Positions 1 to 64,000 of a stretch of 64,000 nt of DNA are shown piece by piece. Positions within the stretch are counted from its first letter, which is position 1; the number at the start of each line of letters is the position of its first letter. The notes under the pieces were generated by a model. The model saw only the letters and a list, made by a program, of their open reading frames with translations, was not told the DNA's origin and ran no database searches. The stretch is from Thermoanaerobaculales bacterium. GTDB taxonomy: Bacteria > Acidobacteriota > Thermoanaerobaculia > Thermoanaerobaculales > Sulfomarinibacteraceae. The translations under genes were made by a program, and so were the position numbers. The stretch lies in the NCBI GenBank assembly GCA_025456145.1, contig JALOLD010000006.1, positions 62,001 to 126,000 on the forward strand, given 5' to 3'.

Positions 1-1
1 C

Positions 2-721
2 TACGCGGCCGCCCGCGGCCGCTACCTGCTCATCGCCAACAACGACATCGTGCTCGAGGACGATGCGGTCGCGCGGATGGCGGCGTACGCGGACCGACAC
101 CCTGAGATCGCGGTCGTCACGCCGCTCTTCGTCGGCCCCGACGGAGAGCGGCAGGAGCTGGTCAGAAGACTGCCGAACGCCGCCTATGTCCTCGCCTACT
201 ACCACCGGTTCGGCCGGGCGGTCGACCGTTTCGTCCTCGGCCGGCGCCTCCGCGACCTCTACCTCTACCGGGACACCACCTTCGACGAGGTCCGTCCCGT
301 GGAGCAACCCGGCGCGTCTTTCAGCCTGATCCGTCGAAAGGTCGTCGACCGGCTCGGTTTCCTGTTCGACGAGGCCTACCCCCTGCTGTTCAACGACGTC
401 GACCTTGCCCGGCGGCTCAATGGCGCGGGGGCGGTGGGCGTCGTCGTGCCCGATATCCGAGTGGTCCATCTCGGCGGCGTCTCGTCCGCGAAGATGGATC
501 CCGAAACATACTGGGAATTCCATTTCGACGCCCTCTTCCACTACTTCCGGTCCCACCATCCGTTGCAGTACCCCGTCCTGAGCTGTGCGTGGCCGCTGCA
601 GTGGCTTGCGCTTCACCGTCGAACGCGGGCGGCTCGAGGAAGACCCCCTTGCCAAGCGGGCGCCGTCGGGCTCTCAGCACCGCCGAGAGCCGGGGCAGGA
701 CCGAAGGGGAATTCGGGCTAG
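2..721 (+). CDS. Glycosyltransferase family 2 (rhamnosyltransferase-like), 5' truncated by window edge
   Basis: The reading frame is open from base 2 to a TAG at 719-721, giving 239 visible residues. The true start lies outside the window. Visible residues 8-17 read YLLIANNDIV, the nucleotide-sugar/metal-binding NND strand of GT2 enzymes. Further on, LFNDVDLARRL matches the acceptor-side acidic motif, and a conserved VVHLGGVS histidine segment follows, as in WbbL-like rhamnosyltransferases. It probably adds a sugar to a lipid-linked glycan on the cytoplasmic face of the inner membrane. The C-terminal 40 residues are Arg/Ala/Pro-rich and look non-conserved. Its stop shares the CTAG tetramer with the stop of the converging gene. 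Family assignment is firm; the sugar specificity is unknown. Confidence 0.85.
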   Translation, partial: YAAARGRYLLIANNDIVLEDDAVARMAAYADRHPEIAVVTPLFVGPDGERQELVRRLPNAAYVLAYYHRFGRAVDRFVLGRRLRDLYLYRDTTFDEVRPVEQPGASFSLIRRKVVDRLGFLFDEAYPLLFNDVDLARRLNGAGAVGVVVPDIRVVHLGGVSSAKMDPETYWEFHFDALFHYFRSHHPLQYPVLSCAWPLQWLALHRRTRAARGRPPCQAGAVGLSAPPRAGAGPKGNSG

Positions 722-1899
722 GGGCGACCGCCGACTCTCCTGAGGATTTCGGCCAAGACCGGCGTCTGCCGGTCGAGGTTAAAGGTCGCGTCGATCTTCG
801 ACCGTCCGCACGCCGCCAACTCCGAGCGGAGCTCGGCCGACGCCGCGAGCTCGACCACGGCATCGGCCATGGCCGCCGGTTCCAGCGGGGCCACCGACCG
901 GCCGGCGTCGTTTCCCACGAACTCGACCGCCCCCTCGGCAGCCTCGAAGCACACCGTCGGCAACCCGCACAGGGCCGCCTCGAGACAAACCAGCCCGAGC
1001 GGCTCTTCCCTTGACGGCAGGACGAAGATGTCGCCGAGCGCCATCCAGGTCAGTGGATCATCGACCTCTCCGAGGAACTCCACCGACCCGGCGACTCCGA
1101 GTTGCTCACACTCGCTGCAAACTTCAGCCTGGAGCTGGGATGAAACCTGGCCGATCCAGAGCAGCCGGACGGTTGTCAGACCCCTGTCGATTCGGAGGAT
1201 TCGCATGATCTTCGGTAGAAGATCAACCCCTTTTCGCTGGCTCGCACGACCGCACCCAACGAGGAGGAGCTCTTCCTCGGCGACTCCGAGTGCGGACCTT
1301 CCGCCCCGCCGCCGTTCGGTCGGCAACGACACGGGGGACCTCGCTTGAACCGAGGAGTACACGACGGTGATCCGCGTCGGATCGATGCCGTGCTTTCGGA
1401 CCAGGTTGTCCTTGACCGCCTGTGATGCCGCGACGAAGGCCGTTGCTGCAGAACTCAGCGTCCCGGCGTCAGGGCCGATCCGATTGATTGCCCACTCGAG
1501 CTCATGGACGTGGAGGACCTTTGGAACAGCCGGCGGGACGACAAGCTGGACAGCCCGCCACGAAGCGACGCTGTTGACCCAGACCACGTCAGCGTCACCT
1601 GGATGGAACTTCCGTACCCAACGCCGAGCCAGAATCCGGTCGAGGCGATCAGGAGGGAACAACCTCCGCAAGACCCGCGCGACCGTCCGTGACGATCCGT
1701 GGTAAGGGTTGAGCACGGTTGTCGAAACAAGTCGCTCGAAGTCGCGACGCATCGGTCCGTCGTGATGGAGCACCACGCTGAAGCTGTACCTGGTGTGGTC
1801 CAACATCCACCGGAGCGAATCGTGGAGGACCCTCGGGGCACCCTGACGGCCGCCGTCGTGACCGATAGCGAGGACCTTCAGCTCGTCGGTGACAACCAC
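718..1899 (-). CDS. Glycosyltransferase family 4
   Basis: This 393-residue protein has a two-Rossmann (GT-B) layout. The N-terminal domain opens with VLAIGHDGGRQGAPRVL, a glycine-rich acceptor-side loop. The C-terminal donor domain carries LPSREEPLGLVCLEA, the E-x7-E nucleotide-sugar motif of GT4 enzymes, near residues 300-315. The chosen start is GTG at 1899; it lies inside the end of the upstream FkbM gene (22-bp overlap), so the two are translationally coupled. The role is glycosyl transfer during assembly of the surface glycan exported by the nearby ABC system. Donor and acceptor cannot be read from sequence. Confidence 0.88.
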   Translation of the reverse strand: MVVTDELKVLAIGHDGGRQGAPRVLHDSLRWMLDHTRYSFSVVLHHDGPMRRDFERLVSTTVLNPYHGSSRTVARVLRRLFPPDRLDRILARRWVRKFHPGDADVVWVNSVASWRAVQLVVPPAVPKVLHVHELEWAINRIGPDAGTLSSAATAFVAASQAVKDNLVRKHGIDPTRITVVYSSVQARSPVSLPTERRRGGRSALGVAEEELLLVGCGRASQRKGVDLLPKIMRILRIDRGLTTVRLLWIGQVSSQLQAEVCSECEQLGVAGSVEFLGEVDDPLTWMALGDIFVLPSREEPLGLVCLEAALCGLPTVCFEAAEGAVEFVGNDAGRSVAPLEPAAMADAVVELAASAELRSELAACGRSKIDATFNLDRQTPVLAEILRRVGGRP

Positions 1900-2876
1900 G
1901 TCCTGGCCTTGAATACGGCGCGCCGGATCGCGACCGGCATCAGCCTACGCCACGCCGTGCGAAGCGGCATCCGCCGGTATGGCGCAGCGGCGGCAGCGAG
2001 GGCAGCGTTGCGCATCATGAGCGCGGTCTGGTTCCGACCAAAACGACCCTCGTACCCACGAGCAAGGTCGAGGGCGAACCCGGGCTGTTGGTCGACCAGG
2101 GCGAAGACCCAGCTGAGAACCCAGGCTCGTTCTTGCTGATCGGCGAGGCTGTCCGTTGTCCTCAAATAGCGGGCTTCGCACCAGGCCGGGCTCTCTCGCA
2201 AGCCGCGAGCGGCCGTCCTCTCGGCGAACGCGGCGGTCGAGGCGTCGAGCTCGCGTCTCGACGCTTCCGTGATCCGAACCGAGCCCTTGACATCGAGACG
2301 CGACAACCAGAACCCCTGGGCCAGCAAATACTCGTGGGTTTCGACGAACAGATCTTCGCCCCGGTAGACGCTGATCAGCCCGGGTTCGACATCGACCGCC
2401 AGGACCCCCGTGCGAACACGATCGGGGAGGCTCTTGAAGATGCGAAGATCGGTCCCCTGCGTGTCGGCCTTGTACCAGTCGACATGATCAATGCCGAGCT
2501 CGTGAAGCGCGCGACCCAGGGTCGACGCCGGGACCTCCGCTTCGGACTCGACCACGAAGAGCGGGGCCATGAGGTAGGCCCGGAGCGAGTCGTGGTCAGG
2601 CTCCAGCGTGCTCGAGCAATAGGGCGAGCTCGTGAGGTAGAACCTCGCGGTTCTCGAGTCGTCAGCGATCACCGCCGCTGGCACGATATGGAAGACCTCG
2701 AAGGGTGATGACGAATCCGGCTCGAGGCGGCGGCGGTCCGGGTCGAAGCCGACGTACACCGAGTGCCGCGAGATCGAGCCCCATGCCGGCGGGGGAGTAC
2801 CGGAAGCTCCGAGATCGACCAGCACCGGGCTCGCCGCCGTTGCGGTCAACACCTCATCTACGGTTGCGGTCAGCAC
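1878..2876 (-). CDS. FkbM-family SAM-dependent methyltransferase
   Basis: The protein has 332 residues. Motif I (VLVDLGASG) sits near residues 18-26 and the FkbM core signature appears as DWYKADTQGTDLRIFKSL, the DTQG variant of the usual K-x-DxEG motif. FkbM enzymes O-methylate sugars or polyketides, and within a glycan locus a sugar O-methylation or chain-capping role is the natural inference. The GTG start at 2876 has a strong upstream GGAGGG. It is the first gene of a two-gene unit with the GT4 gene at 718-1899. The C-terminal ~100 residues extend beyond the minimal methyltransferase fold and are not recognised. Confidence 0.82.
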   Translation of the reverse strand: MLTATVDEVLTATAASPVLVDLGASGTPPPAWGSISRHSVYVGFDPDRRRLEPDSSSPFEVFHIVPAAVIADDSRTARFYLTSSPYCSSTLEPDHDSLRAYLMAPLFVVESEAEVPASTLGRALHELGIDHVDWYKADTQGTDLRIFKSLPDRVRTGVLAVDVEPGLISVYRGEDLFVETHEYLLAQGFWLSRLDVKGSVRITEASRRELDASTAAFAERTAARGLRESPAWCEARYLRTTDSLADQQERAWVLSWVFALVDQQPGFALDLARGYEGRFGRNQTALMMRNAALAAAAAPYRRMPLRTAWRRLMPVAIRRAVFKARTWLSPTS

Positions 2877-2896
2877 TCACACCCTCCGACAGGTAC

Positions 2897-2902
2897 ATTC
2901 TA
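2897..2902 (-). promoter_or_regulatory. Candidate -10 (TAGAAT) for the FkbM/GT4 pair
   Basis: The minus strand reads TAGAAT 20 nt upstream of the GTG start at 2876, between this gene and the preceding glycosyltransferase stop. No convincing -35 is visible. It is supported mainly by position in a short, less GC-rich gap. Confidence 0.35.
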
Positions 2903-2977
2903 GTCGACAGCGTACGATACAGGTCCAGGGGCCGGGCCTTCGGTCTGGCCCCCGGCGCTGCCCGCCGAAGATCGGCC

Positions 2978-4216
2978 TCAGGTACCCCCGCCGTCGGTTC
3001 CCAGGAGCTCTTTGAACAGGCTCACATAGCGTTCCGCCTGCAGATCATCGCCGTAATGTCGTTCCGCCCAGGCCCGGCATGATCGCCGTAGCTCTGGCCA
3101 GCGTTCTCGATCCGCCAGAGCCATTCTCACTGCGTCAGCGAGATCTCGGCTGTCGCGACCTCTCGCCATCCATCCGGTGATGCCGGGGAGCACCATGTCG
3201 GGAACCCCGCCGATCGGAAGGCCGACCACGGGAGTTCCACAGGCGATCGACTCGAGAACCACGTTGGGCAGGTTGTCGACCTGCGCCGGATGCACGAAGA
3301 GATCCGCCGCCGAATAGGCGAGCGCCGTCATCCGCTCGTCCTCGACATAGCCGAGGTCGTGCACCTCCTGGCGGTCGATCCCGATCCCGCCCGCGCCGAG
3401 CGTCAGTAGGCAGACCGACCCCGGCGGCAGCTGCTCGAGGGCCTCGCGGAGGCCGCGGCCGCCCTTCCGCCGCTCGGTCCAATCCGCCGCGCAAACCAAC
3501 AGCACCGGGCGCGTCGTCGCGAGGCCAAGCGCCGCTCTGGCGGTGCCGGGGGCAACCGGCCGAAACCGGTCAAGCGGCAGGCCGTAGGGTATCCAGCGCA
3601 CTCTGTCCGGCGGCCAGAGCCCCCTCGCGGCCTCCTGGTGCAGCCAGCGGGAAGGGCCGACCGCGATCAGGTCGTCAGATCCGCTGATGACCGCCCGTCG
3701 ACGTCTCCACGCCGGGGCGATCTCATCCGGCGGCAGAGACGGATACTCGAAGTGCGTCGGACATGTATGGTCGCAGCCGGAACGAAAAAGGTCGCAGTCC
3801 CAGTTGTACGCGCATCTGCCCGTGAAGCTCCACATATCGTGCATGGTCCACACAGTGGGAGCCTTGGCCGCACAGATCGTCACCAATCCGAGGTTCCATC
3901 CAACGGGCCCGGCACCATGAAGATTGTGGACGTTGACAACATCCGGATCGACCTCGTCGAGGATTGCCCGCAGGCGGTACTCGAGGAAGACGCTCCCAAC
4001 CCGAGCTCTGGCGCGCGGCGGCAACAGGCGGAGGAGTCGACCCCGGGTCCCGGAGACCACCAGGCGTCTCGTGGCCCACGGATGCGAGCCGGGCGACTCG
4101 AAGTGGACGATTCTGGTGACTCGGTGGCCACCTTTCACCAACCCGGTCGCCAGGCGACTCGCTGCCACCGCCGCGCCGCCTCGGTTTTCGAGATCGGAGA
4201 GCATCACGACGTGCAT
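2978..4216 (-). CDS. Glycosyltransferase family 4
   Basis: The product is 412 residues if started at the ATG at 4216 (MHVVMLSDLENRGGAA). An in-frame TTG at 4234 would overlap the upstream gene and adds nothing conserved. The N-terminal Rossmann domain has the ENRGGAAVAASRLA loop. The C-terminal domain has VHPAQVDNLPNVVLESIACGTPVVG, the classic GT4 E-x7-E donor motif. The start lies 4 bp past the stop of the upstream glycosyltransferase (4221), so they form one operon running down from the Wzm/Wzt genes. It presumably acts on the cytoplasmic face of the membrane on a lipid-linked glycan. Confidence 0.88.
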   Translation of the reverse strand: MHVVMLSDLENRGGAAVAASRLATGLVKGGHRVTRIVHFESPGSHPWATRRLVVSGTRGRLLRLLPPRARARVGSVFLEYRLRAILDEVDPDVVNVHNLHGAGPVGWNLGLVTICAAKAPTVWTMHDMWSFTGRCAYNWDCDLFRSGCDHTCPTHFEYPSLPPDEIAPAWRRRRAVISGSDDLIAVGPSRWLHQEAARGLWPPDRVRWIPYGLPLDRFRPVAPGTARAALGLATTRPVLLVCAADWTERRKGGRGLREALEQLPPGSVCLLTLGAGGIGIDRQEVHDLGYVEDERMTALAYSAADLFVHPAQVDNLPNVVLESIACGTPVVGLPIGGVPDMVLPGITGWMARGRDSRDLADAVRMALADRERWPELRRSCRAWAERHYGDDLQAERYVSLFKELLGTDGGGT

Positions 4217-4220
4217 CGGT

Positions 4221-5300
4221 TCACCCGCCCACAAAGAGACGCCGAAGCCTCGCTCCGATCCAACGTCGAAGGGCGCGGCGAGCTCGAGCCGCCAGGACGA
4301 CGACGCCGAGTCTCCACCGATCGGGGTAATCGAGGATCTCGAGCAACCGGCGACCGACGGCGTACCCGCGGGAGGCGAGCAACCGACCGGCGTCCTGGTT
4401 GGGACGAATCCGCTCGACCACCTCTCCGCGTTGGATGTCGCCCCAGAGCCGCCGTATCGCCGGCGGATGATCGCCCGCGTACCGTTCGAGCCAGCTCGGA
4501 TAAGCGTGGACGTTGTGGACTCGATACGGTTGATTCAGGCCGATGTAGCATTCCATCGCCCACCGCATGGCCTCGTCACGCAGACCGGATGCCTGGTAGT
4601 AGCTTTCCTTCTCGAGCACCTGGCGGGGGAACAGCAGCGAGTAGTGGTACAACCCGATGCCGTCTGCGGCGAGCCGGGACCCGCGGACCCACTTGCCGGC
4701 TCGGAGATCCACCCCGTGCGGATCGAGCACGGTCGGCGGTCGGTGCTCGACATAGCGGTAACCGCGACCCCACTTGAACAGCCGGTGGTACTCCGACGCG
4801 CCTCGCCGCTGGTACCACCCGTCGACCCTGGTCTCGAGATCGCCCCAGAAGGTCGTCTCCCGAAACGAAACCGCGGTGATCTCGGGATCGTCCGCAAGCA
4901 TGGCGATGACCCGGGCCATGTCGTCGGGCTGGTAGAACTCGTCGACATCGACCTGCCACAGGTAGTCGCCGGTCGCCCGACTGGCGTAGGCCCGGCTCTG
5001 CTCGGTCTTCTCGCCACGCCAGTACCCGTCCGGACTTCCCTCGTCCTCGGCCGTCACGACGGACAGCTTCCGCTCGGGATCGTGGTCCGCCGCGAACTCG
5101 CGCAGCAGTTCGACGGTGCCGTCGCTCGAATGACCCATCGGCGTGGCGTGCGCCGCAGCTCCCAGCGATGCGCCTTCGACCACGATGATCTCATGTGCGA
5201 ACGGGTACAGCGCCTCGAGATTGTACCGGATGAACGGCTGACCGTTGAAGACGATCATCCCGAAGCTCACCCGCGGACGCCGTTCACCGGGGCGCTGCAT
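4221..5300 (-). CDS. Glycosyltransferase, GT2-like (GT-A fold)
   Basis: A 359-residue protein from the ATG at 5300, preceded by AAGGTG; an ATG at 5315 is a weaker alternative. FGMIVFNGQPFIRYNLEAL is the GT-A N-terminal strand, and YLWQVDVDEFYQPDDM is the DxD-type metal site. The frame stays open upstream into the methyltransferase gene and could be mistaken for an FkbM-GT fusion. However, the natural end of the methyltransferase lies in another frame at 5284, so two separate genes overlapping by 17 bp is the better reading. The sugar it transfers is unknown. Confidence 0.8.
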   Translation of the reverse strand: MQRPGERRPRVSFGMIVFNGQPFIRYNLEALYPFAHEIIVVEGASLGAAAHATPMGHSSDGTVELLREFAADHDPERKLSVVTAEDEGSPDGYWRGEKTEQSRAYASRATGDYLWQVDVDEFYQPDDMARVIAMLADDPEITAVSFRETTFWGDLETRVDGWYQRRGASEYHRLFKWGRGYRYVEHRPPTVLDPHGVDLRAGKWVRGSRLAADGIGLYHYSLLFPRQVLEKESYYQASGLRDEAMRWAMECYIGLNQPYRVHNVHAYPSWLERYAGDHPPAIRRLWGDIQRGEVVERIRPNQDAGRLLASRGYAVGRRLLEILDYPDRWRLGVVVLAARARRALRRWIGARLRRLFVGG

Positions 5301-5991
5301 CGACGCACCTTGCATGGAGGAATGACAGCTCACAGAGCCGGTCCGAAACCCAGAAGAGGCGGAATCCCCCCGTCTGAGGGCTCTGACGAGACGCCAGATC
5401 GGGCCGAACACCCGACCCTGCGGCGGATGGACCTCCACAACCAGCTGATCCACCTCGATCCGGCTGCTCAGCATGTCGCGGACGACCGCGAACTCCGCCC
5501 CCTCGATATCCATCTTCAGTAGGTCGAGCCTCGTGTGTCCGAGCTCCGACATGATCGTGCCGAGCCGCCGGACCGGCAACGTGACCGCCTCCTGCCCCGG
5601 GCGTGTCATCGATGCGGTAGGACGCGTGGTTCGGGTTCCGGGGCGGGGTGAATCGGGCGACCCCGTCGTGGGCCGCGACACCCAACGGGAAGAACGCGAA
5701 CTGTTTGGGACCGTCGTGCTCTCCGATCCACCGAATCGCCTTCGGAGTAGGTTCAAGGGCGAAGACCTGCACGCCGAGCTCGGCAATGAGCGCGAGATCG
5801 AAGCTGACATCCTCGCCGACGCCCAAGGAGTACACCACGCTGCCGGGACCGAGCAACGACGGGCAGATGTCCCACCCGCCATAGTTGGTCCCGAACCGCG
5901 CAACCTCGACTTCGATCTCGGGCCGTGGAAGGTACCTCGCAACATGCCTGACTCGAGACGAGATCGAGCCGAGCATCCCGGGATGAGCCAT
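5284..5991 (-). pseudogene. FkbM-family methyltransferase split by two compensating frameshifts
   Basis: Residues from the ATG at 5991 (MAHPGMLGSIS...) through SYRIDDTPG are in one frame. The catalytic core LGTIMSELGHTRLDLLKMD, IEGAEF and the following helix are in the frame of the next gene. The family-typical end GFRLFWVSDRLCELSFLHA returns to the first frame and stops at 5284. Removing one G from the G4 run at 5595-5598 and adding one G to the G6 run at 5366-5371 restores a continuous protein of about 235 residues. The two errors are opposite and both sit in G runs, so sequencing indels are the simplest cause. Real inactivation or phase variation remains possible. Either uncorrected frame would lack the proper core. 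Confidence 0.75.
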
Positions 5992-6047
5992 CGACCACCA
6001 TTCTACCGTCGATCGACGATCATGCCCTGTCGAGGGACCAAGCGAGC

Positions 6048-6743
6048 TCATGGCCTCGAGGAATCGTCCCGGTAGATCATGGTTCGCGGCGTCCTCGCGA
6101 CCGCGTGGTAGCCGATCTGATCGACGAAACAGGCGATCTGGTTTGCCGTCAACGTCAGCTCGTCCAGGCTTTCGATCAACAAAAAGGTCGGCCGCCACCT
6201 CGACCAGTCCAGCGAGGTGATGACACTGAGCTCGTGGCCCTCGACATCGATCGTCATGAAGTCGACCGTCACGCCGTGTGGCACGTGCTCGTCGAGCACC
6301 GACTCCAGGGTGCGAGTGGAAACCTCGATCGTCCTCTGGATGCGATAGGGGGTGTCGCGGATGCGGGCGTCCGCGGTCTCGCGGGAGAGCGTTGAGACGG
6401 CCGTCTCGTCGAACAGGTAGAGCTCGGCCGGGCCCGGTGTCGCCGAGATCGCGAGCTCGAGGTTGACATCGCGCGGACGGAGCCGGTCGAACTCCCTCAT
6501 CGATCCCGGGAGAGGGTCGATGTTCAATCCTCTCCATCCCTGTTGATAGAAGAGCCACGTGTTGGAGAACCGAATCGGGTGGTGAGCGCCCACGTCGACG
6601 AAGAACCGCGAAACCGGGCCGTGGCGCTGCATGAGCTCGAGCAGGATCAGGTCTTCACCCTCCTGGGCCCAGGAGAGCCGTGCGAACGGGGGTGGGCACT
6701 CGGGGCAAACACGCCGGCGAAGCCGAGCCAGGATACGGCTCAT
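6048..6743 (-). CDS. FkbM-family SAM-dependent methyltransferase
   Basis: 231 residues from the ATG at 6743, which has GAGGG seven bases upstream. An ATG at 6779 would overlap the ATPase gene by 10 bp. Motif I is FFVDVGAHHPIRFSNTW and the family core is VDFMTIDVEGHELSVITSLDW, the canonical D-x-EG form. The N-terminal FARLSWAQEGEDLIL segment is typical of the FkbM subgroup in O-antigen clusters. It is the second of three FkbM genes in the locus, directly downstream of the exporter ATPase, and probably O-methylates a sugar of the exported chain. Confidence 0.85.
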   Translation of the reverse strand: MSRILARLRRRVCPECPPPFARLSWAQEGEDLILLELMQRHGPVSRFFVDVGAHHPIRFSNTWLFYQQGWRGLNIDPLPGSMREFDRLRPRDVNLELAISATPGPAELYLFDETAVSTLSRETADARIRDTPYRIQRTIEVSTRTLESVLDEHVPHGVTVDFMTIDVEGHELSVITSLDWSRWRPTFLLIESLDELTLTANQIACFVDQIGYHAVARTPRTMIYRDDSSRP

Positions 6744-6769
6744 GACACCGCCCTCGATCGGGTGGCTGA

Positions 6770-8044
6770 TCACTCCCATGAGCCATCCACAAGGAACGGT
6801 GTCGGACCTTCGAACCCAGCATGACCGGTGCCGTAGAAGTCCCCGCCCTCGACCTCCAACAAACCGAGGCCATCGGTCGGGTAGTCGGCCTCAACGCCGG
6901 CGACCACTACGCGACCTCCGACCCGGTACCGCCCGGGGGCGAGCGGCAATCGCTCGATGCGGCACCGGATCTCGACGGTTCCGATGTCCACCGTCAGCAA
7001 CTTCCCGGTGTACGAGGCGTAGAGCACGGTGAGCGGTTGACCATTCGAGGTGAACAGGGAAAAGCCCAGGTCGACGTGTTCTTGCGGCCGCCCGGTCCCG
7101 TTGTGCACGGTAAAGACCAGGACGACATCCTGCCCGGAGCGGGCGATCGGCAGAGGCCGCCGGTCCGTGCCTTCGAGGGAGAACGACTTGAAGATGACGC
7201 CGCCGGAGCCGGTGCGGCGGGTCTCGCCGGTCAAGCCCCCGCGCAACCGGTCTTCCTGCCGGCCGATGTACTCTTCGATGACCTTTGAAACCGGACCGTC
7301 GACGACCAGTCGGCCGTGCTCGATCAGCAGACCCCGCCCGCAGAGGTTCTCGACCGCCGCCATGTTGTGGCTGACGAAGAGCACCGTCCGCCCCCCACGA
7401 GCGACCTCGTCCATCTTGCCGAGGCAGCGGCGCTGAAACTCGATGTCCCCCACGGCAAGCACCTCGTCGACGAGGAGGATCTCCGGTTCGAGATGAGCGG
7501 CGACGGCAAACGCCAGACGAACGTACATTCCCGACGAGTAACGTTTCACGGGCGTGTCGAGGAAACGGCCGATCTCGGCGAAGCCGACGATGGCGGCGAA
7601 CTTGCGCTGTATCTCGGCTCGACTCATCCCGAGGATCGCCCCGTTGAGCAGGATGTTCTCGCGTCCGGTCAGCTCGGGGTGAAACCCGGTTCCGACTTCG
7701 AGCAGCGAGCCGACCCGTCCGACAAGCTCGACGCTCCCCACCGTGGGCTCGGTGATCCGCGACAGGATCTTGAGCAGGGTCGTCTTTCCTGCTCCGTTGG
7801 GCCCGATGATGCCGACGACCTCACCGCGCCGAATCTCGACATCCACGTCCTGCAGCGCCCAGAAGGTGTCCGAGCTGCGCCGCGCCGAGGCGTCGCCGCC
7901 TGCGGCCGATGATCGACGAAGCACCGTCGAAGCGGTCGCCGCGATAGTGTCTCGGAGGGTCGTCAGACCAAAGCCCGACGACCCCAAGCGGTACCGCTTC
8001 CCGAGTCCTCTGGCACGGATTGCGATCTCGGGGTCTTCCGCCAT
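6770..8044 (-). CDS. wzt: Polysaccharide ABC exporter ATPase with C-terminal glycan-binding extension (Wzt-like)
   Basis: 424 residues from the ATG at 8044, overlapping the permease stop as ATGA. Walker A GPNGAGKTT lies at residues 81-89, the signature is YSSGMYVRLAF, and Walker B is EILLVDEVLAVGD. This is the TagH/Wzt/KpsT subfamily. About 150 residues follow the nucleotide-binding domain (from roughly 270) and contain a beta-rich region around VVLVFTVHNGTGRP, matching the Wzt C-terminal domain that reads chain-end modification in O8/O9a-type systems. With three methyltransferase genes nearby, recognition of a methylated terminus is plausible. Confidence 0.9.
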   Translation of the reverse strand: MAEDPEIAIRARGLGKRYRLGSSGFGLTTLRDTIAATASTVLRRSSAAGGDASARRSSDTFWALQDVDVEIRRGEVVGIIGPNGAGKTTLLKILSRITEPTVGSVELVGRVGSLLEVGTGFHPELTGRENILLNGAILGMSRAEIQRKFAAIVGFAEIGRFLDTPVKRYSSGMYVRLAFAVAAHLEPEILLVDEVLAVGDIEFQRRCLGKMDEVARGGRTVLFVSHNMAAVENLCGRGLLIEHGRLVVDGPVSKVIEEYIGRQEDRLRGGLTGETRRTGSGGVIFKSFSLEGTDRRPLPIARSGQDVVLVFTVHNGTGRPQEHVDLGFSLFTSNGQPLTVLYASYTGKLLTVDIGTVEIRCRIERLPLAPGRYRVGGRVVVAGVEADYPTDGLGLLEVEGGDFYGTGHAGFEGPTPFLVDGSWE

Positions 8045-8940
8045 CACACGATGTCCGCGAACTCACGCTCGATCCGGCGAAACACCAGCAGACCGCATCC
8101 CAGCGCGATGCACGCCGCGAACGAGCTCGCGAGCACGAGATCGAGCGGAAAGGGACCGTCGTCGATCAGGCTGAAGCGGAACCCTTCGACGAACCCGACC
8201 ACCGGGTTGAGCCCGTACAGCCACCCCGGAAGCCCGGCGTTCTCGAGACCGGCCGTCACGTCCGTTGCCGGGTAGATGACCGGCGAGGTGAACAACAGGA
8301 GCTGGACCGCGAATGGGACGAGATAACGGATGTCGCGGTACCGCACGTTGAGCGCCGAAAGCAGGAGCCCCCCGGCGAGCGTGGTGGCGAGCCCGAGAAG
8401 CAGAGCCCACGGCAAGAGTACGACCGTCGCGGTCGGGCGGATCCCGACGGCAAACCCGATCGTGATCAGAAAGACGAGACAAACCAGCAGATCGGCCAGC
8501 CCGGCTAGCACCGCCGCTGCCGGGATGAGAACCCGGGGAAAGTACACCTTCGTCACGAGGTGCGACGAGTTGACGAGGCTGCTGGACGCCTGGGTCAGTC
8601 CCTGGGAGAAGAAGGTCCACGGCAGAAGCCCGGCAAGCGAGAAAACCGGGTAGGCGACTGCTCCGGACTCAACGCCCACCAACCGGTGAAAAACAACCGT
8701 GAAAACCAGCATCGTCACGATCGGTTGGAGCAGCACCCAGAGCATACCGAGCACCGTCTGTTTGTATCGAACCTTGATGTCGCGCCAGATCAGAAAGAAC
8801 AGCAGCTCTCGGTACGCGGCCAGCTCGCGCAATCCGACGCCCGCCAGACCCGTCGAAGCTTTGATGACCACCCGTCGACGAGGCCCGGTCTCCGCGACTG
8901 CATCGGGGACGGGGCTCGGCTGGAGGGGAGCATCAACCAT
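8044..8940 (-). CDS. wzm: Polysaccharide ABC exporter permease (Wzm-like, ABC-2 type)
   Basis: A 298-residue membrane protein with about six transmembrane segments. IWRDIKVRYKQTVLGMLWVLLQP is the N-terminal amphipathic/TM1 signature of Wzm/TagG permeases, and YRDIRYLVPFAVQLLLFTSPVIYP is the conserved mid-region. It pairs with the ATPase gene that overlaps its stop by 4 bp. It exports an undecaprenyl-linked polysaccharide to the periplasm. It is the first gene of the minus-strand operon that includes the ATPase, methyltransferase and glycosyltransferase genes below. Confidence 0.9.
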   Translation of the reverse strand: MVDAPLQPSPVPDAVAETGPRRRVVIKASTGLAGVGLRELAAYRELLFFLIWRDIKVRYKQTVLGMLWVLLQPIVTMLVFTVVFHRLVGVESGAVAYPVFSLAGLLPWTFFSQGLTQASSSLVNSSHLVTKVYFPRVLIPAAAVLAGLADLLVCLVFLITIGFAVGIRPTATVVLLPWALLLGLATTLAGGLLLSALNVRYRDIRYLVPFAVQLLLFTSPVIYPATDVTAGLENAGLPGWLYGLNPVVGFVEGFRFSLIDDGPFPLDLVLASSFAACIALGCGLLVFRRIEREFADIV

Positions 8941-9088
8941 GCCGAAGCTCGTTCAGGCCATCGCTCGCCGAAAACCGTCGTTCATCCCGGCCCCCCGGCG
9001 AGTCAAACCGCGTCGGGTTTACTCCACGGGGATGCCGCCGCACCCCGTCGCCGACAACCAGCGCACGATCGCGTCGTGACACGAGTCG

Positions 9089-9097
9089 ATTGTACCA
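9089..9097 (-). promoter_or_regulatory. Extended -10 promoter for the wzm-wzt operon
   Basis: The minus strand reads TGG TACAAT, an extended -10 with five of six consensus bases, 149 bp upstream of the permease start. There is no gene between, so a leader of roughly 140 nt is predicted. The -35 is poor, as expected for an extended -10 promoter. Confidence 0.5.
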
Positions 9098-9142
9098 GCG
9101 GACGAACCCTCGAATCGGCGGGGACGACTCCGCGGGAAACCG

Positions 9143-10039
9143 TCAGGAACGGCGTACGACGTTTCGCAGCCGTACAAGGAGTCGGCCCCACGCTAGATCG
9201 GGCCGTTGCACGACGAACCGTGCGATATCGACAGGCTTGGAGCGCGACACCGCGGCGATGCCCTTGACCACGTGCCGCTGGCCGCCCGGCAGGAGCATCC
9301 TGTGGCGGGCGTAGACCGCCTCGCGTTGCGGGATGGCGAGCCCGCTGCTGCCGCCGGTCACCGTCTTGCAGGCCGGGCTGAGACAGAAGTTCCCCCAGGT
9401 CTCGTCGATGTAACGAAGACCGATTCGAAACGCCGCCCGGAGGATGAAGTCCAGGTCCATGGCGTAGTGCTCGTTCTCGTCGTAGGGCCCGACCAGGTCG
9501 TGCAGCGATCGATGATAGAAGTAGGCCGACGGGTTGAGTGGGAACTTCACCAGCTCGGTGCCAAGCAAGAGCTGCCACGGCCGGAGCCGGCGCGGTCGGT
9601 TGACAAACCACAGGCTGCCGTCGTCGCGGCGGATGTTGCAGTTGCCGACCAGGAATGCCGGCTCGGAAGAGTGATCGAAGAGCGAGAGCACCCGAGGGAG
9701 GACGCCGGGCTCGTAGTAGTCGTCGACGTTGAGGATCCCGAGAATCGACCCCGCTGCGAGATTGATGCCCTTGTTCAAGGCGTGAGACTGGCCGCGATCG
9801 GGCTCGGAGACGAAGCGCAGGTGCGGCCAGCGTCGCGCCAGCGCGGCGAGCCGTTCGACGGTTCCGTCGGTCGAAGCCGCATCGAGAACGAGGTGCTCCA
9901 CGGTCCCGTCCCGGCACTGCTCGGCCACGTTCTCGACACAGCGGCGGACGTACCTTCGACCATTGAAAACCGGGGTCAGGATCGTCAGCCTCGGAGTGGC
10001 TTTGCCGCGGTTGCGGGAAGATCCGTGGGCCTGGGTCAT
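9143..10039 (-). CDS. Glycosyltransferase family 2
   Basis: 298 residues. LTILTPVFNGRRYVRRCVENV begins the GT-A domain, EHLVLDAASTDGTVERL is the first acidic strand, and GILNVDDYYEPGVL holds the DxD-equivalent metal site. The region YAMDLDFILRAAF is the acceptor-side motif. The ATG at 10039 directly abuts the TGA of the upstream methyltransferase gene, so the pair is translationally coupled. No membrane segment is visible. The role is glycan assembly; the sugar is unknown. Confidence 0.88.
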   Translation of the reverse strand: MTQAHGSSRNRGKATPRLTILTPVFNGRRYVRRCVENVAEQCRDGTVEHLVLDAASTDGTVERLAALARRWPHLRFVSEPDRGQSHALNKGINLAAGSILGILNVDDYYEPGVLPRVLSLFDHSSEPAFLVGNCNIRRDDGSLWFVNRPRRLRPWQLLLGTELVKFPLNPSAYFYHRSLHDLVGPYDENEHYAMDLDFILRAAFRIGLRYIDETWGNFCLSPACKTVTGGSSGLAIPQREAVYARHRMLLPGGQRHVVKGIAAVSRSKPVDIARFVVQRPDLAWGRLLVRLRNVVRRS

Positions 10040-11020
10040 TCAGGTCATCCTGAACCAGAAGCTCCCGGGCCATTCGCGATCGCTCCGGTAGGCGGGAAAG
10101 GCGTTCTCCAGCAAGCCGGGATGGGAAAGGTGCATGTAGCTTCCCGCCCACAGCACCCTGACCCGGTAGTTGAACGTGAGAAAGGCCTGCAATAGGTACT
10201 GCTCCGACAGGAACCAATGCCGGTCCATGACCCACGACCGTGGATAATCGGCCGGCAGGAACACATCATGGACATGGACGACGACCCCCGAGCGCAGCCT
10301 GGGAAGGACCTCGAGGAGCTCGAAGACGACATCGCCGCCGGTTCTCACCACATGGCTCGAGTCGATAAAAAGGATGTCGTCGGCCTCGAGCTCGAGGAAG
10401 CGCCCCGGTGCAACCGTTTCGACCCTCTCGCGAACCAGCTCGACCCACTCCGGAAGTGCGTCGAGCAGAGAGTCGCGCGGGTATGGATCGACGGCGGTGA
10501 TCCGGCAACCCCCGCCCCCGGTTTCGCGATTCCTGCCGCAGGCCGCCATCGCCATCAGGGTCGACATCCCAGAGCCGATCTCGATGATTCTCTTCGGCTG
10601 GTGGGTGCGGATCATGCAGAACAGCAGCTCCGGGTCAGGGGAGCGAAAGGACTGCTGATCGAAATAGAAGCCAACCCGGCCCGCCTCCGGGGCGATCGGG
10701 AAGGACCGATACTCTGCGCCGTACTCGCGAGCAAAGGTCTTTACCAGCTCGACTTGGCAGTCTTCAGCGAGGTCGATGCCAATCAGCTCGGACCTCATCG
10801 TCCAGACCCTCTCGTCGAGCTCGCGGGTGTCCGGTATCGGCTGGTCGAACCGAACAGGGGTGATGTGGAATCCCTGGTCCTCGAACTTCCTGAAGTGTCG
10901 CTCCCCGGTGAGAAGGTCGGCCGGGATCCACGACACAAGACGGGCCACCAGGTTCTCGATGGCGTGGACCTTCAGGACCCTGTTCAAAGCCCTTCGAAGC
11001 AGGCTCGGTCGATTCGTCAT
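10040..11020 (-). CDS. Class I SAM-dependent methyltransferase (cephalosporin hydroxylase/CmcI-like fold)
   Basis: 326 residues. The central domain has RIIEIGSGMSTLMAMAA (SAM motif I), ITAVDPYP (motif II) and DDILFIDSSHVVRTGGDVVFELLEVLPRL. The DSSH plus HVHDVF residues are typical of the Methyltransf_24/CmcI-like group found in polysaccharide clusters. The N-terminal ~90 residues are not recognised. It is co-transcribed with the GT2 gene downstream. Substrate unknown; sugar or small-molecule methylation is inferred only from context. Confidence 0.75.
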   Translation of the reverse strand: MTNRPSLLRRALNRVLKVHAIENLVARLVSWIPADLLTGERHFRKFEDQGFHITPVRFDQPIPDTRELDERVWTMRSELIGIDLAEDCQVELVKTFAREYGAEYRSFPIAPEAGRVGFYFDQQSFRSPDPELLFCMIRTHQPKRIIEIGSGMSTLMAMAACGRNRETGGGGCRITAVDPYPRDSLLDALPEWVELVRERVETVAPGRFLELEADDILFIDSSHVVRTGGDVVFELLEVLPRLRSGVVVHVHDVFLPADYPRSWVMDRHWFLSEQYLLQAFLTFNYRVRVLWAGSYMHLSHPGLLENAFPAYRSDREWPGSFWFRMT

Positions 11021-11364
11021 GGTGCGACCGTCATCGAGGCAGGTCTCCCGTCGTCGGTATGGTCTCCTGGGGATCCGAGGTCGACGGAGCTCGGACCTGG
11101 CCCGGATTCTCTCGGAGTCAGTATGACATCAGCACGTGCGGCGGTCTCCCGACCGCTGCCGATCCGGCCTGCAGCGTCGCCGCGGTCGGTCGGTAGGGCC
11201 GTCCACGCCCACTCGACCCGGCGAAACCCGTTCGCCAGACGACGGCTCACGAGAGCGGGGGCTCGCCGGGTTGCTCGTCCTGTTTCGATCGTGCACCATG
11301 GGCTCGGAGCACGGCTCTTGAGCGGGATCCTGGCGAGACCGCGAAGGCGGCGGAGCAATCGAAG
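11021..11364. other. 344-bp divergent intergenic region without a recognisable gene
   Basis: It separates the minus-strand methyltransferase/GT2 pair from the plus-strand methyltransferase/GT2 pair. The minus strand carries TGTCATACT near 11117-11125, a possible extended -10 for the pair ending at 10040. Short open frames exist on both strands but have Arg-rich, non-conserved translations and no good start context, so none is called. Confidence 0.4.
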
Positions 11365-12057
11365 ATGACCGGCGGACCCTACCGACCGAAGCCCTGGAAG
11401 GGCTCGAGCCACGACCTGGCCCTTTCCTGTGCGGGTTCGTTCGAGCCGGGCTCGCGAGTCCTCGACATCGGCACCGCCGGGGGTGTGCTCGGGAGAGCCC
11501 TCGCGGGTCGGTATCACCTGGTCGGCATCGAGCCGGACCCGGTCGGCGCCGACAGCGCCGCCCCGTTCTACGAGCGGATCTTCGTCGGCACCCTCGAGGA
11601 CGCCCCCGACGAGCTCATCTCGGGCTTCGACCTGGTCGCCTGCTGCGACGTGCTCGAGCACATGGCAGATCCCGAGGAGCAGCTCGCGCGCCTTGCGGCG
11701 GCGCAGGGACCGCAGGCGAGGTTCCTCGTGTCGGTGCCGAACATCGCCCACCTGTGGGTCCGGCTCAACCTGCTGGTCGGACGCTTCGACTACTCGGACC
11801 GGGGGATCCTCGATCGGACCCACCTCCGGTTCTTCACCCGGAGGAGTCTGGTGGGGATGCTCGGGCGCGCCGGGCTCTCGCCGATCTGGATCAGGCCGAC
11901 GCCGGTGCCGTTGGAGATGCTCCACCCCCTCTTCCAGAGCACGGGCCCCGGGCGGATGGTCTGCGCCCTCCAAAGGGCGATGGTCGCCCTGCTGCCGAGA
12001 CTTCTCGGTTACCAGCACGTGTGCCTGGCCGAGCGACAGGGAGTCCGACATGGGTGA
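11365..12057 (+). CDS. Class I SAM-dependent methyltransferase
   Basis: A 230-residue Methyltransf_11-type protein. RVLDIGTAGGVLGRAL is motif I, LVGIEPDP motif II and FDLVACCDVLEHM motif IV/post-I. VPNIAHLWVRLNLLVGRFDY and LDRTHLRFFTRRSL are the characteristic later segments of the UbiG-like enzymes found with polyprenol-phosphate glycosyltransferases. The ATG has GGAG about 10 nt upstream. Its stop overlaps the next gene start by 8 bp. The substrate cannot be inferred beyond lipid or sugar. Confidence 0.85.
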   Translation: MTGGPYRPKPWKGSSHDLALSCAGSFEPGSRVLDIGTAGGVLGRALAGRYHLVGIEPDPVGADSAAPFYERIFVGTLEDAPDELISGFDLVACCDVLEHMADPEEQLARLAAAQGPQARFLVSVPNIAHLWVRLNLLVGRFDYSDRGILDRTHLRFFTRRSLVGMLGRAGLSPIWIRPTPVPLEMLHPLFQSTGPGRMVCALQRAMVALLPRLLGYQHVCLAERQGVRHG

Positions 12058-12814
12058 GCTCGACCGGGTGTTCATCGTCCTGCCCGCCTACAACGCCGCT
12101 CGAACCCTCGAGTGGACCGTCAACGAGATCCCGCCGGCATATCGCGGGAACCTCGTTCTCGTCGACGACGCCTCGACCGACGACACGGTGGGGGTCGCGC
12201 GCCGCCTCGGCCTGTCGGTCATCCGACACGAACACAACCGCGGCTACGGCGGTAACCAGAAGACCTGCTACCGCGCGGCCCTGGAGGCGGGCGCCGAGAT
12301 CGTCATCATGCTCCACCCGGACCATCAGTACGACGCGCGGCTCATCCCGGATCTGGTCGAGCCGCTGCAGCGAGCGGAGGCCGACGCGGCGTTCGGATCG
12401 AGGATGCTCGGCGGCCGGCCGATGGAGGGCGGCATGCCGCGCTGGAAGTACAACGCGAACATCTTCCTGACCGCCCTCGCCAATGCCGTGTTCGGCCGCT
12501 ACCTGACCGAGATCCACTCCGGCTTCCGCGCCTACACCGCGACCTACCTCAACACGATCCGTTTCGAGGACAACCGCGACGACTTCGTGTTCGACACCGA
12601 GATCATCGCGCAGGGGATGGTCGCCGGGCTGTTCTTCAAGGAGGTTCCGATCGAGACCCGTTACTTCCCGGAAGCGTCGTCGATCACGTTCGGCCGCGGC
12701 GTCGCCTACGGCTTCGGGGTCCTCTCGGTGCTCTTGCGATACCTTTTGCACACCCACGGCATCCTGAAGGACCAGCGGCTCATGCCGCGGACGGTTTCCG
12801 GCCGTCAGCGGTAG
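12050..12814 (+). CDS. GT2 polyprenol-phosphate glycosyltransferase-like (DPM1/GtrB-like) protein
   Basis: 254 residues. VFIVLPAYNAARTLEWTV opens the GT-A domain, LVLVDDASTDDTV is the nucleotide strand, and IVIMLHPDHQYDARLI provides the DxD-type site (here HPDHQ). SGFRAYT is the conserved acceptor motif. It belongs to the dolichyl/undecaprenyl-phosphate sugar synthase group but lacks the two C-terminal TM helices of GtrB. AGGGAG upstream acts as a ribosome site within the preceding gene. It probably makes a lipid-phosphate sugar, the donor type used by GT-C membrane enzymes such as the next gene. Confidence 0.85.
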   Translation: MGELDRVFIVLPAYNAARTLEWTVNEIPPAYRGNLVLVDDASTDDTVGVARRLGLSVIRHEHNRGYGGNQKTCYRAALEAGAEIVIMLHPDHQYDARLIPDLVEPLQRAEADAAFGSRMLGGRPMEGGMPRWKYNANIFLTALANAVFGRYLTEIHSGFRAYTATYLNTIRFEDNRDDFVFDTEIIAQGMVAGLFFKEVPIETRYFPEASSITFGRGVAYGFGVLSVLLRYLLHTHGILKDQRLMPRTVSGRQR

Positions 12815-12844
12815 CCCGAGTCGCTCACGAAGCTGTGTCGCGTT

Positions 12845-14455
12845 TCAGTCGAGGGGCGCCGCACGGACCACCTGTAGCCCGCGACCCGACGATCGCCAGC
12901 GCTCCGCCTCGCTCTCGAGGTCCGGCGTCGCCCCGAGGTCGACGAATCCTCCGGCACGGTGGATCAGGAGCCGACCCTGGGCTCTGCCGGCCGGCGACGG
13001 TCGGGAGGCGACATGCTCGACCGTCGTACCCTCTGCGGCGAGGACCCACTCGAACAGCGCCGCCGTGTCGATGAGCCCGTACGGGTCGTGGTTGCGGATG
13101 AAGGCGAGCTTGGGCAGCCCGGCCGGCGAGCCCACCACCTCGTGAAGCGGTGAGACCGCCTCGTCGCGAACCACGATGACCGGAGCCCCCGCTTCGACGA
13201 CATGGCTCACAAGAGCCGCCTCGTCGAGCAGCCGCTGATGGGCCGCGGCGATCCGCCGGTAGTCGGCGAGATCGGCCCGGACGAGAACGGCGCCGACCGC
13301 CACCAGTGCGATCGTGAGCGCCCCGCCGACCAGCTGCACCCAGCGTCGGCGGGCCGCCGCGAGCTCAGCCAGCCGACCGAGCCAGAGTGCGAGGAGGAGC
13401 AGGAACCCGGCGTACGGGACCGTCAGGTAGCGCTGCGGCAGATAGGGCACGGCCAGCACCGGCAGGATCGGCGCGACGAGCAGCGCCGCCGCCACCAGCC
13501 CGCCCGGCGTCCGCCACCGCACGGCGCCGATCCCTATTGCGCCGATCGCCGCGACGGCGAGCAGACCCTTCCAGGTGAGGACCGGGCCGTCGACCATCGG
13601 CGGCTCGAGGTAGAGAAAGCTCGCGAGCATATTCGGGATCATCGCGACGACGTGCGGACCGGGCTCGAGGTAGGGCTTGGCGTTGTGGAACAGCGAGAGA
13701 TAGACGGCAAGGTAGGCGACGACGGCGGCGGCGACGGCGGCGGTCGGGATGACGGCGCGCCGCACCGAGCCGGTCCGCTCGAGCTCGAGCGCCGCCACCA
13801 GAAGTGGTGTCACCACCCAGGTCTCCTTGGCCATGGCGGCGAGTAGGACCAGGAGCGCGACGCCGGCGATCTGCCGACCGCTCCAACGCTGCTCGGCCGT
13901 CCGCGGCCAGATCAGGATCAGCAGCAGCCAGGGCAGCAGGAGCAGGAGCTCGTGACGGCAGGCAACGACGAGCACCGACTCGTCGGTGAACGGCGAGGCT
14001 GCCCAGACCGCGGCCACCGCCGCAGCCGCCGGCCAACCCAGGTCCAGCCGCCGTCCGGCGAGCGCGAGCATCAGCGCGCTCAGTCCGTGGAGCAGGAGCG
14101 ACGTCGTCCGATAGCCGGCCGCGTCGAAGCCTCCCCACACCATCCGGTCGACGACCAGCAGCCAGGTCGCCGACGGCCGGAAGAAGCCGTCGAGATCGGC
14201 GAGGAGCAACGCGGGCTGGTGGACCGCCCGGTGGGCGTGCTGCACCCACTGGTAGGTGTCGCCGGTCAGGGGGAGCCCGACCGCCGGGCCGTGCAGTAAC
14301 CACACCAGCGCCGTGATGACCACCGCCAGGACGACCACCGCTCCGACCAGCTGCCGAGAGGGCCGCGGGCCCGGTGGATCCGGCACCGGCACCATCAAGG
14401 GCGGTCCCCAGCCGGGTGCGCCCCGACCCGAGCGATCGCCATCGCCGGGTCTCAT
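12845..14455 (-). CDS. Polytopic membrane protein, GT-C glycosyltransferase-like
   Basis: 536 residues from the ATG at 14455, overlapping the upstream stop as ATGA. About ten hydrophobic segments alternate with short loops. The first periplasmic loop contains LTGDTYQWVQHAHRAV and FFRPSATWLLVVDRMVWG, the Asp/His-rich layout seen in GT-C enzymes that use polyprenyl-phosphate sugars. The C-terminal ~130 residues are soluble and probably periplasmic. It ends a three-gene run downstream of the pilin gene. A transferase role is inferred from topology and context; no specific family was recognised with confidence. Confidence 0.65.
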   Translation of the reverse strand: MRPGDGDRSGRGAPGWGPPLMVPVPDPPGPRPSRQLVGAVVVLAVVITALVWLLHGPAVGLPLTGDTYQWVQHAHRAVHQPALLLADLDGFFRPSATWLLVVDRMVWGGFDAAGYRTTSLLLHGLSALMLALAGRRLDLGWPAAAAVAAVWAASPFTDESVLVVACRHELLLLLPWLLLILIWPRTAEQRWSGRQIAGVALLVLLAAMAKETWVVTPLLVAALELERTGSVRRAVIPTAAVAAAVVAYLAVYLSLFHNAKPYLEPGPHVVAMIPNMLASFLYLEPPMVDGPVLTWKGLLAVAAIGAIGIGAVRWRTPGGLVAAALLVAPILPVLAVPYLPQRYLTVPYAGFLLLLALWLGRLAELAAARRRWVQLVGGALTIALVAVGAVLVRADLADYRRIAAAHQRLLDEAALVSHVVEAGAPVIVVRDEAVSPLHEVVGSPAGLPKLAFIRNHDPYGLIDTAALFEWVLAAEGTTVEHVASRPSPAGRAQGRLLIHRAGGFVDLGATPDLESEAERWRSSGRGLQVVRAAPLD

Positions 14456-16275
14456 CTCGTCTCCGACTCGTCTCCACCGAGCCGGCGATCGAGCGACGTG
14501 AGGCCGGTGGCGGGCAGGGCGAGGAGCTCGCGCTCGTAGTCGGTGAGGCCCGGCCGCCCGACGAGAGCGGCACACCGACGGGCTTCGGCCGCGGCCTCGC
14601 GGGCGGCGACCACCCGCCCGGCCTCGAGCTCGAGGCGGGCCAGCATCAGCCAGCCACGAGCCGTGTTGGGCTCCTCGGCGAGGGCCCGGCGGCACAGTCG
14701 CACCGCGGCATCGCGGTCGCCGAGGACCCTCTCGAGCCGTGCCCTCTCGAGCCAGTGCCACGGCAGGTGCGGGTCGAGCTCGCACGCCCGGTCGAGGGCG
14801 CCCCGGGCCGCCTCGGCGTCGTGGACGGTGCCACCGAGATCGGTGAGCACCCTGAGGTGGACCCTCCCGAGATCGGCCCACCGGCGGGCGAGCCCCGGGT
14901 GGACGCGAACCGCCTCCCCGGCCCAGGTCAACGACTCGCCCGCCTCGACCCACGTCCATCGCTCGGGGACGGCGAGCAGCGCCCCGACCCTTGCCGAGGC
15001 CGGATCGGCGTACCACGGCTCGAGCCGGAGGATCCGCTCGACCTCGGCGGTCGTCGGCGCCGAGCGGGACGCACTCCACCGGGCGATCGCCGGCGCCGTC
15101 ACGCCCCACAGGGTCAGCCAGGCGAGGGCGAGCCCGACCGTCGCCCTGGTCCCGAGGGGCGGCCGGCCGGCGCCGGGATCTGCCGCCACACCACGTCCCG
15201 CCTCCAGGCAGCCGAGCACCATCGCCCACCACCACAGGACGACCTCGAGGGTGAGCACGTCGTGGAACAGACCGAAGGTGACGGCGCCGGCGAGGGCCGC
15301 CCGGAAGGCGGCCGGCTCGGCGACCTCCGAACCCTGCCGCCGGCGCCACCACAAGAACCCGGCCGCGACCACCAGGGCGAGGCCGACGAGCCCGATCTGG
15401 ACCAGGACCGCGAGGGGCGTCGACTCGGCGTACGAGATGACGAACTGGTACCGCCCGACCAGGCCCGGGTGGAGGATCCGCTCCGCGCCGGCCGCCTCGA
15501 CGAGACAGCCCGGACCGACCCCGGTCCACGGCCGGTGCGACCAGATCGCGAGCACCGCCCGCCAGATTCCCAGGCGGTGCCAGGCCAGGAGGTCGGGCTG
15601 GCTGACGAACCGCCAGAGCAGGGCGGCGAGGCCGAGCGTGGCGCCGCCGGCGACCGCCGCTCGTCGTGCCCGGCCGCGCGGCGCCAGCACGCCGGCCGCG
15701 ACCAGCGCCGCGAGCAGCCCACCCCGCGACCCGGTCAGCAGCAGCGCCGAGCCGAGCAGCCCGATCCATCCTGCTCGAGCCCCGCGGCGCCGGACGACGA
15801 CCAGGCCGAGCGGCAGCGCCACGACGATCAGGGCCGCCGCGAGGTTCGGGTTCTCGACCAGGCCGCCGACCCGGACCGAGCCCGACGTGCCCGCCGCCAC
15901 GATGACCGCAACCGCGATCGCCGCCGTGCCGGCGGCGAGCAGGCCCAGGGCGACGGTGTGCGGTCGTCCGGCGCCGCGGCGGGCGAGGCGCCACAGGGCC
16001 CAGGCGACGACCCAACCGACGATCGTCTCCTTCGACGCCAACGGCGCAGCGCCGGTCGAGATCGCCGACAGCGCCCCCCAGATCGGGATCGCGAGGACCG
16101 CCGCCTCCTCGGCGCTCGTCGCGCCCGACCACTCCCGGGCGGCGACCAGCCAGACCACGGCGAGCAGGCTGCCGACGACCGCTCGCTGGGCGGGCGAAAA
16201 GGCCCCGCCGAGGACCGCGACCGCCACCACGGTCGCGGCCGCCGCGGGCAGGGCGAGCTCAGGACCCCGAGCCAT
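14452..16275 (-). CDS. O-antigen ligase/polymerase-like membrane protein (Wzy_C) with C-terminal TPR region
   Basis: 607 residues from the ATG at 16275 (MARGPELALP), a 17-bp overlap with the upstream gene. About eleven TM segments occupy the first two thirds. GLVENPNLAAALIVVALPL and LLTGSRGGLLAAL are hallmarks of WaaL/Wzy_C proteins, and the large periplasmic loop includes RPWTGVGPGCLVEAA with the conserved G-x-G. The last ~190 residues are alpha-helical repeats (ARLERVLGDRDAAVRLCRRAL, TPR-like). It could be an O-antigen ligase, a polymerase, or a PilO/TfpO-type pilin oligosaccharyltransferase; position just downstream of a pilin gene favours the last. Confidence 0.75.
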   Translation of the reverse strand: MARGPELALPAAAATVVAVAVLGGAFSPAQRAVVGSLLAVVWLVAAREWSGATSAEEAAVLAIPIWGALSAISTGAAPLASKETIVGWVVAWALWRLARRGAGRPHTVALGLLAAGTAAIAVAVIVAAGTSGSVRVGGLVENPNLAAALIVVALPLGLVVVRRRGARAGWIGLLGSALLLTGSRGGLLAALVAAGVLAPRGRARRAAVAGGATLGLAALLWRFVSQPDLLAWHRLGIWRAVLAIWSHRPWTGVGPGCLVEAAGAERILHPGLVGRYQFVISYAESTPLAVLVQIGLVGLALVVAAGFLWWRRRQGSEVAEPAAFRAALAGAVTFGLFHDVLTLEVVLWWWAMVLGCLEAGRGVAADPGAGRPPLGTRATVGLALAWLTLWGVTAPAIARWSASRSAPTTAEVERILRLEPWYADPASARVGALLAVPERWTWVEAGESLTWAGEAVRVHPGLARRWADLGRVHLRVLTDLGGTVHDAEAARGALDRACELDPHLPWHWLERARLERVLGDRDAAVRLCRRALAEEPNTARGWLMLARLELEAGRVVAAREAAAEARRCAALVGRPGLTDYERELLALPATGLTSLDRRLGGDESETR

Positions 16276-17980
16276 CGGTCCGTTCCCCGAGCGCCCGGAG
16301 TAGCTCGACGAGGGCCTGCTCGCGCTCGCGGTCGACCGCGCCGAAGACCCCCGCCGACCACAGCTCGGCCACCGCCCTCGAGGCGTCGCCGCGGGCGAGG
16401 GCGATCCGGGCCCGGCGCTCCGCCAGGGCAGCCGACCGGGGCCTCCACCAGCGCCGACGGTCGAGCTCGACCCAGGCCCGGTCGACGAGGGCCGGGCTCG
16501 CGGCTTCGAGGGCGGCCGAGGCGAGCAGGAACTGGGGCTCGACCCGCCAGGGCGCCAGGCGCAGGGCTCGGAGGGCGCCGTCGACGCGTCCGACCGCATC
16601 AGGCTGGGAGGCCGCGGAGAACTCGGCGAACCCGCTGGCGGCGTGGAGGATCGCGAGGCCGAGCCCGCCCGCGGCAACGGCGACGAGCACCATCCGGCCC
16701 CGCGCGCACCGGGCCCCGGTCGAGGATCCGCGGGCTCGGGCCAGCCCCCAGCCGAGGAGCACCGCCCAGGGCAGCGCCACCCCCGACACGAAGATCGAGA
16801 AGTCGACCAGGTTGTGCAGCGGGACGACGAGCAACGCCGCGGCGAGGGCGCGGTCTCGCGGCCACAGGGCGACGACCAGGCGCGCCAGCCCGAGGGCCAG
16901 CAGCAGGCATCCGGCGAGCCCCGCCGGACCGAGCTCGGCGAGCACCTCGAGGGGCAGCCCATGGGCGTGAGCCGGCCGGTTGCCGACGACCAGGGGCGCG
17001 TTCTGGGTCGCCTGGGCGAAGCCGGCGAGGCCGACCCCGTCGGCCGGCGCCGTCGACCACGCCCAGACCGCGGTTCGCCAGTTGTCGAACCGCAGGGCGA
17101 CCGGCTCGAGGCGGGTGAGATCAGACCGCGCGACCACCGTGGCGACGAGGGCGACCCCCAGAGCGGCCACGGTCAGCCCGGCGACCCGACGAGCGCTGCC
17201 GCCGACCACCACCGCCGCGACCGCCCCCAGCGCGAGGACGATCCCGACCGGCGACCGGGTGAGGGCGAGCCCGACGACCGCGAGAGCGGCAGCCGTCCCA
17301 TGCACCATTCCGGCCGGGGTCGCCCGGACCCTCGCGACGAGCAGCGGCAGCGCGGTGGCGAGGAGGACCGCGAGGTGGCTCGGCAGGGGCAGTGAGGCGA
17401 AGGCGCGGCCGCTTGAGATCCGCTCGAGGGCATAGCGGCGCGCCCCCGGCTCGATCGCTGCGACTCCCGAGCTCAGGACGTCGTGCCCGACGGTCGCCTG
17501 CCACAGACCCCACAGCGAGAGGCCGGCGAGGGTTGCCGCCAGCAACGGGATCGAATCCTCGGGAGGTCGCGACCGCGAGGCGAGCCAGACGACGGCGGCC
17601 GCGGCCGTGGCGAGGGCGACGGCGCCGACCGCGCGGGCCGGGTCGAAGCCGGACATCCCCGAACCGACGAGCGTCGCAGCGCCAACCAGGACTGCGGCGA
17701 CCGGGCCTTGGGACGCTCCTGCCCGGCCACGCAGACCCCAGGGGAGCAGGGCCGCGATCGTCAGGGCGACCGCCGGCGCCGTCCACGGCCGGGTCTCGAC
17801 CGGGAACCAGGCGGCCAGCGCGGCGAGCATCAGCAGCGCGGTGTGTGCCGACCGGTTCCCGAGGGTGGCGGTCGGGCCTTCGTTCACCCCGGCGACCGAC
17901 ACCTCGCCGGCCGCCCTCGGCGGCGTCGCGAGCTCCGACCCTGCGGAATCGCGCGGCTCCTGACCATCCACTGGCGGCAT
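16259..17980 (-). CDS. O-antigen ligase-like membrane protein (Wzy_C type), first gene after the pilin
   Basis: 573 residues from the ATG at 17980, just past the pilin terminator. About eleven TM segments. The periplasmic loop region includes ALRFDNWRTAVWAWSTAPADG and VGLAGFAQATQNAP, the R-x-x-W...G-x-G pattern of Wzy_C ligases, then PAHAHGLPLEVLAELG, with the H-x-L/E motif of O-antigen ligases and pilin glycosyltransferases. The end resembles helical repeats. It is a paralogue-like partner of the next gene. The function is transfer or polymerisation of lipid-linked glycan in the periplasm; the acceptor is not known. Confidence 0.72.
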   Translation of the reverse strand: MPPVDGQEPRDSAGSELATPPRAAGEVSVAGVNEGPTATLGNRSAHTALLMLAALAAWFPVETRPWTAPAVALTIAALLPWGLRGRAGASQGPVAAVLVGAATLVGSGMSGFDPARAVGAVALATAAAAVVWLASRSRPPEDSIPLLAATLAGLSLWGLWQATVGHDVLSSGVAAIEPGARRYALERISSGRAFASLPLPSHLAVLLATALPLLVARVRATPAGMVHGTAAALAVVGLALTRSPVGIVLALGAVAAVVVGGSARRVAGLTVAALGVALVATVVARSDLTRLEPVALRFDNWRTAVWAWSTAPADGVGLAGFAQATQNAPLVVGNRPAHAHGLPLEVLAELGPAGLAGCLLLALGLARLVVALWPRDRALAAALLVVPLHNLVDFSIFVSGVALPWAVLLGWGLARARGSSTGARCARGRMVLVAVAAGGLGLAILHAASGFAEFSAASQPDAVGRVDGALRALRLAPWRVEPQFLLASAALEAASPALVDRAWVELDRRRWWRPRSAALAERRARIALARGDASRAVAELWSAGVFGAVDREREQALVELLRALGERTDGSGS

Positions 17981-18002
17981 GGTAGCAAGACGGTCCGCCG
18001 AC

Positions 18003-18031
18003 AAAAAAAACGGGAGCGCAGAGCGCCCCCG
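18003..18031 (-). terminator. Intrinsic terminator of the pilin gene
   Basis: On the minus strand, 24 nt after the pilin stop, a 9-bp GC-rich stem with one G-T wobble (18023-18031 with 18011-18019) and a 3-nt loop is followed by eight T residues (18003-18010). It is the only textbook rho-independent terminator seen in the window. It limits read-through from the pilin gene into the ligase-like genes. Confidence 0.9.
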
Positions 18032-18054
18032 CGGCTTGATCGATCGAGCGGTCG

Positions 18055-18528
18055 TCAGTCGGTCTGGACGCCTTCCGGATAGGAGATGAAGGTGCCCTGC
18101 GAGTAGACGATGTCGCAGTCCATGTCGGCGGTCGGAGCACGGTTGTAGGATGACGAATCGAGCCCGAACTCGAAGACCTTGTCGCGGGCCGACGAGGCGA
18201 CGGTGTAGAAGCGCGACTCGGAGCGGACCTGGAAGACCTCGCGCCAGCCGTCGGCGTCCGGCGTCTTCTTGACGTAGATCGGCGCGATCAACGTGTCCCA
18301 AGTGACCGTGATCAGCTGGTCGGCATTGCCGGTGTTCGGGTAGAAGCTCCAGTCGACGGCGTAGGCCTCGGCCGCGGTGCCGATGGTCCGGATGTCGGCC
18401 ATGGTGCGCTTCTGGCGCGAACGGTTGATGGCGTTGAGCAGGTTCGGGATCGCGATGGCGGCGATGATCCCGATGATCGCGACGACGATCAGCAGCTCGA
18501 TGAGAGTGAAACCCTTCTGTCTGCGCAT
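18055..18528 (-). CDS. pilA: Type IV pilin (PilA-like major pilin)
   Basis: 157 residues. A six-residue leader MRRQKG is cut before F, giving GFTLIELLIVVAIIGIIAAIAIPN, the class III signal with the Glu at mature position 5, followed by the N-terminal helix. The globular part (YAVDWSFYPNTG...) resembles GspG/short-type pilins; only one Cys is present, so there is no D-region disulphide. The start has AAAAGGAGG eight bases upstream. It has its own sigma-54 promoter and terminator, a monocistronic layout typical of a highly expressed major pilin. A type II secretion pseudopilin is the main alternative. Confidence 0.88.
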   Translation of the reverse strand: MRRQKGFTLIELLIVVAIIGIIAAIAIPNLLNAINRSRQKRTMADIRTIGTAAEAYAVDWSFYPNTGNADQLITVTWDTLIAPIYVKKTPDADGWREVFQVRSESRFYTVASSARDKVFEFGLDSSSYNRAPTADMDCDIVYSQGTFISYPEGVQTD

Positions 18529-18562
18529 TTCAGTCCTCCTTTTCAGATCCGATGTCGTCTCA

Positions 18563-18578
18563 GCAAGGTCCGTGCCAG
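18563..18578 (-). promoter_or_regulatory. Sigma-54 (RpoN) promoter of the pilin gene
   Basis: The minus strand reads TGGCAC GGACC TTGCT, an essentially perfect match to the -24/-12 consensus TGGCAC-N5-TTGCW. The predicted transcription start is about 18551, leaving a 22-nt leader that contains the AAAAGGAGG ribosome site. pilA genes of Pseudomonas, Geobacter and Myxococcus are RpoN-dependent, which agrees. Confidence 0.85.
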
Positions 18579-18606
18579 GAATCTCTGCCGTCTTGGTTGT
18601 TGCACG

Positions 18607-18623
18607 ATGACGCTGAGCGTCAT
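18607..18623. promoter_or_regulatory. 17-bp perfect palindrome upstream of the pilin sigma-54 promoter
   Basis: ATGACGCT-G-AGCGTCAT has 8-bp perfect arms around a single central base. It is centred about 64 bp upstream of the predicted start site, where a sigma-54 enhancer-binding protein (PilR-like) site could lie. Binding is inferred from symmetry and position only. Confidence 0.5.
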
Positions 18624-18651
18624 TCGCCTCGCGGCCGGCTGCCGCCGGGCG

Positions 18652-19884
18652 TCATTCCCCGGCGCCGGATCGTTCCCACCGGCGCGCCGGGTTCCACACC
18701 CCGGGCCAGTCGGCGGCGCCGGTCACCCGGACCGCGAGGGCGCCGCACCAGTAGTCGTAGGCGTGACCTTCGCGGGTATGGATGGCGATGTCGACGGAGT
18801 AGTCGCCCGGCGCCAGGTCGAGGGCCGGGTAGGCGCAGCGGATCTCGCCCCCGCCCTCGAGAGCCTGCGGACCCAACCCGTCGAGATCGGTGTTGTGGCC
18901 GGTCACCAGGACGCCATCGGCGGTGCTCCAGGCGACGCCGACGACCGCGTCCCCCACCGGCCGATGGACGCGGAAGGTGACGACGAGGGCGCACGGCGAG
19001 CCGGTCGGCACGAGGCGGGCGGCGCCGGCGCCCGAGGCCAGAGCGACCGAGACGATCTCGACCTCGCCGCTGCCCCACCGCCGGCCCTCCTCGAGCACCC
19101 GGACCTCGCCGCCGCCCTTCTCGTCGGGTCGGTCCGGCGCGCCGGCGACATCGGCTCGGTAGCGGGCGATCACCCGTGCCGTCGGGCCCTCGGACCGGAT
19201 CCGACCCGCCCGCAGGTAGACCGCCCGCTCGGCAAAGGCCTCGACGAGCTCCAGATCGTGCGACACCAGCACCATGGTGACCCCGGCCCGGCGCATCCGG
19301 GCGAGCCGGTCGAGGCAGCGCCGGGTGAAGGCCTCGTCGCCGACCGCCAGCACCTCGTCGATGAGCAGGATGTCCGGGTTCACCGCGACCGCCACCGCGA
19401 AGCCGAGCCGGACGTACATTCCCGACGAGTAGGTCTTGACCGGCTCGTCGATGAAGTCGCCGATCCCGGCGAAGTCGACGATCTCTGGCAGGCGGCGTTC
19501 GACCTCCCGCCGGTCGAGCCCGAGCAGCATGCCGTTGATGACGACGTTCTCCCGACCGGTGATCTCGGGGTGGAAGCCCGCGCCGAGCTCGATCAGCGCG
19601 GTCACCCGGCCGTCGACGACGACCGTGCCCTCGGTCGGTCTGAGGATCCCGCCGGCGAGCTTGAGCAGGGTCGACTTGCCCGAGCCGTTCGGCCCGATCA
19701 GCGCCACCGCCTCACCCGGCTCGATCGTCAGGTCGATACCGTCGAGGGCGACGTGGCTCGCCGTTGCCTTTCGCCGCCGCCACCTGCCGCCGAGCAGCGC
19801 TCCCTTGACCGACTCGTGGGGCTGCCTCGAGCCGCGCCACCGGTAGACCTTGCGCACGCCCGAGAAGCGGAGCTCGCCCTTCAC
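18652..19884 (-). CDS. Second polysaccharide ABC exporter ATPase (Wzt-like) with C-terminal extension
   Basis: 410 residues from the GTG at 19884, overlapping the permease stop as GTGA. Walker A GPNGSGKST is at residues 64-72, the signature is YSSGMYVRLGF, and Walker B is DILLIDEVLAVGD. The C-terminal ~150 residues contain the Wzt_C-like beta region (SPCALVVTFRVHRPVGDAVV and GEIRCAYPALDLAPGDYSVD). It resembles the ATPase at 6770-8044 but is clearly distinct in sequence, so the organism exports at least two glycans by ABC transport or uses two specificities. Confidence 0.9.
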   Translation of the reverse strand: MKGELRFSGVRKVYRWRGSRQPHESVKGALLGGRWRRRKATASHVALDGIDLTIEPGEAVALIGPNGSGKSTLLKLAGGILRPTEGTVVVDGRVTALIELGAGFHPEITGRENVVINGMLLGLDRREVERRLPEIVDFAGIGDFIDEPVKTYSSGMYVRLGFAVAVAVNPDILLIDEVLAVGDEAFTRRCLDRLARMRRAGVTMVLVSHDLELVEAFAERAVYLRAGRIRSEGPTARVIARYRADVAGAPDRPDEKGGGEVRVLEEGRRWGSGEVEIVSVALASGAGAARLVPTGSPCALVVTFRVHRPVGDAVVGVAWSTADGVLVTGHNTDLDGLGPQALEGGGEIRCAYPALDLAPGDYSVDIAIHTREGHAYDYWCGALAVRVTGAADWPGVWNPARRWERSGAGE

Positions 19885-20684
19885 ACCGACTCCACCAGGG
19901 TGTCGCGCAGACGCGCGAACACCAGCGCCCCGGCCCCCCAACCGACCAGGCCGACCGCCGCCGCCACGAGCCACAGCCGCGGTCCGGGAACGACGCCTGA
20001 GAAAACGACGTCGCGGTACAGCTCGACCGGGGCGGCCATCGGGTTGAGCCGGAGCACCCGCTCGAGCCACGACGGCACGGCGAGCCCGTCGAGGCTGTAG
20101 ATGATCGGCGAGGCGAAGAACAGCAGGTTGAGCAGGTGGCCGACGAGGTCGCGCAGATCGCGGTACCTCGCCGACAGCGCCGACACGGCGAGCGACGCGC
20201 CCCCGGCGAGCAGCAGCCACGGGACGAGGGCGAGCGGCAGCAGCCAGAGGGTCGCCGGAAAGGGGTGGGCGCCGGCGAGCGCCGCCGCCGCGAGGGCGGC
20301 GACGAGCACCGGCAACGCCAGGAGGTGGTGAACGAAGTGCGACGTCACCGTGACCGCCGGGAAGATCTCGGGTGGACACATCACCTTGGCGAGGAGGGGG
20401 CCGTTGTCGATCAGGGTGACCGAGGCGTCGAGCACCGTCCCGGAGAAGAAGAGCCACGGCAGGAGGCCGCTGAACAGGAAGAGCGGGTACGGGTCGCCGC
20501 CCGGGAAGCGAGGATCGAAGATATAGGTGAAGACGACCGCATAGACCGCGAGCAGCAGGAGCGGGTTGAGCAGCGACCAGACGAAGCCGAGCACCGACGC
20601 GCGATAGCGGGCGTTGAGCTCGCGGCGCACCAGGACCGCGACCAGCGCTCGCTGGCGCCAGAGCACGCGCACCAGCTCGGTCAT
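19881..20684 (-). CDS. Second polysaccharide ABC exporter permease (Wzm-like, ABC-2 type)
   Basis: 267 residues from the ATG at 20684 (MTELVRVLWRQRALV). VRRELNARYRASVLGFVWSLLNP is the Wzm/TagG N-terminal signature and YRDLRDLVGHLLNLLFFASPIIY the conserved mid-region; about six TM segments. It begins 5 bp after the stop of the periplasmic-binding lipoprotein gene, so the three genes form one operon. Membrane export of a lipid-linked glycan is the family role. Confidence 0.9.
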   Translation of the reverse strand: MTELVRVLWRQRALVAVLVRRELNARYRASVLGFVWSLLNPLLLLAVYAVVFTYIFDPRFPGGDPYPLFLFSGLLPWLFFSGTVLDASVTLIDNGPLLAKVMCPPEIFPAVTVTSHFVHHLLALPVLVAALAAAALAGAHPFPATLWLLPLALVPWLLLAGGASLAVSALSARYRDLRDLVGHLLNLLFFASPIIYSLDGLAVPSWLERVLRLNPMAAPVELYRDVVFSGVVPGPRLWLVAAAVGLVGWGAGALVFARLRDTLVESV

Positions 20685-20689
20685 GTCGC

Positions 20690-21871
20690 CTAGCCGCCCT
20701 CGGTGACGAGAAGGTCCTGGACCTCGCGCAGGATCCGCTCGCGCTCGGTCGTGATGTAGCGCTGGTAGCTCACCACCTGGCCGTCCTTGACGATGAACAT
20801 CTTGGGGTAGTGCTTGACGTCGCCGTAGTCGTCGAAGAGGATCGGCCCGGTCACGCCCATCAGCTCGTTCATCCCGAAGTGGAAGGCCCGGCGGATCTCG
20901 TTGGTCTCGGGCGGGTCGGCGATCGTCATCACCTGGATGGTCAGCCACATCGCGTCGTACCCGTGCGCCGCGAAGACGTCCGGCGCCTTGCCGAGGGCAT
21001 CCATGTAGCGGTTGACGAACCCGACCACCGGCTCCTGGTCGGAGGTCCGGTCGAAGGGCGGCAGCGGGAACAGGATCCCCTCGGCGGCCGCCCCGGCCTC
21101 GGCGATGACCCGATCGGAGAAAAAGGCGGATGTCGTCACGATCCGCCCTTCCCAGCCCCGCTCCCGGAGGTGGAGGACGACCTCGAGGATCTGCCCGGCG
21201 TAGCCGATGATGTAGACCGCGCCGACGTTGCTCGCCGTCAGTACCCGATCCGAAGCCGACCTCCAGTCGGGCTCGGTGAGATCGACGCGGTCGACGATCT
21301 CGCCTCCGAGGGCATCCGCGAACTGGTTGACGAACTCCGGCTCGATGCCCGTGGAATAGTCGCCGCCTCCGCTGTAGACCACCGTCCGGCTCTGGCCGAG
21401 CCGGTCGAACATGAACCGGGCGGCGGTCTGACCCTCGAGCTCGTCCGACGGGTAGAGGCGGAAGAACAGCTTCGACCGCTGACCGATCCCCGGAACCGAA
21501 GCGGTCGGCGACAGGCACACCACCCCGAGCGAGTCGAGGACCTCGACGACGGCCAGCGCCTCGGCGCTGGTGGCTCCGCCGATCACCATCTTGACCTTCC
21601 GCTCGGCGACCATCCGGCGCAGCTCGCTGACCGCCCGCTCCGGGTCGGACTGGGTGTCCGCCCATACCACGTCGAAGCCGGTCGGCAGGCCGCCGCGCTG
21701 CCGGGCGTCGCTGATCGCGAGGCGGATCCCGCTCTCGATGGACTCGCCATAGGTCCCGGCCTCGCCCGTCGTAGGGAGCAGCACGCCCACCACCGGCTTC
21801 GTGCCACACCCGGTCGACGCCGCAACGAGGAGCGCCAGTGCGCCGATGGTCAGCCCGACTCGCCGGAACAT
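20690..21871 (-). CDS. LivJ-type periplasmic-binding lipoprotein
   Basis: 393 residues with a lipoprotein signal: a hydrophobic stretch and the lipobox AASTGC, with Cys at about position 22. The mature part starts KPVVGVLLPTTGEAGTYGESIESG, the Peripla_BP_6 (branched-chain amino-acid receptor) opening, and continues with the family pattern GGATSAEALAVVEVLDSLGVVCLSP and VYIIGYAGQILEVVLHL. These proteins normally feed LivHMGF importers, none of which is present. Here it is the first gene of an operon with a glycan exporter. It may sense an amino acid, nucleotide sugar or peptide; the ligand is unknown. Confidence 0.85.
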   Translation of the reverse strand: MFRRVGLTIGALALLVAASTGCGTKPVVGVLLPTTGEAGTYGESIESGIRLAISDARQRGGLPTGFDVVWADTQSDPERAVSELRRMVAERKVKMVIGGATSAEALAVVEVLDSLGVVCLSPTASVPGIGQRSKLFFRLYPSDELEGQTAARFMFDRLGQSRTVVYSGGGDYSTGIEPEFVNQFADALGGEIVDRVDLTEPDWRSASDRVLTASNVGAVYIIGYAGQILEVVLHLRERGWEGRIVTTSAFFSDRVIAEAGAAAEGILFPLPPFDRTSDQEPVVGFVNRYMDALGKAPDVFAAHGYDAMWLTIQVMTIADPPETNEIRRAFHFGMNELMGVTGPILFDDYGDVKHYPKMFIVKDGQVVSYQRYITTERERILREVQDLLVTEGG

Positions 21872-21896
21872 GGTGCCACCTCCAGTGATCGGCCTC

Positions 21897-21905
21897 AGCC
21901 TAGCA
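21897..21905 (-). promoter_or_regulatory. Extended -10 for the binding-protein/exporter operon
   Basis: The minus strand reads TGC TAGGCT, 25 nt upstream of the ATG at 21871, with a GGAGGTGG ribosome site between. The hexamer is a weak match but carries the TGn extension. The same 9-mer precedes ubiE at 54679. Confidence 0.45.
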
Positions 21906-21949
21906 CAGCCCGCCGCGCTCGACCGGTCCGCAGCCGCGCTCAGCTTCCG

Positions 21950-22828
21950 TCAATCTTCCTCGTCCTCGGTCTCATGACCGACCAGAGAATCGAAGACCTC
22001 GCGTCGACCGACCCCGAGCCGGTCGGCGGCGGCCCTGATCGCCCGCGTCCGCGGCAGTCCGGCGGCGATCGCGTCGTCGTACGCCTCACGGATCTGCCGG
22101 GCGTCGACGCCCCGGTCGACCTCGACCCGGTCGTCCGGACCGACGACCAGGACGTACTCGCCGCGCGGCCGGGCGACCTCGCCGCCGACGGCGAGCTCGC
22201 CGAGGGTCGCGGTCACCGCCCGCTCGAACCGCTTCGACAGCTCGGCCAGGAGCGTCGCCGGGCGGTCTCGACCGAGGCCCGCCGCCAGGTCCTGAAGCTC
22301 GGCCGCGAGACGGTGCGGCGAGAGCAGCACGACGAGGGTCCAGGCCACCCCGGAGAGCTCCTCGATCCGCCGGCGACGCGCCGCGGCCCTCGCCGGCAGG
22401 AACCCGACCAGGGTGGCGGGCAACGGCGGCTGACCCGAGGCGGCGAGGGCCGCGGTGAACGACGACGGCCCGGGCACGCTCGCCACCGGCAGGGCCTCAC
22501 GACGCACCGCCCTGACCAGACCGAAGCCCGGATCGGACAGCACCGGCGTGCCGGCGTCGCTCATCAGCACCACCGATCCTCCCGTGCGGAGGACGTCGAG
22601 GACCCGTTCGAGCCGCCGGTCCTCGTTGTGCTCGTGAAAGCTCAGGAGCCGGCCGGTCGCCGCCACCCCGATCCGACCGAGCAGGCTCCGCGCGCGACGG
22701 GTGTCCTCGGCGAGGATCGTCGTCGCGCCGGCCATGACCTCGGCCGCGCGCGGCGACAGATCGGCGATGGTGCCGATCGGCGTGGCCACGATCCACAGGG
22801 TTCCGGGCGTCCGTTCGACCGGAGACAC
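21950..22828 (-). CDS. rsmI: 16S rRNA (cytidine1402-2'-O)-methyltransferase RsmI
   Basis: 292 residues. LWIVATPIGTIADLSPRAAEV is the N-terminal tetrapyrrole-methylase-fold motif, AEDTRRARSLL follows, SFHEHNE is the next conserved block, and VVLMSDAGTPVLSDPG and PVASVPGPSSFTAALAASG are near-invariant in RsmI. The C-terminal helix-turn-helix-like part (GLPRTRAIRAAADRLGVGRREVF) is the usual RsmI_HTH. The GTG start at 22828 has no Shine-Dalgarno and lies 6 nt from an extended -10, suggesting leaderless translation. It methylates C1402 of 16S rRNA using SAM. Confidence 0.93.
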   Translation of the reverse strand: MSPVERTPGTLWIVATPIGTIADLSPRAAEVMAGATTILAEDTRRARSLLGRIGVAATGRLLSFHEHNEDRRLERVLDVLRTGGSVVLMSDAGTPVLSDPGFGLVRAVRREALPVASVPGPSSFTAALAASGQPPLPATLVGFLPARAAARRRRIEELSGVAWTLVVLLSPHRLAAELQDLAAGLGRDRPATLLAELSKRFERAVTATLGELAVGGEVARPRGEYVLVVGPDDRVEVDRGVDARQIREAYDDAIAAGLPRTRAIRAAADRLGVGRREVFDSLVGHETEDEED

Positions 22829-22830
22829 GT

Positions 22831-22843
22831 TGCTATGATACCA
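22831..22843. promoter_or_regulatory. Bidirectional extended -10 element shared by rsmI and the SurA-like gene
   Basis: The plus strand reads TGC TATGAT, the minus strand TGG TATCAT, on the same 13 bp. Each hexamer is 5/6 to consensus with a TGn extension. Exactly 6 nt separate each hexamer from a GTG start (22846 on plus, 22828 on minus), so +1 would be the first base of each start codon. The whole divergent intergenic region is 17 bp. Confidence 0.65.
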
Positions 22844-22845
22844 GG

Positions 22846-23490
22846 GTGAGGACCGCTGCAGCAGCGCTCATCCTGCTGATTACGGGCCAGTTGGTCGGCG
22901 CACAGCCGAGCGGCCCGATGATCGTCGAGGAGGTCGTCGCGGTGGTCGACCGGACGCCCCTGCTGCGCAGCGACATCGACCTCGCCGAGCTCCTCGATCT
23001 CGTCGACCGGCCGCCCGGCGAGGGCGAGGAGGCCTACCGCTCCGCCCTGCTCGACGCGAGGATCCAGCTCGAGGTCCAGTTCCGCGACCTCGAGGCCTCG
23101 GGGGTCCTCTTCCGTCTCGACCTCGACGTGACCGGCGTCCGCCGGTCGCTGCTCGAGGCGGTCGGCGGGCTCGAGGCGGTCGGCCCCGAGCTTCGGGCTT
23201 CGGGTCTCGGCGACGCCGACATCGACGAGCTCGCCCTCCGGATCTGCGCGGTCAATGGCTACGTCGAGCAGCGGCTGCGACCGAGGGTCAGCGTCGGCAT
23301 GGCCGAGATCGAGGCCGCCTATCAGGAGCTCGTGATCGCTCTCGCCACGAGCGGAGAGCCGGCCCCACCCCTCGCCGAGGTCCACGGCCGGCTCCACAGC
23401 GTGATCACCGAGCGTAAGCTCAACGACGAGATCGAGCGATGGGTGGAGCGGGCCCTCGCCGAGCGCGAGGTCACTCGGTTCGTGCGCTGA
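22846..23490 (+). CDS. SurA N-terminal-domain-like periplasmic protein without a PPIase domain
   Basis: 214 residues with a Sec signal peptide (MRTAAAALILLITGQLVGAQP). VEEVVAVVDRTPLLRSDIDLAELL matches the opening strand and helix of SurA_N chaperones, and the C-terminal helix (GRLHSVITERKLNDEIERWVERAL) matches the segment that packs back on that domain. No parvulin domain is present, so it is about half the length of SurA. A periplasmic outer-membrane-protein chaperone role is inferred. The GTG start lacks a ribosome site and fits a leaderless transcript. Its 3' end overlaps the converging slt gene by 20 bp. Confidence 0.7.
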   Translation: MRTAAAALILLITGQLVGAQPSGPMIVEEVVAVVDRTPLLRSDIDLAELLDLVDRPPGEGEEAYRSALLDARIQLEVQFRDLEASGVLFRLDLDVTGVRRSLLEAVGGLEAVGPELRASGLGDADIDELALRICAVNGYVEQRLRPRVSVGMAEIEAAYQELVIALATSGEPAPPLAEVHGRLHSVITERKLNDEIERWVERALAEREVTRFVR

Positions 23491-25645
23491 CCCGCGAGCT
23501 CGGTGATCCGTACAGCCCCTCGTACGCGACCGCCGACGCCAGCACCTCCTCGGTGTACTCACGGGTCACCTCGAAGCTGACCCCGGCGAGATACCGCGCC
23601 TCGGAGCAGGCGCCGCCGCACTGGGCGAGCCACAGCCTGGCCTGCGCCTCGCCGGCGTTGTACGCTGCCACCGCCGCCGCCCGGTTGCCGTCAAACGCCT
23701 CGAGCAGCCGACCGAGCTCCGCGGCGCCGAGGTCGAGGGCGATCAACGGCTCGAAGAGGTCGTCGGGATCGATGTCCGGTCGGCCTTGGGCCCGCCCGAT
23801 GGCCGTCGCGGTGGCCGGCATGATCTGCATCAGCCCCCGCGCCCCGACCGACGACAGGACCGACGGGTTCCAGCGCGACTCCTCACGGGCGACCCCGGCG
23901 AGCAGCGCCCACGGCAGACCGTGACGGGCGCCCGCGGCGCGTACCTCCGCGTCGAACGGGAGAGGGTAGTAGGCGCGACGCAACCCCGACGGAAGACCGC
24001 GAGCCGACAGGCCGGGGATGGCCTGGCGGCGAACCGCGTCGGCCGCCGAGATGGCGAGCCACGGGCGGCCGAGGGCGAGCTCGGTCTGGGCCGTCCACCA
24101 GGTGGCGCGCGCCGAGCCCCGGGGCAGACCCGACGGGTCCCAGCGAACCGCCGCCGATTCGAGCCCGATCGCCCAGAATCTCGCCGCGAGCCCGGGCGGG
24201 AATGCCGGCTCCTCCGGCTCGCCATCGAGGCCGGCGACGACCGCGGCGCGCTGCCTGAGCTCGACGAGGCGCGGCTCGTCCGGCTCGAGCAGCAACGACC
24301 GGAGCAGCGCGCGGCGACTCACCCGTTCGGCAGGATCGGCCAGCGCCTCGGCCTCGAGCCGGCGCCACCTCTCGACCAGACCCGGGTCGATCGCGGCCAT
24401 CACCCGACGCGCCTCGCCAGCCCAGTAGGAATCGAGCGCGGCGGACCCCGCCACGAGGATCTCGAGCGCGGTCGCCGGCTCGTCGGCCGCGACCGCGGCC
24501 TCGGCGGCGAGGACCGATGCCATGCCGCGCCACGGGTCCCGCGACACTTGGGCCAACCGCCGGCGTCCGCTTTCGGCCCGCCCGGCGTCGAGCTCGTCCA
24601 GGCCGAGCATGAGCTCGCCCCTCGCCTGACCTCCTCGCGACCGCAGCTGGGCCAGCCCGGCCTGCGCCAGCCCGGGCTCGCCGCGACGCAGCCGGAGGCG
24701 GGCGAGGAACAACCTGCGGTCGTCGCTCGGCCGCAGCCGCACGGCACGCTGGGCCGCCGCCACCGCCGAGGCGAGATCGCCCGCGAGCTCGTGCGTCCGT
24801 CCGAGGTGGACCTCCAGCTCGGCCCGTCGTTCGTCCGCCGGCGTCGACGAGATCGCCGAGCCGTACCATGCCGCGGCCTCCGCCCAGTCCCCCCTCCGGA
24901 AGGCGCAGCGGCCCCGAAGAAAGGCCACCTCGCCCCGCGGCGTCTGGCTCGACGGCTCGGCGTACAGCCTCTCGAGCACCGGCGCCGCACGGTCATAGAG
25001 CCCGTGCCGGAAGTAGGTCTGCGCGATCCGCCACCGGTCGACCGGGTCCGGCTCGCCTCCGGCCTCGAGCTCGAGCGCCGCGTCGAGCGCCGGCAGGTCG
25101 TCGGTCGAAACGGCGAGCAGCCGGCTCAGCCGCGCCCGGTCCGGCGGCTCGGCGGTGCGGGCGAGGGCGAGCTCGAGTCCGCGTCGCGAGCTCCGTGAGA
25201 GGGTCGGCAGCGCGGCCTCGACCAGCGAACGCTGCGCGGTCGGCAGACCCGCCGACGCCGCGCGCTCGGCGAGGTCGAGGGCGGCGTCGCGAAGCTGGCT
25301 GGAGGGTGCGCTGACGAGCAGGCCGACGACCAGCTCGAGGGCCCGCGACGGATCGGCGACCACCACCAGCTCGGCGAGCTCGACCCGCGCCGCGGCGCCG
25401 AGCTCGGGGTCGTCGATCGCGAGCTCGAGGTAGCGCGTCCGGGCCGGGAGGTCGCCGGCAAGCCCGGCGGCGTGGGCCGCGACCAGCGCCTCCCCGGCAC
25501 GCAGCGGCAGCTGGTCCCGACGCTGCGATGCGGCGAGGAGCACCTGATCCCAGCGGCCAGCCAGGGCGAGGGCCTCGAGGCCGAGGACCTCGCCCGGAGA
25601 CGCCGCCTGCGCCCCTGCCGCGAGGAGAAGAGCCAAGCCGGTCAT
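23471..25645 (-). CDS. slt: Soluble lytic murein transglycosylase with N-terminal helical repeats
   Basis: 724 residues with an N-terminal signal-like segment ([15 protein letters not shown]). Residues ~30-540 are TPR/superhelical Ala-Arg-Leu-rich repeats, as in the Slt70 doughnut. The C-terminal SLT domain has [19 protein letters not shown] with the catalytic Glu of the ES motif, [14 protein letters not shown], and [17 protein letters not shown], the AYNAG signature. It cleaves the MurNAc-GlcNAc bond of peptidoglycan with 1,6-anhydro product formation. The start at 25645 lacks a clear ribosome site. Confidence 0.92.
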
Positions 25646-25701
25646 CTCGAAACCCGGTCCCCCAGTGCGCTCCCCACGACCCCTCCCCCGCCCGGCGGTT
25701 C

Positions 25702-25729
25702 TTGCCGGCTCGCCCGATCTATGGATAAT
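25702..25729 (+). promoter_or_regulatory. Sigma-70-type promoter of trxB
   Basis: TTGCCG (25702-25707), a 16-bp spacer and GATAAT (25724-25729) lie about 70 bp upstream of the trxB ATG, in the divergent gap between slt and trxB. The hexamers match consensus at 4/6 and 5/6. Confidence 0.55.
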
Positions 25730-25798
25730 GCGAGGTTGCGGCGCACATTCCCACCACGGGCTCCGCGCCGCCTCGGCTCGTCACGGAGGCCCCTCATC

Positions 25799-26743
25799 AT
25801 GCCATCGCAGCACGTCAAGGTCCTCATTCTGGGCTCCGGCCCGGCCGGGCTCACCGCCGCCCTCTACGCGGCGCGAGCCGATCTCGAGCCGCTGGTCGTC
25901 GAGGGGATGCAGCCCGGCGGTCAGCTCACCATCACGACCGACGTCGAGAACTACCCGGGCTTCCCGGAGGGGATCCTCGGACCCGAGCTGATGCAGCGGA
26001 CCCGGGCGCAGGTCGAGAGGTTCGGCACCCGCTTCATCTTCGATCGGGTCGTCGGCGTCGATCTCTCGACCCATCCGCTCTCGGTGACGACCGACTCGTC
26101 GGGGCTGATCACCTGCGATGCGCTGATCGTCGCCACCGGCGCGACGGCCCGGCTGCTCGGCCTCCCCTCCGAGACCGAGCTCATGGGCTTCGGCGTCTCG
26201 GCCTGTGCGACCTGTGACGGCTTCTTCTTCCGCGACAAGGAGATCGTCGTCGTCGGCGGCGGGGACACCGCGATGGAGGAGGCGACCTTCTTGACCAAGT
26301 TCGCCTCGAAGGTCACCGTGGTTCACCGTCGCGACGAGCTCCGGGCGTCGAAGATCATGCAGCAAAGGGCGATGGCGAACCCCAAGATCGAATTCGCCTG
26401 GAGCTCGGTGGTGACCGAGATCCTGGGGACCCGCGACGGCGGGGTGACCGGCGTCGTTCTCGAGGACACGACGACCGGCGAGCGCCGGACGCTGGCCGCC
26501 CAGGGGGTGTTCATCGCGATCGGCCACCAACCCAACACCGGGGTCTTCGCCGGCGCCCTCGAGACCAACGAGACCGGCTACATTGTCACCGTTCCGGGTA
26601 CGACGCGGACCTCGGTCGACGGGGTCTGGGCGTGCGGCGATGTCCAGGACTCGGTCTACCGCCAGGCGGTGACCGCCGCAGGGACCGGCTGCATGGCCGC
26701 GATCGAGGCCGAGCGCTGGCTCGCCGCGCGGGGGATCGAATAA
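25799..26743 (+). CDS. trxB: Thioredoxin reductase (NADPH)
   Basis: 314 residues from the ATG at 25799 with GGAGG 9 nt upstream. [20 protein letters not shown] is the FAD-binding GxGxx[12 protein letters not shown] holds the redox-active Cxx[15 protein letters not shown] the NADPH-binding motif, and [16 protein letters not shown] the C-terminal FAD motif. Length is standard for low-molecular-weight TrxB. It reduces thioredoxin with NADPH in the cytoplasm. Confidence 0.95.
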
Positions 26744-26825
26744 CCGGGCCGAGCGCCCTGTTTTCCATCGTGGCGGGTCCTTCGACCACGGCTCGCCCCG
26801 ATCGAGACGCCACTGGAGGCAACGT

Positions 26826-27161
26826 ATGATCTCGTTCTCAGACACCGCCGTCGCCAAGGTCAAGGAGTTCGCCGCGAGCACGCCGGAGGCCGCCGGGAAG
26901 AGCCTGCGGATCTTCATCCAGGGCGTCGGCTGCTCGGGCTTCGCCTACGGCTTCACCTTCGACGACGAGCGCGACGGCGACACCAGGGTCGAGCACAACG
27001 GTCTGACGGTCCTCGTCGACTCGAGCTCGGCGCCCCACCTGACCGGCTCGACGGTCGACTTCGTCGATGACCAGCGGGGGACCGGCTTCCTCGTCGACAA
27101 CCCGAACAAGCCGGCGGCCGACGCCTGCGGCTCGCACGGCGGCTGCTCGAGCTGCGGCTGA
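26826..27161 (+). CDS. erpA: A-type Fe-S carrier (ErpA/IscA/HesB family), variant C-terminal cysteines
   Basis: 111 residues. LRIFIQGVGCSGFAYGFTFD is the family core with Cys36, and GTGFLVDNPN the later conserved block. The normal C-terminal CGCGxSF is replaced by ACGSHGGCSSCG, placing cysteines at 101, 107 and 110 (C-x5-C-x2-C). GGAGG lies 9 nt before the ATG. These proteins carry and deliver [2Fe-2S] or [4Fe-4S] clusters to apo-enzymes. The altered spacing may change ligand geometry. Whether it is ErpA or IscA proper cannot be decided, so the symbol is provisional. Confidence 0.85.
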   Translation: MISFSDTAVAKVKEFAASTPEAAGKSLRIFIQGVGCSGFAYGFTFDDERDGDTRVEHNGLTVLVDSSSAPHLTGSTVDFVDDQRGTGFLVDNPNKPAADACGSHGGCSSCG

Positions 27162-27170
27162 GCCGACACG

Positions 27171-27731
27171 ATGAGCAGCGACGCGACCACCCCCCTGGAG
27201 ATCGTCCGGCTCGGCCACCCGGTGCTCCGCCGGGTCGCCGAGGCGGTTCCCGAGGAGTGGTTTGGGACCGGGAGGCTGGCCTCCCTCGGCGAGGCCCTGG
27301 TCCGGACGATGCTCGCCGAGGACGGGGTCGGGCTGGCCGCGCCTCAGGTCGCCGAGCCCCTGCGCCTCTTCGCCTACTGGCTGCCGGCGCGCGGTGACGA
27401 CCCCGGCCTCGAGCCGACGGTGGTCGTCAACCCCGAGCTGCGGTTCGTCGACCCCGAGCCCGAGGAGGGCTGGGAGGGCTGCCTGTCGATCCCCGGGCTG
27501 CGCGGCCTCGTCCCGCGCTCGCCGCGGATCAAGGTCAAGGGACGCGCGGTTTCCGGCGAGCCCCTGAGCTTCACCGCCGACGGCTTCCACGCGCGGGTCA
27601 TCCAGCACGAGTACGACCACCTCGACGGCGTCGTCTTCCTCGATCGCATGACCTCGGTCCGGTCCCTCGCCTTCGAGCCGGAGTGGGAGCGCTACGTGCT
27701 CGCCGAGGCCGGGCCCGAGGCCGAGGGCTGA
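27171..27731 (+). CDS. def: Peptide deformylase
   Basis: 186 residues. All three catalytic motifs are intact: DGVGLAAPQV, EGCLSIPGLRG (metal Cys) and IQHEYDHLDGVVF (the HExxH metal and catalytic residues). It removes the formyl group from nascent N-formylmethionine. It starts 9 bp after the Fe-S carrier gene and is followed 10 bp later by a membrane-protein gene, so it sits inside a plus-strand cluster. The C-terminal tail is slightly longer than usual and acidic. Confidence 0.92.
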   Translation: MSSDATTPLEIVRLGHPVLRRVAEAVPEEWFGTGRLASLGEALVRTMLAEDGVGLAAPQVAEPLRLFAYWLPARGDDPGLEPTVVVNPELRFVDPEPEEGWEGCLSIPGLRGLVPRSPRIKVKGRAVSGEPLSFTADGFHARVIQHEYDHLDGVVFLDRMTSVRSLAFEPEWERYVLAEAGPEAEG

Positions 27732-27741
27732 TCCGGCTGTC

Positions 27742-29460
27742 ATGCCGCCGCCCGCGCCGCCGCCGTCCACCGACGCCGAGCCGGCCACCCCGAGCCCTCA
27801 CCCCCGACCGGCGCCGCCCGCGGCGATCGTCGTCATCGCTGTCCTGGTCGGCCTGATCTGCGGCGCCCACCAGATCGCCAACACCTCGATCGGTTGGCAC
27901 ATCGCCTCCGGGCGCTGGATGATCGAGCATCGCGCGCTGCTCGACCACGACGTCTTCAGCTTCACCTCGGGCGGCGTCGAGTGGATCGATCACGAGTGGC
28001 TGTTCCAGATCCTGGTCGCGGCCCTGTACGATCACGGCGGCGCGCCCGCGCTGGTCGTCCTGCGGATGGCGGTCCTCGCCGCGCTCGCGGTTTTGCTGCT
28101 GCGGATCGGTACGGCGAGCGGTCTCTCACCGCCGGTGGCGCTGCTGCTGGCAACCCTCTCGCTGCTCGGCGCCCGGCCCCGGTTCTTCCTCCGTCCCGAG
28201 CTCGCGACCCTGCTGCTGCTGCCGCTCGCCCTGTGGATCTTCGCCGACCGCCGCGGCCGCCGCTGGTGGCCCGCGCCTCTGGCCGCGGTGATCGGCCTCG
28301 GGGTCAACCTGCACGGCGCGATGCTCGTCGCCCCGATCCTCGTCACCGTGTGGTTCGCCGGCGAGGCCCTCGAGCGCCTGCTCGGCCGCACGTCGGACGG
28401 CTCGTTTCTCGGGTCCGGCCTCACCGGGGTCGCGGCCTCCTGGCTCGCGACGGTCCTCAACCCTCACGGCCTCGCGATCTGGTCGGTGCCCCTCCGGCTC
28501 GCCGAGATGGTGCGGATGCCGCACATCCCGAATCCAGAGTGGATCGCACCGGGCCCCGCCGACGCCCCGGCCCTCTTCGTCGCCCTGGCCGTCGCCGGGG
28601 GGGTGCTTCTCGCCGGCCGCGCCGCGCCCCAGTCCTGGCTCGGCGTCGCCGCCACCACCGCCCTCGCTCTCCGGCACGTCCGGAACATCGGCGTGTTCTT
28701 CGTGCTGCTCCCGCAGTCGGTCGCTCCGGCGCTGGCCCGGCTCGAGATCGGCGCAGCGCGCCCCGCCGGCGGTCGGGAACGCCTTCGCACGGTGGTCTGT
28801 CTCGGCCTGGTGGCGGTCCTCGCGGTCGCCGCCGCGTTGCGCCCATGGCCGCTGCCCGGCTTCGGATTCGCCGAGGGGTGGTACCCGGAGCGGGCCTGGG
28901 CCTTCCTCGAGCGTTACGGTCTGCTCGAGGGACGGTTGTACAACGACGTCCGGTTCGGCGGCTGGCTCATCCTGCGTGGCTACCCGGATCGCCGGGTCTT
29001 TCTCGACGATCGCAACGAGATCCACGAGCCACTGCTCAGAGAGATCTGGGAGATCCTCGAGCGCAGCGATGTCGCCGCCTGGGAGGGGCTGCTTAAACGG
29101 TGGGGCATCGACACCGTGCTGCTGCGCTACCACGAGCCGGTCCGGGTGACGACTCCCGACGGGAGGGATCTGGGCCGGCGCGGTTTCTCGGCCCTGTGGT
29201 TCCCGACCGGCCGCTGGGCGACGGTGTATTGGGACGATGTCGCCATCGTGCTCGTCCGTCGCTCATCGGCCTCCGAGGAGCTGCTCGCCGAGCGCGAGTA
29301 CCGCCTCGTCCAACCCGACGATCTCGAGCATCTGGCGGCGCGGCTGAGGGCCGACCCCGAGCTGGCCGCTCCGGTCGCGGCCGAGCTCGAGCGCGCCCTC
29401 GCCGACGACCCGCGCGGCCGGCGCGCCCGCGAGATCGCGGCGCTGCTCGACCCGTCGTGA
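27742..29460 (+). CDS. Polytopic membrane protein, GT-C-like, function unknown
   Basis: 572 residues. A Pro-rich cytoplasmic N-terminus (about 35 residues) precedes ten or so TM segments. The first external loop has SIGWHIASGRWMIEHRALLDHDVFSFTS and WIDHEWLFQILVAALYD, a pattern (xWHxxxGxWI...HDxFS...WxxHEWL) shared by a broad set of uncharacterised bacterial membrane proteins related to GT-C transferases. The C-terminal ~170 residues are soluble and include GGWLILRGYPDRRVFLDDRNE. It starts 10 bp after def. Substrate and reaction are unknown. Confidence 0.7.
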   Translation: MPPPAPPPSTDAEPATPSPHPRPAPPAAIVVIAVLVGLICGAHQIANTSIGWHIASGRWMIEHRALLDHDVFSFTSGGVEWIDHEWLFQILVAALYDHGGAPALVVLRMAVLAALAVLLLRIGTASGLSPPVALLLATLSLLGARPRFFLRPELATLLLLPLALWIFADRRGRRWWPAPLAAVIGLGVNLHGAMLVAPILVTVWFAGEALERLLGRTSDGSFLGSGLTGVAASWLATVLNPHGLAIWSVPLRLAEMVRMPHIPNPEWIAPGPADAPALFVALAVAGGVLLAGRAAPQSWLGVAATTALALRHVRNIGVFFVLLPQSVAPALARLEIGAARPAGGRERLRTVVCLGLVAVLAVAAALRPWPLPGFGFAEGWYPERAWAFLERYGLLEGRLYNDVRFGGWLILRGYPDRRVFLDDRNEIHEPLLREIWEILERSDVAAWEGLLKRWGIDTVLLRYHEPVRVTTPDGRDLGRRGFSALWFPTGRWATVYWDDVAIVLVRRSSASEELLAEREYRLVQPDDLEHLAARLRADPELAAPVAAELERALADDPRGRRAREIAALLDPS

Positions 29461-29499
29461 TCGGTCCGCGGGGCGGCCGACCTCCGACTCCCCCTCCCG

Positions 29500-30357
29500 C
29501 TACTCGAGCCGTACCGCGTCGAGCGCCTCGGCCGAGCAGGTCTCGGGCTCGATCCGGTAGGGCTGACCGAAGTAGTCGAGGGGGGTCTCGCCGAGCAGAC
29601 CGGCGTCGACCAGCTCCCGCCAGCTCGCCGGACAACGGCCGTTGACCGCCTGCCACCGGCTGAGTAACGGGTCGAGGAGCTCCCCGTCGCGCGAGGCGAC
29701 GAGGCGGTAAATCTGGCGGTCGCAGACCAGCCGGTCGAACTCGTCGCGCGCCTCCTCCCGGACCTCCCTCCAGTAGTCGATGGCGTCGTCGACCGACCAC
29801 GCACCCTCCTCCTCGCGCCACCTCGTCAGGAAGCGGTGCAGGCGATGCGGGGCCCCGGGGATCGCCGTCGCGGCCTCGAAGAAGCGGATCCCCTCGGCGC
29901 GGTCCCGGTAGCGGATGAAGAGGTCCCATCCGGCCGCCTCGGCGATCTCGTGGTTGTCGGGCATGTTGCGCAGCGCCTTGTCGAACAGCCGGATCACCGC
30001 CGCCTTGTGGATCGCCTCGTCGGTCGTCGGCAGCTGCATGATCAGCGCCCCGACCCGGTAGGCGTCGTGGTAGAGGGGGTCGAGGTCGGTGATCAGGTTG
30101 TAGACCGTCTCGAGATAGAGGAAACGCTCATACGGCCGGTACTGGGAGTAGTACTGGATCGACCACAGGTAGACCAGGTCGGCGACGAGGCCCGGGTTGC
30201 CCAGGCTTCCCAGCCGCAGCATCTCGGCGCTCGGCAGGTAGAGGAGGCGCCGGCCGAGGGGGTCCTCCCGGGGAACCTCCTGGAGGGCGTTTTCCGAGAC
30301 CACCGCGCCGATCAGCAGCAGCACCACGGCGAGAACGGTCGGGAGGTTCCTGGTCAC
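29500..30357 (-). CDS. Conserved membrane-anchored TPR-like protein of an ABC transporter operon
   Basis: 285 residues from the GTG at 30357, overlapping the permease stop as GTGA. One N-terminal TM anchor (residues ~5-21), then YLPSAEMLRLGSLGNPGLVADLVYLWSIQYYS and YNLITDLDPLYHDAYRVGALI, segments seen in uncharacterised proteins encoded beside ABC-2 transporters in Acidobacteria and Myxobacteria. The helical mid-region resembles TPR repeats. It is the last gene of the ABC trio and probably acts at the periplasmic face. No enzyme motif is visible. Confidence 0.65.
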   Translation of the reverse strand: MTRNLPTVLAVVLLLIGAVVSENALQEVPREDPLGRRLLYLPSAEMLRLGSLGNPGLVADLVYLWSIQYYSQYRPYERFLYLETVYNLITDLDPLYHDAYRVGALIMQLPTTDEAIHKAAVIRLFDKALRNMPDNHEIAEAAGWDLFIRYRDRAEGIRFFEAATAIPGAPHRLHRFLTRWREEEGAWSVDDAIDYWREVREEARDEFDRLVCDRQIYRLVASRDGELLDPLLSRWQAVNGRCPASWRELVDAGLLGETPLDYFGQPYRIEPETCSAEALDAVRLE

Positions 30358-31121
30358 TGGAGATCCCGCGTGCCGAAGCGCAGGCAGGCGAGGGTGAGCA
30401 CCAGGATCGTGAAGAAGATGCCGTAGACCAGCGCCCAGACGATCGCCTCGGGCGGAATCGGCAACCCGTGCACGACCTCGGTCTTGAGGTTGAACCGCTC
30501 GAGGTTCGGCACGACGTAATACAGCGCCGAGACCACCGTGCGGCCGACCGACTCCGGGAGGTGTCTGGTGAGCAGCCAGAGGTCCTGGGACACGTGCCCG
30601 ACGACGAACACCGAGAGGGTGAAGATCGAGCCGAGAATCGGCTTGGTGAGCACCGAGAACAGGGTCGCGAAGGCGACCAGCACCGCCATCTCGACACCGA
30701 TCATCGCGGTGGCGATGAGCAGCCGCGGATCGACCCCTCCGCCGTACAACCAGACCAAGACGACGAGGATCGCCGACATCAGGACGAGGTTGACGAGAAC
30801 GGTGGCGAGCAGGCCGACGTACTTGCCGACCAGGAACTGCCAGCGCCGAACCGGCTTGGCGAGGATGTAGTAGACGGTCCGGCTGTCGATCTCGCGGCTG
30901 ATCAGCAGCACGCTCATCATCACCGCGATGAGCATCAGGAAGAGCTGGATCCCGGCAAGACCCATGTCCTTGATGATCTTCGTCTGGTCGCCGACGGTGA
31001 GGATTCCGAAGAGCTTCGAGCTCGCCAGCAGGAGCACGGCGAAGCCGAGGAAGAGGTAGAGGATCTTGTCCCGCAGGGCCTCGCGCAGGGTGCTCAGGGC
31101 GATGACGCGGATCGCTCTCAC
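30354..31121 (-). CDS. ABC-2 type transporter permease (NosY-like)
   Basis: 255 residues, GTG start at 31121 overlapping the ATPase stop as GTGA. About six TM segments. VIALSTLREALRDKILYLFLGFA is the N-terminal signature, and LISREIDSRTVYYILAKPVRRWQFLVGKY is the conserved E-x-R...SKPV-type loop of the ABC-2 (NosY/YhaP) family. It pairs with the ATPase gene directly upstream. Substrate unknown; multidrug, lipid or peptide export is typical of the family. Confidence 0.87.
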   Translation of the reverse strand: MRAIRVIALSTLREALRDKILYLFLGFAVLLLASSKLFGILTVGDQTKIIKDMGLAGIQLFLMLIAVMMSVLLISREIDSRTVYYILAKPVRRWQFLVGKYVGLLATVLVNLVLMSAILVVLVWLYGGGVDPRLLIATAMIGVEMAVLVAFATLFSVLTKPILGSIFTLSVFVVGHVSQDLWLLTRHLPESVGRTVVSALYYVVPNLERFNLKTEVVHGLPIPPEAIVWALVYGIFFTILVLTLACLRFGTRDLQ

Positions 31122-32044
31122 GACGCGCCCCCTTCTTCGTACAGGCTCATGAGGAGGTCCTCGAGGGTGCTGCGTACCGGCGTCAGACTCATCATCCGGG
31201 CGCCCGCCTCGGCGAGCTCGCGGATGACGTCGTCCCGCCGGTCGGCGGCGACCCGGACCCAGGCGGCGTCGCTCCCCCGATGGGCCGACTCGACCGGCGT
31301 TCTGAGGGCCGACGGGTCGAGGCCGGTGAAGGTGATCTCGTAGCTCTCGACCTCGCGCGCGAGGAGATCCCTGACCGCGCCGACCCCGTGGACCCGACCT
31401 CCGATGACCGTCGCCACCCGATCGCAGATCGTCTCGACATCGGGGATGATGTGGCTCGAGAAGAAGACCGTGACCCCCCGTTCGTGCTGCTCGAGGATCA
31501 GGTCGCGGACGTCGCGCCGGCCGATCGGGTCGAGGCCGCTCATCGGCTCGTCGAGGATCAGCAGCTGCGGCGAGCCGAGCAGCGCCTGGGCGAGGGCGAT
31601 GCGCTGGAGCATCCCCTTGGAGTAGGTCCGCATCGTCTGGTCGCCCCGGCCGCCCATCGAGACCTGGTCGAGGACCGCCGCCACCCGGTCGTCGATCTCG
31701 GAGGGGGCGACCTCGAGGAGATCGGCGGAGAAGCGCAGGTACTCGCGACCGCTGAGGTGCTGGTAGAGGTAGGGGTTCTCGGCCATGAAACCGATCCGTC
31801 GTTTGGCCGCCATCGCGTCGTGCGGCAGCCCGCCGATGGTGATCTCGCCCGAGTCGGGGATCACCAGCCCGGTCACCGCCTTGATGGTGGTCGTCTTGCC
31901 GGCGCCGTTGGGACCGAGAAAGCCGAAGATCTCGCCCTTGAAGACCTCGAGGTCGAGGCCCCGGAGCACCTCGACCGGTCGCTCGAACAGACCCGGGTGG
32001 AAGGTCTTCCTGAGACTGACGATCCTCAGCTCGATCTCGGGCAT
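31118..32044 (-). CDS. ABC transporter ATP-binding protein (CcmA/YhaQ-like)
   Basis: 308 residues from the ATG at 32044 with GGAGGG just upstream. Walker A GPNGAGKTT is at residues 44-52, the signature is TYSKGMLQRIALAQAL, Walker B is LLILDEPMSGLDP, and the H-loop is FFSSHIIPDVE. A C-terminal ~80-residue domain follows, as usual for ABC-2 ATPases. It energises the permease encoded by the overlapping next gene. Confidence 0.92.
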   Translation of the reverse strand: MPEIELRIVSLRKTFHPGLFERPVEVLRGLDLEVFKGEIFGFLGPNGAGKTTTIKAVTGLVIPDSGEITIGGLPHDAMAAKRRIGFMAENPYLYQHLSGREYLRFSADLLEVAPSEIDDRVAAVLDQVSMGGRGDQTMRTYSKGMLQRIALAQALLGSPQLLILDEPMSGLDPIGRRDVRDLILEQHERGVTVFFSSHIIPDVETICDRVATVIGGRVHGVGAVRDLLAREVESYEITFTGLDPSALRTPVESAHRGSDAAWVRVAADRRDDVIRELAEAGARMMSLTPVRSTLEDLLMSLYEEGGAS

Positions 32045-32079
32045 GCTCCCTCCGCGGTGTCGGCGAGCGGATCGCCCCG

Positions 32080-32085
32080 AGTATA
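32080..32085 (-). promoter_or_regulatory. Candidate -10 (TATACT) of the ABC trio
   Basis: The minus strand has TATACT 35 nt upstream of the ATPase ATG, with a GGAGGG ribosome site between. No clear -35 is visible. It lies back to back with the divIVA promoter candidate. Confidence 0.45.
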
Positions 32086-32131
32086 TCCGAGCCGCCGGGC
32101 GTCCCGGATCACACTCCTTCGGCGCCGATCG

Positions 32132-32140
32132 TGGCATACT
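32132..32140 (+). promoter_or_regulatory. Candidate extended -10 (TGGCATACT) of divIVA-hutI
   Basis: TGG CATACT lies 26 nt upstream of the divIVA ATG at 32167, with GGGAGGG between. The hexamer is 4/6 with a TGn extension. Confidence 0.4.
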
Positions 32141-32166
32141 GGATCGTTGAAAGGGAGGGCCGCACG

Positions 32167-32694
32167 ATGTCCGAGCTGTCTCCTCTCGACATTCTCGGCA
32201 AGAGGTTCGCCGTCCGCTTCCGGGGCTACCCGGCCAACGAGGTCCACGAGTACCTGACCGAGGTCGCCGGCGCGGTCGAGGCGCTGACCCGCGAGCGCGG
32301 CGAGCTCCGGCAGCAGGTCCACCGGCTCGAGCACGAGCTCGCCTCGTTCCGCCAGCGCGAGACCGCGCTCCACGAGGCCCTGGTCGCCGCCCAGCGGTCG
32401 GCGGAGTCGACGATCGAGTCGGCGCGCGACGAGGGTCAGCGGATCATCGCCGATGGCCACGGGCTCGCCGACCGGCTGGTCGAGGAGGCCAACGAGCGGG
32501 CCCGCAAGATCGACGAGGTCATCCAGCAGCTCCGCGAGCGGAGGCGGGACGCGCGATCCGAGCTCATCCGCCTGGTCGAGATCCTCCAGGGGCTGGTCGA
32601 CGACGACCGGGCCCGCGAGCAGGAGGAGCGGACGACGCCCCAGCTCGCCCTGCTGTCGCGCAGGAACGAGAGCGGCCGGGAGGGCCGCGGATGA
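32167..32694 (+). CDS. DivIVA-domain coiled-coil protein
   Basis: 175 residues from the ATG at 32167, preceded by GGGAGGG; an upstream in-frame ATG at 32131 overlaps the promoter candidate. SPLDILGKRFAVRFRGYPANEVHEYLTEVA is the DivIVA N-terminal membrane-curvature domain (F-x-x-R-x-G-Y-x-x-x-E-V/D-x-x-L). A long coiled coil follows (residues ~35-150). Such proteins mark poles or septa and recruit partners. It overlaps hutI by 4 bp, an odd partner for a cell-shape protein. Confidence 0.85.
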   Translation: MSELSPLDILGKRFAVRFRGYPANEVHEYLTEVAGAVEALTRERGELRQQVHRLEHELASFRQRETALHEALVAAQRSAESTIESARDEGQRIIADGHGLADRLVEEANERARKIDEVIQQLRERRRDARSELIRLVEILQGLVDDDRAREQEERTTPQLALLSRRNESGREGRG

Positions 32695-33956
32695 GCCTCC
32701 TCATCCGGGGCGCGAGCCAGCTCGCGACCCCCCTGGGACGCTCGGCCCGGCGGCACGGCGAGCTCGGGCGGGTGGCGGTGCACACCGACTGGGTGGTCCG
32801 TTGCGACGACGGGACGATCGCCTTCGTCGGCCCGACGGCCGAGCACGACGCGCGCTTCCCCGCCGCCGATCTGGTGCTCGACGCCGACGGCGGCTGTGTC
32901 ATTCCCGCCTTTGTCGACCCCCACACCCATCCGGTGTGGGCCGGCTCGCGCGAGGGTGAGTTCAACCGCCGGCTGCGCGGCGAGTCCTACATGGACATCG
33001 CCCGCTCGGGCGGCGGCATCAACGCCACCGTCCGCGCCACCCGGGCGGCGAGCTTCGAGGGCCTCCTCGCCTCGACGCTCTCCCGGCTCGACCGGTTCCT
33101 CGAGCACGGCACGACGACGATCGAGGCGAAGTCGGGCTACGGCCTCGACCTGGCGACCGAGATCCGCATGCTCGAGGTGATCGCGGCGGCGAACCGCGAT
33201 CACCCCGTCGACCTGCACCCGACCTGCCTCGCCGCGCACGAGGTTCCCCCCGAGCATCGGGGCGACACCGACGGCTGGGTCGACCGGCTGGTCGCCGAGA
33301 TCCACCCGAACATCGCCCGGCGAGGCCTCGCCGAGGCGGTCGACGTCTTCTGCGAGCAGGGCGTCTTCGACCTCGACCAGACCCGCCGGCTGCTCGCCGA
33401 CGCCGATTCTCTCGGCTGGCGCGTCCACCTCCACGCCGACGAGCTGACGCCGCTCGGCGGCGCCGAGCTCGCGGTCGAGCTCGGCGCGCTCTCCGCCGAC
33501 CACCTCATGTGCGTCACCGAGGCCGGGATCGATGCCCTCGCCGGGTCGGAGACGGTGGCGGTGCTGCTTCCCGGCACCTCCTTCTTCCTTCGTACCGCCT
33601 ACGCGCCGGCCCGGCGGCTGGTCGACGCCGGCTGCGCCGTCGCCCTCGCCACCGACTGCAACCCGGGATCCTCGCCGACCGAGTCGATGCCGGCGATCCT
33701 CGCCCTGGCGACCCTCGGGATGGGTCTGAGCGTCGAGGAGGCGCTGACCGCCGCGACCCTCAACGCGGCCGCCGCGATCGGACGATCAGCCGAGATCGGC
33801 TCGCTCGAGGTCGGCAAGCGGGCCGACATCGCGGTCCTCGCCGGCCCGAGCTTCCACCACCTGGTCTACCACTACGGCGTCAACCCCATCCGCCACGTGG
33901 TCAAGAACGGCCGCGTCGTCGTCCGCGACAGGCAGCTCGTCGCTCGATCGCGCTGA
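32691..33956 (+). CDS. hutI: Imidazolonepropionase
   Basis: 421 residues, start overlapping the divIVA stop as ATGA. VDPHTHPVWAGSREGEFNRRLRGESY provides the HxH metal ligands and the HutI-specific stretch; ARSGGGINATVRATRAAS and TTIEAKSGYGLDLATE are further signatures; HLHADELTPLGGAELAVELGA and ATDCNPGSSPT complete the amidohydrolase site. It hydrolyses 4-imidazolone-5-propionate to N-formimino-L-glutamate in histidine degradation. No other hut gene is in the window. Confidence 0.93.
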   Translation: MSLLIRGASQLATPLGRSARRHGELGRVAVHTDWVVRCDDGTIAFVGPTAEHDARFPAADLVLDADGGCVIPAFVDPHTHPVWAGSREGEFNRRLRGESYMDIARSGGGINATVRATRAASFEGLLASTLSRLDRFLEHGTTTIEAKSGYGLDLATEIRMLEVIAAANRDHPVDLHPTCLAAHEVPPEHRGDTDGWVDRLVAEIHPNIARRGLAEAVDVFCEQGVFDLDQTRRLLADADSLGWRVHLHADELTPLGGAELAVELGALSADHLMCVTEAGIDALAGSETVAVLLPGTSFFLRTAYAPARRLVDAGCAVALATDCNPGSSPTESMPAILALATLGMGLSVEEALTAATLNAAAAIGRSAEIGSLEVGKRADIAVLAGPSFHHLVYHYGVNPIRHVVKNGRVVVRDRQLVARSR

Positions 33957-33999
33957 GGCGCTTCCGTCGCCTCCATCTCACCTCTGAGAACTCGGGTTC

Positions 34000-34059
34000 G
34001 GGAGCCGGCACGCGACATCGTTCGCCGCGAACAATGTCGCGTGCCTGCGCACCGCTCCC
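34000..34059. repeat. Long imperfect inverted repeat between converging hutI and ymdB
   Basis: Arms of 12 bp are perfect (34007-34018 with 34034-34045), continue after one mismatch as 5 bp (34020-34024 with 34028-34032) around a 3-nt loop, and have an outer GGGAGC/GCTCCC pair (34000-34005 with 34054-34059). It has no T tract on either strand. It may act as a bidirectional transcript-end structure or be a member of a dispersed palindromic repeat. Confidence 0.7.
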
Positions 34060-34095
34060 GTCGCGCGGACCGGAGGGCGAGATCCGCCCCGGCCG

Positions 34096-34890
34096 CTACG
34101 CGACCTCGATCTTGACCCTGGTGATCGCGGCGGCCCTGCCGGTGGCCTCGTCGACCTCGATCAGGGCGCCGCGCAGCTGGAGGTCGCGCTTGGCCGGCTC
34201 GAAGGGTCGCGGCGTGTTGAGCAGGAACCGCTCGAGCACCTTCTCGGGCTTCATCCCGATGATCGACTCGTACGGCCCGGTCATCCCGACATCGGTCTGG
34301 AAGGCGGTGCCCTTGGGCAGGATCCGCTCGTCCGCCGTCGGCACGTGGGTGTGGGTTCCGAGCACCGCGGAGACCCGCCCGTCGAGGTACCAGCCCATGG
34401 CCTGCTTCTCCGAGGTCGCCTCGGCGTGCATGTCGACCAGGATGACCTTGAGCCCGGGGTGGGCCCGGGCGATCTCGGCGAGCACCTCGTCGGCCTTGCG
34501 GAAGGGGTTGTCGATAGGCTGCATCAGCGCCTGCCCCTGGAGGTTGACCACCGCCACCTCGACGCCGCCGGCGGTCGACTCGACGCACCAGCCGCGACCG
34601 GGGTTGCCTTCCGGGTAGTTGGCCGGTCGCAGCAGGGTCGGGTGGGCGTCGAGCAGCGGCACCCCCTCCTTCTTGTCCCAGACGTGGTTGCCGGTGGTCC
34701 AGACGTCGATCGGGAAGCGCTCGAGCTCCTCGAGCACCGTGGCGGTGATCCCGAAGCCGCCGGCCGCGTTCTCGATGTTGGCGACGACCAGGTCGACCCG
34801 CTCGCGGTCGACCAGGACCTCGAGCGCCCCGGCGACCGCCTTGCGGCCGGCCGACCCCATGATGTCGCCGACGAAGAGCAGGCGGATCAC
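34096..34890 (-). CDS. ymdB: YmdB-family metallophosphoesterase (TIGR00282)
   Basis: 264 residues. LLFVGDIMGSAGRKAV, ANIENAAGGFGIT, WTTGNHVWDKKE, ILVDMHAEATSEKQAMGWYLDG and VLGTHTHVPTADERILPKGTAF are the full set of family metal-binding motifs. Bacillus YmdB is a 2',3'-cAMP phosphodiesterase affecting biofilm and RNA decay, and its gene commonly follows rny, as here (4-bp gap). Function is by family; the physiological substrate is not certain. Confidence 0.92.
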   Translation of the reverse strand: MIRLLFVGDIMGSAGRKAVAGALEVLVDRERVDLVVANIENAAGGFGITATVLEELERFPIDVWTTGNHVWDKKEGVPLLDAHPTLLRPANYPEGNPGRGWCVESTAGGVEVAVVNLQGQALMQPIDNPFRKADEVLAEIARAHPGLKVILVDMHAEATSEKQAMGWYLDGRVSAVLGTHTHVPTADERILPKGTAFQTDVGMTGPYESIIGMKPEKVLERFLLNTPRPFEPAKRDLQLRGALIEVDEATGRAAAITRVKIEVA

Positions 34891-34894
34891 GGTG

Positions 34895-36469
34895 TCACCT
34901 GGCGTACTCGACCGCCCGCGTCTCGCGGATCACCGTGACCTTGATCTGCCCGGGATAGGTGAGCTCGGCCTCGACCTTCTTGGCCACGTCGCGAGCCAGC
35001 CACACCGCCTTGTCGTCCGAGATGGTGGCCGACTCGACGATGATCCGCAGCTCGCGCCCGGCCTGGATGGCGTAGGCCTTCTCGACCCCCTCGAAGTCGG
35101 TCGCCATGCCCTCGAGCTTCTCGAGACGTTTGATGTAGTTCTCGAGGATCTCGCGGCGCGCCCCGGGCCGGGCGGCCGAAAGCGCGTCGGCGGCGGTGAC
35201 CAGCACCGCCTCGACCGAGTGCGGGTCGTAGTCGCCGTGGTGGCACTCCATGGCGTGGATCACCTCGTCGCTCTCGCCGTACTTGCGCAGCAGCTCGCGC
35301 CCGAGCTCGAGGTGGGTTCCGTCCATCTCGCGGTCGACCGCCTTGCCGATGTCGTGGACCAGACCGGCCCGCTTGGCGACCGCGGCGTTGGCCCCGAGCT
35401 CGGCCGCCATGTGGTGCGCGAGCCAGGCCACCTCCAACGAGTGCTTGAGCGCGTTCTGGCCGTACGACGAGCGGAACTGGAGCCGGCCGATGAGCTTGTG
35501 GATCTCGGGATGGATGTCGGGGATCCCGGCCTCGAGGGCGGCCGCCTCGCCGTCGGCGAGGAGCTTCTCGTCCATCTCGGTCTGGACCTTGGCCACCAGC
35601 TCTTCGATCCGACCCGGGTGGATCCGTCCGTCCTGGATCAGGCTCAGCAGCGCGATCCGCGCGATCTCCCGCCGGACCGGCTCGAAGCACGAGAGGATCA
35701 CCGCTTCGGGAGTGTCGTCGACGATCAGGTCGACGCCGGTCGCCTGCTCGAAGGCGCGGATGTTGCGCCCCTCGCGGCCGATGATCCGCCCCTTCATCTC
35801 GTCCGACGGCAGGTCGACCACCGACACCGTGCTTTCGACGACGTGCTCCGACGCGATCCGCTGGATCGCCATCGAGATCACCCGCCGGGCCTTCTCCTTG
35901 GCCTTCTCGGACGCCTCCTCCTCGATCTTGCGGACCAGGTTGGCGGCGTCCATCCGCGCCTCGTTCTCCATCGTCCGGATCAGCTCGTGCTTGGCCTGCT
36001 CGGTGGTCAGACCGGCGATCTGCTCGAGCTTGACCCGCTGCTCGGCGATCGCGCTGTCGAGCTCCTGGCCGCGCGCGGTCAGGGTCGCCTCGAGATCCCG
36101 AAGTCGCCCGTCGAGCGTCTCGAGCGCCGCCTCGCGCTCGACCGCCATGGCCGCCTTGCGCTCGAGCTCGGCCGACTCGTCGTCGAGCCGCTGCTCGAGA
36201 CCGGCCAGCTCGAGGCGATGCTCCCTGGTTTCCCGTTCGAACTCGGTCCGCGCCGCGAGCAGACGCTCGCGGGCCTCGATCTCGGCGTCCCTGCGCAGCC
36301 GGTCCCCGTCGACCTCGGCCCGGGCGAGCACCCGCCGGGCCTGCCTCTCGGCGTTGGCGACCAGCTGGAGCGCGGCCCGCCGCGAGCGGCGCCACAGCGT
36401 CCAGACGATCGCCAGTCCGAGGATCGCGACCAGCAACACAGCCAAGGCTGCGATCAACCTGACGTCCAC
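34895..36469 (-). CDS. rny: Ribonuclease Y
   Basis: 524 residues from the GTG at 36469 ([13 protein letters not shown]), with AAAAGGGGGTGG upstream; a TTG at 36487 is less likely. An N-terminal TM helix (residues 3-23) anchors it, followed by a long coiled coil to about 200, a KH domain ([21 protein letters not shown]) and an HD domain with [15 protein letters not shown] (the HD pair) and the C-terminal RNase Y domain. It is a membrane-bound endoribonuclease that starts mRNA decay. Length is normal for the family. Confidence 0.95.
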
Positions 36470-36538
36470 GATCCACCCCCTTTTCAAGGAGCGATCAGTC
36501 CGCCGGCTCGTATGGAGGACGGAGGGTCAGGTTAAAGG

Positions 36539-36720
36539 GGAGGCCCCCACATCGGCCGTGTGAGCGAGCCCATTTGAACCTGCGAGACCACAGGTGGGTG
36601 CCTGTTCCCCGCCCGTCTCCCACCGTGCGGCGGGCATCGAGGCGGGAAAACCCGGCGACCCTTCAAATAGGTGTTGGTTCAAGAACAGTTTCACTCATCA
36701 CCAACCGTGCAGGGACCTCC
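36539..36720 (-). ncRNA. ssrS: Probable 6S RNA (SsrS) between zapA and rny
   Basis: About 182 nt, the size of 6S RNA, directly downstream of zapA, the classic ssrS position. The minus-strand 5' segment (36720-36708) and 3' segment (36551-36539) pair over 13 bp with G-U wobbles. Inside, ATTTGAA (36668-36662) pairs with TTCAAAT (36578-36572), and a GC-rich CCCGCC/GGCGGG stem closes the top, giving a rod with a large asymmetric bubble. GGTTGGTGA and CTTGAACCAA blocks resemble stretches of gammaproteobacterial 6S. 6S binds sigma-70 RNA polymerase. The main alternative is an rny leader. Ends are approximate. Confidence 0.55.
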
Positions 36721-36725
36721 ACGTC

Positions 36726-37037
36726 CTATTTCCCGTTCCCTTGGTCATCTGGCCTCATGGCCTGGTCGAGTTTCTCGACGAGTCGTTCCGCCTGTTTCTC
36801 CAAACGCTGTTGCCGGACGTCCTGATCCGTCTCTCGCTCTAAGAAGAGCTCGTCCGCGATGTTAAGTGCGGTCAAGACCGCGATCTTGACCGTGTCCACG
36901 CTGGAGCTCCGATCGGCGACCTCGCGCATCCGGGAGTCGACGAACCGGGCGATCTCCTGGAGCCGGCTCGCATCCCCATCCGCACGTAGCCCGAGGCGTT
37001 GGCCGAAGATCTCGACGGTAGCCCGGACTGTCGCCAT
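36726..37037 (-). CDS. zapA: Cell division protein ZapA
   Basis: 103 residues. VRATVEIFGQRLGLRADGD is the globular ZapA N-terminus, LQEIARFVDSRMREVAD the dimer helix, and TVKIAVLTALNIADELFLERE leads into the C-terminal coiled coil. GGAAGGAG lies upstream of the ATG. It bundles FtsZ filaments at the septum. zapB is encoded downstream of the opposite-strand gene at 37180 and next to pheT, an order seen in several Gram-negative phyla. Confidence 0.9.
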   Translation of the reverse strand: MATVRATVEIFGQRLGLRADGDASRLQEIARFVDSRMREVADRSSSVDTVKIAVLTALNIADELFLERETDQDVRQQRLEKQAERLVEKLDQAMRPDDQGNGK

Positions 37038-37058
37038 TCGTCACTCCTTCCCATTCCG

Positions 37059-37064
37059 AGTATA
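37059..37064 (-). promoter_or_regulatory. Candidate -10 (TATACT) of zapA (and ssrS)
   Basis: The minus strand reads ACTG TATACT 21 nt upstream of the zapA ATG, with GGAAGGAG between. The hexamer is 5/6 to consensus; the -35 (GTGAGA) is weak. The site is in a short AT-richer stretch. Confidence 0.5.
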
Positions 37065-37179
37065 CAGTATCGAATCCGTGTCTCACCCGGGGGGCGGTCC
37101 GCTCCTCCGGTCCAGCCACCAGGGGGCGGCGGCAGCCTCGATTGTGCCGCCCGACGCCGCCGGGTATCGTGGTCCCCGG

Positions 37180-38778
37180 ATGGCCGAGCCGAGACCTGAC
37201 CGAGACGACGGCCGCCGGACGACGATCGCGACGACGGCGGCGCTGGTCCTGCTCTACCTCGTCCCGATCGCCGGACGCCCGCCGTCGAGCAACCCCAACG
37301 AGCTCGCCCGCCTCGAGCTCGCGGTCGCGATCGCCGAGTGGGGGACCGTCGATCTCGACCGTCCGGCCCGCCTGTGGGGCCTGTCGGAGGACGTCGCGCG
37401 GCGCGACGGCCGGATCCTCTCGGACAAGGCCCCCGGGCTGTCCCTCGCCGCCGTGCCCGTGGTCTGGGCCCTCCGCCCGGCCCTGCCGGCCCGACCGGGT
37501 CGCGCGCTCCCCGACTACTGGCCGCTGCGCCACCTCGCCACCGGGCTGCTGGTCAGCGTGGCGAGCGCGCTGGTCGGCTTCGCCCTGGCCACCGCCGCCG
37601 CCCCCGAGGCGTCGAGGCTCGCCACGACCCGGGTCGGGCTCGCCGTGCTCGCCGCCCTGACGACCCCGATGTGGACCTATGGAACGGTCTTCCTCGGCCA
37701 CGCCCCGGCGGCGGTGCTGGTCGCCACGGCCTGGCTGGGGCTGCTCGGCCGACCCGGGTCTCTCCGACCCCCCTCCGATCGGGCCGCGCTTGCCGGCGGG
37801 CTGGCGGCCGGCCTGGCGGTCACCACCGAGTACCCGACCGCGCTGCTCGTCGCGGTCGTTTTCGGGGTTCTCCTCGCCCGGCGCACGCCGCTCCGCACGC
37901 TCGCGCTCGCCGGTCTCGGCATCGTGCTCGGCGTCCTGCCGGCCCTCGTCTACCACCAGATCGCCTTCGGCGCGCCGTGGCTCACCGGCTACGCCTTCAA
38001 GGCCGACCCGGCCTTCCGGGCGATCCACGGTGCCGGGATCGGCGGGGTCGCGCTGCCCACCGCGGAGGCGCTCTGGGGGGTCCTCGGGAGCCCGGCCCGC
38101 GGTCTCTTCGCCTACTCGCCGCTGCTCCTCCTCGCACCGATCGGGCTGGTCCTCATGGGGCGTCGCCATGGCTGGGGCACCGCGGCGCCGTATCTCGTCG
38201 CGGCCATCGTCTACGTCGGCTTCGCCGCCGGCTTTGTCGACTGGCAGGCGGGCTGGGGCGCCGCCGCCCGCCACCTCGTGCCGCTCGTCCCGCTGCTCGC
38301 GATTCCGAGCCTGACCGCCGCGGCCGAGCTCGCCCGCCGACCCTGGTCGTTGCTGCTGCTCGTCGTGCTGGCGTCGATGGCGGCGGTGCGCACGCTGCTC
38401 ACCCTCGCGCTCACCCCCTTCTTCCCGCCGACCTTCACCCATCCCCTGCGCCAGCTCGTTCTTCCGAGCCTGGTCGACGGCGCATGGGCGCCGACCCTCC
38501 CCGGCTCGGTCGTCGGGCTCCCGGACGCCCTGGTGTGGTCGGCGGTCGCGGCCGCGGTGCTGCTCCTCGTCGGGTGGTCGCTCTCCCGGCTCGCCCGCCG
38601 TCCCCTCGCCGGCGTCGTCGCCGCGGTGCTGGTGGTCAGCGCCGTGCAGATCGGCTGGATGGCCTGGCGGGCATCCGAGATCGACCCCGGGCTCGAGGCG
38701 GTTCGGGCTCGCGTCCTCGTCGACCTGGGCCACTCCGAGGCGGCGGCGCGGGTCGCCGGCGGTCTCGACGCCCGGTGA
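37180..38778 (+). CDS. Polytopic membrane protein, GT-C/mannosyltransferase-like
   Basis: 532 residues from the ATG at 37180. Around eleven TM segments. The first external loop has PSSNPNELARLELAVAIAEWGTVDLDRPARLWG and ILSDKAPGLSLAAVPVVWALR, a layout shared by uncharacterised GT-C-like proteins in which acidic residues after TM1 would bind a polyprenyl-phosphate sugar. WQAGWGAAARHLVPLVPLLAIPS is a later conserved segment. It stands alone between zapA and zapB, on the opposite strand. No ribosome site is obvious. Specific activity is unknown. Confidence 0.65.
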   Translation: MAEPRPDRDDGRRTTIATTAALVLLYLVPIAGRPPSSNPNELARLELAVAIAEWGTVDLDRPARLWGLSEDVARRDGRILSDKAPGLSLAAVPVVWALRPALPARPGRALPDYWPLRHLATGLLVSVASALVGFALATAAAPEASRLATTRVGLAVLAALTTPMWTYGTVFLGHAPAAVLVATAWLGLLGRPGSLRPPSDRAALAGGLAAGLAVTTEYPTALLVAVVFGVLLARRTPLRTLALAGLGIVLGVLPALVYHQIAFGAPWLTGYAFKADPAFRAIHGAGIGGVALPTAEALWGVLGSPARGLFAYSPLLLLAPIGLVLMGRRHGWGTAAPYLVAAIVYVGFAAGFVDWQAGWGAAARHLVPLVPLLAIPSLTAAAELARRPWSLLLLVVLASMAAVRTLLTLALTPFFPPTFTHPLRQLVLPSLVDGAWAPTLPGSVVGLPDALVWSAVAAAVLLLVGWSLSRLARRPLAGVVAAVLVVSAVQIGWMAWRASEIDPGLEAVRARVLVDLGHSEAAARVAGGLDAR

Positions 38779-38788
38779 GCCCGGGCGA

Positions 38789-39031
38789 TCACTTCTCCCC
38801 GAGCACTCCGTCGATCAGACCGAGGACCTTCTCCAACCGCGCGGCGAGGGCGTCGCGCTGCGTCTCGAGCTCGGCGAGGCGGTCCTTGACCTCGCTCGTC
38901 CCGGCGAGCTTCGCCTCGAGCTCGGCGATCCTCGTCTCGCCCTCGGCGGCCCGGTCGACCGCGTCGCGGTAGGCGGCGACGAGCTCCTCGATCTTCGACT
39001 CCAGCTGCTTGAGCACGCTTTCCATGGCCAT
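38789..39031 (-). CDS. zapB: ZapB-like small coiled-coil cell division protein
   Basis: 80 residues, nearly all one coiled coil with heptads (LKQLESKIEELVAAYRDAVD, then KDRLAELETQRDALAARLEKVL). Size and composition match ZapB, which links ZapA-FtsZ to the terminus region. It lies 16 bp after pheT, near zapA, an order seen in other bacteria. Because any coiled coil of this length would look similar, the assignment rests on synteny. Confidence 0.65.
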   Translation of the reverse strand: MAMESVLKQLESKIEELVAAYRDAVDRAAEGETRIAELEAKLAGTSEVKDRLAELETQRDALAARLEKVLGLIDGVLGEK

Positions 39032-39047
39032 GGTCAGTCTCCCTGGA

Positions 39048-41090
39048 TCAGGCGAATCGAACGTCGAGCCGTCGGGTCAGACCCTGCCGCAACCCGTCCT
39101 GGAGCTCGTTGACCTCGAGCTGGGTCAGCGACCGGTCGGCGGCCCGATAGGTCAGCCGCAGCGTCGTCCGGACCGTCCCCGGAGGCAGCCCCTCGCCGGC
39201 GAAGCGCACGAGCAGCCCGATGTCCTCGACGAGCTCGCTCGCCAGGTCGCGGACCACCGTCGCGAGCTCGGCGTAGCTCAGCTCGGTGGCGTGCTCGACG
39301 GTCATGTCGGCGGTCACCGCGGGCTGTCGCGGCAGCTCGACGAAGGACGGCAGCGGCACCTCCCGCGCGGCGCCGCCCAGGTCGAGCTCGGCGACATAGG
39401 TCACCGGCCTGAGGTCGAACCGGTCGGCGACCGGGCCGGCCAACCGCCCGGCCAGGCCGACGATCCGACCGGCGGCCGTCTCGAGCACCGCGCCCTCGGC
39501 CTCGTCGAGCCAGGGCGCCCCACCCCGCTTCCAGTCGAGCTCGGGGAAGCCGAGGACATCGGTCAAGAGCTCGACGACCCCCTTGAGCTCGGCGAAGTCG
39601 AGGTCCTGGCCGGCTCGGCCGGGCAACGGACCGACCAGGGCGACGGCGAGCCGCTCGCTCTCGGCCGGCCCCGACCCGGCCTGCCAGAAGACGCGACCCT
39701 GCTCGAACACCGCAACCGCCCGCTCGCCCTGGTTGAGGTTGTCCCGGACCGCGCCGAGCACTCCGGGCAGGAGGGACCGGCGCATCGTCGACTGGGTCGC
39801 GGCGAGGGGGTTGTCGAGCTCGACCGGCGCGCCCGGGCACAGCGGCATCGCGGCGAGCTCGGCGTCGAGGCTTGGGTCGATGAACGACCAGGTGACGATC
39901 TCGGCGAGGCCCGCGCTCACCGCCGCGGCGCGGGCACGGTCGACCAGCTCCCAGTTGGGGTTGCGCCGACCCGGCGCGGTCGACAGCACCGGCAGCCGGG
40001 CCGGGATCGCCTCGAAGCCGAGGTGCCGCACGAACTCCTCGACGAGGTCGGCCTCGCGCTCGAGGTCGACGCGGAACGACGGCACCGTCACGACGATGGC
40101 GTCGCCGCCGTCGCCCTCTGGCTCGAGCTCGAGGGCCTGAGCGATCTCGCACAGCCGCTCGGCCGGCGTCTCGAGGCCGATGAAGGCCGACACGCGGGCG
40201 GCCGAGGTTCGAAGCCGCCGCCGCTCGACCGGCGACGGGCAGACGTCGATCCGGCCCCGGCACACCGTACCGCCGGCGATTCCGGCGATGAGCGCCGCGG
40301 CATAGTCGATCGCGACCGGGGGCAGCCCGGGATCGGCGCCTCGCTCGAACCGGTGCGACGCCTCGGTGTGCATCCCGAGCCGGCGGGCCGCCCGGCGGAC
40401 GGTCAACGGGTCGAAGCTCGCCGCCTCGAGCAGGATGTCGGTGGTGTCCTCCCCGATCTCGGTGTCGGCGCCGCCCATGATGCCGCCGAGCCCGACCGCG
40501 CGCTCGCCGTCGGCGATCACCGGCATCCCGGCCCCGAGGGTGCGGCGCTCGCCGTCGAGGGTGACCAGGACCTCGCCGTCGACCGCGCGGCGGGCGACCA
40601 GGGTCGCCCCGCGTACCTTCGCCAGGTCGTAGGCGTGGAGGGGCTGGCCGAGCTCGAGAAGAACGTAGTTGGTGACGTCGACGATCGCGCTGATCGGCCG
40701 CACACCGGCGTTGACGAGCCGGCGCTGCATCCACTCGGGCGAGGCGGCGCGCCGCGCACCGCGGATCACTCGCGCGCAGAAGCGCCGGCACATCGTCGGA
40801 TCGGCGATCTCGACCGTCGCGAGGTCGGCCGTCGCCGGGCCGTCCTCGGCGAGGTCAATCGAGAGCCCGGCGAGCGTCGACCCGGTGGCCGCCGCAGCCT
40901 CGCGGGCGAGGCCTCGGTGGTTCATCGCATCGGGCCGGTTGGTCGTGACCTCGACCTCCCAGACCTCGCCCCCGATCCCCGGCTCGCGCAGCTCGACCAG
41001 GAAGCCGCAGGCGGTGAGACGGTCGGCGACCTCTTCGGCGCCCGGGGCGCCGTGCAGCAGGTCGAGAAGCCAGGCCGCGTCGAACTTCAT
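39048..41090 (-). CDS. pheT: Phenylalanyl-tRNA synthetase beta subunit lacking the EMAP/tRNA-binding domain
   Basis: 680 residues from the ATG at 41090 (MKFDAAWLLDLLHG), overlapping the pheS stop as ATGA. The usual ~110-residue EMAP (B2) insertion after the first ~38 residues is missing: the N-terminal helix runs straight into VWEVEVTTNRPDAMNHRGLARE. B3/B4 (DVTNYVLLELGQPLHAYDL), B5 and the catalytic-like core are complete, and the C-terminal FDX-ACB anticodon domain (FVELPRQPAVTADMTV to LTRRLDVRFA) is present. It forms the alpha2-beta2 enzyme with PheS. Confidence 0.93.
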   Translation of the reverse strand: MKFDAAWLLDLLHGAPGAEEVADRLTACGFLVELREPGIGGEVWEVEVTTNRPDAMNHRGLAREAAAATGSTLAGLSIDLAEDGPATADLATVEIADPTMCRRFCARVIRGARRAASPEWMQRRLVNAGVRPISAIVDVTNYVLLELGQPLHAYDLAKVRGATLVARRAVDGEVLVTLDGERRTLGAGMPVIADGERAVGLGGIMGGADTEIGEDTTDILLEAASFDPLTVRRAARRLGMHTEASHRFERGADPGLPPVAIDYAAALIAGIAGGTVCRGRIDVCPSPVERRRLRTSAARVSAFIGLETPAERLCEIAQALELEPEGDGGDAIVVTVPSFRVDLEREADLVEEFVRHLGFEAIPARLPVLSTAPGRRNPNWELVDRARAAAVSAGLAEIVTWSFIDPSLDAELAAMPLCPGAPVELDNPLAATQSTMRRSLLPGVLGAVRDNLNQGERAVAVFEQGRVFWQAGSGPAESERLAVALVGPLPGRAGQDLDFAELKGVVELLTDVLGFPELDWKRGGAPWLDEAEGAVLETAAGRIVGLAGRLAGPVADRFDLRPVTYVAELDLGGAAREVPLPSFVELPRQPAVTADMTVEHATELSYAELATVVRDLASELVEDIGLLVRFAGEGLPPGTVRTTLRLTYRAADRSLTQLEVNELQDGLRQGLTRRLDVRFA

Positions 41091-42109
41091 TCGAACTGCC
41101 TCGTCAGTCGCTGGTCGCCGGCGAAGAGCTGCCGGAGGTCGGGGATGCCGTACTGCAGCATGGCGACCCGGTCGAGACCGAGACCGAAGGCGAAGCCGGT
41201 GTAGCGCTCGGGGTCGATGCCGACCGCCTCGAAGACCCGAGGGTCGACCATCCCCGAGCCGAGGATCTCGATCCAGCCCGAGCCCGAGCACACGCCGCAG
41301 CCGCGCTGGGCGCAGAAGATGCACGAGATGTCGACCTCGGCGGAGGGCTCGGTGAAGGGGAAGAAGCCGGGCCGCAGCCGGACCCGGACGTCGTCCGAGA
41401 AGAGCGCTCTCAGGAAGGTCTCGAGGGTCGCCTTGAGGTGGCCGACGGTGATCCCGACGTCGACCACGAGGCCCTCGAGCTGGTGGAACATCGGCGAGTG
41501 GCGGAGGTCCGAGTCCCGGCGGTAGACCCGGCCCGGGACGACGATCCGGATCGGCGGCTGGCGGCTCTCCATGACCCGGGCCTGGACCGGCGAGGTGTGG
41601 GTCCTCAGCAGGTGGCTGGCGCCGATGTAAAAGGTGTCCTGATCGTCGCGCGCCGGGTGGTCGGGGGGCATGTTGAGCGCCTCGAAGTTGTGCCAGTCGT
41701 CCTCGATCTCCGGGCCGTCCTCGACGTCATAACCCATGCGCAGGAAGATCTCCTCGATCCGCCGCCGGACGAGGTGGACCGGGTGCTCGGCGCCGCGCGC
41801 CAACCGGCGCCCGGGCAGGGTGATGTCGACCCGTCGGTCGGCCGAGGCTGCACGACCTTCCGCGACCCGGGCCTTCGCCTCGTCGAGCCGCTCTTCGACG
41901 AGCTTCTTGAGCTCGTTGAGGGCGCGACCGTAGTCGCGCTTCGCCTCGCTCGGCAGCTCGCGCAGACCGCCCGCGAGCTCCTGCAGGAGCCCCGACCGGC
42001 GGCCGGCGTAGGCGACCCGCACGCGCTCGACCGCGTCGGCGTCGACGCCGGCCCGCTCGAGGTCGGCGAGGAAGGACGCCCGCACCTCCTCCAGGCGCTC
42101 GAGCCCCAT
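41087..42109 (-). CDS. pheS: Phenylalanyl-tRNA synthetase alpha subunit
   Basis: 340 residues from the ATG at 42109, with GAGG 6 nt upstream; a GTG at 42112 is adjacent. N-terminal coiled coil (residues ~1-90), then the class II core: HPVHLVRRRIEEIFLRMGY, the motif 2 segment RVYRRDSDLRHSPMFHQLEGLVVD, FFPFTEPSAEVDISC, and motif 3 GFAFGLGLDRVAMLQYGI. Two Cys pairs (CIFCAQRGCGVC) may bind zinc, a feature of some bacterial PheS. It charges tRNA-Phe. Confidence 0.95.
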   Translation of the reverse strand: MGLERLEEVRASFLADLERAGVDADAVERVRVAYAGRRSGLLQELAGGLRELPSEAKRDYGRALNELKKLVEERLDEAKARVAEGRAASADRRVDITLPGRRLARGAEHPVHLVRRRIEEIFLRMGYDVEDGPEIEDDWHNFEALNMPPDHPARDDQDTFYIGASHLLRTHTSPVQARVMESRQPPIRIVVPGRVYRRDSDLRHSPMFHQLEGLVVDVGITVGHLKATLETFLRALFSDDVRVRLRPGFFPFTEPSAEVDISCIFCAQRGCGVCSGSGWIEILGSGMVDPRVFEAVGIDPERYTGFAFGLGLDRVAMLQYGIPDLRQLFAGDQRLTRQFE

Positions 42110-42116
42110 CACCGCC

Positions 42117-42467
42117 TCAAGCGGTGGTCTTGGCGAGCTCGACGAGCTCGGTGAAGGCCTTCGGGTCGCGGACCGCGAGGTCGGCGAGCACCTTGCGGTC
42201 GAGCTCGCAGCCGGATTTCTTCAGGCCCGCGATGAACTCGGAGTAGGTCGTGCCGTTGAGCCTCGCCGCGGCGTTGATGCGGGCGATCCACAGGCTGCGG
42301 AACTGCCGCTTCTTCTGCTTGCGGTCGCGGTAGGCGAAGGCCAGCGACCTGTCGACCTGGAGCTTGGCGACCCGGTGGAGCCGCGACTTGCCGCCCCAGT
42401 ACCCTTCGGCGAGCTTGAGGATCTTCTTCCGCCGGTCCTTGCGATTGGACGATCTCTTGACGCGCAT
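42117..42467 (-). CDS. rplT: 50S ribosomal protein L20
   Basis: 116 residues. [26 protein letters not shown] and [25 protein letters not shown] are near-invariant L20 blocks. It binds 23S rRNA early in 50S assembly and represses its own operon in other bacteria. It lies between rpmI and pheS in the usual order. Confidence 0.97.
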
Positions 42468-42477
42468 CGCTGCCTCC

Positions 42478-42678
42478 TCACTTCATCCCGACGAGCATTC
42501 TCTCGAGCACCTTGGCGTCGGCCGGCGACGCGATGACGGCCTTGCGCAGGCCGCGCTTGCGCTTGGCGCTCTTCTTGGTCAGGATGTGCGACTTGTACGC
42601 CTTGTGGCGCTTGAGCTTGCCGCTGGCGGTGCGCTTGAGCCGCTTGGCCGCTCCTCGGTGGGTCTTCAGCTTGGGCAT
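42478..42678 (-). CDS. rpmI: 50S ribosomal protein L35
   Basis: 66 residues from the ATG at 42678 ([21 protein letters not shown]), preceded by GAAGGAGG. The [11 protein letters not shown] opening and the basic [16 protein letters not shown] stretch are diagnostic. The next gene upstream is thrS, 43 bp away; infC, normally between them, is absent. Confidence 0.96.
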
Positions 42679-42721
42679 GGTGCCTCCTTCGTCGTTCGAT
42701 TCCTGTTCACCGCACGTCCGC

Positions 42722-44665
42722 TCACGCCTCGCGTGACCGGGTGGACACGACACGGGTCACCCGCTCGACGACCGCGTCGAGGGGCAGCACCCCTTCGTCG
42801 CGACCGTGGCGGAGCCGCAGCGACACGGCGCCGGCGTCAGCCTCCCGTTGGCCGACCACCAGCAGGTAGGGGACCTTCATGGTCTCGCCGTCGCGGATCT
42901 TGTAGCCGAGCTTCTCCGACCGGCGGTCGACGTCGGCCCGCAGGCCGCGCTCGCGCAGGGTCGCGGCGACCGTCTCGGCATAGCCGACCACCGAGTCGGT
43001 GATCGGCAGGACACGAGCCTGCTCGGGCGCGAGCCAGGGCGGCAGGTCGCCGGCGAAGTGCTCGAGCATGACGCCGTAGAACCGCTCCAGCGAGCCGAGG
43101 ATCGCCCGGTGGATCATCACCGGCCGCCGCTCGACGCCGTCGGAGTCGACATAGGCGAGGCCGAAGCGCTCGGGCATCTGGAAGTCGAGCTGGATGGTCG
43201 CCAGCTGCCAGGCGCGGCCGAGCGCGTCGGCGACGTCGAAGTCGATCTTCGGGCCGTAGAACGCCCCCTCGCCGGGCTTGACGGTGTAGGTCACGTCGGT
43301 CCGCGCCTCGAGACACCGGGCGAGGACCGTCTCGGCGTGTCGCCAGACCTCGGGGTCGCCGATCGCCTTCTCCGGCCGGGTCGACAGGTAGACGTTGACG
43401 CCCGAGAAGCCGAAGATCTCGTAGATCTCGAAAATGAACCCGAACAACGCCTCGATCTCGGGGCCGATCTGCTCGGGGGTGCAGAAGATGTGTGCGTCGT
43501 CCTGACTGAAGGAGCGCACCCGGGTCAGACCGGTGACCACGCCCGAGCGCTCGTAGCGGTGGAGCCGGCCGAAGTCCGCGATCCGTCGGGGCAGCTCGCG
43601 GTAGGAGTGGGCGCGGTCGCCGAACAGCAGGCAGTGCGAAGGGCAGTTCATCGGCTTGACGCTGGCGCTGCGCTCGGCGACCTCGTCGAAGGCGTCGGCG
43701 AAGAACATGTCGTCGCGGTAGTTGTCGTAGTGCCCCGAGCGCTTCCACAGCTCGACATCGAAGATCTGCGGCGTGATGACCTCTTCGTAGCCGTAGCGCC
43801 GGTACTTCTCGCGCATCAGCTCGAGCAGCGCGTTGTAGACGATCGCGCCGCGCGGGTGGAAGAACGGGCTCGCCGGCGCCTCGGGGTGGAAGCTGAACAG
43901 ATCGAGCTCGCGGCCGAGCTTGCGGTGATCGCGGCGCCTGAGCTCCTCGAGACGCTCGAAGTAGGCCTCGAGCTCGGCCTTTGACGCGAAGGCGGTGCCG
44001 TAGAGCCGCTGCAGCATCTCGTTGCGCTCGTCGCCCTTGAAGTAGGCGCCGGAGGCCTCGAGCAGCCGCACCGCGCCGATCTGACCGGTCCGCTGGAGGT
44101 GCGGCCCGCGGCACAGATCGACGAAGTCGCCGTGCCGGTAGAGGCTGATCACCTCGCCCTCGGGGATGTCATCGAGCCGGACGAGCTTGATGTCCTCGCC
44201 GCGCGCCGCCATCACCTCGCGGACCTCGCCCCGGTCGACCTCGGAGCGCTCGAAGGGCAGGTCCTCGGCGATGATCCGCCGCATCTCCTCCTCGATCCGC
44301 TCGAAGTCCTCGGTCCTGAAAGGGCGCGGGAACCTGAAGTCGTACTGGTACTTCTCCGAGTGGTCCTGCCGACCGGCATCGATCGGGGTGCCCGGCCAAA
44401 GCCTCTTCACCGCGTCGGCCATGACGTGCTCGGCGGAGTGCCGGATGACATCGCCGGCCTCGGGATCCCGGACCGTGACGATCCTGAGCACGGCGTCGGC
44501 GGTCAGCCGGGTTCGCAGATCCACCAGGCGACCGTCCACCTCGCCGGCGACGGTGTCCCGGGCGAGGCGGGGGCCGATGGCCGCCGCCACGTCGAGCACC
44601 GTGGCGCCGGCGGGGAACTCCCGCGAGCTGCCGTCGGGCAGGGTGATCTGGATTGTCTCGGCCAT
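42722..44665 (-). CDS. thrS: Threonyl-tRNA synthetase
   Basis: 647 residues from the ATG at 44665 with GGAGAG upstream. TGS domain (residues ~1-60), editing domain with [16 protein letters not shown] (HxxxH) and [10 protein letters not shown], class II core with [14 protein letters not shown] (zinc Cys), [21 protein letters not shown] (motif 2) and [20 protein letters not shown] (motif 3), then the anticodon domain. Length is standard. It lies downstream of two tRNA-Val genes on the same strand, with a GC-rich hairpin between. Confidence 0.97.
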
Positions 44666-44705
44666 GGCTCTCTCCGTACGCCGATCGTCGTTCCCAGCAA
44701 CACGA

Positions 44706-44734
44706 AGGCCCGACCACGGGACAGGGTCGGGCCT
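44706..44734 (-). terminator. GC-rich hairpin between tRNA-Val(CAC) and thrS, possible terminator or attenuator
   Basis: A perfect 10-bp inverted repeat (44706-44715 with 44725-44734) and 9-nt loop lie 12 bp after the tRNA CCA end. The following minus-strand sequence TCGTGTTGCTGG has few Ts, so termination would be partial at best. It may separate tRNA processing from thrS or attenuate read-through. Confidence 0.5.
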
Positions 44735-44746
44735 CGGCTCCGCCGA

Positions 44747-44823
44747 TGGTAGGCGCGCGCGGACTCGAACCGCGGGCCTCATCCGTGTGAGGGATGCGCT
44801 CTAACCAACTGAGCTACGCGCCT
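44747..44823 (-). tRNA. tRNA-Val (anticodon CAC)
   Basis: A 74-nt cloverleaf plus encoded CCA. Acceptor AGGCGCG/CGCGCCT, D arm GCTC-AGTTGGTTA-GAGC, anticodon stem CATCC/GGATG with loop CTCACAC, T arm CGCGG-TTCGAGT-CCGCG. The anticodon CAC reads GUG, the favoured valine codon class in this GC-rich DNA. Confidence 0.97.
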
Positions 44824-44840
44824 CGACGGAGCGGGAAAAA

Positions 44841-44917
44841 TGGTAGGCGCGAGCGGGCTCGAACCGCTGACCTCTACCGTGTCAAGGTAGCACTCTAACC
44901 AACTGAGCTACGCGCCT
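44841..44917 (-). tRNA. tRNA-Val (anticodon GAC)
   Basis: Same acceptor and D arm as its neighbour; anticodon stem CTACC/GGTAG with loop TTGACAC, T arm AGCGG-TTCGAGC-CCGCT, encoded CCA. GAC reads GUC and GUU. It lies 17 bp upstream of tRNA-Val(CAC), and the two almost certainly share the promoter at 45011-45039. Confidence 0.97.
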
Positions 44918-45010
44918 ATCAGGCTGCTGACAGGTGGTCCCGTGGACGCTTGAAACCTGTCTTCGTCCTTCTTTTTAAAGATCAACCCCTGGCGGACCAG
45001 AGGGAACGGG

Positions 45011-45039
45011 ATCTTAACAACCGCGAGGGTGACTGTCAA
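45011..45039 (-). promoter_or_regulatory. Strong sigma-70 promoter of the tRNA-Val pair
   Basis: The minus strand has a perfect TTGACA -35 (45034-45039), an exact 17-bp spacer and TAAGAT -10 (45011-45016). A GC-rich discriminator follows, as in stable-RNA promoters under stringent control. The predicted start is near 45004, giving a leader of about 86 nt before the first tRNA. Confidence 0.85.
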
Positions 45040-45062
45040 CGCCCCGGCGAGCCCCGGAGACG

Positions 45063-45068
45063 TACAAT
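45063..45068 (+). promoter_or_regulatory. Candidate -10 (TACAAT) of the DUF2007 gene
   Basis: TACAAT lies 20 nt before the ATG at 45089, with GGAGGGG between. The -35 is not clear. It sits back to back with the tRNA promoter. Confidence 0.45.
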
Positions 45069-45088
45069 GAAACGGAGGGGAGCATCCG

Positions 45089-45367
45089 ATGAGCGAGCCG
45101 GTCATCGTCGCCACGGTCCAGGGCGAGGTCGAGGAGCAGCAGCTTCGGGCCTTCCTCGAGGCCAACGGCATCCCGACCACGGTCCGCGGCGAGGCGCTCA
45201 GAAAGACCCACTCCTTCGTCCTCGACGGTCTCGGGGCGGTCGAGGTGCTGGTCGCGCCAGACGACCTCGAGGCGGCGAAGGACCTGCTCGCGAGGGTCGA
45301 CGCCGGCGAGCTCGAGCTGGCCGACGAGCTCCTCGGGTCGGGGGAGCCCGGCGCGTCGTCGGCGTGA
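45089..45367 (+). CDS. DUF2007 family small protein (putative signal-transducing protein)
   Basis: 92 residues. VIVATVQGEVEEQQLRAFLEANGIPTTVRGE is the DUF2007 ferredoxin-like opening, and GAVEVLVAPDDLEAAKDLLARVD its second half. GGAGGGG is upstream. Members resemble PII-like folds, but no ligand or partner is established. The acidic C-terminus is not conserved. Confidence 0.8.
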   Translation: MSEPVIVATVQGEVEEQQLRAFLEANGIPTTVRGEALRKTHSFVLDGLGAVEVLVAPDDLEAAKDLLARVDAGELELADELLGSGEPGASSA

Positions 45368-45581
45368 CGGTGGAGCAACCGCCGGGTCATCGCGCGAACC
45401 CCGTCGACGATCCCCGTTTCGAACGACCCGAGGCGACTGTGACGACGGCCCCGGAGGGCGGACCCGAGACCGTTGGCGGCCGCTGACGATCGGCGCTGAC
45501 GGCTGCCGCCCGCCGGGGCCTCTGTGCCTGATCGCGGTCGCCTGTCGCTGGCGCTGCCCCTGGGACCTGTCGCTGCCGCGG

Positions 45582-47330
45582 CTATTGGATCTTCAGCCCG
45601 AGCTCCACCAGCTGCGCCGGATCGACCGACGACGGGGCGCCGGTCATCAGGCACGACGCCGAGGTGGTCTTGGGGAAGGCGATGACGTCGCGGATCGAGT
45701 CGCGGCCCGCCATCAGCATGACCATCCGGTCGAGCCCGAGGGCGATCCCGCCGTGCGGCGGCACGCCGTAGCGGAAGGCTTCGAGGAGGAAGCCGAAGCG
45801 CTCGCGCGCCTCGTCCTCGCCGATTCCGAGCGCGGCGAACATCCGCCGCTGGACCGCCGGGTCGCTGATCCGGATCGACCCGCCGCCGAGCTCGACCCCG
45901 TCCATGACCACGTCGTAGGCGCGGGCGCGGACGGCACCCGGGTCGCTGGCCAGCCGCTCGAGGTCCTCGGGCCGGGGCGAGGTGAAGGGGTGGTGCATCG
46001 CGAAGAACCGGCCCGCCGTCTCGTCCCACTCGAGGAGCGGGAAGTCGGTGACCCAGAGGAAGTCGTGGCGGCCGGGCGGGATCAGCCCGCGTTCGGCCGC
46101 CAGCTCGAGGCGGAGCGCGCCAAGCGCGGCGAAGACGACCTTGGCGGGGCCGCCGAGCGCGACCAGGAGATCGCCCTCGCCGGCGCCGGCGCCGTCGAGG
46201 AAGCGGCGGACACCCTCCTCGCCGAGGGCGTTCTTGGCCGGCGACGCGACGCCGTCGGCGGTCCGCTTGAACCACAGCACGCCCGGCGCACCGAACGGCC
46301 TGACCCGCTCCGACAGCGCGTCGAGCTGCTTGCGCGACAGCCCGGCGCCGCCGGGCAGCACCAGCCCCTTGACCCGACCGGTGGCGGCGGCCCTCTCGAG
46401 CACCTCGAACCGGCAGCCCTCGGCGATGGGCGCGAGCTCGACGAGCTCGAGGCCGAAGCGGGTGTCGGGCCGGTCCGATCCGAAGCCCTCGAGCGCCCGC
46501 TCGTAGGTCATCCTCGGGAACGGCGTGGCACAGTCGATGCCGACGAGCGGGAAGATCCGCTCGAAGAGACCTTCGATCAGCGTGTAGAGGTCCTCCTCGG
46601 TGACGAAGGACGCCTCGAGGTCGATCTGGCTGAACTCGGGCTGCCGGTCGGCGCGGAGGTCCTCGTCGCGGAAGCAGCGAGCGATCTGGACATATCGGCC
46701 GACCCCTGCGACCTGGAGCAGCTGCTTGAAGAGCTGAGGCGACTGCGGCAGCGCGTAGAAGCTGCCCTTGTGGACCCGTGACGGGACGAGGAAGTCGCGC
46801 GCCCCCTCGGGGGTCGACCGGGTCAGCATCGGCGTCTCGACCTCGAGAAAGCCCATCTCGTCGAAGTAGCGTCTCGCCGTCGCGACGACCCGGTGGCGCA
46901 GCACTAGGTTGGCCATCATCTCGGGCCGGCGCAGGTCGAGGGTCCGGTGGACGAGCCGGAGCTCCTCCGAGGCGTTGACCCCGTCCTCGACGACGAAGGG
47001 CGGGGTCTCGGCCTCCCCCAGCAGCTCGAGCCCGGTGACCCGGATCTCGATCTCGCCGGTCGCCAGATCGGGGTTGGCCTGACCCTCGGCGCGCCGCCGG
47101 ACCTCGCCGCGGACGCGCAGCACGTCCTCGGCCGACAGCCTTTCGCCCTCGGCCACCATCCGGTCCTCGAAGACCAGCTGGACGACGCCGCTGCGATCGC
47201 GGAGATCGACGAACACCAGCCCGCCGAGATCGCGGCGCCGCCTCACCCAGCCGACCAACTCCACCGTCCGACCGAGGTCGCCGACGGCGAGCGACGCGCA
47301 CCACGGCCGCTCCCAGGCACTCGTGCTCAT
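45582..47330 (-). CDS. aspS: Aspartyl-tRNA synthetase
   Basis: 582 residues from the ATG at 47330 with GGAGAG 5 nt upstream; an ATG at 47342 is possible. OB-fold anticodon domain (VELVGWVRRRRDLGGLVFVD), class II core with FLEVETPMLTRSTPEGARDF, motif 2 RCFRDEDLRADRQPEFSQID, the bacterial GAD insert, and motif 3 GGIALGLDRMVMLM. RRDLGG has Leu, as in the discriminating E. coli enzyme, hinting at tRNA-Asp-only charging, but that needs the tRNA-Asn pathway to be known. It starts 24 bp after hisS. Confidence 0.95.
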   Translation of the reverse strand: MSTSAWERPWCASLAVGDLGRTVELVGWVRRRRDLGGLVFVDLRDRSGVVQLVFEDRMVAEGERLSAEDVLRVRGEVRRRAEGQANPDLATGEIEIRVTGLELLGEAETPPFVVEDGVNASEELRLVHRTLDLRRPEMMANLVLRHRVVATARRYFDEMGFLEVETPMLTRSTPEGARDFLVPSRVHKGSFYALPQSPQLFKQLLQVAGVGRYVQIARCFRDEDLRADRQPEFSQIDLEASFVTEEDLYTLIEGLFERIFPLVGIDCATPFPRMTYERALEGFGSDRPDTRFGLELVELAPIAEGCRFEVLERAAATGRVKGLVLPGGAGLSRKQLDALSERVRPFGAPGVLWFKRTADGVASPAKNALGEEGVRRFLDGAGAGEGDLLVALGGPAKVVFAALGALRLELAAERGLIPPGRHDFLWVTDFPLLEWDETAGRFFAMHHPFTSPRPEDLERLASDPGAVRARAYDVVMDGVELGGGSIRISDPAVQRRMFAALGIGEDEARERFGFLLEAFRYGVPPHGGIALGLDRMVMLMAGRDSIRDVIAFPKTTSASCLMTGAPSSVDPAQLVELGLKIQ

Positions 47331-47353
47331 CGTGCTCTCCATTCGTTTCCCTT

Positions 47354-48625
47354 TCACCGATCCCCGCCGCCGGCGAGGAGCTCGACGACCTTCGCGACGA
47401 CCCGGTCGAGGGGGACCGCGGACTGCTCGCCGCGGCCGAGGTCGCGGACCACCGCGACGCCGTCCCCGAGCTCGCGCTCGCCGAGGATGACCGCGACGAC
47501 CGCGTCGATCTTGGCCGCCCACTTGAGCCCGGCCTTGAGCGAGCGGCCGGTGACCTCGGTCTCGACCGCGACGCCCGAGCGGACGAGGTCGCGGGCGAGA
47601 CCGGCCGCCGGCGCCACCGCCGCCGCGCCGACCGGGAGCAGCGCGACCGCCCGGCGCTCGAGCCGCGGGCCGGCGAAGCTCGCCGGCAGGACCTCGACGA
47701 GGCGGTCCTCGCCGATCGCGAAGCCGACCCCGGGAACCGGTGCGCCCCCGAGATCCGCGATCAGGCGGTCGTAGCGGCCGCCGCCGCAGATCACGGTGTC
47801 GTCGCCGAGCTCCGGGGAGACGACCTCGAACACCGTGCGCAGGTAGTAGTCGAGACCGCGGACCAGACGCGGCGCCCGCTCGACCGGGATGGCGAGCTCG
47901 GCGAGCGCCGCCTCGACCGCGTCGACGTGGGCCCGCGCGGGGTCGCTGGCCACCTCGGAGACCGGGGTCGTCGCCGCGACCAACTCCCGGCAACGCGGGA
48001 CCTTGCAGTCGAGGATCCGGAGCGGGTTCTCGGTCCAGCGGCGGCGACAGTCGTCGCACAGCTCGTCCCGACTCGGCCCGAGCTCGCCCTTGAGCAGGGC
48101 GATGAACCGCTCGCGATCCTCGGGGTCGCCGAGGTTGTTGAGCTTGATGCGAAGGTCGTCGAAGCCGAGCTCCGACAGGAAGGTGTGAAGGGCGAGCACG
48201 ACCTCGACATCGGCCGCCGGGGCGGCGGCGCCGAGGATCTCGATCCCGATCTGGGCGAACTGGCGGTAGCGGCCGCGCTGCATCTTCTCGTAGCGGAACA
48301 TCGGGCCGAGGTAGCACAGCCGCAGCGGTTGCGGCCGCTGGCCGAGGCCGTTCTCGATGAAGCACCGGGCGACCCCCGCGGTGCCCTCGGGACGCAGGGT
48401 CAGCGACCGCCCCTTGCGGTCGGCGAAGGTGTACATCTCCTTGGACACGATGTCGGTCCCCTCGCCGACCGTCCGGACGAAGAGCTCGGTCGGCTCGAGG
48501 ATCGGGAGCCGGATCTCGGCGTACCCGAAGCCGCCGAGCACCTCGAGGGCGATGCCCTCGACCGCGCTCCACAGGCGCGTCTCGGGCGGCAGGATGTCGC
48601 GCGTCCCCTTGACCTTGCGGATCAT
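47354..48625 (-). CDS. hisS: Histidyl-tRNA synthetase
   Basis: 423 residues from the ATG at 48625, overlapping the upstream stop as ATGA. KVKGTRDILPPE opens the class II core; LRPEGTAGVARCFIENGL, MFRYEKMQRGRYRQFAQIGIEI (motif 2), LVRGLDYYLRTVFE (HisA motif) and CGGGRYDRLIADLGG are intact; the C-terminal anticodon domain follows. It is directly upstream of aspS, a hisS-aspS pair common in bacteria. Confidence 0.96.
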   Translation of the reverse strand: MIRKVKGTRDILPPETRLWSAVEGIALEVLGGFGYAEIRLPILEPTELFVRTVGEGTDIVSKEMYTFADRKGRSLTLRPEGTAGVARCFIENGLGQRPQPLRLCYLGPMFRYEKMQRGRYRQFAQIGIEILGAAAPAADVEVVLALHTFLSELGFDDLRIKLNNLGDPEDRERFIALLKGELGPSRDELCDDCRRRWTENPLRILDCKVPRCRELVAATTPVSEVASDPARAHVDAVEAALAELAIPVERAPRLVRGLDYYLRTVFEVVSPELGDDTVICGGGRYDRLIADLGGAPVPGVGFAIGEDRLVEVLPASFAGPRLERRAVALLPVGAAAVAPAAGLARDLVRSGVAVETEVTGRSLKAGLKWAAKIDAVVAVILGERELGDGVAVVRDLGRGEQSAVPLDRVVAKVVELLAGGGDR

Positions 48626-49179
48626 CTCCCGTCCCCGTGGTCCGCGCCCGGCAGCGGCCGGCCGAGACCCTCCTCGAGATAAGTGTTCTTGTACTCCAGG
48701 TAGTTGGTCGCCGTGGTGCGGGCCCGCGCGGCCTCGGCGTCGGACAGCGGTCGTTTCACGACCGCCGGCACCCCGGCGACCAGGCTTCTCGGCGGGGCGA
48801 CAAAGCCCTCGCGGACCACCGCGCCCGCGGCGACGAGGGAGCCCTCGCCGATGACCGCCTGGTTGAGGACGACCGCGCCCATCCCGATGAGACAGCCGGC
48901 GCCGATCGTGCAGCCGTGCAGCAGCGCGCCGTGACCGACGCTGACCTCCTCGGCCAGCACCGTCGGATACAGGCCCCGCTCGACGTGGACGATCGCCCCG
49001 TCCTGGAGATTGGAGCGGTCGCCGATCCGGATCCAGTGGATGTCGCCGCGCAGGACGACGTTGAACCAGACCGAGACATCGTCGCCGAGCCTCACGTCGC
49101 CGACCACCACCGCGTTGGCGGCGACAAACACCCGCTTGCCGAAGCTCGGGGTCAGCCCGGAAACCGTCTGGATCGTCAT
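48622..49179 (-). CDS. Gamma-carbonic anhydrase-like left-handed beta-helix protein
   Basis: 185 residues. Hexapeptide repeats run from VFVAANAVVVGDVRLGDDVSVWFNVVLRGDI through SVGHGALLHGCTIGAGCLIGMGAVVLNQ. The three metal-ligand positions look intact: VHVE after DGAI, and the GHGALLHG pair. Family members include CamH-like carbonic anhydrases and the PaaY/YrdA group, many of unproven activity. The C-terminal helix ends NTYLEEGLGR. It is the first gene of the operon with hisS and aspS. Confidence 0.87.
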   Translation of the reverse strand: MTIQTVSGLTPSFGKRVFVAANAVVVGDVRLGDDVSVWFNVVLRGDIHWIRIGDRSNLQDGAIVHVERGLYPTVLAEEVSVGHGALLHGCTIGAGCLIGMGAVVLNQAVIGEGSLVAAGAVVREGFVAPPRSLVAGVPAVVKRPLSDAEAARARTTATNYLEYKNTYLEEGLGRPLPGADHGDGR

Positions 49180-49230
49180 GTCGAGTCTCCGCCGACGCGC
49201 CGCAACCGATGCCTCGTGAGCGGAGTGGGC

Positions 49231-49260
49231 ACGCTACCACAGGCCCGATTCGCCGAGCAA
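49231..49260 (-). promoter_or_regulatory. Promoter of the gamma-CA/hisS/aspS operon
   Basis: The minus strand has TTGCTC (49255-49260), an 18-bp spacer ending in TGG, and TAGCGT (49231-49236): a moderate -35 with an extended -10. It lies 52 bp upstream of the ATG at 49179. Confidence 0.5.
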
Positions 49261-49455
49261 CGCCGTACTCCGCCAACCGCCCCGCAAGATACCGGAAATG
49301 TGTGGCTTGTGGATCGGGGCGGCGACAGCGATGACGACAGCCGTCCCGGGGGACGACGGCATTTCATTAAGTATCTGAAAACACGTCGCTTGCCTGCGGT
49401 GCCCGAAATCGACCCTCGGGGCTCGAACTGCCTGTATTTACATTGGCTTAACCCG

Positions 49456-49488
49456 GTTTCCACAGGGTTTTCCGCAGCCTTTTCCACA
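49456..49488 (+). repeat. Three DnaA-box-like 9-mers at exact 12-bp spacing
   Basis: GTTTCCACA (49456), TTTTCCGCA (49468) and TTTTCCACA (49480) are direct repeats 12 bp start to start. They differ from the DnaA consensus TTATCCACA by two, two and one bases. They lie just downstream of the sua5 stop, so they are not in a coding region. Confidence 0.6.
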
Positions 49489-49540
49489 GCTCGCCAGGGG
49501 CCGTCGACAGGAGCGAGAAACCCCTGATTCGACGAGGTTT

Positions 49541-50173
49541 TCAGCTCTCGCCCGGGAGCCAGTCCTCGATCGAGAAGGGCCTCTCCCAGACCACCGCGCC
49601 GGGTCGGATGACGGTGCCGCCCTCACCGCTCAGATCGACGATGGTGCTGACCGCGCCACCGGCCAGCCGGCCCCCGTCGAGCACCAGGTCGGGGGCCCCG
49701 GCGAGGCGGGCGAGCGCCGCCCCGACCTCGGTGCACGGCGGCTCGCCGTGGCGGTTGGCCGACGTCGCGGTCAACGGCCCGACGAGGTACAGCAGGGCGC
49801 GCAGCGTCGCCAGACCGGGCAGCCGGACCGCGAGCGTGCCCCTCCGGCCGGCCGCGATGGGAACCCGGCACGGCGCGATCACCGACAGCGCCGCCGGCCA
49901 CAGCCGTCCCAGCTTGACCCGGAAGGCATCGGGGATCGTCACCAGACCCTCGACCTGCGTCCAGTCGGCGCACACCACCGGCAGGCCGAGGTCGTCGGGC
50001 CTCCCCTTGAGGTCGTGAACCCGGGCGACCGCGGTTGCCTGCATCGGGTCCGCCCCGAGACCGTAGTAGCTCTCGGTCGGGATGAGCACGACGCCGCCCC
50101 CGGCCACCACCGCGGCGGCCGCCCTTGCCGCCGCGCCGACGTCCTCGGGCTCGGCGAAGGGCAGGGTCCTCAC
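49541..50173 (-). CDS. Threonylcarbamoyl-AMP synthase (Sua5/YciO/YrdC family)
   Basis: 210 residues from the GTG at 50173, overlapping the recN stop as GTGA. GGGVVLIPTESYYGLGADPM is the nucleotide-binding opening, HDLKGRPDDLGLPVVC the K-x-R segment, RGTLAVRLPGLATLRALLYLVGPLTATSANRHGEPP the S-x-N motif. It makes threonylcarbamoyl-AMP for t6A37 of tRNAs. It is the short TsaC-like form without the Sua5 C-terminal domain. YciO-like paralogues are the alternative. Confidence 0.88.
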   Translation of the reverse strand: MRTLPFAEPEDVGAAARAAAAVVAGGGVVLIPTESYYGLGADPMQATAVARVHDLKGRPDDLGLPVVCADWTQVEGLVTIPDAFRVKLGRLWPAALSVIAPCRVPIAAGRRGTLAVRLPGLATLRALLYLVGPLTATSANRHGEPPCTEVGAALARLAGAPDLVLDGGRLAGGAVSTIVDLSGEGGTVIRPGAVVWERPFSIEDWLPGES

Positions 50174-51873
50174 GCCCGCTCCAGCAGCGAGCGGGCGTGC
50201 GCCCGCGCCGACTCGCCGAGCTCGTCGCCCGAGATCATCCTCGCCAGCTCGAGCTCGCGCTGAGCGTTGTCGAGCACGCTCGCCCGGGTCACCGAGCGCC
50301 CCTTGCGGTTCACCTTCTCGACCTTGAGGTGACTGGACGCGGCGGCGGCGACCTGGGGCAGGTGGGTCACCGCGAGCACCTGGTCGGTGGTCGCGAGCTC
50401 GGCGAGCAGCCCGCCGAGGGCGGCGGCGGTGGCGCCACCGAGCCCGCTGTCGACCTCGTCGAACAGCAGGGTCATCCGGGGGCCGGGACGGGCCCGCCGC
50501 AGCGCGGCGCGGATCGCCAGGTGGATCCGCGACAGCTCGCCGCCCGAGGCGATGCGGGCCATCGGGCGCGGCTCCTCGCCCGGGTTGGCGGCGATCAGCA
50601 GCTCGCACTCCTCGACCCCATTGGCGTCGAAGGCGACGGCGACGCCCTCTCTGACGAGCGGGCTCCCGGCCTCGGGCCGCGCCCGCCAGCGGAAGTCGAG
50701 CCTGGTGCCGGCCATGTTGAGCGACCCGAGCACGCCCTGGACCGTGGCCGCGAGGCGTTCGCCGGCCTCGCGACGGGCCCGGTCGAGGCGTGAGGCCGCC
50801 TCCGCGAAGACCGCCAGCGCGGCGTCGGCCGCCATCACCGCGTCCGCGAGGCTCTCCTCGACATCCTCGAGCCGCGCCCGCTCGGCGAGGAGAGCCGACC
50901 GGTGGTCGAGCACCGCGGCGAGCGGCTCGCCGTAGCGCAGCATGAGACGCTCCAGCGCGTGCAACCGGCTCTCGACGACATCGAGCTCGCCCGGGTCGCC
51001 GTCGAGATCCGCGGTCAGCCGCCGAATCTCGCGGACCAGCTCCTCGACCTGGATCCTCGCCACGCCGAGGGCGGCGGAGGCCTCGGCGAGCGGCAGACCG
51101 TGCTCCACCATCTCCTCGACCTCGCGGCCGGCGCGCGCGAGGCGCTCGACCGCCGACTCGTCGTCGTCGTCGAGGCGTCCGAGGACCGCGGTCGCGAGCT
51201 CGCCGAGCCGGGCGGCGTTGCGGAGCACCGAGCGGCGGGCGGTCAGCTCCTCGACCTCACCGTTCACCGGCGCGACCGCGTCGATCTCGCCGAGCTGGAA
51301 GGCGATGACATCGAGCCGGTCGCGCCGGCCGGCGCGCGCCGCCTCGAGCCGGGCGAGCTCGGCGGCCGCCGCCCGCCAGCCCGCGTACCGGTCGGCGACC
51401 TCGGCGAGCAGCCCGTCGTGGCCGCCCGCGACATCGACCAGCCGCCGCTGGACCTCGCCATCGGCGAGGCCGTGCTGCTCGTGCTGGCCGTGGATCGACA
51501 GCAGGAAGGGGGCCAGCCGCTGGAGGGTCGCCGCGGTCACCGCGACGTCGTTGACGAAGCAGCGTCCCCGCCCGTCGGCGGTGAGCTCGCGGCGGATCAC
51601 CAGCCGGTCGTCATCGGCGGCGCCGATCTCGTCGAGCACCGCGGCCACCGGCGAGAGGGCATCGACCGCGAACCAGCCCTGTACCCGGAGGGTCGCGTCC
51701 CCGGTGCGAACCAGCTCGGAGGACGCCCGTCGACCGGCGAGGAGCTCGAGCGAGGTGACGAGCAGCGACTTGCCCGCCCCGGTCTCGCCGGTGACCGCGA
51801 CGAACCCGGCCGCGAGCTCGACCGTGACCTCGTCGATGATGCCGAGCCCGCTGACCTGCAGCCGTTCGAGCAT
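50170..51873 (-). CDS. recN: DNA repair protein RecN
   Basis: 567 residues from the ATG at 51873 ([14 protein letters not shown]). Walker [11 protein letters not shown] near 29-38, [19 protein letters not shown] conserved block, long coiled-coil arms (~150-380), signature [16 protein letters not shown] and Walker [13 protein letters not shown] with [10 protein letters not shown]. It is an SMC-like ATPase acting in double-strand break repair. There is no ribosome site; an extended -10 lies 8 nt before the ATG. Confidence 0.95.
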
Positions 51874-51881
51874 TGGCCGGT

Positions 51882-51890
51882 ATCGTACCA
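51882..51890 (-). promoter_or_regulatory. Extended -10 close to the recN start (leaderless)
   Basis: The minus strand reads TGG TACGAT followed by 8 nt and the ATG at 51873. Transcription would start within 2 nt of the start codon. Confidence 0.5.
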
Positions 51891-51991
51891 TCGCCCGGCC
51901 CACCATCGAGTAGAATGGACCGCTCTCAACACACGCGCGAGCCGACCCCGCGCGCGCCGATCGACGCTCGGGACCGAAAGGAGACGTCGCC

Positions 51992-52384
51992 ATGAGCCAA
52001 CCCCCCCGCCCCGTCGTGCGCAGCATGAGCTCGGTGGCGCCCGCCGCGGTCGATCGCTCCCGCGGCGCCTCCATCCAGGTGCTCATCGGTCCCGCCGACG
52101 GCGCCCCGAACTTCATCTCGCGGCGCTTCACCCTCGCCCCGGGCGGCCGTATTCCGTGCCACCGCCACCCGACCATCGAGCACGAGCAGGTCATGCTCGC
52201 CGGGTCGATGGTGATCGGTCTCGACGACCGCGAGACGACCGTTGCCGAGGGCGACTGCCTGTTCATCCCCGCCGGCGTGGCCCACTGGTACGAGAACCGT
52301 TCCGCCGAGGACGCGGTCTTTTTGTGCGTCGTGCCGGCATCGACCGACTACCGGACCGAGTGGCTCGAGGATCCGGCGGTCTGA
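51992..52384 (+). CDS. Cupin-domain protein
   Basis: 130 residues. FTLAPGGRIPCHRHPTIEHEQVMLAGSMVIG is cupin motif 1 with H-x-H-x(6)-E, and GDCLFIPAGVAHWYEN motif 2 with the fourth metal His. GAAAGGAG lies upstream. A single small beta-barrel with a metal site; such proteins may be dioxygenases, isomerases or sensors, and the sequence does not choose. It is divergent from recN and converges on coaE. Confidence 0.83.
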   Translation: MSQPPRPVVRSMSSVAPAAVDRSRGASIQVLIGPADGAPNFISRRFTLAPGGRIPCHRHPTIEHEQVMLAGSMVIGLDDRETTVAEGDCLFIPAGVAHWYENRSAEDAVFLCVVPASTDYRTEWLEDPAV

Positions 52385-52414
52385 GGGCGCCCCAAACACG
52401 CCGTCGTCCGGCGA

Positions 52415-53026
52415 TCAGCGCGACCGGCAGCGACCGAGGATCTCCTTCCACGCCCGCTCGACCTCGGGCTCGAGATCACCGAGGGCGTGAGAGTTGTCGA
52501 TGACGACCTGGGCCAGCTCGCGCTTGTCGGCGAGGGGCAGCTGGGCGGCGAGCAGCGCCCGGGCCCGCTCGATCGACACGCCCCGCGCGACCGCCCGCTC
52601 GAGCTGCTGGACGGGCTCGCACCAGACGACGACGAGCAGGTCGTAGCCCCGCCACGAGCCGGTCTCGACGAGCAGCGCCGCCTCGACCACCGCGACCGAC
52701 CGCGGGCCCAATGTGGTGAGCCAGGACTCGACGCCGTCGCGAACCAGCGGGTGGATCGCCCCCTCGAGCCGCCGGCGCGCCGCCGGGTCGCCGAGGACGA
52801 TCTCGGCGAGGGCATCACGGTCGATGCCGCCGTCCGGGGTCAGGCATCGGTCGCCGAACAGGTAGGCGACATCCCGGGCGCCGGCGCCGCCCGGCCGGTA
52901 GAGCTCGTGGACGTGCCGGTCGCAGTCGAAGACCTCGGCGCCGAGGCGCTCGAGGAGCTCGGCCGCCGTCGACTTGCCCGAGGCGAGCCCCCCGGTCAGC
53001 CCGACGGTGCACGGCCGCACCGTCAC
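52415..53026 (-). CDS. coaE: Dephospho-CoA kinase
   Basis: 203 residues from the GTG at 53026, overlapping the folD stop as [32 protein letters not shown] is the P-loop and family Asp; [12 protein letters not shown] and [25 protein letters not shown] follow the kinase pattern; [20 protein letters not shown] is the lid region. It phosphorylates dephospho-CoA, the last step of CoA synthesis. Confidence 0.93.
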
Positions 53027-53955
53027 GGGGTCTCTTCCCGACGGAGGGTGGCGGCCCGCACCGTGTTCGCCATGAGCATCGCGATGGTCAGCGGGCCGAC
53101 CCCTCCCGGAACCGGGGTGATGCGACCGGCGATCGGCGCGACCCGCGTCGTGTCGACGTCGCCGCACAGCACCGCGCCGCGCTTCTCGAAGGCCGCCATC
53201 TTCTTGGGGTCGCCCGGGAAGAGCTTCTCGACCACGGCGCGATCGGTCACCCGGTGCATCCCGACGTCGACGACGACGGCGCCCGGAGCGACGTGCTCGG
53301 CGCCGATCAGCCCGCGCCGACCGGCGGCGACGATCAGGATCTCGGCCGAGCGGGTCGCCGCGGCCAGATCGGCGGTCCGCGAGTGGCACAGCGTGACCGT
53401 GGCGTGGGCGTGGAGCAGGAGCATCGCCATCGGCTTGCCGACGATGTCCGACCGGCCGACCACGACCGCCCGGCGCCCCTTCGGGTCGATCCCCTCCCGC
53501 GCGAGCAGCTCCATGATCCCCGCCGGGGTGCAGGGAACCAGACGCGGTCGCCCCTGCTGGAGCAGGCCGACGTTGACCGGGTGGAAGCCGTCGACGTCCT
53601 TGCCCGGGTCGATCCGGTCGAGGATCGCGGCGCTCGGGATGGCGGCGGGCAGCGGTAGCTGGACGAGGATGCCGTGGACCTCGGTATCGGCGTTGAGCCG
53701 GTCGACGAGCCCCTCGAGCTCGGCTCGACCGGTCGACGCCGGGAGCGCGTGGGTCACCGATCGCATCCCGAGCTCGGCCGACGCCTTCGCCTTGGAGCGG
53801 ACGTAGACCTCGGAGGCCGGGTCGTCGCCGACCAGCACGACGTCGAGCCGCGGGGTCACCCCGCGTGCGGCCAGGGCCTGGACCTCGGCCGCGACCTCGT
53901 CCCTGATCTCGGCTGCCACCCGGGCTCCGTCGAGCAGCTTGTCGGGCTCGATCAC
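53023..53955 (-). CDS. folD: Bifunctional methylenetetrahydrofolate dehydrogenase/cyclohydrolase
   Basis: 310 residues from the GTG at 53955, overlapping the ubiE stop as GTGA, with GGAGGG upstream. [14 protein letters not shown] holds the catalytic Y-x3-[10 protein letters not shown] and [13 protein letters not shown] the folate site, [18 protein letters not shown] the NADP loop, and [15 protein letters not shown] the C-terminal signature. It interconverts one-carbon folates. Confidence 0.95.
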
Positions 53956-54671
53956 TCGCCCTCCTTCCGTCGGTTCGTCCGCACTCCCTGGTAGAGGGTA
54001 CACACCCCGCCGGTGAGCGGGCGGGCCTCGACCTCGCCGAGCCCGAGACCGTGGAGGATCCCGCACATCGTCCGGGCGTCCGCGAAGCTGCCCACCGAGG
54101 CCGGAAGGTAGGCGTAGGCCTCGCGATCCCCCGAAAGGATCCGACCGACCGTCGGCGGAACCGCCCTCGCCCACCACCCGAGCAGCGGACCGAGCGGTCC
54201 GGCGGGGCGCGAGAACTCGAGCACGAGCAGCGTGCCGCCGGGAGCGAGCACCCTCACCAGCTCGGCGAGGCCCCGCTCGAGGTCCTCGAAGTTCCGTACC
54301 CCGAAGGCGACCGTCACGACATCGACGGATTCGTCGGCGAAGGGAAGCAGCAGGGCGTCGGCGGCGGTCAGGCCGATCGCCCGCCGCCGCCGGATCGCCT
54401 TGCCGCGGGCGCGCGCCAGCATCGGCAGGCTGAAGTCGGCGCCGACCACGGTCGGCCCCGGAGCGAGCCCGAGGGCGACATCGCCGGTGCCGGCGCACAC
54501 GTCGAGGACCCGGCGGGGCCCGAGCTCGGCGACCCGGCGCGCGATCTCCCGTCGCCAGCCGACGTCCCGACCGAGCGACAGCACGCGGTTGAGCAGGTCG
54601 TAGCGGTGGGCGATCCGGCCGAACATCCCGCGGATCTCGACCGACCGCTTGTCGAGCAGTTCCCGACGCAC
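53952..54671 (-). CDS. ubiE: Demethylmenaquinone/ubiquinone methyltransferase
   Basis: 239 residues, GTG start at 54671. [26 protein letters not shown] is the UbiE/MenG N-terminal signature, [15 protein letters not shown] the SAM motif, [20 protein letters not shown] the second family signature, and [17 protein letters not shown] the third. In an organism without ubiquinone genes it would act as MenG, methylating demethylmenaquinol. The start has no ribosome site; an extended -10 lies 7 nt upstream. Confidence 0.92.
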
Positions 54672-54678
54672 GGCGCCG

Positions 54679-54687
54679 AGCCTAGCA
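54679..54687 (-). promoter_or_regulatory. Extended -10 (TGCTAGGCT) overlapping the rdgB stop, before ubiE
   Basis: TGC TAGGCT on the minus strand is followed by 7 nt and the ubiE GTG. The TAG of the hexamer is also the stop codon of rdgB. It matches the 9-mer at 21897-21905. Confidence 0.45.
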
Positions 54688-55242
54688 CGCGGTCCGGTCG
54701 AGGGCCTCGCGCAGCGCGAGAAAGGCCTTACGCCGGTGGGAGACGGCGTTCTTCTCGTCCCCGCTCATCTCGGCGAAGGTCCGCCCGTCGCCCCCGTCCG
54801 GGATGAAGGTGCTGTCCCAGCCGAAGCCGGTCGTGCCGCGCGGCGAGACGGCGATCGTGCCGAGCACCGCTCCTTCGCCGGTCAGAGTGTCCTCCCCGTC
54901 GCTCGCGCAGGCGACGCAACGCGCCACCGCCCGGTGGTCGCCGAACGCCGCGGCGAGACGGCAGATCCCGTCGGGCCCGGTCGAGGCCAGCAGCCAGCGG
55001 ACGAGGGGTCCCGGGAAGCCGCCCAACCCGAGCAGCTCGAGCCCGGTGTCCTCGACCAGCACCGGTCCTCCGATCGCCGCGTGGGCCGCGGCCGCCTTCG
55101 CCCGGACGATCGCGTGCAGGTCGAGGGACTGGAGCTCGGCGAGGTCGAGGTCGCGGAAGGCGAGCGCGACGCCGAGCACCGCCTCGGCCTCCCTCCGTTT
55201 GCCCTCGTTCGAGGTGACGAAGACCAGGTCGGCGAGGTTCAC
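54682..55242 (-). CDS. rdgB: XTP/dITP diphosphatase (RdgB/HAM1)
   Basis: 186 residues, GTG start at 55242 overlapping the cyclase stop as GTGA. LVFVTSNEGKRREAEAVLG is the family opening, PVLVEDTGLELLGLGGFPGPLVRWLL the substrate/metal region, GFGWDSTFIPDG the signature, and SHRRKAFLAL the C-terminal motif. It removes non-canonical purine triphosphates. Confidence 0.93.
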   Translation of the reverse strand: MNLADLVFVTSNEGKRREAEAVLGVALAFRDLDLAELQSLDLHAIVRAKAAAAHAAIGGPVLVEDTGLELLGLGGFPGPLVRWLLASTGPDGICRLAAAFGDHRAVARCVACASDGEDTLTGEGAVLGTIAVSPRGTTGFGWDSTFIPDGGDGRTFAEMSGDEKNAVSHRRKAFLALREALDRTAC

Positions 55243-56828
55243 GGCCCCGACCGGCCGCTTCGGGCCGGTTCGCCGTCGCTGATCCGGTAGGTTCCGATCT
55301 TCCGGCTCAGGCCCTTGAGCAGGATCTCGCCGAGCGGCTCGGTGTCGAACAGGTGGCCCACCGCCTGGTAGGTCGTTTCACCGATCACGATCGCTCCCGG
55401 CGTGGCGACGAACTCCTCGAGCCTGGCAGCGATGTTGACGGTGTTGCCGAGCACCGTGTAGTCGACGCGCTTCGCCGATCCGATGTCGCCGACCACCACC
55501 GGACCGGAGTGGATGGCGACGCGGATCTCGATCGGCTCAGAACCGGACTCGACCCGATCGCGGTTCCACGCGTCGAGGGCGCGACGAAGGGCGAGGGCGG
55601 CGCGAACCGCGCGCTCGGCGTGGTCCTCCTGGGGCAGGGGCGCGCCGAAGAAGGCCATCACCGCATCGCCGATGAACTTGTCGAGGGTCCCGCCGAACTC
55701 GAAGATGGCATCGGCGGCGAGCGAGAAGAACTGGTTGAGAAACGCCGCGACCTCCTCCGGCGGAAGGCTCTCGCAACGCGCCGTGAAGCCGACGATGTCG
55801 GCGAACATGATCGAAGTCTCGCGCAGGGTCACCGCCGGCTCGCCCCGCTCGGCTCCGCCAAGCACCGCCTCGATGACCGCCGGCGAGTGGTAGCGCTCGA
55901 GCCGGTCCCGCGCTGCCCGCTCATCCTGGATCCGCTGGTTGAGGCGGGCCCGTTCGATCGCCACCGCGGCATAGTTGGCGAGCGCCGTCAACAGGTCGAG
56001 ATCCGCGGCCGAGAACGACCCGACGTGGAGCGGAGAGTCGACGTAGATGACGCCGATGACCCGTTCGCGCAGCCACAGCGGCGCGCACATCGCCGAGCGG
56101 ATCTGGTGGATCCGGATGCTCCTCCCGGCCTCGAACCGCTGGTCGGCCTGGGCGTCGTGGGTGAGGATCGCGACCTTCTGACGGGTCACCGTGTCGAGGA
56201 TCGTCCGCGAGATCGGAACCTCGGGCTCACCGTCGAGGGACTGGCGGGTCCGGAAGCGCTCGAGCTTCGGATCCCCCTCGCCGTCGAGCAGGAGGATGAA
56301 GCCGCGGTCGACCAGCAGGTGCTCGAAGACGACATCCATGACCTGCTCGAGCACGGGGTCGAGCTCGCCGACCTCGATGAGGGTCTTGCCGACCTGGGCG
56401 AGCACCTCGAAGACCCTCTGCCGCCCGCCAACCCCCGACGACGACACCGACGGGGCCCGACCCTCGAGCCCGTAGTCGTCGTTGAACTCGGACAGCGGCC
56501 GCAGGTAGGTGACCGATGACAACGCGGAGCTCGACGCTTCCGCGTCCTCGACGAGCAGGACGAAGCTGCCGATGGTCAGACGATCGCCCGCCGCCAGGGG
56601 CCCCGAGGCGACCAGGGTCTCGTTGATCTTGACGCCGTTGGTCGAGTCGAGATCGGTGATTCTGACGGCGCCATCCTCGACGTCGATCCGGGCGTGCGCC
56701 CGGGACACCGAGAAGTCACGGAGAACGATGTCGTTCTCGCTCGACCGGCCAAAGGTCAGGGCGCCCCGGATCGGAACGCGGTGGCTGCCTTCGGCATCCT
56801 CCCACACGAGCTCGAGCATGGATGCCAT
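55239..56828 (-). CDS. FHA-GAF-class III adenylate cyclase
   Basis: 529 residues. FHA domain (residues ~1-95: ALTFGRSSENDIVL, VSRAHARIDVED, TNGVKINE), GAF domain (~130-300), then a class III cyclase (~330-510). IMFADIVGF and KFIGDAVMAFFG supply both metal-binding Asp; LDKFIGD Lys and the DYTVLGNTVNIAARLE Asp/Asn/Arg give adenylate-type specificity. The ATG at 56828 has GGAAG upstream. It makes cAMP in response to a phosphopeptide partner and a GAF ligand, neither visible. It heads the operon with rdgB. Confidence 0.92.
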   Translation of the reverse strand: MASMLELVWEDAEGSHRVPIRGALTFGRSSENDIVLRDFSVSRAHARIDVEDGAVRITDLDSTNGVKINETLVASGPLAAGDRLTIGSFVLLVEDAEASSSALSSVTYLRPLSEFNDDYGLEGRAPSVSSSGVGGRQRVFEVLAQVGKTLIEVGELDPVLEQVMDVVFEHLLVDRGFILLLDGEGDPKLERFRTRQSLDGEPEVPISRTILDTVTRQKVAILTHDAQADQRFEAGRSIRIHQIRSAMCAPLWLRERVIGVIYVDSPLHVGSFSAADLDLLTALANYAAVAIERARLNQRIQDERAARDRLERYHSPAVIEAVLGGAERGEPAVTLRETSIMFADIVGFTARCESLPPEEVAAFLNQFFSLAADAIFEFGGTLDKFIGDAVMAFFGAPLPQEDHAERAVRAALALRRALDAWNRDRVESGSEPIEIRVAIHSGPVVVGDIGSAKRVDYTVLGNTVNIAARLEEFVATPGAIVIGETTYQAVGHLFDTEPLGEILLKGLSRKIGTYRISDGEPARSGRSGP

Positions 56829-56864
56829 TGTACTTCCGTCGGCAACGGGACCGCGGTCCGCCGG

Positions 56865-57923
56865 TCAGGGGGGGCCCTCCGGGCGTTGCCTCTGGAGGAG
56901 GTGGGTCGGTCCCGGCTGGTACCACGCGATGAGCGCGTCGCGGGCCTCGATCTCGCGCGCCGACTCGGCGCGGAACAGCGACAGCTCGGCCCACCGACCG
57001 CCGAGGCGGTAGAGCTGCCGGGCCGCCATCAACCGCCACGGCGGTGTGCCTCGTCGGAGCAGCTGCAGCCAGACCTCCCACGAGGTCGGACCGACGGGGT
57101 CGACGCCGCGGGCCCCGAGAGCGTTCATCGCCGAAGAGAGAAGTGCCCGTGGGTCGCCGGCGAAGCACCGGTCGTCGAACCACACGGCGAGGTAGGCGTC
57201 GGTCGCAGCGAGCGCATCGTCGATGTCCTTGGTTCCCCAGGCGGTTCGACCGTCGCTCGGCAGATCGAGGAACTGCTGCAATGTGACCGCCTCGATCAAC
57301 CTCATCAGAGCGATCCGGGTCGGCCGGTGATCGGTGATCCGAAAGGCCGTCGCGAGGATCGGGAAGTCCTCGAGCTGGATCGTCCGTTCGAGGGCGGACC
57401 AGCAGGCCCCGGTGCTCCGCTTGAGAACGACACCCCGCCACCCGGGCAGCGACGCACCCTCGGATGCGAGCGCGGTCTGGAGCCAAAGCTCGACCAGAGT
57501 TCTTTCGCGCAAGGTGTCCTCGACGAGCTCGATCTCGCGGATCAGCCGGTCGGCGGCCTCGCGGTCGACTCCCGATGTGACATCCGGCAGGACATCTCCG
57601 AGGAGGTCGCGGTAGCCGTAGGCCGCCGCCATCCTGATCCGGGCGTCGTCCGAACCGAGGGCCTCTCGATAGACCGGAAGCAGGATCGGATCGTGCGCCG
57701 CCGAGGCACCGAGGAGGATCGCGACCCGCTCGTGCGGCTCGAGCTCAGCGGTCCGCCAGACGCGGAGCATCTGCGCCGGCCCGGGCCATTGCTCCATCGC
57801 GCGTCGCTGGAGGTAGACCTTGAGATCCCGGTCGAACACGTCGCCTGGAAACCGCGCCACCTCGGTCGACACGAAGCTCGTACCGACCACCGCCATGATC
57901 GCCAGGATTAGGTTCGGGCTCAT
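56865..57923 (-). CDS. Secreted or membrane-anchored helical-repeat (HEAT-like) protein
   Basis: 352 residues from the ATG at 57923 with AGGAGC upstream; MSPNLILAIMAVVGTSFVS is a signal or anchor segment. The rest is alpha-helical with HEAT-like spacing (REALGSDDARIRMAAAYGYRDLL, then WEVWLQLLRRGTPPWRLMAARQLY). No catalytic motif is visible. It precedes the cyclase gene by 37 bp on the same strand and may be co-transcribed. Function unknown. Confidence 0.65.
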   Translation of the reverse strand: MSPNLILAIMAVVGTSFVSTEVARFPGDVFDRDLKVYLQRRAMEQWPGPAQMLRVWRTAELEPHERVAILLGASAAHDPILLPVYREALGSDDARIRMAAAYGYRDLLGDVLPDVTSGVDREAADRLIREIELVEDTLRERTLVELWLQTALASEGASLPGWRGVVLKRSTGACWSALERTIQLEDFPILATAFRITDHRPTRIALMRLIEAVTLQQFLDLPSDGRTAWGTKDIDDALAATDAYLAVWFDDRCFAGDPRALLSSAMNALGARGVDPVGPTSWEVWLQLLRRGTPPWRLMAARQLYRLGGRWAELSLFRAESAREIEARDALIAWYQPGPTHLLQRQRPEGPP

Positions 57924-57960
57924 TTGGCAAAGCTCCTGCTCCCGTGCGAGGATACCCGGG

Positions 57961-58734
57961 ATGAGCGGCCGCACCAAGCTCACGGTCGCCTACCTCGGAT
58001 CCGGCTTCTCCGGCTGGCAGCGCCAGGACGCGGTCCGCACCGTGCAGGGGGAGCTCGAGCGTGCGATCGCCGGGCTGATCGGCGGGACCCCGGTCGCCGT
58101 GGTCGGCGCCGGTCGAACCGACGCCGGCGTGCACGCCACGGCCCAGGTCGCTCATGTCGACCTCCCGGTCGCCCTCCCGAGGTCCGAGCTCCCGCGGATC
58201 CTCAACGCCCGCCTCGCGCAGGACCTCCGGATCCGGACCGCGGTCGCGGTGGACGACGGTTTCCACGCCCGCCGAGACGCCCGGTTCAAGCACTACGCCT
58301 ACCGGATCGCATGGCAGGCCCCCGATCTACCGTGGCTCGGTCTCCGCACCGCCGTCCTCCCGGTCGTGACCGAGCCCCGGAGGCTCGAGGAGGCCTGTCG
58401 GTTGCTCCCGGGCCGCCGCGATTGGGCGTCGTTCACCGTACCCGAGGCGGCTCGCATCGGAACCGTACGCGAGCTCTTCCGGGTCGAGCCGAGGTGGCGC
58501 CGCGGCGGTTTGGAGCTCCACTTCCTCGGGGGAGGCTTCCTGCGCTATCAGGTCCGCCGGATCGTCGCAGCTCTGCTCGAGGTCGGACGCGGTCGGATGC
58601 CGGTCGCCGAGCTGATCCGGCTCATCGAGAGACCGTCGCCGGGCGCTCCGCTGCCGACCGCCCCGGCTCGCGGCCTGACCCTCGAGCGGGTCGGCTACCG
58701 GCGGCTGCCATCCGCCGAGGTCGGCAACCGCTGA
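57961..58734 (+). CDS. truA: tRNA pseudouridine synthase A
   Basis: 257 residues from the ATG at 57961. LTVAYLGSGFSGWQRQ is the TruA opening, AVVGAGRTDAGVHATAQVAHV holds the catalytic Asp in GRTDAGVHA, FHARRDARFKHYAYRI and GGGFLRYQVRRIVAALLEVG are further signatures. It makes pseudouridine at positions 38-40 of tRNAs. A weak TGC GAGGAT lies 7 nt upstream. Confidence 0.94.
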   Translation: MSGRTKLTVAYLGSGFSGWQRQDAVRTVQGELERAIAGLIGGTPVAVVGAGRTDAGVHATAQVAHVDLPVALPRSELPRILNARLAQDLRIRTAVAVDDGFHARRDARFKHYAYRIAWQAPDLPWLGLRTAVLPVVTEPRRLEEACRLLPGRRDWASFTVPEAARIGTVRELFRVEPRWRRGGLELHFLGGGFLRYQVRRIVAALLEVGRGRMPVAELIRLIERPSPGAPLPTAPARGLTLERVGYRRLPSAEVGNR

Positions 58735-58762
58735 GCGGCGCCCGGGACAGGGCCCGGCGCTG

Positions 58763-58771
58763 TGGTAGACT
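58763..58771 (+). promoter_or_regulatory. Extended -10 (TGGTAGACT) of uppS
   Basis: TGG TAGACT lies 20 nt before the GTG at 58792 and overlaps the alternative upstream GTG at 58762, which it would exclude as a start. Confidence 0.45.
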
Positions 58772-58791
58772 TCGTCTCCCTCGAGGTCGAA

Positions 58792-59613
58792 GTGAAAGTA
58801 CCGCTCGATGAAATCGCAACTCCGGGTAGCAGCGCCCGCGCCGTGCTCGACCGGCTCGACCTCGGGCGCCTGCCGCGCCATGTCGCGATCATCATGGACG
58901 GCAACGGCCGTTGGGCGACGGCTCGCAAGCTGCCCCGGGTCGAAGGCCATCGGGCGGGGATCCGCGCCGTCCGCCAGACGGTCGAGACCGCCGCACGCCT
59001 CGGACTCCCGGTGGTCACGCTGTACGCGTTTTCGACCGAGAACTGGAAGCGGCCGCGACACGAGGTCCTCACGCTGATGGGGCTTCTCAAGGAGTACATC
59101 AACCGCGAGCTCGACACCTTTCTCAGGCACGACCTGCGGTTCCTCCCGATCGGACGGATCGACCAGCTCGACCCGTCGGTCCAGCGGGAGCTCCAGCGCG
59201 CGGTCGACGCGACCGCCGCGTGCCGCGGGCCGCTGGTCCAGATCGCCCTCAACTACTCCGGCCGCCAGGAGCTCACCGAGGTTCTGCGGACCGCGGCACG
59301 TCAGGTCGTGGCGGGCGAGCTCGACCCGGCCGTTCTCGACGAGACGTGGATCGAGGCCCACCTGGCGACCGGCGGACAGCCCGACCCGGATCTGCTGATC
59401 CGCACCTCGGGCGAGCAACGGATCTCCAACTTCCTGCTCTGGCAGGTCGCCTACTCCGAGATCTACTTCACACCGGTCCTCTGGCCCGACTTCGACCAGG
59501 AGGAGTTCCTCAAGGCGCTGCTCGCCTTTCAGCAGCGCGAACGGAGGTTTGGCGGGCTGCCCGAGACGGCCGGCGTCTTCACCCCGCCGGAGGGCCAGCT
59601 TGGGACGGCGTGA
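58792..59613 (+). CDS. uppS: Undecaprenyl diphosphate synthase
   Basis: 273 residues from the GTG at 58792, with GAGG 7 nt upstream. HVAIIMDGNGRWATARKLPRVEGHRAG contains the catalytic Asp and P-loop-like motif, VVTLYAFSTENWKRPRHEV the second block, and DLLIRTSGEQRISNFLLWQVAYSEIYF the product-binding region. It makes C55-PP, the carrier for peptidoglycan and for the O-antigen-type glycans of this window. It opens the run uppS-cdsA-rseP, lacking dxr. Confidence 0.95.
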   Translation: MKVPLDEIATPGSSARAVLDRLDLGRLPRHVAIIMDGNGRWATARKLPRVEGHRAGIRAVRQTVETAARLGLPVVTLYAFSTENWKRPRHEVLTLMGLLKEYINRELDTFLRHDLRFLPIGRIDQLDPSVQRELQRAVDATAACRGPLVQIALNYSGRQELTEVLRTAARQVVAGELDPAVLDETWIEAHLATGGQPDPDLLIRTSGEQRISNFLLWQVAYSEIYFTPVLWPDFDQEEFLKALLAFQQRERRFGGLPETAGVFTPPEGQLGTA

Positions 59614-60412
59614 AGGGATCGCCGTCCTCGCGATCCCCCTGCTCGCGGCGGCGATCGTGTGGCTGCCGCCGCCGGTGTTCCTGGGGGTGCTCGGCGTCGC
59701 CCTCCTGCTCGCAACCGACGAGCTGCTGACGATGGCGCGCGGCGCCGGGATCCCGGTCGGCCGGTGGTTGCCGCTCGCCGCGGTGGTCGCGATCCTGGCC
59801 GGCTCCTGGGGATGGGGTTGGGCGGCGACGGTTGGCGTCGTCGTCGCCGTCGTGATCGTCCTGCCCGCGGTCCAGCTCGCCCACCCGGAGTCACCGACCG
59901 GAGCTCTCGCCGGCCTGTCGGTCTCGAGCTTCGCGACGCTCTACATCGGTCTCGGCGGCGCCTGTCTCGGCTGGCTCCGGACCCTTCCCGAGGGTGATCT
60001 GGGGATCCGGGTGCTGTTCTTCTTCCTCCTCGCCATCTGGATCGGAGACTCCGGCGCCTACTACGTCGGCTCGCACCTCGGCCGGCACAGGATGTCGCCG
60101 CGGATCAGCCCGAACAAGACCTGGGAAGGTCTCGCCGGCGGCACGGTCGCGACCTTCGCCGCCGCCGCGGCGGCCAAGCCGGTCTTCGGGCTCCCCTTTG
60201 ATTGGCCTCACCTGTCGGCGCTCGCCGCCATCCTCGCCATCGCCGCCCCGCTCGGCGACCTCGTCGAGTCGCAGATCAAGCGGGACACCGGGGTCAAGGA
60301 CTCCTCGGCCCTGATCCCGGGGCACGGCGGTTTCTTCGACCGCACCGACAGCCTGATCTTTGCCGCCCCGCCGGTGCTCGGCTATCTGATCGCGGCCGGT
60401 CTCCTCGGATGA
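59600..60412 (+). CDS. cdsA: Phosphatidate cytidylyltransferase
   Basis: 270 residues from a TTG at 59600 with GGAGGG 5 nt upstream, overlapping uppS by 14 bp. About seven TM segments. ISPNKTWEGLAGG and GDLVESQIKRDTGVKDSSALIPGHGGFFDRTDS are the full CDP-alcohol signature with the metal-binding Asp residues. It makes CDP-diacylglycerol for phospholipid synthesis. Confidence 0.93.
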   Translation: MGRREGIAVLAIPLLAAAIVWLPPPVFLGVLGVALLLATDELLTMARGAGIPVGRWLPLAAVVAILAGSWGWGWAATVGVVVAVVIVLPAVQLAHPESPTGALAGLSVSSFATLYIGLGGACLGWLRTLPEGDLGIRVLFFFLLAIWIGDSGAYYVGSHLGRHRMSPRISPNKTWEGLAGGTVATFAAAAAAKPVFGLPFDWPHLSALAAILAIAAPLGDLVESQIKRDTGVKDSSALIPGHGGFFDRTDSLIFAAPPVLGYLIAAGLLG

Positions 60413-60484
60413 TCCGGATCCTCGGCCGCGAGGTCGCTGCAGCGCCGACCGGGGGATCGCCGCACGGGCTCGCCGGGACCTGGC

Positions 60485-60511
60485 GCATTCCCGCCCAGAG
60501 GAAGGGAATGC
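60485..60511. repeat. 8-bp inverted repeat in the cdsA-rseP spacer
   Basis: GCATTCCC (60485-60492) and GGGAATGC (60504-60511) form a perfect hairpin with an 11-nt loop, in a 130-bp spacer where dxr usually lies. No T tract follows. Confidence 0.5.
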
Positions 60512-60542
60512 TCCGGATGCCGGTTCGGGTTGGGGAGAGCTG

Positions 60543-61874
60543 ATGCTGCTCAGCGTCCTCGCCTTCATCGTCGTCATCGGCGTCCTCGTCGTGATTCACG
60601 AGGCGGGCCACTTCGGGATGGCCCGCATCCTCGGCGCACCGGTCGAGGTCTTCTCGGTCGGCTTCGGCCGCCGGATCTGGGGCGTCGCACGCGGCGGGAC
60701 CGACTATCGGCTCTCGCTCGTGCCGCTCGGAGGGTATGTACGGATCCCGGGTCTCGGCCCCGACGAGTCGGATGTGGTCGGCGAGGGATCCGGCGCGGCG
60801 GAGCTGCTGCCGCGCTGGAAGCGAGCGCTCATCCTGGTCGCCGGCCCGGCGACCAACCTCGTCGCCGCGGTCGGCTTCACTGCCGTCGCGTTCATGTTGG
60901 GGGTCGAGACCCCGGCCTTTCGCGAGGAGCCGCCGGTGGTCGGCTGGATCGACCCAGGTTCGCCCGCCGCCGCGGTCGATCTCGCGGTCGGCGATCTCGT
61001 CGTCGCGGTGGACGGCAAGCCGGTCACGATGTGGCAGCAACTCGAGACCTCGATCGTCACCGCGGCCGAGCACCAGGTCGAGCTCGAGGTCGAACGAGGC
61101 GGGGCCCGTCACCGGGTCACGATGGTCCCGGAGGCGGTCACCCGGTACGGGTTCGGCTACTCCGGGATCCAGCCACCGGTCGAGCCGGTCCTCGTCCAGG
61201 TTCCGGCGGGCAGCGCGGCCCGCTCGGCGGGGCTCGAGCCGGGCGACCGCGTGCTCGCCGTCGACGGTGAGAAAGTCGACCAGTTCTACGATCTCATCCG
61301 TCTGATCTCTCCCCACCCGAACCAGGAGATCGCTCTCACCGTCGAACGGGGCGGTCGTCGGCTCGAGATCGCGGTGGTCCCCCGAGACGTCGGCGGCGAG
61401 GGCAAGATCGGCGTTCCGCTGGTCCCGCCGACCCGGATCGACCGTCTCGGCCCGGTCGCCGCACTGACCGCCGCGACCCGCGAGTGCCACCGCATGACCG
61501 TCGAGACCTTCCGGATCATCGGCCGGCTGCTGACCCGCAAGACCTCGCTCAATCAGGTCTCGGGGCCGATCGGGATCGCCCAGATCTCAGGCGAGGCCGC
61601 ACGGAGCGGGCTCGAGTCGCTGATCTGGTTCATGGGTCTGATCTCGCTCCAGCTCGGGATCTTCAACCTGCTGCCGATCCCGATCCTCGACGGCGGGCAT
61701 CTCACCATCATCGGCTTCGAGTCGGCGATTCGGCGAGACCTTTCGTTCAAGGTCAAGGAGCGGATCCTCGAGGTGGGCTTTTACGCCCTGATCCTCCTCA
61801 TGGTGGTCGTGCTGTTCAACGACGTCGTCAAGGTCCTGCCCAACAGCGTCTACAACTTCTTCTTCTCCCCTTGA
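60543..61874 (+). CDS. rseP: Site-2 intramembrane protease RseP (M50)
   Basis: 443 residues. VVIHEAGHFGMARILG holds the HExxH zinc site in TM1. Two PDZ domains follow (residues ~110-190: PPVVGWIDPGSPAAAVDLAVGDLVVAVDG; ~215-290: AGLEPGDRVLAVDGEKVDQ). FNLLPIPILDGGHLTIIGFES is the third-ligand motif. It cleaves anti-sigma factors and signal peptide remnants in the inner membrane. Confidence 0.94.
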   Translation: MLLSVLAFIVVIGVLVVIHEAGHFGMARILGAPVEVFSVGFGRRIWGVARGGTDYRLSLVPLGGYVRIPGLGPDESDVVGEGSGAAELLPRWKRALILVAGPATNLVAAVGFTAVAFMLGVETPAFREEPPVVGWIDPGSPAAAVDLAVGDLVVAVDGKPVTMWQQLETSIVTAAEHQVELEVERGGARHRVTMVPEAVTRYGFGYSGIQPPVEPVLVQVPAGSAARSAGLEPGDRVLAVDGEKVDQFYDLIRLISPHPNQEIALTVERGGRRLEIAVVPRDVGGEGKIGVPLVPPTRIDRLGPVAALTAATRECHRMTVETFRIIGRLLTRKTSLNQVSGPIGIAQISGEAARSGLESLIWFMGLISLQLGIFNLLPIPILDGGHLTIIGFESAIRRDLSFKVKERILEVGFYALILLMVVVLFNDVVKVLPNSVYNFFFSP

Positions 61875-61908
61875 GGCTCCGCTCGGCGCGGCAGGGCCTC
61901 TTTCACCG

Positions 61909-61917
61909 TGCTACAGT
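61909..61917 (+). promoter_or_regulatory. Extended -10 (TGCTACAGT) before the PASTA gene
   Basis: TGC TACAGT is followed by 8 nt and the ATG at 61926; no ribosome site is present. Another candidate leaderless start. Confidence 0.45.
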
Positions 61918-61925
61918 TCGCGACG

Positions 61926-62627
61926 ATGGCGGCTCGACTGCTCGCTCTGGCGGTCTTTCTCCCGGTCTCGGGCGTGGTCTTCTGGTTCGCCCTCGTCCAC
62001 ACCGTGCACCAGGGCGCAACGACGGTCCCCGACCTCACCGGAACGACGGTCGAGGACGCTCGGGCGGCGGTCCACGACCTCGGGATGGAGCTCGCGGTCG
62101 AGGAGCCCGGCGTCTTCTCGGCGTCGGTTCCGATCGGCGTCGTGGCGGTGCAGCGGCCGCACGCCGGCTACCAGGTCAAGACCGGCGCCCGCCTGACGGT
62201 CCGTCTCAGTCTGGGCAACGAGCGGGTGACCCTGCCCCTGGCGCGCGGCGAGTCGCTGCAGAGCGCGCTGCGCAGCCTCGAGCAGCTCGGTCTGACCGCC
62301 GGCGCACGGCTCGAGCTCGACGGTCACGGAGGTCCCGATCAGGTCGTCGCGACCCGACCGTCGGCAGGGACCCTCGCACCGCCGGGCACTCGGGTCGATC
62401 TGTTGATCAACAAGACGCCGCGCGCGGAGCTGTGGGTGATGCCGTCCCTGCTGTCCCGCGACGTCGAGGTTATCCGTCGGTTCTGCGGCCGCCACGGGCT
62501 GCGGCTCGGTCAGATCCACGAAGTGGTCTACCCCGGGATTGCGGCCGGCACGGTGCTGCGTCAGTACCCCACCGCCGGCGCTCCGCTGTCCAGGACGGAC
62601 ATCATCTCGGTGTGGGTGAGCCGGTGA
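61926..62627 (+). CDS. Membrane-anchored triple PASTA-domain protein
   Basis: 233 residues from the ATG at 61926. One TM anchor (residues ~5-25), then three PASTA repeats: VPDLTGTTVEDARAAVHDLGMELAV with GVVAVQRPHAGYQVKTGARLTVRLS; LPLARGESLQSALRSLEQLGLT with VVATRPSAGTLAPPGTRVDLLI; MPSLLSRDVEVIRRFCGRHGLRLG with VLRQYPTAGAPLSRTDIISVWVS. There is no kinase or transpeptidase domain. PASTA repeats bind muropeptides or beta-lactams. Its stop overlaps rpe as GTGA. Confidence 0.88.
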   Translation: MAARLLALAVFLPVSGVVFWFALVHTVHQGATTVPDLTGTTVEDARAAVHDLGMELAVEEPGVFSASVPIGVVAVQRPHAGYQVKTGARLTVRLSLGNERVTLPLARGESLQSALRSLEQLGLTAGARLELDGHGGPDQVVATRPSAGTLAPPGTRVDLLINKTPRAELWVMPSLLSRDVEVIRRFCGRHGLRLGQIHEVVYPGIAAGTVLRQYPTAGAPLSRTDIISVWVSR

Positions 62628-63289
62628 GGCTGCGCATCGCCCCGTCGCTCCTCGCGGCCGACTTCGCCCGGCTCGCCGAGGAGATCGCCGATATCGAGGC
62701 GGCCGGGGCCGACCTTCTCCATCTCGACCTGATGGACGGCCGGTTCGTCCCGAACCTCACCTTCGGTCCACCGGTGGTGGCGGCGTTGGCAGCGCGCGCC
62801 ACGATCCCGCTCGACGCCCATCTGATGGTGGTCGACCCCGACCCCTTGATCCCCGAGCTCGTCGCCGCCGGCGTCCGCCGGATCTCCGTCCACGTCGAGT
62901 CGTGCCACCACCTCCACCGCACCCTGAGCTCGATCCGGACTGCCGGGCTCGAGGCCGGTGTCGCCCTCAACCCGGCATCGCCGCTGGTCCTCATCGACGA
63001 GGTCGTCGGCGAGCTCGACTTCGTCCTCATCATGTCGGTCAACCCGGGCTTCGGCGGCCAGACCTTCATCCCGTCCACCCTCGACAAGATCCGCCGCTTG
63101 AGAGCCCTGCCGGCTGCCCGCGAGCTGGACATCTCGGTCGATGGCGGCGTCGATCCTGGCACCGCGGGGCCGCTCGTCGCCGCCGGCGCGACGACCCTGG
63201 TCGCCGGATCCGCGGTCTTTGGTTGCTCCGATCGAACCGCCGCCCTCGGCGCACTCCGCCGGGCGGCCCTCCGAGGCAACGATTCATGA
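62624..63289 (+). CDS. rpe: Ribulose-phosphate 3-epimerase
   Basis: 221 residues from the GTG at 62624, overlapping the PASTA gene stop. RIAPSLLAADFARLAEEI, LLHLDLMDGRFVPNLTFGP, IPLDAHLMVVDP, VLIMSVNPGFGGQTFIP and LDISVDGGVDPGTA complete the TIM-barrel metal and catalytic sites. It interconverts ribulose 5-phosphate and xylulose 5-phosphate. Confidence 0.96.
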   Translation: MRLRIAPSLLAADFARLAEEIADIEAAGADLLHLDLMDGRFVPNLTFGPPVVAALAARATIPLDAHLMVVDPDPLIPELVAAGVRRISVHVESCHHLHRTLSSIRTAGLEAGVALNPASPLVLIDEVVGELDFVLIMSVNPGFGGQTFIPSTLDKIRRLRALPAARELDISVDGGVDPGTAGPLVAAGATTLVAGSAVFGCSDRTAALGALRRAALRGNDS

Positions 63290-64000
63290 GTCGATCCCTC
63301 GCATTACCTCTGCTGTTGCTGTCGATGATGACCGGTCTAGGGTGCTCCTCCAAGGCGCTGAAGGAGGAGAAGCTCCTCGAGGAGCTGTCGAACCTCGACA
63401 AGGTCACGATTTTCGACCGGGCCGAGGCCCTCTACGAGGACAAGAAGTACCCCGAGGCGAGACAGCTCTTCTCCTTCGTCTATGACTCGTTCCCCAACGA
63501 TCCGTTGGGTCACAAGGCGGCCCTCCGGGTGGCTGACACATACGCGGCAAAAAACGATGTGACCAACCTCACAGAAGCCCGGCTTCGCTATCGCGATTTC
63601 GCCAACCGCTATCCGAACGACCCCGATCGCGACTATGCCTTGCTCATGGTCGGTCACACCTTCAGCTCTCGCAAGCTTCGTCCGGACAGGGACTTGAGCC
63701 CGATCCGTGAGGCTCTCGACGCCTACCGTCAGCTGGTCAACCTGTACCCCGACTCGCGCTATGTCGACGAGGCGGAGGACCGGATGGGCGGTCTCGAGGA
63801 GTTGCTCGCCGAACACGAGTGGCTTGTTTCCACCTTTTACTTCCGGAATAAGCGATGGAATGGCGCCAAGTGGCGGCTTGAATACATCGTCGAAAACTAC
63901 CCGGATTACTCGCAAATCGAGCAAGTGAACGAGCGGATTTCGATCATTCAATCGAAGCTCGACGAAGCAGAAGCCAGGTTCAAAAAGCTCGTCGAAGAAC
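63286..64000 (+). CDS. bamD: Outer membrane assembly lipoprotein BamD (3' end beyond window)
   Basis: 238 residues visible; start overlaps the rpe stop as ATGA. The lipoprotein signal ends in the lipobox MTGLGC at about residue 20. TPR-like repeats follow: FDRAEALYEDKKYPEARQLF, PNDPDRDYALLMVGHTF, REALDAYRQLVNLYPDSRYV and VSTFYFRNKRWNGAKWRLEY, the BamD/YfiO pattern (yypdS-x-y). It is part of the BAM complex that inserts outer membrane beta-barrels. The last 500 bp are visibly less GC-rich than the rest of the window. Confidence 0.88.
   Translation, partial: MSRSLALPLLLLSMMTGLGCSSKALKEEKLLEELSNLDKVTIFDRAEALYEDKKYPEARQLFSFVYDSFPNDPLGHKAALRVADTYAAKNDVTNLTEARLRYRDFANRYPNDPDRDYALLMVGHTFSSRKLRPDRDLSPIREALDAYRQLVNLYPDSRYVDEAEDRMGGLEELLAEHEWLVSTFYFRNKRWNGAKWRLEYIVENYPDYSQIEQVNERISIIQSKLDEAEARFKKLVEE

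Follow-up and report, generated by a model that had tools for sequence, protein, structure and literature searches.

A 17-bp gap between divergent rsmI and SurA-like genes in a Thermoanaerobaculales bacterium as a probable bidirectional promoter of two leaderless messages

In Escherichia coli, 19% of RNAs arise from bidirectional promoters whose -10 element is shared and near-symmetric, and 24% of bidirectional promoters are located between divergent genes, giving rise to two mRNAs (Warman, Grainger; PMC12825309, PMC10268837). The two starts of such promoters are most often separated by 18 bp, the commonest spacing because -7T and -11A then pair reciprocally, and separations of 10 and 23 bp are also common; in the commonest form a T at -18 is frequent, not obligatory (PMC12825309, PMC10268837). 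Occupancy by one polymerase at a time is a general property of these promoters, and among five E. coli examples repression was found only with one direction strongly activated (PMC12825309, PMC10268837). A second body of work concerns leaderless genes, which were predicted in three of three Acidobacteria at a mean of 13.3% and in which a TANNNT motif precedes the start codon by about 12 bp (Zheng 2011, PMC3160421). In Deinococcus, -10 elements positioned 6-7 bp from the start codon act as promoters (Zhong 2025, PMC12340547), in a paper with no mention of divergent or bidirectional cases. Leaderless genes led by such TA motifs are common in high-GC bacteria (PMC3160421, PMC12340547).

The locus described here lies in a window of 64,000 nucleotides, the whole stretch of DNA that was analyzed, and consists of a 17-bp gap (22829-22845) flanked by rsmI (21950-22828, minus strand) and a divergent SurA-like gene (22846-23490, plus strand). 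Its plus strand reads CAC (22826-22828), GTTGC TATGATA CCAGG, and GTG (22846-22848). Within it is a 13-bp near-palindrome, TGCTATGATACCA (22831-22843), which we confirmed can be read, as the initial annotation had proposed, as two overlapping extended -10 elements, each exactly 6 nt from a GTG. The element facing the SurA-like gene is TGC TATGAT (22831-22839, plus strand), with its TG at 22831-22832 and its hexamer at 22834-22839, followed by the 6-nt spacer ACCAGG and the GTG at 22846. The element facing rsmI is TGG TATCAT (22835-22843, minus strand), with TGG at 22843-22841 and the hexamer at 22840-22835, followed by the 6-nt spacer AGCAAC and the GTG at 22828. The opposite-strand elements have 5 bp in common, and positions 22835 and 22839 are used by both strands in a reciprocal -7T/-11A pairing that is kept in eight genomes. 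Deduced from the spacing, transcription is predicted to start at 22846 (plus) and 22828 (minus), 18 bp apart. T at -18 is absent from both strands, C being present at 22828 for the plus strand and opposite 22846 for the minus strand, as is expected with a G at +1.

The rsmI gene has a GTG start and encodes a predicted 16S rRNA (cytidine-1402-2'-O)-methyltransferase of 292 aa, whose Pfam TP_methylase match (9.3e-28) is well over the cut-off; its match to the RsmI equivalog model TIGR00096 (1.4e-47, residues 11-280) scored 162.4 bits, slightly short of the cut-off of 167.9. The gene on the other side, also with a GTG start, encodes a secreted protein of 214 aa with a signal peptide. Searches of Pfam, NCBIfam and the PDB by sequence produced no significant match to it, so that a fold comparison was needed. 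Its structure model (pLDDT 87.7) has a mostly helical core with short strands, and the best PDB matches found by Foldseek were to E. coli SurA (9hg9, 5.8e-5; 8pzv, 1.2e-4; TM 0.53-0.66). As modeled, the product has the SurA N-terminal/core chaperone fold, which agrees with its earlier designation as an envelope chaperone. Neither the model nor Pfam revealed a parvulin PPIase domain in the protein, which is therefore SurA-core-like rather than a full SurA. Of the 19 family genomes in which rsmI was found, 18 have the gene in a divergent arrangement with it, and the adjacency of the two genes is thus more widespread than the 17-bp layout. As a separate observation, the signal-peptide codons of the SurA-like gene at window positions 22867-22900 (CTCATCCTCATGGCTGTCAGTCACTTC) are nearly invariant as DNA in relatives of one genus (g5), compared with about 45% identity at fourfold-degenerate sites elsewhere; an overlapping constraint upstream of rsmI is a possible cause.

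The best match to TTGACA at the -35 position is one of six bases on the plus side and two of six on the minus side, in accordance with the earlier claim that neither -35 is consensus; both -35 regions fall within the coding sequence of the opposite gene, and no conserved -35 was found, relatives reaching at most three of six bases of TTGACA. The claim that both genes are without a ribosome site also stood, as no Shine-Dalgarno sequence is present at normal spacing for either. An AGG abuts the GTG of the SurA-like gene at 22846 and is too close to serve as a Shine-Dalgarno sequence, and the rsmI side is without any such motif. No ATG, GTG or TTG occurs between the upstream in-frame stop and the GTG over 36 codons for the SurA-like gene and 13 for rsmI, and the two GTG starts are hence not annotation choices. 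A TANNNT lies 6 nt ahead of the start codon on both sides, within the 6-7 nt by which leaderless genes are recognized. Both rsmI and the SurA-like gene are probably leaderless, as had been proposed from the coincidence of predicted transcript start and start codon.

We consider it likely, at a probability of roughly 80%, that the gap is a bidirectional promoter composed of overlapping extended -10 elements with both mRNAs leaderless, a reading that draws on its sequence, its geometry and its conservation in relatives. Because the two elements overlap, the gap could be bound by RNA polymerase facing either way, with no need of a -35 element. Transcription would begin on the G of each GTG, with the consequence that both messages would lack a leader, and each would be translated from its 5'-terminal GUG. 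The outcome would be that an envelope chaperone and a housekeeping rRNA methylase are expressed together at a basal, unregulated level, and not a switch.

The double extended -10 in this gap is not due to chance. In a genome of 70% GC, TGNTATNAT has three copies in 351 kb (both strands together), two of which are the gap itself, and the 13-bp element, TGNTATNATANCA, is present as a single copy in the whole 4.56-Mb genome. A search of 396 Acidobacteriota genomes for the pattern that includes the GTGs, CACNNTGNTATNATANCANNGTG, found it in two, in each case at the rsmI/SurA-like locus. When 351 kb of the genome was sampled and analyzed with a crude gene caller, TANNAT before in-frame starts had a sharp peak at 6 nt (10 versus 1.4 in the scaled other-frame control), and Shine-Dalgarno-like sites outnumbered the TANNAT signal.

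Relatives were represented by 20 genomes of the family, all of them draft metagenome assemblies; contigs C8 and C9 of G000 (L135, L136) are of identical size (8706 bases), which may be chance or an artefact of assembly. The alignment that the initial annotation had suggested as a check bore out its expectation, in that both hexamers and both 6-nt spacings are conserved in an identical 17-bp layout in seven genomes of two genera (G000, G001 and G002 of the window's own genus, and G012, G015, G017 and G019 of g5). In a third genus (g3), G004 has an 18-bp gap with 7 nt on the SurA-like side and 6 nt on the rsmI side, and the 13-bp element is kept as TGNTATSATANCA in eight genomes across the three genera. 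In the gap, 12-16 of 16 positions are identical, compared with 29-62% at fourfold-degenerate sites in the same genomes, and RsmI proteins are 56-73% identical among layout-carrying genomes. The invariant or nearly invariant columns are G.CACg.TG.TAT.ATA.CAG followed by GTG; those that vary are the N of each TGN, the hexamer center and the discriminator bases. These free columns are the ones that two extended -10 elements predict, and the conserved bases are those that both elements need. In addition, rsmI has no possible start other than its GTG, whose spacing is exactly 6 nt in eight genomes. The aligned sequences show a 17-bp rsmI/SurA-like layout held by selection across genera. A longer, unconserved gap in relatives had been named beforehand as a finding that would speak against the proposal, and such gaps do occur in the more distant genera of the family; g2, g4, g6 and g7 have either a longer gap or no double 6-nt geometry. 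As judged from these genomes, the 17-bp arrangement is therefore lineage-restricted, being confined to part of one family.

Natural variants of the layout bear on two other explanations of the gap. About 175 bp lies between the genes of G006, each of which has its own 6-nt element (TACGAT-ATCCGG-GTG and TACACT-GGCGGC-GTG) without a palindrome, and in G009 the promoters face each other, with TATCAT-N6 ahead of a start codon both ways. G010 and G014 have only the SurA-like half, TGGTATGAT-N6-GTG, having lost the rsmI half. G005 and G007 have 7 nt on the SurA-like side and do not keep the 6-nt spacing of rsmI. In genus g7 the SurA-like gene has a leader containing GGAGG. Such variants are in line with two promoter elements for which sharing is optional. 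Apart from these comparisons, we observed that the order of the promoters in G009 (L014) is swapped. Toward rsmI, TGCTATCAT-N6-GTG begins a leaderless mini-ORF some 20 codons long, the end of which overlaps the ATG of rsmI in the sequence ATGA, and the 5' ends of the two divergent transcripts would overlap each other.

The palindrome could instead be the operator of a dimeric transcription factor controlling both genes, with its likeness to -10 elements secondary or overlapping. Perfect 13- or 15-bp palindromes are present in G004, G015, G017, G012 and G007 (CTGNTATSATANCAG), and the site is unique in the genome, as would be the case for a dedicated regulator; furthermore, the free-N bases are complementary in about five of ten genomes compared with an expectation of one quarter, although this is a small count from related genomes. 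However, the conserved bases are the -10 positions, locked 6 nt from each GTG, and, were the -10 elements set aside, neither gene would have a visible promoter. No regulator gene adjoins the gap. Moreover, half-sites stand alone in G010 and G014, and the genes of G006 keep a 6-nt-spaced TANNNT without a palindrome, so that two promoter elements are favored over a dimeric operator, and we regard the operator as unlikely. Another explanation is that only the promoter toward the SurA-like gene is real, with rsmI transcribed from elsewhere and TATCAT a by-product of symmetry. Retention of TATNAT 6-7 nt from the GTG on the SurA-like side in more genera (g9, g4 and g6) is in keeping with this. Nevertheless, the sole possible start of rsmI and its exact spacing argue against it, as do the new 6-nt elements on the rsmI side in G006 and G009, where the genes or their promoters have separated, and we judge it highly improbable.

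A bidirectional promoter shared by two leaderless genes also raises the issue of competition, since the initial annotation had held that expression of the two genes could be mutually exclusive. According to this idea, polymerase occupying the gap in one orientation shuts off the other gene, and ribosome maturation would vary inversely with chaperone supply. The shared base pairs mean that one polymerase fits at a time, and in E. coli the partner direction is repressed once the other is activated. Yet all five of the E. coli bidirectional promoters tested were too weak at basal level to compete, and at this locus the two sides hardly differ and have no known activator site. Competition in E. 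coli arises only upon activation, making mutual exclusivity here possible but unsupported, and the separation of the two genes in relatives indicates that any coupling is dispensable. We therefore find such a switch quite unlikely. The stronger proposal, in which a 17-bp element with neither -35 nor UTR is under selection as an obligatory either/or choice, rRNA maturation being inverse to chaperone supply, seems to us very improbable; if it were true, 17 bp would be close to the minimum length of DNA that can serve two genes.

A parallel to the probable bidirectional promoter was found in Actinobacteria, in which rsmI is divergent from a PMT-family gene at 22 of 27 loci examined, all of them in Microbacterium or its family. 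Like the acidobacterial locus, the Microbacterium one (L091-L125) is a divergent rsmI pair with overlapping -10 elements and a TANNNT close to both starts (6-7 nt before GTG or ATG, in gaps of 22-23 bp), and both of its genes look leaderless. It differs in that the partner is a protein O-mannosyltransferase, there is no extended TG pair, and the hexamers overlap by 2 bp, with predicted starts 23-24 bp apart. The two layouts probably arose independently. In Actinomycetes, rsmI (L151-L175) often has [CG]AGGAT 6-7 nt before the ATG or GTG, a motif outside the strict TANNNT scan and possibly a leaderless -10 with its first T replaced.

As a family-wide class, the 18-bp double-leaderless layout was rejected, as the 20 genomes had 17 sites, seven of them the rsmI locus, versus 34 for the reversed pattern, a control made imperfect by the unequal frequencies of TA and AT; likewise, the layout was not enriched in 15 Actinobacteria (3 versus 13 in the control). 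For the 23-bp type the counts were 17 versus 4 in the same number of Actinobacteria, about 99 versus 43 (summed from the table) in 60 Actinomycete genomes, and slightly over control, about 29 versus 19, in the acidobacterial family. The approximately twofold Actinomycete excess, together with the Microbacterium pair, suggests that promoters shared by two leaderless genes may form a class that recurs.

The gap would combine a symmetric -10 bidirectional promoter with leaderless genes, in a layout about as compact as the two allow, and its shared, half-lost and separated variants provide a clean test case for the regulatory effect of sharing a -10. The component phenomena are already known, since an 18-bp start spacing is the commonest published layout and leaderless genes were predicted for Acidobacteria. 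The new part is a conserved case with both messages predicted to be leaderless, as judged from the open-access literature, and an earlier description could exist. The locus resembles the E. coli-type bidirectional promoters in its shared -10, its predicted 18-bp separation of starts, its -7T/-11A pairing and in not needing a good -35. It is unlike them in that both mRNAs would be leaderless, so that the promoter would occupy the entire intergenic gap, in having an extended TG on both sides, in its G at +1 and non-T at -18, and in being a promoter known by sequence alone. With the TA-led leaderless genes it has in common a hexamer whose first T is 12 bp from the GTG and the absence of a Shine-Dalgarno sequence, and it is unlike them in placing two such genes, rsmI and the SurA-like gene, head to head on one element.
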